A DNA stretch of 34,013 nucleotides from Thermohalobacter berrensis (GTDB lineage Bacteria > Bacillota > Clostridia > Tissierellales > Thermohalobacteraceae), in contig NZ_MCIB01000017.1 of the NCBI RefSeq assembly GCF_003609645.1, forward strand, positions 1-34,013, read 5' to 3'. Positions 1 to 34,013 of this stretch are shown here, piece after piece. Both the position numbers and the translations under genes were made by a program. Position 1 is the stretch's first letter. Every line of letters starts with the position of its first letter. Below the pieces are notes generated by a model that worked only from the letters and a program-made list of their open reading frames with translations, had not been told where the DNA came from and made no database searches.

Positions 1-1358
1 ATAATAAATTTAGTAAACTCTCCTAATTCACTTTCTACATTTATTTCCCAGCCATGTAGATTTAATATCCTTTTTACAACAAACAAACCTATACCACTAC
101 CTCCCTTATCCCTTGCCCTAGATTTATCTGCTCTATAGAAATTGTCAAATATATATGGGAGATCCTTTTTCGATATACCCTGACCATTATCTTGAATAAT
201 TAAATATTTATTATCCCTTTTATCTTCATATACTATCTTAATATATCCATTATTTTTTCCATATTTAATACTATTATCTATTAAATTTATCATAACTTCT
301 TTAAACATATCCTTATCTGCATATATCTTTACATCTCTTTTGACATCTGTAATAAACTCAATATTTTTCTCTTTTAATGAGTTTTTATATAGCTTCATTA
401 CATTGTTAATTTCACTATATAATTTTATCCATTCTTTATTTAATTGTATTTCTTCTAACCTAGTAACATTTAATAATGACTTTACAAGTCCAGTTAATCT
501 ATCTATTTCACTATTTACATCTATTAAATATTCTCTAAATGTCTCTAAATCCTCTTCACCATCTATAAGTGATTCTATAAGTGCTTTTATAGAAGCTAAA
601 GGTGTTTTTAATTCATGGGATACATCACTTATAAATCTCCTTCGGTTAACATCAATTTTATAAAGTTCTTCACTCATCTTATTAAAGGTTGTTGCAAGCT
701 TACCAATCTCATCTTTTCTCTTTATATTTACCTTTGTATTAAGATTGCCCTTTAATATTTTTTCTGATGCTGAGGTCAATTGTTTTATAGGATCGGCTAT
801 TTTATCTCCAATTATAAAAGATACAATAATAGCCAAAAGCCCTGAAAAAAGTGAAATTAAAATAACCCTTCTTTTTAGGCTACCAACATCTATATATACA
901 TCGTCAGCATATGTTGATATTAACACAACTCCCATTATTTTTTCATTTGATAGAATAGGAGTTGTAACCATCATTATTTTTTTATCTTCTACTGTATAAT
1001 ATCCTATAGATTCACTTTTATTTTGTAGTGTCATATCAATTTCTTTATTTTGTATCTTAGTTCCAATATAGCCATCATAATTATCTGCTATCACTTTTCC
1101 GTTACTATTTAATATTAATACCCGTCCCTCTATATTTTGGGCGTACTCTTTAACTAACCTGTTAAGATTTGTTCTATTTGTTATATTCTCCTTTGCAATA
1201 TTTGAAATAATATTTCCATAGGTTGAATACTCAATTTCCTGCTTTTGAAATTGAGTATTACTATATGTATATATTAAGAAAAAATCTAAAACTGCTAAAG
1301 TTACTATTATGATTAAACCAAAAACAACTGCCATTTTAATACTTATATTTTTAATCAT
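1..1358 (-). CDS. Sensor histidine kinase, 3' end cut by window edge
   Basis: Membrane sensor kinase that would phosphorylate the response regulator encoded just upstream. I translated this frame directly; it stays open from the ATG at 1358 to the window edge, about 452 codons. Visible: an N-terminal membrane helix (about residues 9-30), an extracytoplasmic segment (about 31-163), a second helix (about 165-184), a HAMP region, a HisKA dimerisation box VSHELKTPLASIK with phospho-acceptor His248, and an HATPase domain with N box (NLIDNSIKYG), G1 box (DNGQGI) and G2 box (GGSGIGLFVVKRIL). Only the last few residues should be missing. Its ATG overlaps the regulator's TAA by one base, so the two are translationally coupled. 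It is a PhoR/WalK-style kinase by architecture; the signal cannot be told from the sequence. Confidence 0.93.
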   Translation of the reverse strand, partial: MIKNISIKMAVVFGLIIIVTLAVLDFFLIYTYSNTQFQKQEIEYSTYGNIISNIAKENITNRTNLNRLVKEYAQNIEGRVLILNSNGKVIADNYDGYIGTKIQNKEIDMTLQNKSESIGYYTVEDKKIMMVTTPILSNEKIMGVVLISTYADDVYIDVGSLKRRVILISLFSGLLAIIVSFIIGDKIADPIKQLTSASEKILKGNLNTKVNIKRKDEIGKLATTFNKMSEELYKIDVNRRRFISDVSHELKTPLASIKALIESLIDGEEDLETFREYLIDVNSEIDRLTGLVKSLLNVTRLEEIQLNKEWIKLYSEINNVMKLYKNSLKEKNIEFITDVKRDVKIYADKDMFKEVMINLIDNSIKYGKNNGYIKIVYEDKRDNKYLIIQDNGQGISKKDLPYIFDNFYRADKSRARDKGGSGIGLFVVKRILNLHGWEINVESELGEFTKFI

Positions 1359-2038
1359 TATACCCTTTCCTTTCTAAAGAAATATCCAACCCCCCATTTA
1401 GTCTTTATATACTTTGGATTACTAGGGTCATCTTCAATTTTTTCCCTTAACTTTCTTATGTGTACATCAACAGTTCTAGTATCATAACCTAATTCATCCC
1501 AAACTAACTCATATAATTCTTCCCTTTTAAAAACCCTTCCCCTATTTGTAATTAAAATTTTTAATAAATCAAATTCTTTTGCGGTCAAAATAATTTCTTT
1601 ATTGCCTTTATATAAGGTTCTTTCTAATGTATTAAATTTCAAACCATTTATTTCAATTATTTCATCTGGCTCTTTGGTCTTATTAAATCTTCTATATACA
1701 GCTCTTATTCGGGCTATAAGTTCTCTAGTATGAAAGGGTTTAGTTATGTAATCATCTGCTCCCATTTCCAACCCTAATATTTTATCTACATAGTCATCTT
1801 TAGCAGTTAGCATAATTATTGGAATATCTAGTTTTTGTCTGATTTTTTTACAGAGGGTTATACCGTCAATCTCTGGAAGCATTAAATCTAAAATAATAAA
1901 ATCAATCTTTTCTTTATTTATTACTTCTAAAGCTTTTTTTCCATCATATGCTACATAAACGTTAAAATTCTCCCTTTCTAAGCTGCTTTTCAACCCTTTT
2001 ACTAAAAGCCTCTCATCATCAACTACGAGTATATTCAA
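1358..2038 (-). CDS. OmpR/PhoB-family response regulator
   Basis: DNA-binding response regulator, partner of the overlapping kinase. The receiver domain has the acidic pair (DD of VVDDERLL), phospho-acceptor Asp51 in the LDLMLPE motif, Thr78 (MLTAKD) and Lys100 (ITKPF). The C-terminal winged helix ends in the family signature TRTVDVHIRKLREKIEDD and KWGVGYFF. The longest frame starts with GTG at 2047, but that GTG is part of the Shine-Dalgarno sequence AGGTG; the TTG at 2038 lies six bases after it and is the better start, giving 226 residues. Target genes are not identifiable here. Confidence 0.93.
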   Translation of the reverse strand: MNILVVDDERLLVKGLKSSLERENFNVYVAYDGKKALEVINKEKIDFIILDLMLPEIDGITLCKKIRQKLDIPIIMLTAKDDYVDKILGLEMGADDYITKPFHTRELIARIRAVYRRFNKTKEPDEIIEINGLKFNTLERTLYKGNKEIILTAKEFDLLKILITNRGRVFKREELYELVWDELGYDTRTVDVHIRKLREKIEDDPSNPKYIKTKWGVGYFFRKERV

Positions 2039-2221
2039 TTTAATCACCTACCAAATTTATTTCTTTACTTAATATTTTAAACCATAATAAAAAAGTCTTC
2101 TATTTAAAAAATAAAGATTTTCATGATTGACTTTTTTAAAAATACATAATAGAGATTATATTTTATCTAAAACTTTTATTTATTATAATTTCCTATGTAT
2201 TATAAAAAATTAATTAAGTTT

Positions 2222-2255
2222 TAAAAAAGAAAAGGCTATAACCTAAGTTATAGCC
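2222..2255 (-). terminator. Rho-independent terminator of the Nudix gene
   Basis: A 22-base hairpin with arms GGCTATAAC and GTTATAGCC (2234-2255). On the minus strand it is followed by a T-rich tract (2222-2233). It overlaps the last codons of the Nudix gene. Confidence 0.85.
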
Positions 2256-2719
2256 CTATCCAATTTAAACCTTCTTATATAATTTAACACTATTTCATAT
2301 ACATCATCATTATAGGATATATTCTCTGGCAATTCATCAAATAGCTTTACTAGATCGGTTTCACTCCACCTAGGTTTTGTTTCAAATTCATTTACTTGTC
2401 CTATAAAAATAGCTATTTTAAATTCATGTTGTTCATTTTTAACTAAATAGTATCCTAATGGTTTTATATTTGTCAATATAGCACCAGTTTCTTCATAGGT
2501 TTCCCTTAAAGCACATTCAACTATTGTTTCCCCTTCTTCCTTTTTTCCTGCTGGAAACTCCCACCCCTTCCTCTTTAGATGATATGTCATAACTATATTT
2601 CCCTTATAATAAGGGATTACTAAAGAACCATTGGCATCATCTATGTTTTCTACTGCCTCCTCTGTAAAATCTATTAATATATTTCCGTTTACCCCTTTCA
2701 CATTATATTTTTTTTTCAA
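2243..2719 (-). CDS. Nudix hydrolase, YtkD-like nucleoside triphosphatase
   Basis: Predicted to hydrolyse nucleoside triphosphates, possibly oxidised ones such as 8-oxo-dGTP, as described for B. subtilis YtkD. The full Nudix box is present (G-x5-E-x7-RE-x2-EE-x-G), read as GKKEEGETIVEC followed by ALRETYEETGA at about residues 58-80. The flanking text (GWEFPAGK before it, LGYYLVKNEQHEFK and ELPENIS after it) resembles YtkD. The longest frame starts at a GTG (2728) inside the ribosome site AGGTG; TTG at 2719 is six bases downstream and gives 158 residues. Single gene with its own terminator. Substrate is inferred from family resemblance only. Confidence 0.88.
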   Translation of the reverse strand: MKKKYNVKGVNGNILIDFTEEAVENIDDANGSLVIPYYKGNIVMTYHLKRKGWEFPAGKKEEGETIVECALRETYEETGAILTNIKPLGYYLVKNEQHEFKIAIFIGQVNEFETKPRWSETDLVKLFDELPENISYNDDVYEIVLNYIRRFKLDRAIT

Positions 2720-2832
2720 AAGAATCACCTACTATAGACAAATATTTTTAATGAAGAGGTTGTATTTTTTACTAATTATTTTTACATTAGTTTATGTATA
2801 TTCAAGTTAAAAAGTTACTCTCATTATTTTTA

Positions 2833-3750
2833 TTAAAAAATACTTAGATTTAATTCATTTGATAAGTCTCTCAAAACTCCATACCCTCCAATTGAGTTGC
2901 CTTTTTTATCTAAAGCTGGACCATATACACCAATTCCCATTTTATGAGGTACTACTCCTAATATTCCGCCACCAACACCACTTTTTGCAGGAATACCTAC
3001 TTTTATTGCAAATTCCCCTGATGCATTATACATTCCACAAGTAACCATAAAAGTCTTTACTACCCTGGCTATATGTTCAGTTGTAATTTTCTCCTTTGTA
3101 TCAGGTACAACTCCTTTATTTGCTAGAAAAAGTCCAATCTTTGCAATATCAATACAATCTACTTTAATAGAGCATTGTCTAAAATAAACGTCCAGTATCT
3201 CCTCTACATTACCTTCAATAATACCTACATCCCTCATGAAATAGGCCATAGCTCTATTTCTATCACCAGTTTTCTTTTCTGACAAATAAATCTCACTATC
3301 AATTTCTAACTCTTTATTTCCAGTTATTTTTCGGAAAAGATTTAAAAGCCTTTCAAACTTCTCATCTGCATTTTCACCTTTTATCATTGAGGTTACAGCA
3401 ATTGCACCTGCATTTATCATTGGATTTAAGGGTTTTGAAGGGCGTATTGTCTCTAATTTTACTATTGAATTAAAAGGGTCCCCAGTTGGTTCCATACCAA
3501 CCCTCTCAAAAACCTTTTCCTCACCATTATCCATAAGGGCAAGCATAAGGGAAATTGTCTTTGAAATACTCTGTAGAGTAAATTTTTTATCATAGTCACC
3601 TGCTTTATATATGTTACCATCTAAATCTGTAACACATATACCTAAGTTTTGAGGATTAGCTTTAGCTAAAGCAGGTATGTAAGATGCAACTTCCCCTTTT
3701 TGTGTAAGTTCTCTATTTTTTATAATTAATTTTTGTAGTAGTTCTTCCAT
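2833..3750 (-). CDS. glsA: Glutaminase
   Basis: Hydrolyses L-glutamine to glutamate and ammonia in the cytoplasm. The 305 residues match the usual length of the serine-dependent, beta-lactamase-fold glutaminases. Catalytic Ser61-x-x-Lys64 is seen in LQSISKTISL. Other family blocks are NPMINAGAIA (about 108-117) and the Gly-rich stretch GIPAKSGVGGGILGVVP. The ATG is preceded by a clear GGGGGAG site. It runs in the same direction as the kinase-fusion gene upstream (gap about 50 bases), so the two may share a transcript. It fits an amino-acid-catabolising lifestyle, though glutaminases of this type also act in acid resistance in other bacteria. Confidence 0.96.
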   Translation of the reverse strand: MEELLQKLIIKNRELTQKGEVASYIPALAKANPQNLGICVTDLDGNIYKAGDYDKKFTLQSISKTISLMLALMDNGEEKVFERVGMEPTGDPFNSIVKLETIRPSKPLNPMINAGAIAVTSMIKGENADEKFERLLNLFRKITGNKELEIDSEIYLSEKKTGDRNRAMAYFMRDVGIIEGNVEEILDVYFRQCSIKVDCIDIAKIGLFLANKGVVPDTKEKITTEHIARVVKTFMVTCGMYNASGEFAIKVGIPAKSGVGGGILGVVPHKMGIGVYGPALDKKGNSIGGYGVLRDLSNELNLSIF

Positions 3751-3799
3751 TAAATTCTCCCCCTTTATAATGTAACATTAATTCTAGAACCAGTTTTTC

Positions 3800-5476
3800 T
3801 TATTCTTCTCTAAATAGACTTCCTCCTATAAACTCTCTGATTATAGAATTACGAGGTATATATTCCTCACAATCTAAATCTTTGAAATAACCTAAAAATT
3901 TAAGAATTCTTTTACTTTCTGAATAATATTGACTACTTCTATCAATATTTCTTAAAAGGGGTTCAGCATATTTTTTTAATACTGCTAACTCATATACTAA
4001 TGCTGAATTAAACATTACATCAGCCTTTTCTTGGAAAGGGAATATATTATTTTCTTCTCCCCTTCTTACAGATTCCCAAAGTGATAATGTCTTAAGTGCA
4101 TCATGACCTCTATATTTACTATCTCTAACTATTCTTCGTATTAATCTTGTATCAGTTGTTGGTATTCTATTATGGGAATCTATATTTAATTGTGTCAATG
4201 CACTTACATATATTTTAAACTTATTATTTTGTGGAATTTCACGAGTCAGTTTATCATTTAGCCCATGTATACCTTCAATAATTATTGGCTGATTTTTATC
4301 TAGTTTTATTACATTTCCAGTATATTCCCTCTTACCTTTTAAAAAATTATATTTAGGAAGTTCAACTTCCACTCCTTCCATTAATTTGATTAAATCCTCA
4401 TTTAGTTTATCTATATCCACAGCATATAATGATTCAAAGTCATAATTTCCTTCTTCATCCAAAGGAGTCTCATCTCTATTCACAAAATAATCATCTATAG
4501 AGATAGGAATAGGACGTTTACCGTTCACTTTAAGTTGGGTAGCTAGTCTTTGGGCAAAGGTTGTCTTACCTGATGAAGAAGGTCCAGCTATTAGAATGAC
4601 CCTTATATTGTCATCTTCACATATCTTGTCTGCAATATAAGCTATTTTTTTCTCATGGAGTGCTTCTGAAACCATAATAATATCTTTTATTGTTTTCTTT
4701 TCAATTTTTTCATTAAGTGAAGCAACATATCCTACATCTAAAATTTCTCCCCATTTTTCTGATTCTCTAAATATCTTTGCTAGTTTATTTTGTTCTTCAA
4801 ATTTTGGTATCTTAAAATTACTTTCTTTTCTTGGAAATTGTAGTATAATTCCTGGATGATAATATTTTAAGTCAAATTCTTTTATATATCCAGTAGAAGG
4901 GGCTAAATATCCATAAAATGTATCATAATAGTCCTCTAATTTATAAACATGTATATTAGGTTCATTTTTATACTTTAGTAATTTTAATTTATCCTCCATA
5001 TCCTGTTTCTTGAAAATTTTCCTTGCTTCTTCTTTACTTATTGATTCTCTGTATATTTTAATATCCCTTTCTATTATTTCTTTCATTTTATTTTTTATTT
5101 TTTTTACATCTCTTAACCCTATTTTCTTATTGTTATGTATTTCAGTATATAATCCCTTACTTAATGAATGCTCTATTGTAACTGTACAGTTATCAAAAAG
5201 TTCTTTACAGGCTTTTATATAAATTAAACAGAGAGTTCTAACGTAAATTCTTAAACCATCTCTATCTGTAATATCTAAAAACTCAATATCTCCTTTATCT
5301 TTAATCTCATGCTCTAAATGTTTTATTTCATTATTAAACCTTGCTGCAACATATTGTGAAGAATCTATTTCTTTGTTTATTTTGTTTAAAATATTAATTA
5401 ACTTTGTTCCTTTATTTACTTTTAATTCTCCAAATTCAGTTATGTTAACTTTTATTTCCTCATTTTTCTTTCCCAT
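3800..5476 (-). CDS. TGS/ThrRS-like domain fused to uridine-kinase-family P-loop kinase
   Basis: A 558-residue fusion. Residues about 8-68 look like a TGS domain and are followed to about 190 by a stretch resembling the second additional domain of threonyl-tRNA synthetase (TIEHSLSKGLYTEIH). Residues about 290-500 form a phosphoribulokinase/uridine-kinase domain with Walker A (GPSSSGKTT, 298-306), the substrate-binding SIDDYFVNRDETP segment and IIIEGIHGLN. The kinase part should phosphorylate uridine or a related nucleoside; the role of the synthetase-like part is not established. The ATG has a strong GGGGAGGAG site. This fusion recurs in Clostridia and Thermotogae under names such as nucleoside kinase. 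It lacks a ThrRS catalytic core, so it is not a tRNA ligase. Confidence 0.9.
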   Translation of the reverse strand: MGKKNEEIKVNITEFGELKVNKGTKLINILNKINKEIDSSQYVAARFNNEIKHLEHEIKDKGDIEFLDITDRDGLRIYVRTLCLIYIKACKELFDNCTVTIEHSLSKGLYTEIHNNKKIGLRDVKKIKNKMKEIIERDIKIYRESISKEEARKIFKKQDMEDKLKLLKYKNEPNIHVYKLEDYYDTFYGYLAPSTGYIKEFDLKYYHPGIILQFPRKESNFKIPKFEEQNKLAKIFRESEKWGEILDVGYVASLNEKIEKKTIKDIIMVSEALHEKKIAYIADKICEDDNIRVILIAGPSSSGKTTFAQRLATQLKVNGKRPIPISIDDYFVNRDETPLDEEGNYDFESLYAVDIDKLNEDLIKLMEGVEVELPKYNFLKGKREYTGNVIKLDKNQPIIIEGIHGLNDKLTREIPQNNKFKIYVSALTQLNIDSHNRIPTTDTRLIRRIVRDSKYRGHDALKTLSLWESVRRGEENNIFPFQEKADVMFNSALVYELAVLKKYAEPLLRNIDRSSQYYSESKRILKFLGYFKDLDCEEYIPRNSIIREFIGGSLFREE

Positions 5477-5600
5477 CCTATCTCCTCCCCTATAGTATTA
5501 ATTATACTATACTGTATTTTTATGTTTATATAAAGTAAATTTGCTAAAAAATCTTAATTTTAAATTTATTATCTATTGTCTTTTATTGAAACAAAATTAA

Positions 5601-5640
5601 ATAAAAACAAAATTATAGTCCCTGGAAATCAGGGACTATA
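5601..5640 (-). terminator. Terminator downstream of the CBS-domain gene
   Basis: Perfect 11-bp stem with arms TATAGTCCCTG and CAGGGACTATA around a 5-base loop (5614-5640). On the minus strand it is followed by a T-rich run (5601-5613). Confidence 0.85.
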
Positions 5641-5648
5641 GTAAATTA

Positions 5649-6077
5649 CTATCTCATTGATTTAACAGGTTGTGATATATTAGATAAGGCACTCCCAGCT
5701 TCATTTACATAAATATCTCTAACAGCTAAATCTCCTATTGATAGCATTCCTATAACTTTACCATTTTCAACTACTGGAAGTCTTCTCACCTGATTTTCAG
5801 CCATAATTTTAGCTGCTTGATGAACGTCTGTATCAGGAGTAACTGATACAATTTTTGTTGACATTACATTTCTCACCGCAGTATTTCCATCTTGTCCTTG
5901 AGCTACATTTCTTAAAACAATATCTCTATCAGTTACAATTCCTACAGGTCTATTATTACTATCACACACTGGTATTGAACCTACATCTAAATTTTTCATT
6001 TGGTTAGCTACTTCTTGAATAGAAGAATTTTCTCTAGCTGTTGATACACTTGAGGTCATTACATCTCTTACTTTCAA
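5649..6077 (-). CDS. Tandem CBS-domain protein
   Basis: Small cytoplasmic protein of 142 residues made almost entirely of two CBS repeats (about 7-62 and 73-127). They show the typical text DVMTSSVSTARENSS, PVGIVTDRDIVLR and VRRLPVVENGKVIGMLSIGDLA. CBS pairs usually bind adenine nucleotides such as AMP, ATP or S-adenosylmethionine and act as sensors. No enzyme or transporter domain is attached. The start is TTG at 6077, supported by an upstream GGAGGGTG. It is monocistronic by its own terminator. Ligand and partner cannot be assigned. Related stand-alone proteins in Firmicutes include B. subtilis YhcV and YrrP-like proteins, but orthology is not claimed. Confidence 0.92.
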   Translation of the reverse strand: MKVRDVMTSSVSTARENSSIQEVANQMKNLDVGSIPVCDSNNRPVGIVTDRDIVLRNVAQGQDGNTAVRNVMSTKIVSVTPDTDVHQAAKIMAENQVRRLPVVENGKVIGMLSIGDLAVRDIYVNEAGSALSNISQPVKSMR

Positions 6078-6164
6078 ATTATTTCACCCTCCTTGTAGTT
6101 TCTCACAATTAGGATATGCAATTTTGTAATTTTTAATCATAATCTAATTAAATTTTAAATTTTG

Positions 6165-7130
6165 CTAGAAAAGATCATCTTCTATCACTTTCAACTTCTT
6201 ATTTGCTTCTGCAGTAAAAACTTTCTGATTTAAATAATCAAGTGGAGGGTTTAAATCATTAAAAACTATTTTATACGCATGTAAATATTGATTTTTAAGT
6301 CCATATTTGTCATAAAACATTTTATTTATATCCTTATCTCCATATTTGTTATCACCTATAATAGGATGTCCTAAAAAATTAAGGTGTGCTCTAATTTGGT
6401 GACTTCTTCCTGTTATTAAATCTACTTCTAGCAAACTAAAATCAGAGTTTCTTTTTAATACTTTAATAAAGGTATGTATTTTTTTACCATTTTTTGTTTT
6501 TTCTTTAGTAACATAAACTTTATTACTATCCTTATCCTTAACTAAATATCCTTTTAAATCCATATCTTTTTTAATTTCTCCTCTTACAATACACTTATAA
6601 TATTTTTTTAATTTCCCTTTTCTAATCATTTCATTTATCATCTGAAGTGTAGCAAAGTTCTTAGCACCTATAACAATTCCACTTGTATTTCTATCTAATC
6701 TATTACATATTGATGGTGTAAAGGTAGTTTCTTTAAAAAAATCATATTCGCCTTTTTTATGTAAATAACTTATAAGTTGTTGAACTAATGTATTTTCTCT
6801 TTCCTTTCCGTTTGAATGGGATAAAACTCCTTTTTCTTTATTTATAAGAACTATGTTTTTATCTTCATATATTATATCTAAGTTTATAGGTACATCTATT
6901 ACCCTAGTATCTCTTCTAAATTTATCAATAGTTTCATCTGCCAAGTAAAGCTGGAATTTATCACCTTCTCTTAAAATTTTATTAGGTTTTGTCCTTTTAC
7001 CATTAAGCTTAATTCTCTTTTTTCTAATCATTTTATATATAAAGCTTGAAGGCGCCTCAGGCATATACTTTTTTAGGAATCTATCTACCCTCTGATTTTT
7101 TTCATTTTTACCTATATAAATTTCCCTCAT
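6165..7130 (-). CDS. RluA-family pseudouridine synthase with S4 domain
   Basis: Isomerises specific uridines to pseudouridine in RNA, most likely in 23S rRNA. An N-terminal S4 RNA-binding domain (about residues 10-60: RVDRFLKKYMPEAP, IKLNGKRTKPN) is followed by the catalytic domain. That domain carries catalytic Asp146 in CNRLDRNTSGIV and the family block GRSHQIRAHL. The longest frame begins at a TTG (7139) beside the AAAGG site; ATG 7130 with better spacing is preferred, giving 321 residues. It belongs to the RluC/RluD group, but the exact target position cannot be read from the sequence. Confidence 0.93.
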   Translation of the reverse strand: MREIYIGKNEKNQRVDRFLKKYMPEAPSSFIYKMIRKKRIKLNGKRTKPNKILREGDKFQLYLADETIDKFRRDTRVIDVPINLDIIYEDKNIVLINKEKGVLSHSNGKERENTLVQQLISYLHKKGEYDFFKETTFTPSICNRLDRNTSGIVIGAKNFATLQMINEMIRKGKLKKYYKCIVRGEIKKDMDLKGYLVKDKDSNKVYVTKEKTKNGKKIHTFIKVLKRNSDFSLLEVDLITGRSHQIRAHLNFLGHPIIGDNKYGDKDINKMFYDKYGLKNQYLHAYKIVFNDLNPPLDYLNQKVFTAEANKKLKVIEDDLF

Positions 7131-7291
7131 TAATACCAACCTTTCATTATAGTTTAGTTTAAAGTTACTAATATACTTTAATAATATTTTACCATTAATT
7201 CTTTTTTATAGTATTATCAATGGTCTATTGAAACTTGTATCTCCAATATGATATTATTTTATTAAGACTAAATGTAGAGGGTGGAAATTAT

Positions 7292-7840
7292 ATGGAAAAA
7301 TTTAAGGACTTTCTATACGATGTTATTGATTATGTATTAGTTATAGTTATTATCGTTTTAGTCGCTGGAATCATAACTTGGAGGTTAGATATCTTATTTG
7401 CAGAAGATCTGGACAAACTCTCTGCAGATTTATCATCAGAAACTCAATCTACTGAAACAAATGAAAGTCTAGTATTAAATAATGATAATGACTCAAAAGA
7501 TGAAAATGAAAAATCAGAAAATGAAGACACAAATAATGATGAATCTGAAGATATTGTAGAATCTGATAAAGAAGAAAATACATCTAGTGAACCGATTGAC
7601 GAACCTAATGATAATCCTCCTAAAAAAGTCCAAACTATTATAGTAGAAATTCCCCAAGGGTCATTAGGGCCAGCTATAGCTGATATATTAATACAAAAGG
7701 GCTTAATAAATAATAAAGCAGAATTTCTAAAAGTTGCAAGGGAATTAAATTTAGATAGGAAACTAAAAGCAGGTACTTATAAAATTAAAGATAATAGTTC
7801 TTTAGAGACAATTATAAAAATTATAGCAGGAGTAAAATAG
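7292..7840 (+). CDS. Membrane-anchored MltG/YceG-like domain protein
   Basis: A 182-residue predicted membrane-anchored protein. One hydrophobic helix (about residues 13-30) is followed by a very acidic, Asn/Glu/Ser-rich linker (about 50-112) and a C-terminal block (about 115-182: VEIPQGSLGPAIADILIQKG, LKAGTYKIKDNSSLETIIKI). That block resembles the LysM-like N-terminal part of the MltG/YceG endolytic transglycosylases. The catalytic part of MltG is absent, so it is probably a peptidoglycan-associated or regulatory protein rather than an enzyme. ATG 7292 with GAGGGTGG upstream was chosen over the longer frame from 7235, which has no ribosome site. It is transcribed opposite to its neighbours and closed by a shared hairpin. 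Confidence 0.8.
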   Translation: MEKFKDFLYDVIDYVLVIVIIVLVAGIITWRLDILFAEDLDKLSADLSSETQSTETNESLVLNNDNDSKDENEKSENEDTNNDESEDIVESDKEENTSSEPIDEPNDNPPKKVQTIIVEIPQGSLGPAIADILIQKGLINNKAEFLKVARELNLDRKLKAGTYKIKDNSSLETIIKIIAGVK

Positions 7841-7860
7841 GAGCCATAATATGGCTCCTA
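7838..7860. terminator. Hairpin between convergent genes
   Basis: Perfect 10-bp stem TAGGAGCCAT/ATGGCTCCTA with a 3-base loop, starting at the stop codon of the plus-strand gene and ending before the stop of the minus-strand gene. It can serve both directions. Confidence 0.75.
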
Positions 7861-7874
7861 TTATTATTAATACA

Positions 7875-8429
7875 TTAATATTTTTCATTTATATATTCAT
7901 CAATTAAAGATTCTTTAACTCCCTCTGTAAATACCCCTTCTTCTCTTAAAATTCTAAGTAACCACTTACTCTTTGAATGTAGTATTGCATTATCATAGTC
8001 TTTTAGAACAATCTCATACAATTTATTTCTCAAATATTTAGACCTCACTTTAATAAAGTAAGCATCTATATTCTCAAAATTTAAATGCTTTAATAATTTT
8101 AATGTGCTTTTATCTTTTTGTCTATAAAAATAACTTGATTTACTTAAATAAGTATTATAGTACTTTGCATGTTTATTCCTTTTTTTTACATCACTAGCCA
8201 TCATTGAATAGTATTTTGCCATCATGTTGTAATATTGATAATTATACATACCTTTTTCGTAACTATCAATTTTGGTAAATGGCTCTATCCTAAGTCTTTG
8301 TATATAATCAAAATTTAATTGTAGAAACTCCCTCTTTGTAATATCTCCATTCATATACTGTATTATCAATGCATCTCTTTGATTAAAAAACTTATCAAAA
8401 ATAGTTTTTTCCTTCTTAAAATACAACAC
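7875..8429 (-). CDS. Conserved hypothetical protein, possibly DUF6648
   Basis: I do not recognise a function. The protein (184 residues from GTG 8429) is basic, rich in Tyr, Lys and Leu, and appears all-helical. It has no signal peptide, membrane helix or Cys. The opening FDKFFNQRDALI text recalls a small clostridial family (DUF6648), from memory and not verified. The start at 8438 is also GTG but overlaps the AGGGTG ribosome site; GTG 8429 is six bases after that site. It lies 54 bases downstream of the phosphatidylserine synthase gene in the same direction and may be the last gene of that operon. Confidence 0.75.
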   Translation of the reverse strand: MLYFKKEKTIFDKFFNQRDALIIQYMNGDITKREFLQLNFDYIQRLRIEPFTKIDSYEKGMYNYQYYNMMAKYYSMMASDVKKRNKHAKYYNTYLSKSSYFYRQKDKSTLKLLKHLNFENIDAYFIKVRSKYLRNKLYEIVLKDYDNAILHSKSKWLLRILREEGVFTEGVKESLIDEYINEKY

Positions 8430-8483
8430 AACTAACACCCTATCTATCTCTAATTAATTATAATAAAAAATATACCGTCTAAT

Positions 8484-8999
8484 TTATCTTTTTTTAAGTT
8501 TAATTTTGGTACTAATCATTCCATATGATAGTAGTAACATCAATATAGAGGTGAAGTACAAATTAAGATTATATTTAACAGTATATATTGACATTACTGC
8601 TAATACTCCTCCACATAATGTGATAGGTATTCCCATATAAATACCATCAAATTCAGTAACATTATATCTTGCCAGTCTGTATGCCCCTGATATAGCAAAA
8701 ACTATAGTAATTATTATTCCTATAATTCCAAAGTTAACTAATTGGATATTCCATATTAAAATAGATGGAGCTACACCAAATGATATTAAATCACAAAGAG
8801 AATCTAATTCTTTTCCTATATTGGTTGTTGCATTAAATTTTCTCGCTAACTTACCATCAAACCTATCAAAAAGTGCTGCCATTAGGATAAGAACTGATGA
8901 TATATAGTAATCATTATCAAAAATATACAAAATAGACAATATACCAAAACAAAGATTCAATATAGTAAAAAAATTAGGGATTTTAGCTTTTAAACCCAT
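8484..8999 (-). CDS. pssA: CDP-diacylglycerol-serine O-phosphatidyltransferase
   Basis: Makes phosphatidylserine from CDP-diacylglycerol and serine at the membrane. The CDP-alcohol phosphotransferase signature is complete: D48-G-x2-A52-R53-x8-G62-x3-D66-x3-D70, within FDGKLARKFN and GKELDSLCD. Several hydrophobic helices surround it. The 171 residues are typical of the Gram-positive membrane-bound type. The start codon lies inside the 3' end of psd (17-base overlap), so both are co-translated. Together they form the two-step route to phosphatidylethanolamine. Confidence 0.95.
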   Translation of the reverse strand: MGLKAKIPNFFTILNLCFGILSILYIFDNDYYISSVLILMAALFDRFDGKLARKFNATTNIGKELDSLCDLISFGVAPSILIWNIQLVNFGIIGIIITIVFAISGAYRLARYNVTEFDGIYMGIPITLCGGVLAVMSIYTVKYNLNLYFTSILMLLLSYGMISTKIKLKKR

Positions 9000-9633
9000 C
9001 CTTGATCACCCCAATTATAGTAATTCCGCCCTTTACTTTGTCACCTGCTTTTACATTTATGTTAACCTTATCCTTTGGCATAATAATTTCAGTACAAGAA
9101 CCAAATTTTATTAAGCCATAAATCTGTCCTTGATCAATTTTATCTCCTATCTTAACCTTGCATACTATTCTTCTAGCTATAAAACCTGTAATCTGATTTA
9201 CAATAATCTTAAAACTTCCATTTTGTATCCCAACAGAATTTCTCTCATTTATTTCAGATGCATGACTTTTAAAAGCAGGTAAAAATTTTCCTGGTCTATA
9301 TTTAGTATATTTAATTTCCCCACATATAGGTGACCTATTTAAATGGACATTAAAAATAGACAAAAATATACTGATTTTTATTGCTTCACATTTTAAAAAT
9401 TCATCCTCATATATTTCTGAAATATTAATAACTTTACCATCTGCCGGTGATAATATATGTTTATCATTCTTGGTAATCTTCCTTGGCGGATTTCTAAAAA
9501 AGAAAACTACAAATGCCAAAAGTATAAAAGGGAAAATTGAAAGATATATATTAAAATATGCAGCTACTGTAGTTATAATTGCTAATACTATAATATAAAC
9601 TAATCCATCTGGTGCTATAATAAAGTTTTTCAT
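8983..9633 (-). CDS. psd: Phosphatidylserine decarboxylase proenzyme, short form
   Basis: Converts phosphatidylserine to phosphatidylethanolamine using a pyruvoyl group made by self-cleavage. The 216-residue length and text match the short, archaeal-like Psd class. An N-terminal hydrophobic hairpin (about residues 11-47) precedes RNPPRKI and SPADGKVI; IFLSIFNVHLNRSP carries the conserved His; and the cleavage site lies in IKFGSCTEI between Gly178 and Ser179. Cys180 after the pyruvoyl Ser replaces residues more often seen there, but the Gly-Ser pair is intact. It is the first gene of the psd-pssA pair, with an AAGGGGG site upstream of the ATG. Confidence 0.93.
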   Translation of the reverse strand: MKNFIIAPDGLVYIIVLAIITTVAAYFNIYLSIFPFILLAFVVFFFRNPPRKITKNDKHILSPADGKVINISEIYEDEFLKCEAIKISIFLSIFNVHLNRSPICGEIKYTKYRPGKFLPAFKSHASEINERNSVGIQNGSFKIIVNQITGFIARRIVCKVKIGDKIDQGQIYGLIKFGSCTEIIMPKDKVNINVKAGDKVKGGITIIGVIKDGFKS

Positions 9634-9808
9634 TTCTTTCCCCCTTTTTATTATTTATTCTGACTAAATACTATTTATTACATTTATCTATTATACTTTT
9701 ATATTATATACTACAATTTACTGAAGGACAATTAATTTCACTAAAAATTGTTTGTTAAAAGTAATATTGCTCACCTTTATGTCAATACTAATTTATGGAG
9801 GTGAGAAC

Positions 9809-10015
9809 GTGAGAGCAAAAAAATTTAGAGTATCAAATCTTACAAATGAAACTGATATTACTACAATAGAAAGCTCCCTTTCACAACTTAAAGGTGTAAA
9901 TGCTGTAAGGGTAGACGTAGTTGCTGACACAGTAACTGTGGATTTTAATGAAAATGAAATTGATGAAAAGCAGATTCAATCACAATTAAATTCTTTAGTT
10001 AATGGCTTAAGCTAA
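9809..10015 (+). CDS. HMA-like small protein lacking the CxxC metal site
   Basis: A 68-residue protein with the beta-alpha-beta-beta-alpha-beta pattern of heavy-metal-associated domains (RAKKFRVSNL, TTIESSLSQLKGVNAVRVDV, TVTVDF, IDEKQIQSQLNSL). The metal-binding GMTCxxC loop is replaced by NLTNETD, and the protein has no Cys at all, so it cannot bind copper in the usual way. GTG 9809 is chosen because GGAGGTG lies just upstream; the longer frame from 9752 has no such site and adds a hydrophobic stretch unlike the family. It is divergent from psd and convergent with the RsuA-type gene. Function unknown; it might have a structural or protein-binding role. Confidence 0.85.
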   Translation: MRAKKFRVSNLTNETDITTIESSLSQLKGVNAVRVDVVADTVTVDFNENEIDEKQIQSQLNSLVNGLS

Positions 10016-10044
10016 AATTGGCGTCCATTAATGGACGCCAATTT
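10015..10044. terminator. Bidirectional terminator
   Basis: Perfect 14-bp stem (arms AAATTGGCGTCCAT and ATGGACGCCAATTT) between convergent genes, with A/T-rich flanks that can act as a U-tract on either strand. Confidence 0.85.
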
Positions 10045-10051
10045 ATTTATA

Positions 10052-10774
10052 TTAACTTTTCTTTAAAAGATTAATTTCATTTTCTGTTAATTCCCTATAT
10101 TCCCCAGGCAATAACCTATTATCAAGGCTAAGGTTACCCATTGAAATTCTTTTAAGATATATTACTTTCTTTCCTAAGGCTTTAAACATTCTCTTTACTT
10201 GATGATATTTTCCTTCTTTTATAGTCAATTTTACCTTTGATATTTCATTTGATTCTAATATTTCTAATTCAGCAGGCATAGTTTTATAACCATCATCTAG
10301 AATAATCCCTTTCTTAAATTTTTCAATATCATTATCTTGTACTATACCTTCTACTTCAGCATAGTAGGTCTTTTTAACATGTTTTTTAGGCGATAAAAGG
10401 TTATGGGCAAGTTTTCCATCGTTTGATAAAATAAGTAATCCTTCTGTATCTTTATCAAGTCTTCCTACAGGAAAAGGTTCAAAAATTTTATATTTATCAT
10501 CTAAAATACTAATAACTGTTCTATTTATTGGGTCGTCAGTTGAGGATACAACACCATTTGGCTTATTCATCATAATATAAACATATTTTCTATACTCTAC
10601 TAGATAGCCATTTACTTCTATTTTTGAATTATAGGGGTTAACTTTCAATGAATTTTGCTTTACAACTTTACCATCAACCTTAACATTTCCCTTCTTAATA
10701 AGTTTTTTTACATCCTTTCTGCTTCCATATCCCATATTACTTAGTATTTTATCTAACCTTAATCTTTCTTGCAT
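10052..10774 (-). CDS. RsuA/RluB-family rRNA pseudouridine synthase
   Basis: Modifies a uridine in 16S or 23S rRNA. The N-terminal S4 domain (RLDKILSNMGYGSRKDVKKL, about residues 4-60) is followed by MMNKPNGVVSS. Next come the catalytic Asp107 in VGRLDKDTEGLL and the family block EGKYHQVKRMFKALGKKV. The 240 residues are the normal length. The frame can be extended to a GTG at 10783, but this is part of the GGTGG ribosome site; ATG 10774 is used. Only 28 bases separate it from the upstream methyltransferase gene, so the two form an RNA-modification operon. Whether it is RsuA-like or RluB-like is not decided. Confidence 0.93.
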   Translation of the reverse strand: MQERLRLDKILSNMGYGSRKDVKKLIKKGNVKVDGKVVKQNSLKVNPYNSKIEVNGYLVEYRKYVYIMMNKPNGVVSSTDDPINRTVISILDDKYKIFEPFPVGRLDKDTEGLLILSNDGKLAHNLLSPKKHVKKTYYAEVEGIVQDNDIEKFKKGIILDDGYKTMPAELEILESNEISKVKLTIKEGKYHQVKRMFKALGKKVIYLKRISMGNLSLDNRLLPGEYRELTENEINLLKKS

Positions 10775-10802
10775 AAAAACCACCTTATTTTTATTTTTTA
10801 GA

Positions 10803-12152
10803 TTATTTCATCCTCCACTCAGCTCTATAATAGTTTTTTAGGAAGCTATCTGTCTGTTTCCCCCATCCAACAGGAAAGCCATCTATACATACTAATTTCC
10901 AACCCTTACTTTTTTTAACCATTAATGTTTCTCCTCTTAAATATTTAATAGCCTCAATGCTTTCACTACTTAAATCTATTGTTTCTTTTACTTGTTCTTT
11001 TTTTAATGCCATTGCAAGTGCTTGACTTGGCCTAAATCTATTCTTTTTAAACTCACCTAAATATAATCCTAATTTGGCTGTTCTTATGCCTGAAACATCA
11101 GGTATACCCTCTGGGACCATAAATAGTTTACTTCCTAATAAATGTAAATTTTCTTTTAATTCAATTTTTAAATGTTCATCTACAAATTCTATATAGCTTT
11201 GAAAATTACCTATATTAAACTTAAATTTTTCTTGTAATTCTTCTTCACCATCTTTTTTTCTTAAAAGTGCAATAAAATGACCTTCCCCTTCCGATTTGTG
11301 AGGCCAAATTCTTGCAGTATTTTCTATTTCTTTTCTGGCAGATATCCATTCAGGTCTTCCTCTATCTAGACCCTCCAATTTAATTTCTTCTACTTCAAAC
11401 TCAGGAAATTTATTTAAAAACCATTCTATGGTTCCTTCATTCTCTTCTGGTGAAAAAGTACATGTTGAATATACTAATTTGCCCCCTGGTTTTAACATTT
11501 TAGGTACCCATTCTAGAATTTCTTTTTGCATTTTAGAGCACTTTTTAACTGAAAAACTACTCCAACTTTTATGAGCCTTAGAATCTTTTCTAAACATACC
11601 TTCTCCAGAACATGGTGCATCAACTAATATTTTATCAAAATAAGTTGAAAACTTACCTGCTAATCTTTCTGGCAATTCATTAGTAATTACGCTGTTTTTG
11701 ATTCCAAATAATTCTATGTTTTTAACTAAAGCCTTAACCCTTTTAGGACTTATATCATTAGCAACTAGGACTCCTTTTCCATTAAGTTTTGCAGCAATTT
11801 GTGTTGCCTTTCCTCCTGGTGCAGCACTTATATCTAATACCTTATCACCAGGTTTTGGATTTAGAACTTCTACTGGTGCCATAGCACTTGGCTCTTGAAT
11901 ATAGTATAATCCACAATGATAATATGGATGTTTACCTGGTCTTGAGTCACTATCAATGAAAAAACCTTCTTTAACCCAAGGTACTTCTTTAATTTTAAAA
12001 GGTGTTATTTTCTTATAATCATCTACACTTATTTTAAGTGTATTTACTCTTATTCCCCTATGAAAATCATTGTTAAAACTAGATATAAAATCTGCATATT
12101 CTTCATTTAATAATTTTTCCATTCTTTCCTTAAAATCCTTAGGTAAATTCAT
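10803..12152 (-). CDS. RsmF-type rRNA cytosine-C5 methyltransferase
   Basis: Transfers a methyl group from S-adenosylmethionine to C5 of an rRNA cytosine. The NOL1/NOP2/Sun core (residues about 1-300) contains the SAM loop VLDISAAPGGKATQIA. Cys181 lies in DAPCSGEGMFR (motif IV) and the nucleophile Cys231 in YSTCTFSPEEN (motif VI). The C-terminal third (about 300-449), with FRPSQALAMALK and LRGETL, matches the RsmF/YebU RNA-binding extension. AGGTGATAAA precedes the ATG. It is the first gene of the pair with the RsuA-type synthase. Family assignment is firm; the target cytosine is inferred only. Confidence 0.94.
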   Translation of the reverse strand: MNLPKDFKERMEKLLNEEYADFISSFNNDFHRGIRVNTLKISVDDYKKITPFKIKEVPWVKEGFFIDSDSRPGKHPYYHCGLYYIQEPSAMAPVEVLNPKPGDKVLDISAAPGGKATQIAAKLNGKGVLVANDISPKRVKALVKNIELFGIKNSVITNELPERLAGKFSTYFDKILVDAPCSGEGMFRKDSKAHKSWSSFSVKKCSKMQKEILEWVPKMLKPGGKLVYSTCTFSPEENEGTIEWFLNKFPEFEVEEIKLEGLDRGRPEWISARKEIENTARIWPHKSEGEGHFIALLRKKDGEEELQEKFKFNIGNFQSYIEFVDEHLKIELKENLHLLGSKLFMVPEGIPDVSGIRTAKLGLYLGEFKKNRFRPSQALAMALKKEQVKETIDLSSESIEAIKYLRGETLMVKKSKGWKLVCIDGFPVGWGKQTDSFLKNYYRAEWRMK

Positions 12153-12319
12153 TTTATCACCTACTTTTATTATTCTATATAATTTTATATTTTAGTTTAA
12201 TTTTTTTCAATTGTTTTTAAAAAATTAAACTAAATCTTAAACGTATATTTTTTTATTTATTTCAAACAATAAAATTAGGCTATAAATATGCTAACAACAA
12301 CTTAAAGGAGGATTTATTA

Positions 12320-12496
12320 ATGCGCATTGAAAAGTCAAATAATAGTATTAACAGAGTAAAATGCTGTGTAAATAGTTGTTATTATTATGGTGAAGGTGAC
12401 CATTGTTTAGCTTCTAAAATTGAAATTCAACCACCTAATGCTCAAAATACACAGGAAACTGATTGTGCTACTTTTGCACCTAAAACTCAAGGATAA
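12320..12496 (+). CDS. DUF1540 small Cys-rich protein
   Basis: A 58-residue gene. It has a perfect AAAGGAGG site eight bases before the ATG. The product begins MRIEKSNNSINRVKCC and has Cys at 15, 16, 20, 29 and 49 in the DUF1540 arrangement (VKCCVNSCYYYGEGDHCLAS, then DCATF). This looks like a small metal-binding or disulfide-stabilised fold, perhaps zinc, but the family has no settled function. The gene stands alone between two minus-strand genes and ends at a hairpin. DUF1540 proteins are common in spore-forming Firmicutes. Confidence 0.9.
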   Translation: MRIEKSNNSINRVKCCVNSCYYYGEGDHCLASKIEIQPPNAQNTQETDCATFAPKTQG

Positions 12497-12504
12497 TCTT
12501 TCTA

Positions 12505-12527
12505 AGGCGACCTAGATTTGGTCGCCT
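12505..12527. terminator. Hairpin between convergent genes
   Basis: Perfect 8-bp stem AGGCGACC/GGTCGCCT with a 7-base loop, lying between the DUF1540 stop and the radical SAM gene stop. Flanks are A/T-rich, but the U-tract is weak on both strands. Confidence 0.7.
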
Positions 12528-12543
12528 ATTAATTTATAAATAA

Positions 12544-13497
12544 TTAATTAAACTTTATTAGAGCTTTTCCATTTAGATAATTACACCTTTTACCTTGATA
12601 GCTATTGTTTTGTTTCATTGTTTTAATTATTTCATCTTTTATTTTCCACCAGCTAGTATCCCAGTTAACAAATAAAGTATCTTCCTTTGGTGCCCTACCA
12701 ATAAGCCTTTGTACTACTATATCAGGGTGTAGATATTCAAGAAAAGTTATTACCCTTTTTATATATTCATCTTTACTGCCTAATTTAATCCTACCTTCTT
12801 TATACATTTTACCAATTATTGTATCCTCTACTATATAAAGAGAATGAAGTTTAACCTGTTCTATACCTAAAGCTGAAATTATCTTTGCATTTTCAATAAC
12901 ATCATCCATATCATCCCATGGTAAATTAAGTATTAAATGTACACAAATATTAAATCCATATTTTTTTATTCTTTGAACACTATCTATAAATTCTGCAAGT
13001 GAATGTCCCCTATTTATTTTCTTTAATGTATGGTAATTTACTGTCTGTAACCCCAATTCTACTGTAATATTCTTATCATATTCCTTCTTTACTGAATCTA
13101 AAAATTTTAAGTATTTTTCTGAAATACAATCAGGTCTAGTACTAATATCTATCTCAACTATATCATCCATAATAGCTTCCTTTATATATCCTTTAAATCT
13201 CTCTAAAGGTAAATAGGTATTTGTAAAGTTTTGAAAATATGCTATAAACTTCATTGCCTTATATCTTTTACTTATATAATCCTTATTTTTAATTAACTGT
13301 TCCCTTACTGATAAAACATTTGAAAGATTTTCAAAGCCAGCTCCCTTTTCTCCGCAGAATATACAGCCTCCATATCCAACACATCCATCTCTATTTGGAC
13401 ATGTTACAGGAAGGTTTATAGGAAGTTTATAGACCTTTTCTCCATACTTTTCTTTTAAATACTTAGAATACACTCTATATAATTTATTTTCTTCCAT
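12544..13497 (-). CDS. YhcC-type (TIGR01212) radical SAM protein
   Basis: Radical S-adenosylmethionine protein with Elp3-like sequence style, 317 residues. The 4Fe-4S ligands are Cys33, Cys45 and Cys48 in CPNRDGCVGYGGCIFCGEKG. Downstream blocks typical of the YhcC/TIGR01212 family follow: KFIAYFQNFTNTY, ISTRPDC, VELGLQTVNYHTLKKINRGH and HLILNLPWDD. The reaction is not established for the family, so no substrate is assigned. The start ATG has GAGGTG upstream. It is a single gene with the NamA-like gene divergent on its other side. Confidence 0.92.
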   Translation of the reverse strand: MEENKLYRVYSKYLKEKYGEKVYKLPINLPVTCPNRDGCVGYGGCIFCGEKGAGFENLSNVLSVREQLIKNKDYISKRYKAMKFIAYFQNFTNTYLPLERFKGYIKEAIMDDIVEIDISTRPDCISEKYLKFLDSVKKEYDKNITVELGLQTVNYHTLKKINRGHSLAEFIDSVQRIKKYGFNICVHLILNLPWDDMDDVIENAKIISALGIEQVKLHSLYIVEDTIIGKMYKEGRIKLGSKDEYIKRVITFLEYLHPDIVVQRLIGRAPKEDTLFVNWDTSWWKIKDEIIKTMKQNNSYQGKRCNYLNGKALIKFN

Positions 13498-13688
13498 TAT
13501 TTCACCTCTTTTTAACTACTATATATTAATTTATCAGTTTTATATAAAATTATCAAAAAATATTAAATTTACTTTATTAATTATAATTTTTTAATTTTAA
13601 CTTTATTAAATGTATGTTTTTAACAATATTTCAAGGGTAATAATACCTTAAGAATAGTTTACAATAATAGTTAAGGAGGTCTTTAATA

Positions 13689-14714
13689 ATGGCTAAGTTG
13701 TTTGAACCTTTCCGAATAAAATCATTATTACTTCCAAATAGAATAGTAATGCCTCCCATGTGTCAATATAGTTCAAATCAAGATGGGTTTGTAAATGCTT
13801 GGCATCTTACCCATTATGCTACAAGGGCTATAGGTAAGGTAGGTTTAATAATTGTAGAGGCTACTGCAGTTGAACCTAAAGGTCGTATTACTTCAAAGGA
13901 CTTAGGAATATGGAGTGATAAACATATCGAGGGTTTAAAGAAAATTGTGGATATTTGTAAAAGCTATGGTGCTAAAGTAGGAATACAACTTGCCCATGCA
14001 GGTAGGAAAAGTCAAGTTACTGATGAAACTCCAGTGGCACCTAGCCCTATACCATTTAGTACTGATTACAAAACACCAAATGAACTTAGTGTAGATGAAA
14101 TAAATGATATAGTAGAAAAATTCAAAAATGGGGCAAAACGAGCATTAAAGGCAGGTTTTGATATTATCGAAATCCATAGTGCACATGGTTATTTACTAAA
14201 TGAATTTTTATCTCCACTTACTAATAAAAGAAATGATAATTATGGAGGTTCCCTTGAAAATAGAGTAAGATTATTAAATCAAGTTCTTAAGGAAGTAAAA
14301 AAAGTATGGCCAGATGATAAACCTATATCTGTAAGGATTTCTGCTGAAGAATATGATAAAAAGGGCAATCACCCTGAAGATCTAGTTAATATATTAAATT
14401 TACTAAAAGATAAGCCTGATATTTATCATGTTAGTTCAGGTGGGGTAATAAACACAAAAATTAATGTCTATCCAGGTTACCAAATAAAACATTCTGAAAT
14501 AATAAAAAGAGGTACAAATAAACCTACTATAGCAGGTGGATTAATAACCCAATCTTATATGGCAGAAGAAATATTACAAAATAAAAGGGCTGATTTAGTT
14601 TTTGTAGGAAGAGAGCTTCTTAGAAATCCCTATTGGCCACTTCAAGCTGCCCATGAGCTCAATCATGAAATTGAATGGCCTAAACAATATGAACGTGCAA
14701 AATTAGATAAATGA
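13689..14714 (+). CDS. namA: NADPH dehydrogenase, Old Yellow Enzyme (YqjM/NamA type)
   Basis: FMN-dependent ene-reductase that reduces activated double bonds of enones, and in some cases nitro-compounds, with NADPH. The 341 residues match YqjM/NamA (about 338). Family residues are seen: Cys25 and Tyr27 in MPPMCQYS, the substrate-binding HSAHGYLLNEFLSP block, and FMN-binding GGLI and VGRELLRNPYWP at the C-terminal end. An AAGGAGG site precedes the ATG. It lies alone between two divergent or convergent neighbours and ends at a strong shared terminator. The physiological substrate is unknown; a stress or detoxification role is common for the class. Confidence 0.94.
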   Translation: MAKLFEPFRIKSLLLPNRIVMPPMCQYSSNQDGFVNAWHLTHYATRAIGKVGLIIVEATAVEPKGRITSKDLGIWSDKHIEGLKKIVDICKSYGAKVGIQLAHAGRKSQVTDETPVAPSPIPFSTDYKTPNELSVDEINDIVEKFKNGAKRALKAGFDIIEIHSAHGYLLNEFLSPLTNKRNDNYGGSLENRVRLLNQVLKEVKKVWPDDKPISVRISAEEYDKKGNHPEDLVNILNLLKDKPDIYHVSSGGVINTKINVYPGYQIKHSEIIKRGTNKPTIAGGLITQSYMAEEILQNKRADLVFVGRELLRNPYWPLQAAHELNHEIEWPKQYERAKLDK

Positions 14715-14740
14715 AAACAGGTCCACAATGGACCTGTTTT
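14714..14740. terminator. Bidirectional terminator
   Basis: Perfect 12-bp stem AAAACAGGTCCA/TGGACCTGTTTT with a 3-base loop. It gives a U-tract on the plus strand after namA and an A/T-rich exit on the minus strand after the CstA gene. Confidence 0.88.
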
Positions 14741-14744
14741 TATC

Positions 14745-16172
14745 TTATGCTTGTACTTTATCTTTTAATTCTTTAGTATTAAACTTAGCTAAGAAAGTTA
14801 CTAAAGCAATTAGTGCTACAATTATACCTACTGGATATGAAACTGATGTTGAAAGCTTGAATCCTTCTGGTGCTTGTAAAATATAAGTTACACTAACAGC
14901 TGTCATAAAAGTGGCAGGTATTGTTGATATCCAATGGAATTTATTATTTAATATTAGATATGCAGCACCAGCCCATAGAACAATCATTGCTAATGTTTGA
15001 TTTGACCATGCAAAATATCTCCATATTATACTAAAGTCTATTCTTGTTAGTCCAAATCCTATTGCAAATAAAGGTATTGCAAGGATTAATCTATTTTTAA
15101 TTTCTCCTTGTTTAACTCCAAATGCATCTGCTATAACTAATCTTGCACTTCTAAATGCAGTATCTCCTGATGTTATTGGACATGCAATTACTCCTAACAT
15201 AGCAAGTAAACCACCTATTGGTCCAAGTAATGTGCTTGATATTGCATTAACTACTGCCCCTGGTCCACCATTATTTACTGCCTCTTGTAGACCTAAAATT
15301 CCACCATCAAAGAATGTCATAGCAGCTGCTGCCCAAATCAAAGCAATTATTCCCTCTGAAATCATTGAACCATAAAATACTCTTCTACCATACTTTTCAT
15401 TTGTAACACATCTTGCCATCATTGGTGACTGAGTTGCATGGAAACCACTTATAGCACCACATGCAATTGTAACAAATAGCATAGGCCAAATAGGTAATTC
15501 CTTTGGATGAAGGTTAGATAATGTAATCTCTGGTATATTGTAACCTTTTATAACTAACATACTACCTATACCTACTGCCATTATAAGCAAAGCTGCACCG
15601 AATAGTGGATATACCTTTCCGATTACTTTGTCTACTGGAAGTATAGTAGCTAAGAAATAATATATTAATATTACAGCTAACCAAATATTGATGCTATCAA
15701 GACCACCTAGCTTAAGATTAGCTAAAAGTGCAGCCGGTCCAGTCATAAATACTGTACCAACTAGAATTAAAAGAATTACAGAAAATACCCTCATTATTTT
15801 TCTAGCATTTTCTCCTAAATAGATTCCTACTATCTCAGCAATACTTTTACCTTCATGTCTAATAGAAAGCATTCCTGAAAAATAATCATGAACTGCTCCT
15901 GCAAAAATACTACCTAAAACTATCCAAATAAAAGCTGCTGGTCCAAATAATGCTCCCATAATTGCACCAAAAATTGGACCTAACCCAGCAATGTTTAGAA
16001 ACTGAATTAAGAAAATTCTTGGCCAACTTAACTGAACAAAATCAACTCCATCATTCATTGCTACTGCTGGTGTAGGTCTATTTTCATCTACACCGAAAAC
16101 CTTTTCCACAAAGACACCATAAGTAAAATATCCTATAATTAAAAGAGCAATAGAACTTAAAAATGAAATCAT
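14745..16172 (-). CDS. CstA-family carrier, probable pyruvate transporter
   Basis: Polytopic membrane carrier of the carbon-starvation CstA family, 475 residues from ATG 16172. Visible: PRIFLIQFLNIAGLGPIFGA, the helix block GPAAFIWIVLGSIFAGAVHD, SGFHATQSPMMARC and GVIACPITSGDTAFRSARL, all characteristic of CstA. E. coli BtsT/YjiY and CstA of this family import pyruvate or peptides and are much longer (about 700), so this is the short form seen in Firmicutes. ATG 16178 is only one base after the GGGGG site; ATG 16172 (seven bases) is preferred, and the frame upstream to 16283 is not the gene. The adjacent LytS/LytR pair strengthens the pyruvate assignment. Confidence 0.92.
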   Translation of the reverse strand: MISFLSSIALLIIGYFTYGVFVEKVFGVDENRPTPAVAMNDGVDFVQLSWPRIFLIQFLNIAGLGPIFGAIMGALFGPAAFIWIVLGSIFAGAVHDYFSGMLSIRHEGKSIAEIVGIYLGENARKIMRVFSVILLILVGTVFMTGPAALLANLKLGGLDSINIWLAVILIYYFLATILPVDKVIGKVYPLFGAALLIMAVGIGSMLVIKGYNIPEITLSNLHPKELPIWPMLFVTIACGAISGFHATQSPMMARCVTNEKYGRRVFYGSMISEGIIALIWAAAAMTFFDGGILGLQEAVNNGGPGAVVNAISSTLLGPIGGLLAMLGVIACPITSGDTAFRSARLVIADAFGVKQGEIKNRLILAIPLFAIGFGLTRIDFSIIWRYFAWSNQTLAMIVLWAGAAYLILNNKFHWISTIPATFMTAVSVTYILQAPEGFKLSTSVSYPVGIIVALIALVTFLAKFNTKELKDKVQA

Positions 16173-16206
16173 TTTCATACCCCCTACTTCATATTGGTCT
16201 AATAAG

Positions 16207-16271
16207 ATTATAGCTAGAAAATAAAAAAAAGTAGGGAGCTTAAGATAAAATACAATTATTCGACACCGAAT
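16207..16271 (-). promoter_or_regulatory. Possible promoter and operator of the CstA gene
   Basis: A TATAAT -10-like hexamer sits on the minus strand at 16207-16212 with no good -35 box at the proper distance, as expected for an activated promoter. About 45 bases further upstream is an inverted repeat ATTCG-N4-CGAAT (16258-16271). I could not recognise a classical LytTR direct repeat. Position relative to the LytR gene is suggestive only. Confidence 0.35.
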
Positions 16272-16298
16272 TGCAATATACATATCTAAATTACAATT

Positions 16299-17063
16299 TT
16301 AGTCAATATTCATCAATTTTCTAAACTCTTTACAATGATTCCTACTAACTGGTATCTTTTCCTTATTATTCTTTAACTTTACTTGATATGTGCTATTAAA
16401 CCAAGGTTCAATTTCTTCTATAAAATCTAAATTAACAAGAAAACTTCTATGACTTCTAAAAAAATTATGGTTCTTCAATTTTTCTTGTAATTGACTCAGT
16501 GTATTATTAGTTTCAAATTCTCCCTTAGTTGATACTATTACAGTATTCTTTTCTTTTACAGTAGCATAAATTATTTCATCAAGATCTAATGGAATTAGTC
16601 TACCATTTTTATATACTGAAATCTTATCAACCTTTTCATTTCTACCTTTAATTTCTTTAATAAGTTTCTCTAATTTATTTTCATAATCATAATTTTTAGC
16701 TTTGTATAAATTTATAGCCTTTTTTATAGATTTTTCTAATCTTTCTTTACATAATGGTTTTAATAAATAATCTATAGCATTTACTTCAAAGGCCTTTATT
16801 GCAAATTGATCGAATGCTGTAACGAAAATAATCAAAGGTACATGTGTTGAATCCAGTACTTTTTCCGCCACTTCTATTCCTGTAATCTGTGGCATTTGTA
16901 TATCTAGAAAAATTAAATCTGGTCTAAGTTTTTCATTAAGCTTTATTGCTTCTACTCCATTACTTGCCTCTCCAATTATATCTATTTCATTAAATTCTTT
17001 TAAAAGGAATTTGAGTTCTTCTCTAGCAGGCATCTCATCATCAACTATAATTGCTTTTAGCAT
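16299..17063 (-). CDS. LytTR-family response regulator
   Basis: Transcriptional regulator of 254 residues. The receiver domain has Asp8-Asp9, phospho-acceptor Asp54 (FLDIQMPQITG), VTAFDQFAIKAFEVNAIDYL and Lys102. The C-terminal LytTR DNA-binding domain (about 145-250) has ISVYKNGRLIPLDLDEIIYA, FFRSHRSFLVNLDFIEEIEP and KIPVSRNHCKEFRKLM. The stop of the kinase gene and this start overlap at 17063, so the pair is coupled. The CstA-type carrier gene lies 126 bases downstream, in the same order as the BtsS/BtsR-BtsT and LytS/LytR-carrier arrangements that respond to pyruvate in other bacteria. The ribosome site TAAGGAGG is strong. Confidence 0.95.
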   Translation of the reverse strand: MLKAIIVDDEMPAREELKFLLKEFNEIDIIGEASNGVEAIKLNEKLRPDLIFLDIQMPQITGIEVAEKVLDSTHVPLIIFVTAFDQFAIKAFEVNAIDYLLKPLCKERLEKSIKKAINLYKAKNYDYENKLEKLIKEIKGRNEKVDKISVYKNGRLIPLDLDEIIYATVKEKNTVIVSTKGEFETNNTLSQLQEKLKNHNFFRSHRSFLVNLDFIEEIEPWFNSTYQVKLKNNKEKIPVSRNHCKEFRKLMNID

Positions 17064-18772
17064 TAGCTTACCTCCTTAAATCTTTCAGAAGTATCTTTAG
17101 GAATCCTCATTGTAACTATTGTTCCTTTTCCTAGCTTACTGTTAATTTTCAAACCATACTCTTTTCCATATTTATTAATAAGTCTATTATTTACATTAAT
17201 AAGTCCTACAGAGCTAGTTTCTTTATTCTGAGAAAATAAGGAATTTACATATAATGTATCCATTCCAACTCCATTGTCTTTTACAATTAGCTTTACTTCA
17301 TCTACTTCGTCTATAGCTTTTATTTCAATAGTTCCACCTTCTAGTTTTTCCATTATACCATGCTTTACAGCATTTTCTACAATTGGTTGTAATATAAGGG
17401 GTGGTAAATAACAGGTTAGATTATCAGGTATATGGAATTTTACCTTTAATTTTTCTCCAAATCTGGCCTTCTCTATTTCTAGATAGGACTTTACATGTTC
17501 TATTTCTTTATATAATTCAACCTCTTCTTTGTTTTGCTGTAAATTCTTTCTAAAATAAGATCCTAAATGTAATAATAATTCCCTTGCCTTATCTGGCTTT
17601 ATCCTTACAAATGAAACTATAGTATTTATAGCATTAAATAAAAAATGTGGATTTATTTGTGCTTGAAGTGCTTTTAATTCAGCATCTTTAAGGAGTTTAG
17701 CTTGATATTCAACTTTACTTACCTCTATTTGAGTTGAAAATAATAATGCAAGACCTAATGCTAACTCTACATCAATTTGGGTAATAGATTGTTCTTCAGT
17801 TTTATATAGTTTAAGAGTACCAATTACTTTATTTTTTTCTTTAAGTGGAACTATAATTGCAGATTTTAAGCTACAGCTATCATTATTACAATCAATTTCC
17901 CTTTGTGAATTCGCTACTTTATATTTACCAGTTCTAATAACTGATTTTGTCAAATTAGTTTTTATAGGATTGCCTAGTTTATGGTGATCTTCACCTGCAC
18001 CAACATGGGCCAAAATCTTCTCAGTATCTGTAAAAGCAACTGCCTTTAAATCAGCCATATTATATATAATCTGAGCTGTTTTATATGCTGTATCTGTATT
18101 AAACCCTTTTCTGAAATACTTTAAGGTTTTATTTGCAATTTTTAAAGCTATTTGAGCTTGATATGCAGCTGCCCTTTCCTGATCTTTAAAAATACTTTCT
18201 GTTACTGCTATAAACATAGATATACCTATTGAATTAACTGTTATCATTGGTATCCCTATTATTTCTACTAATTCTAAAGCTTGAGAAAATGGCTTAGCTA
18301 CTATTAAGATAATAATCATTTGGACAAGTTCAGCAAATGCCCCTGCTACAAGGGAAAACATCCACTTATTTTTGGATTTATAAAATTTCTTACTTAAAAT
18401 ACCAGCAAGTATTCCTTCTACAGTTGTAGAAATTCCACAGGCTACAGCAGTAAATCCTCCTATATCTATAGCCCATCTATGCAAACCTGCAATAAATCCT
18501 GACATTATTCCAACAAAAGGTCCCCCTAATAAACCTCCAGCAAATACACCAATAACCCTTGAATTAGCTAAAGCACCTTGTATTTTTATCCCTGAATAAG
18601 TTCCAATTATACCGAATATCCCAAAGAAAATTGATAATATGAATTTATCTAAAATACTTACTTTTCGTTTTGTAACTAAATTCCTAAAAAGCTTTGCTTT
18701 TGACAAAATAAAAGCTAAAACTATTATAATCCCAACTCTATTAACTAATCCTGTTAAAATGTGTAATATCAT
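17063..18772 (-). CDS. LytS-type sensor histidine kinase
   Basis: Membrane sensor of 569 residues. The N-terminal half is the 5TM-5TMR_LYT sensor (about 1-195) with several hydrophobic segments and Gly-rich GVFAGGLLGGPFVG. A GAF-like domain follows (about 225-345, with a Cys pair at 295 and 300 in DCNNDSC). Then comes the His_kinase box with His376 (LQAQINPHFLFNAINTIVSF) and the HATPase (ENAVKHGIMEKLEGG, DNGVGM). LytS-family proteins such as BtsS and clostridial or bacillar LytS sense extracellular pyruvate, which matches the CstA-type carrier in this locus. It is the first gene of the cluster with GAGGTG before the ATG. Confidence 0.95.
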   Translation of the reverse strand: MILHILTGLVNRVGIIIVLAFILSKAKLFRNLVTKRKVSILDKFILSIFFGIFGIIGTYSGIKIQGALANSRVIGVFAGGLLGGPFVGIMSGFIAGLHRWAIDIGGFTAVACGISTTVEGILAGILSKKFYKSKNKWMFSLVAGAFAELVQMIIILIVAKPFSQALELVEIIGIPMITVNSIGISMFIAVTESIFKDQERAAAYQAQIALKIANKTLKYFRKGFNTDTAYKTAQIIYNMADLKAVAFTDTEKILAHVGAGEDHHKLGNPIKTNLTKSVIRTGKYKVANSQREIDCNNDSCSLKSAIIVPLKEKNKVIGTLKLYKTEEQSITQIDVELALGLALLFSTQIEVSKVEYQAKLLKDAELKALQAQINPHFLFNAINTIVSFVRIKPDKARELLLHLGSYFRKNLQQNKEEVELYKEIEHVKSYLEIEKARFGEKLKVKFHIPDNLTCYLPPLILQPIVENAVKHGIMEKLEGGTIEIKAIDEVDEVKLIVKDNGVGMDTLYVNSLFSQNKETSSVGLINVNNRLINKYGKEYGLKINSKLGKGTIVTMRIPKDTSERFKEVS

Positions 18773-19025
18773 TTATAACACCTCTTTTATAAAAACTCTA
18801 TAATTATTTTATAACATTTTTTTGATAAGTTAAATATCCAATGGAATTTGAATCTCATATTTGCTATAAAAAATTATCTTTAAAATGTAGATAAAAAACT
18901 TTGTATCTTAATTTTGTAATTTTTGGATAAATAGTTTATATTTTGAATAATTTCAGTAAATTTTTAATACATTTCCTTCCTTTTTTTCCTTATAAAAATA
19001 ATTATTTTTTCAGTATTTTTATCAA

Positions 19026-19052
19026 AAAATAATAATACACTATTATTATTTT
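19026..19052 (+). promoter_or_regulatory. Perfect 12-bp inverted repeat before a small gene
   Basis: Arms AAAATAATAATA and TATTATTATTTT flank a CAC spacer and end one base before the AGGAGG site of the 57-residue gene. It could be an operator or an RNA hairpin beside the ribosome site. Because it is all A/T it would be weak as RNA. Confidence 0.45.
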
Positions 19053-19065
19053 AGGAGGTAATTTA

Positions 19066-19239
19066 ATGAAAGCAAGGGAAGGTTTAATCCCAACAGTATT
19101 AGGAACTGCAGTTACTGCATCAGCTCTAGCTGCAAAAAAATCAATTCCTACAACTTTAGCATGGGGAATAGCTGGATTTGGACTTGCTCATATATTGTTA
19201 GGAACTATTGATTTAATCGAGCATCAAGAAAGTAGATAA
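19066..19239 (+). CDS. Small hydrophobic protein of unknown function
   Basis: A 57-residue gene. AGGAGG precedes the ATG by seven bases. The product starts MKAREGLIPTVLGTAVTASA, is followed by AAKKSIPTTLAWGIAGFGLA, and has hydrophobic stretches at about 7-22 and 28-46 separated by Lys-Lys, ending in a charged tail (IEHQESR). It looks like a one- or two-helix membrane peptide. I do not recognise the family. The gene stands alone between the LytS gene (divergent) and the hairpin-rich intergenic region, with a stem-loop right after its stop. Confidence 0.75.
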   Translation: MKAREGLIPTVLGTAVTASALAAKKSIPTTLAWGIAGFGLAHILLGTIDLIEHQESR

Positions 19240-19249
19240 TTTTTATTAC

Positions 19250-19293
19250 AATTGCTAGGATATTGTTGGGGGATTATTAATCCCTCAGCAATT
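19250..19293 (+). terminator. Stem-loop after the 57-residue gene
   Basis: Eleven bases after the stop. Outer arms AATTGCT/AGCAATT, or alternatively an almost unbroken stem from 19262 to 19292 with a GGGGGATTA core. The exit is A/T-rich but not a true T-run, so it may be an imperfect terminator or the first of the hairpins in this region. Confidence 0.5.
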
Positions 19294-19302
19294 TAAATAA
19301 AG

Positions 19303-19611
19303 AACAAATGCGTCTGACGACGCTTTGTTAGACCTCAGCCCCTAGCTCTTAGCTCTTAGTTTTAAGGTCAATCTTTAGGGATAAAAACATTATTTGCAGC
19401 GACAAAATCGACTTTGTCGATTTGTTAGTTAATTGTTATTTGTCTTATTTCAGCAATTCATAGAAATATACTTACTTATACAATAAAAAAAGCGAGCAAA
19501 GCTCGCTTCCGCTAGGGGAACCTAGTTCCCCTTCGGCGGGTACTTGGTACCCTGAGCACCCCTCTAATACGGCAGGGGATTTCATCCCCTACAACCCCTC
19601 TTTTTTATTGT
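19303..19611. repeat. GC-rich hairpin cluster in an intergenic region
   Basis: No gene is visible from 19240 to 19718. The stretch holds a series of perfect short-loop hairpins: GCGTC/GACGC inside AACAAA/TTTGTT (19303-19329), AAATCGAC/GTCGATTT (19405-19423), AAGCGAGC/GCTCGCTT (19490-19508), AGGGGAAC/GTTCCCCT with an outer CCGC/GCGG (19509-19539), GGGTAC/GTACCC (19538-19552) and AGGGGAT/ATCCCCT (19574-19590). The last four lie between 11-bp inverted repeats (19480-19490 and 19601-19611). Base composition is far richer in G+C than the neighbourhood. On the minus strand the 19490-19508 hairpin plus T-run also makes a good terminator. Confidence 0.7.
19445..19490. repeat. 46-bp direct repeat, copy 1
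   Basis: Identical over 46 bases to 19653-19698. It begins TTATTTCAGCAATTC and ends TACAATAAAAAA. Its right end is the T-run (minus strand) of the GCGAGC hairpin. Confidence 0.9.
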
Positions 19612-19652
19612 CTTACAAAATTTTCAATAATACTTAAATACAGTATTCTTCT

Positions 19653-19698
19653 TTATTTCAGCAATTCATAGAAATATACTTACTTATACAATAAAAAA
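19653..19698. repeat. 46-bp direct repeat, copy 2
   Basis: Perfect copy of 19445-19490, 208 bases further on. Its right end is the T-run of the terminator of the DUF378 gene, so both copies follow a terminator hairpin on the minus strand. Confidence 0.9.
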
Positions 19699-19718
19699 CC
19701 TGAGAAATTTCTCAGGTT
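19689..19718 (-). terminator. Terminator of the DUF378 gene
   Basis: Perfect inverted repeat AACCTGAGAAA/TTTCTCAGGTT (19697-19718) starting directly after the stop codon. It is followed on the minus strand by TTTTTTATTG. Confidence 0.88.
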
Positions 19719-19907
19719 CTAAAAAATTAAGTATAAAATTGTAAAAATACCTGAAAGACCGATTAAAGTATAAGCTATTCTAGCTCCTAAAGAAGTTTTA
19801 GATTTAAAAATAAATTCTATTAGGTCAAAGTTAAAAAGTCCTACTAGCCCCCAATTAATAGCACCCAAAAGGATTAATATTGAAACTATTGTTTTTAATA
19901 TAGACAT
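19719..19907 (-). CDS. DUF378 small membrane protein
   Basis: A 62-residue membrane protein with two hydrophobic helices (about 5-25 and 41-61). It carries the DUF378 signature ILLGAINWGLVGLFNFDLI, then GARIAYTLIGLSGI. B. subtilis YuzA is a family member. No function is established. GGGGAG lies eight bases before the ATG. It is monocistronic with its own terminator. The downstream region is the hairpin and repeat cluster. Confidence 0.92.
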   Translation of the reverse strand: MSILKTIVSILILLGAINWGLVGLFNFDLIEFIFKSKTSLGARIAYTLIGLSGIFTILYLIF

Positions 19908-19972
19908 CTCCCCAACTCCCCATAAAAAGCTTTTACTAAATTATATTATTTATAATAGTTGTACTATTCTTA

Positions 19973-20815
19973 TTAAATACAAATATTAAAAATATCTTTT
20001 AGAATATAGGCAACACCTGCTTCATCATTCGTTTTTTTTGTTATAATATCTGCTACTGCTTTTACTTCTTGGGTAGAATTTTTCATTCCTATTCCTAATC
20101 CAGCTTTTTCTATCATTTCAATATCATTATTATCATCCCCAATGGCAACTATCTGATTAGCAGCTATCCCCTTATCTTCTGCATATTTTTTTAATGATAG
20201 CCATTTTGACCCTAAAGGATTCATCACCTCTAAAAGGGGGCCAATTTTGGAATTGTTATTCATTATATGGGTATTAAATTTACTGGGATATTCCTTCTTC
20301 AGTTTATTTTGAAAGTATTCAAGGGTTTCATAATCTCCTTCATAACAAACTGCCAATGTCTTATTACCATCATATTTTAAAATATCGTCAATTTCTTTAT
20401 GTCTAAAAATATTTTTACTAATATAAGGTGAATACTTTTTCTTTTCATCATCTAATTCTATTATAAGGTCATATCCTTCTTCATAGTGGTCAACATACAT
20501 AATAGGATTTAAACCTAATCTATTACTTTCTTTTACTAATGTTATAAAGTCATTCCTATCTAAATATTTAGAAATCAGTACTTTATCATCTTGAATTCTT
20601 CTTGCAATATTACCGTTGTTGGCCATAACTACCAAATCAATATCTAATTTTTTTACAAACTCTTTTGCTGACCAATATCTTCTTCCAGTTGCTATTACAA
20701 TCTCTATTCCCTTTTTATATAGTAATCTTAAAACTTTTATGTTTTCCTTTGGAAGCTTTTTATTTGTTGTAAGTAATGTTCCATCTAAATCAATCGCTAA
20801 TAATTTATATTTCAT
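19973..20815 (-). CDS. Cof-type HAD-IIB phosphatase
   Basis: Haloacid-dehalogenase-type phosphatase of 280 residues. Motif I has the nucleophile Asp9 and general acid Asp11 (IDLDGTLL), motif II is IATGRRYWS, motif III the Lys in GSKWLSLKKYAEDKGI and motif IV GDDNNDIEMIEKAGLGIGM. A class IIB cap domain lies between. Cof/YidA/YwpJ-type enzymes dephosphorylate sugar phosphates or flavin and pyridoxal phosphates, so the substrate is not assigned. The longest frame starts at GTG 20824, which is part of the GAGGTG ribosome site; ATG 20815 is used. It is divergent from the peroxiredoxin gene with a 223-base intergenic region. Confidence 0.94.
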   Translation of the reverse strand: MKYKLLAIDLDGTLLTTNKKLPKENIKVLRLLYKKGIEIVIATGRRYWSAKEFVKKLDIDLVVMANNGNIARRIQDDKVLISKYLDRNDFITLVKESNRLGLNPIMYVDHYEEGYDLIIELDDEKKKYSPYISKNIFRHKEIDDILKYDGNKTLAVCYEGDYETLEYFQNKLKKEYPSKFNTHIMNNNSKIGPLLEVMNPLGSKWLSLKKYAEDKGIAANQIVAIGDDNNDIEMIEKAGLGIGMKNSTQEVKAVADIITKKTNDEAGVAYILKDIFNICI

Positions 20816-21038
20816 TTTTAACACCTCTAAGTTAGATTATTTTAACCTCTTTTTATTTATTATTTCTCTATCTTTATCTTCATTAATACTTTATTTTTAC
20901 AAAAGCTTTTATATTTTTTAAAAAACGAATCATTTATAACTCTTATTTTGAATTATATAACAATCTTTATCTAAGTTAAATCTAAATGTCAAGTAACCTA
21001 TATATTTCATATATTAACTATAAAGGAGGTTGTAAATA

Positions 21039-21749
21039 ATGAAAAATCCATATTGGTATTACATGCCAAGGCAAAATCCTATGAAATATTATTCTCAAAA
21101 TAATTATATACCTAAAAATGAAAAAGAAAGGGAATTAGAAATAGAAGGAAAGTTAAAAGGGCCCATAGAAGGTGGGTACTATTGTGATTATTTTGATTTA
21201 GGGGATTCAGCACCAGATTTCACTTTAGAAGGTGTTTTCTGTGGAAACAGGGGAAAATTTACCCTTTCTGATTATAAAGGAAAATGGGTTTTATTATTCT
21301 TTTATGGTTCAGATTTCACATTTGTTTGACCTACTGAACTTGCAGCAGTTGCTGCTAGATATAAAAAATTTAAAGAATTAAATACAGTTGTTTTTGGTAT
21401 AAGTACTGATAGCATTTATTCCCATAAAATATTTACCCAAACCTCACCTTCTGGAAGAAAAATTAATTTCCCATTATTATCTGATAGAACTCAAAAAGTA
21501 TCTAAAGAATACGGTATATTAAACGAAAAAGAAGGTTTTGCTTATAGAGGAGCTTTCATAATTGACCCTGAGGGAACAATTCAAGCTATTATAATTAATC
21601 CTCAGCCTGTTGGTAGAAATATAGATGAAATTTTAAGAATAATAGCAGGTCTTCAATATAATAGAAGAACAGGCTTAGCTGCCCCAGCTGGGTGGAAACC
21701 TGGTGAAAAAGGAATAAAAACTGGATGGGAATACGTTGGAAAATATTAA
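21039..21749 (+). CDS. Selenocysteine-containing AhpC/TSA-family peroxiredoxin (in-frame TGA = Sec97)
   Basis: Reduces hydroperoxides through an active-site selenol. The frame from ATG 21039 (perfect AAAGGAGG site) meets TGA at 21327-21329 exactly at the peroxidatic position, DFTFV-U-PTEL, where the family has Cys, and then runs on without interruption to TAA at 21749: 236 residues. After the TGA all family blocks are intact: [34 protein letters not shown] (conserved Arg170), [16 protein letters not shown] and the C-terminal GWKPGEK. The resolving Cys of the AhpC VCP motif is replaced (A214-A215-P216), and no Cys follows the Sec; only Cys49 and Cys68 precede it. The active-site Pro of PxxxTxxC is Gly90. 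An N-terminal extension of about 55 residues is rich in Tyr, Pro and Asn. A Sec reading fits better than a pseudogene. Gene finders would end it at residue 96. Confidence 0.9.
21327..21358 (+). promoter_or_regulatory. UGA codon and bacterial SECIS-like hairpin
   Basis: Seventeen bases separate the TGA (21327-21329) from the apical loop. The upper stem is GCAGC/GCTGC (21342-21346 with 21351-21355) closing the tetraloop AGTT (21347-21350), which contains the G-U that SelB needs. After a U-U mismatch, two more pairs (CT/AG at 21339-21340 and 21357-21358) extend it. Stem, spacing and loop G fall within the described range for bacterial SECIS elements. Confidence 0.8.
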
Positions 21750-21750
21750 A

Positions 21751-21783
21751 AATAAATGGCAGTCTAAATGACTGCCATTTATT
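21751..21783. terminator. Bidirectional terminator
   Basis: Perfect 14-bp stem (AATAAATGGCAGTC/GACTGCCATTTATT) between the peroxiredoxin stop and the stop of the M18 peptidase gene, with T-rich exits on both strands. Confidence 0.85.
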
Positions 21784-21785
21784 TT

Positions 21786-23087
21786 CTAAAGTTTATAATA
21801 CTCTTCAAATGATTTTATTATATAATAGTGGTCTTTAACTCCTGATAACTCCCTTACAGAGTGCATAGCTAATATTGGATTTCCAATATCTATAGATCGA
21901 ATATCCAATTGACTCCAAGATATTGGTCCAATTGTTGAGCCACCTCTTTCATCTGAACGATTAACAAATTTTTGTACAGGTATATCTGAATTTTTACATA
22001 TCATCTCATATACAGAGTTTGAATCACTATCTGTTGTATATGCAAAATTTGCATTAATCTTTATTACAGGACCTTTATTTATTATTGGTTTATTAACTGG
22101 ATCATGCTTTTCTGTATAATTTGGATGTAATGCATGGGCCATATCTGCTGATATAATAAAGGAATTATATATAGCTCTAAAGAAATCTTCCCTTTCTTTT
22201 CCTAAGCTATAAACTATTCTCTCTAAAATATTTCTAAGCATTGGAGATCCTGCACCCTGTTTTGTACTACTTCCTATCTCTTCATTATCAAAACATACCA
22301 TTACATTTGTTGCTTTAGCAGGTTCAGTATTTATTGAAGCCTTAATACCTGCATGTACCATAGCTAAATCATCAAGTTTTCCAGATAAAATAAATTCACT
22401 TTCTGCCCCTACAATTTTTCCTTTTTCACATTCATATATAAATAAATCAAAATCTAAAATATCTTCAGCTTTAACATTTAGTTCTTCTGCCAATAACTTT
22501 ATTAAATAATTATCCTTCTCAAATTCTTCATTAATAGTAGAAACTAATGGCAATACATCTTTCTGTTTGTTTATTTCAATACCTTCATTTACTTTTCTAT
22601 TCATGTGTATTGCCAAATTTGGAATAGTCAAAATAGGCCTTTTAATATTAACAAGCCTTATTTCTGGGTATAATGGATTATCACTCTTTAGACTTACTCT
22701 ACCTGCAATTGATAATGGTCTATCAAACCAAGTATTTAATATAGGGCCACCATAAACTTCTGTATTTAGTTTAAGATAGCTATCCTCAACAACCATTTCT
22801 GGTGATGGTTTTATTCTAAATGTTGGACTATCTGTATGGGCTCCTATCATTTTAAATCCATCTTCTTCTATTTCTCCAGTTCCTACTATAAAAGCAACTA
22901 TTGCAGAGTTATTTTTTGATACAAAATATTTTTCTCCTTTTTCTAACTTCCATTTTTCTGTTAATTTTAACTCTTTAAACCCATTATTTTTTAACATATC
23001 CTTTGTATTTTCTACAACATGAAATACACTAGGGCTTTCATATATAAAATCTATTAATTCCTGTGCCAACTCCAGTTCTTTGTTCAC
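21786..23087 (-). CDS. M18-family aminopeptidase
   Basis: Zinc or cobalt aminopeptidase of the aspartyl-aminopeptidase family, 433 residues from the preferred start; it removes N-terminal residues from peptides in the cytoplasm. Metal and catalytic blocks are clear: MIGAHTDSPTFRIKP (His-x-Asp), SGKLDDLAMVHAG, VCFDNEEIGSSTKQGAGSPML (Glu pair), ADMAHALHPNYTEKHDP and HSVRELSG near the C terminus. GTG 23087 is chosen because GGGAGGT lies six bases before it; the ATG at 23102 is inside the ribosome site. It follows the PepD gene at a short gap in the same direction, so a peptidase operon is likely. Confidence 0.93.
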   Translation of the reverse strand: MNKELELAQELIDFIYESPSVFHVVENTKDMLKNNGFKELKLTEKWKLEKGEKYFVSKNNSAIVAFIVGTGEIEEDGFKMIGAHTDSPTFRIKPSPEMVVEDSYLKLNTEVYGGPILNTWFDRPLSIAGRVSLKSDNPLYPEIRLVNIKRPILTIPNLAIHMNRKVNEGIEINKQKDVLPLVSTINEEFEKDNYLIKLLAEELNVKAEDILDFDLFIYECEKGKIVGAESEFILSGKLDDLAMVHAGIKASINTEPAKATNVMVCFDNEEIGSSTKQGAGSPMLRNILERIVYSLGKEREDFFRAIYNSFIISADMAHALHPNYTEKHDPVNKPIINKGPVIKINANFAYTTDSDSNSVYEMICKNSDIPVQKFVNRSDERGGSTIGPISWSQLDIRSIDIGNPILAMHSVRELSGVKDHYYIIKSFEEYYKL

Positions 23088-23110
23088 CTTTATACCTCCC
23101 ATATTGTTTC

Positions 23111-24568
23111 TTATTTTATCTCCTTAAGCACTTCAAGAAGATATTCCCAAGTTCTCTTAGTAGATGATATACTTAAATGCTCATTAGGAGTATGTACATC
23201 ATACATATTAGGTCCAAAGGATATCATATCTACATCTTTAATTTTTTCTCCTAAAAGGCCACATTCTAATCCTGCATGAATTGCTGTTACTTCTGGTTTC
23301 TTATTATATAATTTTTCATAAACTTTAACAAATATATCTCTAATGTATGAATCTTCTCTATACTCCCATGCTGGGTAATCTCCTTGCTTTACTATATTAG
23401 CACCGACTACCTTTGCTGCAAGCTCCATTCGTCTTACAATTTCTTCTTTTAAGCTCCTTACTGAGCTTCTCACTGCACTATCAAATGAAACTTCATCCTC
23501 TGTAGTTGTTATAACTCCTAAGTTAGTTGAACTTTGAACCAATCCTTCAATTTCTTGGCTCATTGTTTGAACTCCATTTGGTATTAATGCTAATAAAGAA
23601 ATAACTTTATCTACGGTATCATTTGAAAAAACTTTATCAACTTTTTTATTAGATTTTTCTAATTTAATCATAATATCTGGATCTGAAGATTTTAGTTCAT
23701 TTTTAAATGTATTATTCCAATATTCAATCTTATCTTCTAATTTCATTTTATCTTCAGGTGAAACTAATATTGTAGCTTCTGCTTCCCTTGGAATAGCATT
23801 CATTTTAGCTCCACCATTAATGTCAACTAATGAGTATTCAATTTCTGAATTTAAATCATCTAATATTCTTCCTATTAATTTATTGGCACTACCTCTACCT
23901 TTATCAATTTCCATTCCTGAATGGCCACCTTTAAGGCCTTTTATTTTTATGTTATATGTATCGAAGTTGTCATTAACTTCTTGCCATTTAATAGGAAGCT
24001 TTATTTTAACCCTTATTCCTCCTGCACAGCTAACTAAAAGTGTCCCCTCTTCTTCTGAATCTATATTTATAAGAATTCTTCCTGATAAGTATTCTGGATT
24101 AAGTTTTGAAGCACCACCCATTCCTGTTTCTTCTTCTGTTGTTATTAATACTTCTAATGGAGGATGTTGAATGTCATCAGAAGCAAGAATTGCCATACAA
24201 TATGCAACAGCTATACCATTATCTGCTCCTAATGTAGTTCCTGAAGCACTAACAAAATCTCCATCTACTTTTAGCTTTATTGGGTCTTTTTCAAAATCAT
24301 GCTGAATATCTTTCTCCTTTTCACATACCATATCCATATGGCCTTGAATAATAACTGTAGGAGCGTTTTCATACCCTTTAGTACCAGGCTTTTTAATAAT
24401 AATATTTAAAGCTTCATCTTGAATTACTTCTAAATCATGTTTTTTAGCAAAGTCTACTAAATAATTACTAATTTCCTTTTCATTGCCAGAACCTCTAGGT
24501 ATCTTAGATATCTCTTCAAAATATTGAAATACTTTTTTTGGTTTTATATTACCTAATATATTAGCCAT
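23111..24568 (-). CDS. pepD: Xaa-His dipeptidase (M20C aminoacyl-histidine dipeptidase)
   Basis: Metallodipeptidase that cleaves dipeptides, classically those ending in histidine such as beta-Ala-His, with broad specificity. The 485 residues equal E. coli PepD. Metal ligands are visible in IIQGHMDMVCEKE (His77, Asp79), GTTLGADNGIA (Asp116) and TTEEETGMGGA (Glu pair 146-147), with IHAGLECGLLGEKI and DVHTPNEHLSI at the C-terminal end. The start has TAAAGGAGG. It is upstream of the M18 peptidase gene with a gap of about 23 bases. Released histidine could feed the HutH encoded 7 kb away, but this link is inference. Confidence 0.95.
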   Translation of the reverse strand: MANILGNIKPKKVFQYFEEISKIPRGSGNEKEISNYLVDFAKKHDLEVIQDEALNIIIKKPGTKGYENAPTVIIQGHMDMVCEKEKDIQHDFEKDPIKLKVDGDFVSASGTTLGADNGIAVAYCMAILASDDIQHPPLEVLITTEEETGMGGASKLNPEYLSGRILINIDSEEEGTLLVSCAGGIRVKIKLPIKWQEVNDNFDTYNIKIKGLKGGHSGMEIDKGRGSANKLIGRILDDLNSEIEYSLVDINGGAKMNAIPREAEATILVSPEDKMKLEDKIEYWNNTFKNELKSSDPDIMIKLEKSNKKVDKVFSNDTVDKVISLLALIPNGVQTMSQEIEGLVQSSTNLGVITTTEDEVSFDSAVRSSVRSLKEEIVRRMELAAKVVGANIVKQGDYPAWEYREDSYIRDIFVKVYEKLYNKKPEVTAIHAGLECGLLGEKIKDVDMISFGPNMYDVHTPNEHLSISSTKRTWEYLLEVLKEIK

Positions 24569-24685
24569 AATAATCCTCCTTTAGCAATTATAATACTTTT
24601 AATACCTCCTATTATATTATTATATTTTTTTACCTCTTTTCCTTCTTATACCCTCATATTAATAGTAATATTTTGTCGATAATGT

Positions 24686-24714
24686 TTGAATTGTCAGAAT
24701 TTTTATGTTATAAT
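24686..24714 (+). promoter_or_regulatory. Sigma-A-type promoter of the NhaC gene
   Basis: TTGAAT (24686-24691), a 17-base spacer and TATAAT (24709-24714), about 70 bases before the ATG. The box pair and spacing are standard for the housekeeping sigma factor. Confidence 0.7.
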
Positions 24715-24783
24715 TCATAATATCTTTGTAAATATTAATTTTTTTTAACAAACATTAAATTTTTTTCAAGGAGGATTTTTTTA

Positions 24784-26190
24784 ATGGAACAATCTAAAAT
24801 TTCTTTTAAACAGGCAATTATTCCTGTTATTTTTCTAATCGTTTCCTTATTTGTTACTCTGCAATATTGGGGAGGAGATCCTCAAATACCGATAATTGCA
24901 TCAGCCGGAGTAGCAGCTTTTATAGCAATAATGAGCGGTCAACCGTGGGAAGATTTGCGTGATGGAATGGTTCATACTATAGGTATGTCAATGCAAGCAA
25001 TACTTATTCTTGCAATAATAGGTATGGTAATTGGTACTTGGATATTATCAGGTGTTGTACCAACAATGATTTATTATGGATTACAAATTCTTTCTCCAAG
25101 TATCTTTTTAGTTGCTACATGTTTAATATGCTGTGTTGTATCTCTTGCCACTGGTAGTTCATGGACAACAGCAGGTACAGTGGGTATAGCACTTATAGGT
25201 ATAGGACAAGGATTAGGTATTCCTCTTCCTATGGTAGCTGGTGCTATAATCTCAGGTGCCTACTTTGGAGATAAGATGTCACCTCTTTCAGATACAACGA
25301 ACCTAGCTCCTGCTATGGCTGGGGCAAACCTTTTCGATCATATTAGGCATATGATATATACTACTGGTCCTAGTTTAATTATTGCTTTAATATTATATGG
25401 ATTTCTTGGAAGCAAATACGCTGGCAAGGCTTTAGATACTGCAGCTATTAATAATATTTTAGAAACTTTAGCATCTAATTTTAATATAAATCTCCTTTTA
25501 TTACTTCCACCTGTACTTGTTATAGTCATGGTAATATTAAAGATACCAGCAATTCCTGGTTTAATAGGTGGAACAATATTAGGAGGAATCTTTGCAGCTA
25601 TTTTCCAAGGAGCTGGAATGACTGAAATAATTAGTGCTGCACATTACGGTTTTGCAGCAGATACAGGTGTTGAAGCAGTAGATACACTATTAAGTCGTGG
25701 TGGATTAGATAGCATGATGTGGACAATCTCACTTATATTATGTGCAATGTGTTTTGGTGGAGTTATGGAAAAATCGGGTATGCTTAATGCTATTGCAGAG
25801 AAAATCCTTTCTCTTGCAAACAGTACTGGATCACTAATATTAGCTACTATCTTAACATGTATAGCTACAAACATACTAGCAGGAGACCAATATCTAGCAA
25901 TAGTAATTCCTGGTAGAATGTATAAGAAGATGTACGATGATAAAAAGCTTCATCCAAAGGTTTTATCTAGAACCTTAGAGGATGCAGGTACTTTAACGTC
26001 TTCCCTTATTCCTTGGAACTCTGGAGGAGCCTACATGTATTCAACATTAGGTGTTCATCCATTCGCTTATGGAATGTATGCATTCTTAAATCTTATTAAC
26101 CCAATAATAGCTGTTATTTATGGATATTTAGGATTTACAATTGAAAAAATTTCAGATAAAGATATAGCTGAACAAGAACAAACAGCTTAG
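24784..26190 (+). CDS. nhaC: NhaC-family Na+/H+ antiporter
   Basis: Secondary carrier of 468 residues with about 11-12 hydrophobic helices. NhaC-family text is clear: VATCLICCVVSLATGSSWTT, GAIISGAYFGDKMSPLSDTT, MAGANLFDHIRHMIYTTGPS and ILAGDQYLAIVIPGRM followed by LSRTLEDAGTLTSSLIPWN. The family exchanges Na+ for H+; some members exchange carboxylates or amino acids with Na+/H+ (for example malate/lactate), so the substrate is not fixed. A strong AAGGAGG site and a good promoter lie upstream. It is a single-gene unit with a long shared terminator, divergent from pepD. Confidence 0.92.
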   Translation: MEQSKISFKQAIIPVIFLIVSLFVTLQYWGGDPQIPIIASAGVAAFIAIMSGQPWEDLRDGMVHTIGMSMQAILILAIIGMVIGTWILSGVVPTMIYYGLQILSPSIFLVATCLICCVVSLATGSSWTTAGTVGIALIGIGQGLGIPLPMVAGAIISGAYFGDKMSPLSDTTNLAPAMAGANLFDHIRHMIYTTGPSLIIALILYGFLGSKYAGKALDTAAINNILETLASNFNINLLLLLPPVLVIVMVILKIPAIPGLIGGTILGGIFAAIFQGAGMTEIISAAHYGFAADTGVEAVDTLLSRGGLDSMMWTISLILCAMCFGGVMEKSGMLNAIAEKILSLANSTGSLILATILTCIATNILAGDQYLAIVIPGRMYKKMYDDKKLHPKVLSRTLEDAGTLTSSLIPWNSGGAYMYSTLGVHPFAYGMYAFLNLINPIIAVIYGYLGFTIEKISDKDIAEQEQTA

Positions 26191-26200
26191 ATAATATATA

Positions 26201-26240
26201 CAAAGAAGGCCAATGGTGAATTCACCATTGACCTTCTTTG
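26201..26240. terminator. Bidirectional terminator
   Basis: Long hairpin: CAAAGAAGG/CCTTCTTTG, then a C-A mismatch, then CAATGGTGAA/TTCACCATTG. It lies between convergent genes. Confidence 0.85.
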
Positions 26241-26256
26241 TTATCTATATTAAATT

Positions 26257-26754
26257 TTACGCACTTTTTAATTTTTTGTTTTGGATTTTGCTATCTTGAG
26301 CCTTTTTAATTAAACCAGTAGCATGACCCATTGGACATACTTGACACCAGCTTCTTGGCTTATATATAACACCCATAATTATTCCAATTGCTAGTGACAT
26401 ACTCATAAATCTAAACACACTAAATGCTATTCTTTTAAAATTCCATCCAGCATGATATAGAGAAATACTAAATACTGTTATCATTAATGTTAATAGTATA
26501 TTTTTAAATGTTTTTGTTCTCATCCATTTTGGTAAACTATTTTGTAAACTTATTCTTGCTAAAAATTTTCCTAAAAGTGAACCCCTTGGACAATATTTTG
26601 CACAATGAACTTTACCTCTTCCTCTAATTGCATGGTAGATAGGTGCACCCATACATACAAAGCCAAATATTCCAAATCTAATATCTAGAATACCTAGTAA
26701 TAAGAATGATACCATAATAATCCATGACCAACTCATATGTGATTTTTTTGCCAT
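26257..26754 (-). CDS. 4Fe-4S membrane protein, NapH-like
   Basis: A 165-residue protein with several hydrophobic helices and ferredoxin-like cysteines at Cys51-x3-Cys55-Pro (HCAKYCPRGSLLGK) and Cys137-x2-Cys140-Pro (WCQVCPMGHATG), with Cys34 near the first. This pattern is that of the NapH/NosR/YccM group of membrane proteins that pass electrons to periplasmic or membrane reductases. Only four or five Cys are present, so it probably holds one cluster. No reductase or other redox gene lies beside it, so the partner is unknown. The longest frame begins two codons upstream (26760), but the AGGAGGG site fits ATG 26754. Confidence 0.85.
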   Translation of the reverse strand: MAKKSHMSWSWIIMVSFLLLGILDIRFGIFGFVCMGAPIYHAIRGRGKVHCAKYCPRGSLLGKFLARISLQNSLPKWMRTKTFKNILLTLMITVFSISLYHAGWNFKRIAFSVFRFMSMSLAIGIIMGVIYKPRSWCQVCPMGHATGLIKKAQDSKIQNKKLKSA

Positions 26755-26855
26755 AAACATCCCTCCTGTTGATATTGTTATATCTATATATTATGATATT
26801 ATGATATATTTTTCAATAGTGTTACTAAAATCCGCAATTTTCTGAAACTTTTTTA

Positions 26856-27353
26856 TTATAATCTCAACTCATAAGAATCTTCTTTTTCATTTCCTGCTAC
26901 CTTAACAAACCCTAATGACTCAAATAAATTCCTAGACCTCTCATTATATTTATATATACTTGGTATATATATCTTCTTAAGCTTTATATCTTTAGCCCTA
27001 TTTATTAATTTACTAATTACCTTTTTTCCAATTCCTTTACCCCAATATCTTTCTTCTCCAATAACTATAGGCATATTTTTTTCAGATAGAGTAACATCTC
27101 CAATAGCTTTCCAATCTTCATTCTCGAAGACCTCAATAAAATATAATTCACCTATATTACTTAAGTGTTTATACATTCTTTTAATAACTTCCATGCTATA
27201 AACCTTTGTAGTAACCCCTTCTGAATAGTACAAAACTTTGGGATTTTGATACCAATTTAAGGCTTTCTTCCAATCTTCCTCTTTTGTTCTTCTTAATCTT
27301 AATTTTTTGTTTATACAAATAATTTCTGGTTGTTTTATATTTTCAAATGGCAT
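26856..27353 (-). CDS. GNAT-family N-acetyltransferase
   Basis: Predicted acetyl-CoA-dependent acetyltransferase of 165 residues. It has RLRRTKEEDWKKALNWY at the start, the acetyl-CoA loop region YWGKGIGKKVISKLINRAKD (motif A, Q/RxxGxG/A style: WGKGIG) and ERSRNLFESLGFVKV (motif B). This belongs to the RimJ/RimL-like branch that acetylates small molecules or protein N-termini; the substrate is unknown. ATG 27353 has AAGGTGAG before it, whereas the frame to 27371 lacks a ribosome site. The gene overlaps the preceding membrane-protein gene by 11 bases, so they are coupled. Confidence 0.88.
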   Translation of the reverse strand: MPFENIKQPEIICINKKLRLRRTKEEDWKKALNWYQNPKVLYYSEGVTTKVYSMEVIKRMYKHLSNIGELYFIEVFENEDWKAIGDVTLSEKNMPIVIGEERYWGKGIGKKVISKLINRAKDIKLKKIYIPSIYKYNERSRNLFESLGFVKVAGNEKEDSYELRL

Positions 27354-28062
27354 TTTTGTTCTCACCTTCATTTAAACATTTCAATTTTTTATTCTCTCTT
27401 ATATATTTATCTAATATCTCTTTGTCATCAGATTCTATTCTTATTGTAATCTGCTTAGTAGGCTCTTTGGTAAACCAAGCTATAAATTTACTATTCTTAA
27501 GAATAATAATCAAATCATAATAAACTCTTTTTTTATTTAGTAATTTTCTTTCATAATACTCTCCCCATTTATACCCAACTATTTTATCCCATTTATAGTT
27601 CCCCTTATTTGTATATATACCGCTTTCACAGATTTGTCCTTTTTTTATTCCAGTATAAAAATTAACTAGTCCTGATAAGGATGTAGCCAATCCACCTAAT
27701 AGTTTATAAAAACAAGATAAAGCTAAATTAAGCTTAAAAGTATCTTTTATTAGTTTATTATTAGAAAAATAGCTTCTTAAACTGTCTAAGTATTTCTCAT
27801 CAAAAAATTGTAATATATTTGTTATATACCTTTTCTCATATAGATACCTTACATCCTTAATATCCCTTTGAATAAGCGTAAAAAGTATTAGTGATAAGCC
27901 TATACTAAGGATACCTAAGATTATGTTACTATTTAAGCTTCTAGGTATTTCTACAATAATTTCATAAGCCCTAAGCTTTCCTTTGATATAATCTATAATT
28001 GTTTTATTTATGGTTATAAAAATAAGCAAAACTGTAAATAGTAAAAGAATTTTAGTCGCCAT
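27343..28062 (-). CDS. Membrane protein of unknown function
   Basis: I do not recognise a named family. The 239-residue product has two hydrophobic segments near the N terminus (about 4-19 and 46-64), a long mixed region, a third weaker one near 113-141, and a soluble C-terminal block (about 148-222) with WDKIVGYKWGEYYERKLLN and VYYDLIIILKNSKFIAWF. This resembles the DUF5673-type C-terminal domain of clostridial membrane proteins, from memory only. It lies between the HAD phosphatase and GNAT genes, overlapping the latter. An AAAGGAG site precedes the ATG. Confidence 0.8.
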   Translation of the reverse strand: MATKILLLFTVLLIFITINKTIIDYIKGKLRAYEIIVEIPRSLNSNIILGILSIGLSLILFTLIQRDIKDVRYLYEKRYITNILQFFDEKYLDSLRSYFSNNKLIKDTFKLNLALSCFYKLLGGLATSLSGLVNFYTGIKKGQICESGIYTNKGNYKWDKIVGYKWGEYYERKLLNKKRVYYDLIIILKNSKFIAWFTKEPTKQITIRIESDDKEILDKYIRENKKLKCLNEGENKNAI

Positions 28063-28096
28063 TTTATACTTTTTACTCCTTTATTTTATATTTAAA

Positions 28097-28765
28097 TTAT
28101 TCCTTTACTAAATCTTCTAATATCTCTATATTAATGTCACCTATAGAATCTACTATTAAATCAGCCTGTGAAAGGTCTTGATTACCTGAATTTATATTTT
28201 TAAACCCAATACATTTCATATCTGCAGATTTAGCTGCACTTACTCCATTCCTTGAATCTTCTACTACAACACATTTTTTAGGATTTACATTCAACTTTTC
28301 TGCTGTATGTAAAAATATATCTGGGTTTGGTTTTCCATTTTCTACTTCTTCTCCACTTACAATATAATCAAAAAATTCCGTTATGTTTAATTTCTCTAAT
28401 ATAATTTCTATCAATTTTTTAGGTGAAGAAGAAGCTACTGCAATTTTAACTTTTTCCTTACTTAATAACTTAATTAACTCTTTTACATGTAAAACCATAG
28501 GTAAATTTTGAGCATTAGTCATATAATGAAATATAGAATCTTCATGAAGTTTAATTAATTCGTCTATCTTATGTTCTAGATTATATTGGCTAATAATTTT
28601 TTCCCACATTCCTTCCATTGTCATTCCAACAAAGGAATGATGTTCTTTCTTAGAAATTTCTATATTTAATTTTTTAAATAGTTTTCTCTCGATGTCAAAA
28701 TATATTGGTTCACTATCAATTATTACACCATCCATATCAAAAATTACTGCTTGTAGCTCTTTCAT
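28097..28765 (-). CDS. HAD-IA phosphatase, beta-phosphoglucomutase-like
   Basis: Hydrolase or mutase of the HAD superfamily, 222 residues. Motif I FDMDGVIIDSEP carries Asp10 and Asp12; motif II is VASSSPKKLIEI; the Lys lies in GKPNPDIFLHTAEKL; motif IV is VVEDSRNGVSAAKSADM. A helical cap (about 15-85) follows motif I. Proteins of this subgroup act on sugar phosphates or as beta-phosphoglucomutases, so a sugar-phosphate substrate is likely but unproven. ATAGGAGG precedes the ATG. It is upstream of the membrane-protein gene with a 34-base gap. Confidence 0.93.
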   Translation of the reverse strand: MKELQAVIFDMDGVIIDSEPIYFDIERKLFKKLNIEISKKEHHSFVGMTMEGMWEKIISQYNLEHKIDELIKLHEDSIFHYMTNAQNLPMVLHVKELIKLLSKEKVKIAVASSSPKKLIEIILEKLNITEFFDYIVSGEEVENGKPNPDIFLHTAEKLNVNPKKCVVVEDSRNGVSAAKSADMKCIGFKNINSGNQDLSQADLIVDSIGDINIEILEDLVKE

Positions 28766-28917
28766 ATTATAAAACCTCCTATAATTACTGTAATTTTATA
28801 ATGTAACTCTTATTCTTCTTTAGTTCTTTATATGTTATTTATAATTTCTCCATTTAATTCCATTTTCCTTTAAATAAATTGGTATAAAGTATGTATATTC
28901 AGATAGGTTACCTAAAT

Positions 28918-28943
28918 AAAAAAGTGATGGCTTAAACCATCAC
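28918..28943 (-). terminator. Terminator of mnmA
   Basis: Perfect GTGATGG/CCATCAC stem (28924-28943) with a 6-base loop, followed on the minus strand by a TTTTTT run. Confidence 0.88.
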
Positions 28944-28946
28944 CTT

Positions 28947-30065
<1,119 letters not shown>

Positions 30066-30150
30066 TTATATTCCTAAGTTTAGTATAACCTAATTAAATA
30101 ATTTCTTTAAGAAATATAATAACATATTTATATAAATTATAAAATAAAGT

Positions 30151-30190
30151 AGTAAAAAAATCGGGGATTTAAATCCCCGATTTTTTTACT
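30151..30190. terminator. Forty-base perfect palindromic terminator
   Basis: A perfect palindrome with 20-base arms, built around ATCGGGGATTT/AAATCCCCGAT and ending in A- and T-runs. It lies just downstream of the YuiF-like gene and is symmetrical, so it could act on both strands. Confidence 0.88.
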
Positions 30191-30191
30191 A

Positions 30192-31502
30192 CTAAAATAT
30201 CATAGCTCCTATGATACCAAATATAACTAATGGTATATTAAAGTGTAGGAAAGTAGGTACACATGTATCCCAAATATGGTCATGCTGTCCATCAGCATTT
30301 AATCCTGCCGTTGGTCCCAATGTACTGTCTGAAGCTGGGGAACCAGCATCTCCTAAAGCAGCAGCAGTACCAATTAATACTATGGTAGCCATTGTACTAA
30401 AGCCTAACGCTGAAGCTAAAGGTACATATATTGCCGCTATAATTGGAATAGTACCAAAGGATGTTCCTATTCCCATAGTTATAATAAGACCAAGTAGTAT
30501 CATTACAGTAGCTGCAATAAACTTACTACCTGCCATCATTCCTGATGCTGCCTCAACTAAGGTTTCTACTCCTCCAGTTTCTCTAATAACTGCTCCGTAG
30601 CCTGATGCCACTAACATTACAAATGCTATAAATCCCATCATTGATACACCGTCTGACATTAAATCATCTATATCTTTCCATTTAATTGCTCCAAAAAGCA
30701 GCATAATAGTTAAACCTACTATAGCTCCAAGTGGTAAAGAGTCAGTTATTAATTGTATAACTAAAGCTGCAACAGCACCGATTAAAGCTACATAATGAGT
30801 TTTATTCATCTTCTGAGCCTTTTCCCCTTCTATAGTAGCTGCTGTTTCTGAACTTGCAATATTAACACTTTTATATATCCTAGGCTTTTTATAGGTTATA
30901 AATACTGCAATAAGTAATCCTAAAACCATTCCAAGACCAGGTAGCCACATGGCCTTCCAAACCATATTAGTAGCAATCTCCATACCGTTAGCTGTCATTT
31001 GGTCTCTAATTATATTATGGAAAATAAGACCAAACCCTACTGGTAATGCAACATAAGGTGCCTTAAGACCAAATGTAAGGGCACAAGCAACAGCCCTTCT
31101 ATCAATGTTAAGTTTATTCATAACTCCAAGTAAAGGAGGTATAAGTATTGGTATAAAAGCTATATGAACTGGTATAAGGTTTTGTGAAAAACTACTTACA
31201 ACTGCTATGATTAATATTAAGACCATACCTTTACCTTTAATAGTATCAGCTATCTTTCTAGCCAGAATACTTGCAACCCCTGTTTTACTTACTGCAGCTG
31301 CTAATGCACCTAATAGAATGTAACTTAAAGCTGTTTCAGCATTTCCTCCCATACCATCTACTAAAACACCCATTATTTCACCTACTGGCATACCTGCTAA
31401 CAGTCCACCAACAATAGCAGCTACAATTAAAGCAATAATAACATTTAATTTCAAAAGACATAAAACAGTCATAACCAAAACAGATATAACAACTGGATTC
31501 AT
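30192..31502 (-). CDS. YuiF-like Na+/H+ antiporter-family transporter, probable histidine permease
   Basis: Secondary carrier of 436 residues with about 11-12 helices. Its opening (MNPVVISVLVMTVLCLLKLN, then IALIVAAIVGGLLAG) and the internal block LSYILLGALAAAVSKTG match B. subtilis YuiF, a putative histidine or amino-acid transporter in the Na+/H+ antiporter-like family. GDAGSPASDSTLGPTAG and IGTSFGTIPII are conserved-looking loops. Immediate downstream placement from hutH in the same direction (79-base gap, no clear terminator between) makes histidine the best substrate guess. AAGGAGG precedes the ATG. Confidence 0.9.
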   Translation of the reverse strand: MNPVVISVLVMTVLCLLKLNVIIALIVAAIVGGLLAGMPVGEIMGVLVDGMGGNAETALSYILLGALAAAVSKTGVASILARKIADTIKGKGMVLILIIAVVSSFSQNLIPVHIAFIPILIPPLLGVMNKLNIDRRAVACALTFGLKAPYVALPVGFGLIFHNIIRDQMTANGMEIATNMVWKAMWLPGLGMVLGLLIAVFITYKKPRIYKSVNIASSETAATIEGEKAQKMNKTHYVALIGAVAALVIQLITDSLPLGAIVGLTIMLLFGAIKWKDIDDLMSDGVSMMGFIAFVMLVASGYGAVIRETGGVETLVEAASGMMAGSKFIAATVMILLGLIITMGIGTSFGTIPIIAAIYVPLASALGFSTMATIVLIGTAAALGDAGSPASDSTLGPTAGLNADGQHDHIWDTCVPTFLHFNIPLVIFGIIGAMIF

Positions 31503-31581
31503 TAATTAGCCTCCTTTGTATAATTATTAAGTTGTATTAAGATTTTTTAATATTTTACTATACTTTTTCCCTTTTGTAAAG

Positions 31582-33108
31582 TTACTTTAATCTTCCTATT
31601 TTATCCTCAATTGCCTCAACAATGACATTTCCATCAATTAATTCTGCAATTTTATTTATATCAGTGTACATAATTCTATCTTCTTCTAGCTTCTTAACTA
31701 CCTCTCTAACCTTTTTATAAGCTATCTTTGTCCCTTTACCTAGTTCATCAGGATTTTTGAAATCAACAGCCTGTGCTGCAGCCATTAGTTCAATAGCTAA
31801 AACCCTACTAGTGTTATATAGTATTTCCTTTGCTTTTCTTGCAGCTATTGTTCCCATACTTACATGGTCCTCTTGATTTGCTGAAGAAGGAATAGAATCA
31901 ACACTAGCAGGATGGGCTAATACTTTATTTTCTGACACTAATGATGCTGCCGAATATTGTGTTATCATAAAACCTGAGTTTAGGCCACCCTTTTCTGTTA
32001 AAAATGCCGGTAATCCGCTTAACTGTGGGTTTACAAGACGTTCTATTCTTCTTTCTGATGAGTTAGCCAGTTCTGCCAATGCTATTCCTAAAAAGTCAAA
32101 GGCTAATGCCATAGGTTGACCATGGAAGTTACCTCCAGAAATAGCATCCTTATCTTCACTAAAAATTAATGGGTTATCAGTAGCTGAATTTATTTCAATA
32201 TTTATCTTGTCAATAACATATTGGATAGCATCCTTACTTGCACCATGTATTTGTGGTACACATCTTAAGGTATAAGCATCCTGTACTCTTATTTCCCCTT
32301 GTCTTGTAGTAAGTTTACTTCCTTCTGTTAATCTTAATATATTTTTAGCACAGTTAATCTGTCCTGTATGAGGCCTTACCTTATGAACCCTTGAATCATA
32401 AGCATCAGTTATTCCATTTAAAGCTTCTAATGTTAATGCAGCAGCTATATCTGATAATTTGGTAAGATTTATAGCATCATAAGCTGTTAATGCACCTGCA
32501 GCTGTCATAACTTGAGTTCCATTAATAAGTGCAAGCCCTTCTTTAGATGTCAACTCTATTGTTGGAATTCCTGCCCTTTTCATAGCCTCTTTTCCATCTA
32601 GTACTTCTTCTTTATAATATGCTTTTCCCTCTCCAATCATTACAAGAACCATATGTGATAAAGGAGCCAAGTCTCCGCTTGCACCTAAGGAACCCTTTTC
32701 TGGAATAATAGGGTGTACTTGTTTGTTTAACATTTCGATTAAGGTATTTAATGTTTCTAGTCTTACTCCAGAGAATCCCTTTGCAAGGGCATTTGCCCTA
32801 AGTACCATAATAGCCCTTACAACATCTTCAGGAAATGGTTTTCCTACTCCACAAGAATGGCTTACTATTAAATTTCTCTGTAGGTGTTTTGTCTCTTCTT
32901 TAGAAATAACTACATCACTAAATTTACCAAAGCCTGTAGTAATTCCATACACTACTTTTTCTTTATTAACAAATTCATCTACTACTGCTCTAGATTTTTT
33001 TACTTTTTCTACTGCTTCATCTGTTAATTGCACTTTTACTTTACCCCTTGCAACTTGAATCAAATCTTCTAACGTTAAGCTCTCTCCATCAATAAATACT
33101 GTTTTCAC
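31582..33108 (-). CDS. hutH: Histidine ammonia-lyase
   Basis: Deaminates L-histidine to urocanate and ammonia in the cytoplasm, the first step of histidine breakdown. The 508 residues are the usual length. The cofactor MIO is made from Ala143-Ser144-Gly145 (GSLGASGDLAPLSH). Other active-site blocks are VVYGITTGFGKFSD (catalytic Tyr), LINGTQVMTAAG, ATDNPLIFS, SGGNFHGQPMAL and SANQEDHVSMG. The start is GTG at 33108 with GGGGGAG six bases upstream. It is the first gene of a two-gene unit with the YuiF-like carrier. No hutU, hutI or hutG lies in the window, and no HutP-like regulator is seen. Confidence 0.97.
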   Translation of the reverse strand: MKTVFIDGESLTLEDLIQVARGKVKVQLTDEAVEKVKKSRAVVDEFVNKEKVVYGITTGFGKFSDVVISKEETKHLQRNLIVSHSCGVGKPFPEDVVRAIMVLRANALAKGFSGVRLETLNTLIEMLNKQVHPIIPEKGSLGASGDLAPLSHMVLVMIGEGKAYYKEEVLDGKEAMKRAGIPTIELTSKEGLALINGTQVMTAAGALTAYDAINLTKLSDIAAALTLEALNGITDAYDSRVHKVRPHTGQINCAKNILRLTEGSKLTTRQGEIRVQDAYTLRCVPQIHGASKDAIQYVIDKINIEINSATDNPLIFSEDKDAISGGNFHGQPMALAFDFLGIALAELANSSERRIERLVNPQLSGLPAFLTEKGGLNSGFMITQYSAASLVSENKVLAHPASVDSIPSSANQEDHVSMGTIAARKAKEILYNTSRVLAIELMAAAQAVDFKNPDELGKGTKIAYKKVREVVKKLEEDRIMYTDINKIAELIDGNVIVEAIEDKIGRLK

Positions 33109-33312
33109 TTTAACTCCCCCTTGTACATTTAATTCACTATCGGTTGAATTTCAAAATATTTTAAAATATCTTAATATTTTATAAATATTCTACCATATTA
33201 AGTAATTATTTTCAAAAAGAAAGCAAAAACTTTAGTAGTTTACTATGATAAAGTGATAAAATTTTAATTTGCATATTTTGTATATTTATACATTTTTCAA
33301 TACATGTCATAA

Positions 33313-33363
33313 CTAAAAAAGGAAAGAAGCAAAAATTTTTCTATAACTTCTTTCCTTTTTTAG
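33313..33363 (-). terminator. Terminator of the 97-residue gene
   Basis: Perfect 17-bp stem from CTAAAAAAGGAAAGAAG (33313-33329) to its complement (33347-33363), around a 17-base A/T-rich loop. It starts six bases after the stop and carries its U-run within the 3' arm. Confidence 0.7.
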
Positions 33364-33368
33364 AATTA

Positions 33369-33662
33369 TTATTTAACTTCCTCCGGTTCTTTTTTCATTA
33401 TTTCTTCCTCTAACATCTTCCTTACTATCTCTTTTGCCGTTTGATGTATCATTTGATTGTGTTGTAGATTCTTTAGGTAGTTGTGATACCCGGGATTTTC
33501 CTTTATCATTTTTTCTTCTATGTCTATCATCACTTCTTTTGCCCAACTGTTCAGATTCTCTATAAACTTGGTTATCTCCCCTGTTTTCATTAGTTCTTTG
33601 TATAGTTTTGGATTCAGTTCTGCCAGATAATTTTTTATTGTCCTTTTAAACATTCTTTTCAT
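33369..33662 (-). CDS. Small helical protein, faint TnpV-like resemblance
   Basis: A 97-residue, charge-rich, apparently all-helical protein without Cys or membrane helix. I do not recognise it with certainty. The pattern NPKLYKELMKTGEI, then WAKEVMIDIEEKMIKENPGY and AKEIVRKMLEEEI resembles the helical transposon protein TnpV (LYTNL, SGKL and AEEIVLNELI-type text), from memory. Codon and base use are a little richer in G/C than its neighbours (for example the CCCGGG at 33489). The ribosome site is weak, so the start is uncertain. It has a possible promoter upstream and a terminator downstream. Confidence 0.6.
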   Translation of the reverse strand: MKRMFKRTIKNYLAELNPKLYKELMKTGEITKFIENLNSWAKEVMIDIEEKMIKENPGYHNYLKNLQHNQMIHQTAKEIVRKMLEEEIMKKEPEEVK

Positions 33663-33733
33663 CTTCTTTAATATTCTTTTTTATCAATCTTGAATACATC
33701 TTATGTTACGGTTCTACCACTGAAAAATACACA

Positions 33734-33761
33734 ATTATATAAGCTCTTTATCCTATGGAAA
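33734..33761 (-). promoter_or_regulatory. Possible promoter of the 97-residue gene
   Basis: On the minus strand, TTTCCA (33756-33761), a 16-base spacer and TATAAT (33734-33739), about 70 bases before the start. The -10 is perfect, the -35 weak. Confidence 0.45.
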
Positions 33762-33762
33762 T

Positions 33763-34013
33763 CTCAGAAATTAGAGCTTTTCTATATTTTTTTACCAAGC
33801 TAATTACTAAATTTATTAAAAGTAAATTCAAATATACTCTATATATTGAAATTTCAACAATTATATTAAATATATATTATAAATCGGTTGGTAAATTTTC
33901 CACCTCCTATTTAAAATCATTTTATATTTTTAAGTTTATATTATCATATTCTAGTTAATATTTTTGTCATATTTTGTTGATATTTATCTTTATTAGAAAA
34001 ATGATATAAGATA
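33763..34013. other. AT-rich stretch without a convincing gene
   Basis: Between the possible promoter and the window edge I see no supported gene. A plus-strand frame of 67 codons (33755-33958) has no ribosome site and low-complexity Phe/Ile/Lys/Tyr composition, so it is not called. A perfect AGGAGGTG site sits on the minus strand at about 33898-33905 (plus CACCTCCT), but no ATG, GTG or TTG start lies just downstream of it, which hints at a damaged gene start. Confidence 0.5.

Follow-up and report, generated by a model that had tools for sequence, protein, structure and literature searches.

A predicted selenocysteine peroxiredoxin of Thermohalobacter berrensis belongs to an all-selenocysteine branch without resolving cysteine or motif proline, with a suggested link to sporulation

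An in-frame TGA in a peroxiredoxin gene of Thermohalobacter berrensis raises the question of whether this codon is read as selenocysteine (Sec) and, if so, which kind of peroxidase the gene encodes. The gene (21039..21749, plus strand) lies in a stretch of 34,013 nt, referred to here as the window, which is contig C17 of a 2.76 Mb genome in 40 contigs. It starts with ATG and is preceded by a Shine-Dalgarno sequence recognised by eye (AAAGGAGG, 21022..21029, plus strand). Translation with table 11 ends at the sole in-frame TGA (21327..21329, plus strand) and gives a product of 96 aa (21039–21329), exactly the truncation that the original prediction had anticipated from ordinary gene calling. 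When TGA is taken as Sec, the product has 236 aa with U97, and the frame continues, as had also been predicted, for 139 codons to a normal stop, TAA. An AhpC/Prx1 domain extends from about residue 54. The protein belongs to Pfam AhpC-TSA (PF00578; 141.4 bits, cut-off 26) and also matches 1-cysPrx_C (26 bits, cut-off 21.1), and a PDB sequence search gave 142 matches at E <= 0.001, the top ones among the best 60 of these 142 being Prx1-type peroxiredoxins (best score 181 bits). The TxxC/U motif and the conserved Arg are present: T94, the U97 column and R170, which we take to be the catalytic Arg of peroxiredoxins, are invariant in the alignment examined. Translation and alignment with Cys homologues, the latter suggested together with the original prediction, place the TGA at the peroxidatic position (DFTFV-U-PTE), where the Cys relatives carry Cys. 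The UGA at 21327 within a peroxiredoxin frame is thereby confirmed as a genuine observation.

The distribution of this codon among relatives decides whether it could be an accident. A scan of genome contigs yielded 15 loci, 13 of which group with the window protein and carry TGA at the same codon (13/13); the peptide patterns for these first 13 loci avoided the catalytic codon, and profile A1 held C at that column. A class scan of 391 genomes (E <= 1e-55) matched five, each with one TGA (two of clade A and three of clade B, as defined below), and a phylum scan of 398 genomes (E <= 1e-45) matched 101. The 132 peroxiredoxins extracted had Sec in the catalytic column in 84 cases and Cys in 48; removal of L039 and L041 (identical to L054 and L055) and of L147 (cut off) left 81 Sec and 48 Cys rows. 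In L116, L140, L146 and L148 the UGA is the gene's own stop near the C-terminal end and was not counted as Sec. In the maximum-likelihood tree of these 129 rows, the window protein falls in clade A (25 rows, all Sec, support 99/95), and a second clade, B, comprises 55 rows that are likewise all Sec (100/99). TGA occupies the catalytic codon in all 27 clade A loci read (25 distinct), among which no Cys member was found, so that at the level of aligned sequences clade A appears as an all-Sec branch. A pseudogene or a sequencing error would look like this, with a single stop interrupting a gene that is intact in all other respects, but the recurrence of TGA at this codon in every one of the 27 clade loci read excludes both an error and an isolated pseudogene; with the hairpin covariation and the Sec genes described below, this reading is so improbable as to be negligible. 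Clade A also contains peroxiredoxins from Bacilli, namely L042 of Alteribacillus iranensis, which is flanked by a cytochrome oxidase COX1 gene, and L052, from a plasmid record of Cytobacillus spongiae. Another member, L032, is titled Lutibacter sp. B2, a Bacteroidota genus; this name is probably wrong, because the locus has a clade A peroxiredoxin and its genome (G396) has spoIVA.

Insertion of Sec depends on a machinery, and the search for selA, selB, selC and selD proposed with the original prediction returned all four, each above its curated cut-off (selA 646 bits, selB 376, selD 406, tRNA-Sec 78). They span about 11 kb of contig C11 (41–52 kb; selD L022, selA L020, selB L006, tRNA-Sec L012), and ARAGORN reports a tRNA-SeC with anticodon tca in this genome. 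A single in-frame TGA also occurs in selD, which therefore probably encodes a selenoprotein as well. AhpC-TSA matches in the same genome number five, two of them with one TGA. Of 21 genomes with a Sec peroxiredoxin, 20 have a tRNA-Sec match (clade A 14/14, clade B 6/7). The one lacking a match at E <= 1e-9, G114, has a clade B Sec peroxiredoxin (L051) and perhaps an assembly gap; the genome of Clostridium magnum (G404, locus L040) has two equal-scoring tRNA-Sec genes on two contigs.

The other element expected of a bacterial selenoprotein gene is a SECIS hairpin downstream of the UGA. A candidate lies at 21339..21358 (plus strand), with a core stem of 21343–21347 and 21350–21354 and an apical GU at 21348–21349. 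Taken alone, the window hairpin folds at −8.9 kcal/mol with a z of only −2.05. The spacing is identical throughout the 25 clade A rows, with the apex G at nucleotide 22 from the U of UGA, and the stem varies among them: pair 21–24 is A-U in 15 rows, C-G in six and G-C in four, pair 18–27 is A-U in 20, G-C in three, C-G in one and something else in one, and pair 17–28 is C-G in 21, G-U in one and something else in three. Pairs 19–26 and 20–25 are uninformative because they are invariant in clade A; columns 18, 21, 24 and 27 are third codon positions. In clade A, 96.8% of the cells are paired (82.7% after shuffling), 15 cells are altered on both sides (2.6 after shuffling) and the covariation score is 0.371 (0.086 after shuffling, and at most 0.056 in slid alignments), values reached by none of 500 shuffles that leave the relatedness among rows in place. 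Two of the five measures are weaker, namely pairs changed on both sides (3; reached in 23/500 shuffles) and further pair types (5; 114/500). A core pair is broken in L060, L061 and L063, and pair 16–29 forms in 15 of the 25 rows. In clade A, synonymous-codon conservation reaches high values downstream of the UGA (z 11.8 at +5, z 10.5 at +8), but it offers weak support for the SECIS because it is equally high at Ser +25 and +28, which is ascribed to the AGY/TCN split, and because the Cys set has z values of 8.6 and 10.1 at two Phe codons; in that set, codons +1 to +3 and +7 are unremarkable (−0.6 to 2.6) and the others from +4 to +9 are not scorable. The compensatory wobble changes are those expected of a bacterial SECIS, so that the SECIS-like hairpin claimed at the right spacing in the original prediction gains the support of covariation and can be regarded as a predicted SECIS. 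In part of clade B, in loci such as L048, L050 and L094, a SECIS-like hairpin was seen by eye a few bases further 3′ (CATAGC..GCTATG).

The frame would be open whatever residue TGA encodes, so that a code change or ordinary read-through without Sec has to be weighed. This is very improbable, since tRNA-Sec, SelA, SelB and SelD are all present, a conserved hairpin follows the codon, and the codon sits precisely at the catalytic position that is Cys in the Cys relatives. The window gene is very likely a selenoprotein gene, and on the combined sequence evidence it is practically certain that Sec would be inserted at U97.

If the product is a Sec peroxiredoxin, it remains to be asked whether it is simply the orthologue of a known one. 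Sec peroxiredoxins are an established family, as the accessible portions of PMC13188914, PMC9312934, PMC1088965 and PMC1794560 indicate. The original prediction had cited Eubacterium acidaminophilum as the precedent for this class; the class itself stands, and the window protein falls short of the PrxU equivalog model NF040737 (188.1 bits, cut-off 270), which PrxU itself matches with 408 bits. PrxU, reportedly described by Sohling and co-workers in 2001 as the Sec peroxiredoxin of Eubacterium (Peptoclostridium) acidaminophilum, corresponds to L053 and to a member of clade B. It resembles the window protein in being of Prx1 type, in its peroxidatic Sec, in the absence of a resolving Cys and in the hairpin right after the UGA, and the two are 43.9% identical over residues 53–234. 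Orthology also draws some support from the tree, where the node separating clade A from the remainder has a support of only 85/44 and a topology that unites clades A and B in one clade is not rejected (AU p 0.37). Against it, besides the failed equivalog match, the best tree separates the two and joins clade B with 23 Cys rows (98/88), the N-terminal tails differ, clade B has a Pro at position −7 from the catalytic residue in 55/55 rows (clade A in 2/25, and Gly in the window protein), and a Cys at −10 from Sec, present in 53/55 clade B rows, is missing from the window protein. A simple orthologue of PrxU is therefore an improbable description of this gene. As the PrxU model misses clade A, gene calling with table 11 cuts the window gene at residue 96.

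The features that set clade A apart concern two residues around the active site. In typical 2-Cys peroxiredoxins a C-terminal resolving Cys lies in a (V/L)CP motif; the aligned residue of the window protein is Ala (A215, 21681..21683, plus strand). This column is non-Cys in 80 of the 81 Sec rows (clade A 25/25, clade B 55/55) and Cys in 46 of the 48 Cys rows, the exceptions in the latter being the archaeal L043 and L044. The single Sec row with the Cys, L029 (AACPVDW), is a second Sec peroxiredoxin of the source genome (contig C14:8181–8558) and represents a third type (DFTPV-U-STE). A further sample, from a class scan at E <= 1e-30 that matched 118 of 391 genomes, added 40 loci: 15 bearing TGA, which were the new ones bar one fragment, and 25 Cys loci taken from across the list. 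Inspected by eye, six of these Sec loci, L029-like peroxiredoxins of other genomes (L157–L162), have the resolving Cys and nine do not, and among the Cys loci 17 have it and eight, which are Prx6-like, lack it. The idea that Sec caused the loss of the resolving Cys, which the 80/81 count of the first set had favoured, was rejected after these six further Sec peroxiredoxins with the Cys. No rule can thus link Sec to the missing Cys, since L029 and L157–L162 are Sec proteins and keep it, and its absence marks clades A and B and not Sec peroxiredoxins generally. Nor can the two clades be counted as independent losses, because their union is not rejected by the AU test mentioned above and a sign test on three independent pairs was not significant. 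Two other Sec loci of the further sample depart from these patterns: a fourth Sec type is represented by L163, which is Prx6-like and whose catalytic codon is TGA (DFTPV-U-TTE, ATPADW), and in L164, outside the tree, a Cys lies close to where the resolving residue is normally found (LAPCDW).

The second residue is the Pro of PxxxTxxC/U. This corrects the original prediction, which had described the family motifs as intact: the position is Gly90 in the window protein (21306..21308, plus strand). The motif PxxxTxxU is termed highly conserved in the accessible part of PMC13188914. At this position, −7 from the catalytic residue, the 25 clade A rows have Gly (12), Ala (9), Ser (2) or Pro (2), and the Thr at −3 is kept in all 25. 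Pro was found throughout clade B, in 48/48 Cys rows, in L029 and in 39 of the 40 further loci, the exception being L164, a Sec protein with Ser. This pattern points to an active-site make-up of clade A's own. Compared with AhpC and the typical 2-Cys peroxiredoxins of the Prx1 subfamily, the window protein shares the fold and most motifs, with Prx1-type chains as its top structural matches, and differs in having Sec for the catalytic Cys, no Cys in place of that of (V/L)CP and Gly for the motif Pro. Judged from the alignments, two residues that characterise its relatives, namely the resolving Cys and the Pro of the motif, have been lost from clade A.

How the enzyme would work without these residues can be outlined as follows. 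SelB and Sec-tRNA would decode the UGA at 21327 through the hairpin just downstream, so that a peroxidase of the Prx1 fold would receive Sec in its peroxidatic position. U97 would be oxidised by peroxide to the selenenic acid, which most likely would be reduced by an outside thiol or a thioredoxin-like donor (a 1-Sec cycle), since the protein lacks the canonical resolving Cys. With Gly in place of the motif Pro, the pocket of the active site probably differs from that of its relatives. The in-frame UGA, the predicted SECIS, the Sec genes, the two missing residues and the all-Sec clade can be read directly from the genomes compared. A Sec peroxidase made through UGA and SECIS, lacking the resolving Cys and with a probably altered pocket, is the explanation that best accounts for them and is held with high confidence. 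A 1-Sec or other non-canonical resolution, with its reductant and pocket, seems a likely further step, and the window enzyme is probably a "1-Sec" peroxidase with an external thiol as reductant. The word "resolving" does not occur in the accessible portions of PMC1088965 and PMC1794560.

A different source of the second thiol would be the N-terminal tail (residues 1–53; 21039..21197, plus strand), whose Cys49 might serve as a substitute reductant in the members that have it. A two-residue mechanism, in which this Cys took over as resolving residue, is suggested by a Cys located 46 to 52 residues before Sec, which occurs in 15 of the 23 clade A rows that no contig end interrupts. In the AlphaFold2 model (54 rows; mean pLDDT 85.1, pTM 0.78), the core is confident, residues 1–23 and 44–48 are low and the tail is mostly of low confidence; Cys49 adjoins the stretch 44–48 (pLDDT below 50), which may be mobile. 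However, the tail Cys is missing in 8 of the 23 rows, including those of the close relatives L032 and L034 (the true start of L059 and L060 being unsure), and the model is a monomer. Recruitment of Cys49 is therefore unlikely as the general mechanism, and reduction by an outside donor is the reading preferred here. The tail is also rich in Tyr, with nine in 53 residues of the window protein and 5 to 10 in most close relatives (two in L035 and three in L040); it is shorter or different in the outer clade members, which have few. All 50 Foldseek matches listed were peroxiredoxins, mostly of Prx1 type, and AhpC 4mab, in which the resolving Cys is replaced by Ala, ranked 26 among the matches listed.

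The genomic context was searched for hints of function. The shared terminator of the original prediction was recovered as a 15-bp hairpin (21750..21784, no strand assigned; z −8.92) between the gene and a convergent M18 peptidase gene. The order HAD hydrolase, peroxiredoxin, M18 peptidase is common to the window, L030 and L034, with one gene between in L034. The remaining scanned neighbours are unrelated, and the search thus yielded no operon partner. None of the scanned neighbours was a spore gene by Pfam name; a DUF2642 gene lies beside L037.

Upstream of the window gene, motif scoring placed a sigma-E/K-like −10 element (CATATATTA, 21008..21016, plus strand), with no AC at −35. The sigma-E/K-type consensus used for scoring was AC-N15-17-CATANNNTA. 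In the first 11 clade A genes, compared with 66 flanking-gene controls, this motif gave p 0.00026 (−10 alone p 0.016; sigma-A p 0.60), and it had been noticed in the same 11 genes. In 11 held-out clade A genes the same score had a mean z of 1.45, compared with 0.11 in 55 clade B genes (p 0.005) and −0.24 in 46 Cys genes (p 0.0003), with no clear difference for sigma-A (p 0.08 to 0.61). The held-out test left aside L054 and L055, which lack the 5′ end, and L060, for which no start could be used, and scored 83 upstream bases (98 in the first test); the starts of L052, L057, L058, L059 and L064 are unsure. Scores of at least 6.5 were reached by 9/22 clade A, 4/55 clade B and 2/46 Cys genes. When 120 letter permutations of the motif were ranked, the top two places went to the two that carry the true −10; only the −10 element is supported, because CA at −35 outscores AC. 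The spore gene spoIVA is present in 24/24 clade A genomes, in 22/30 genomes with clade B only and in 20/26 others (42/56 without clade A; Fisher p 0.0038), in a sample that omits G403 and G405, whose loci duplicate those of G559 and G749, and that includes some incomplete genomes (G786, 72%). The p-values of the promoter and spoIVA comparisons are too good because the genes are related.

These signals suggest a link of clade A with sporulation. The window gene may serve spore formation, a possibility to which somewhat less than an even chance is given. A parallel is offered by CotE of C. difficile, a spore-located, sigma-K peroxiredoxin. Unlike the window protein, it has a chitinase domain, and its peroxiredoxin domain would be of a Cys, Prx6-like type. 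According to the accessible part of PMC3789822, CotE is active both as a peroxiredoxin and as a chitinase and has a sigma-K promoter that was mapped; that of PMC9542656 places it in the outer coat or exosporium. By analogy, a mother-cell or spore-coat peroxidase is proposed. The fullest version, tentative and marginally more doubtful than a role in spore formation as such, is that clade A would be a sporulation-specific 1-Sec peroxidase, expressed in the mother cell and deposited on or in the spore, where it would guard the spore or mature its coat oxidatively; its remodelled site would be the one without motif Pro and resolving Cys, with the Tyr-rich tail in the core group.

In the literature searched, no description was found of clade A, of its missing resolving Cys and motif Pro or of its sporulation signals. 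The word "spore" does not occur in the accessible portions of PMC13188914 and PMC9312934, and no link from selenium to spore biology through a Sec peroxiredoxin appeared in the literature listings consulted. Clade A represents a branch of Sec peroxiredoxins with no Cys form found, and the contrast between this branch, which has lost the resolving Cys and the motif Pro, and L029, which keeps both, makes the resolution of the selenenic acid and the role of the Pro testable. If the sporulation link is true, it would tie selenium to spore biology and would offer a physiological explanation of why spore formers, Bacilli like Alteribacillus among them, retain the Sec machinery.
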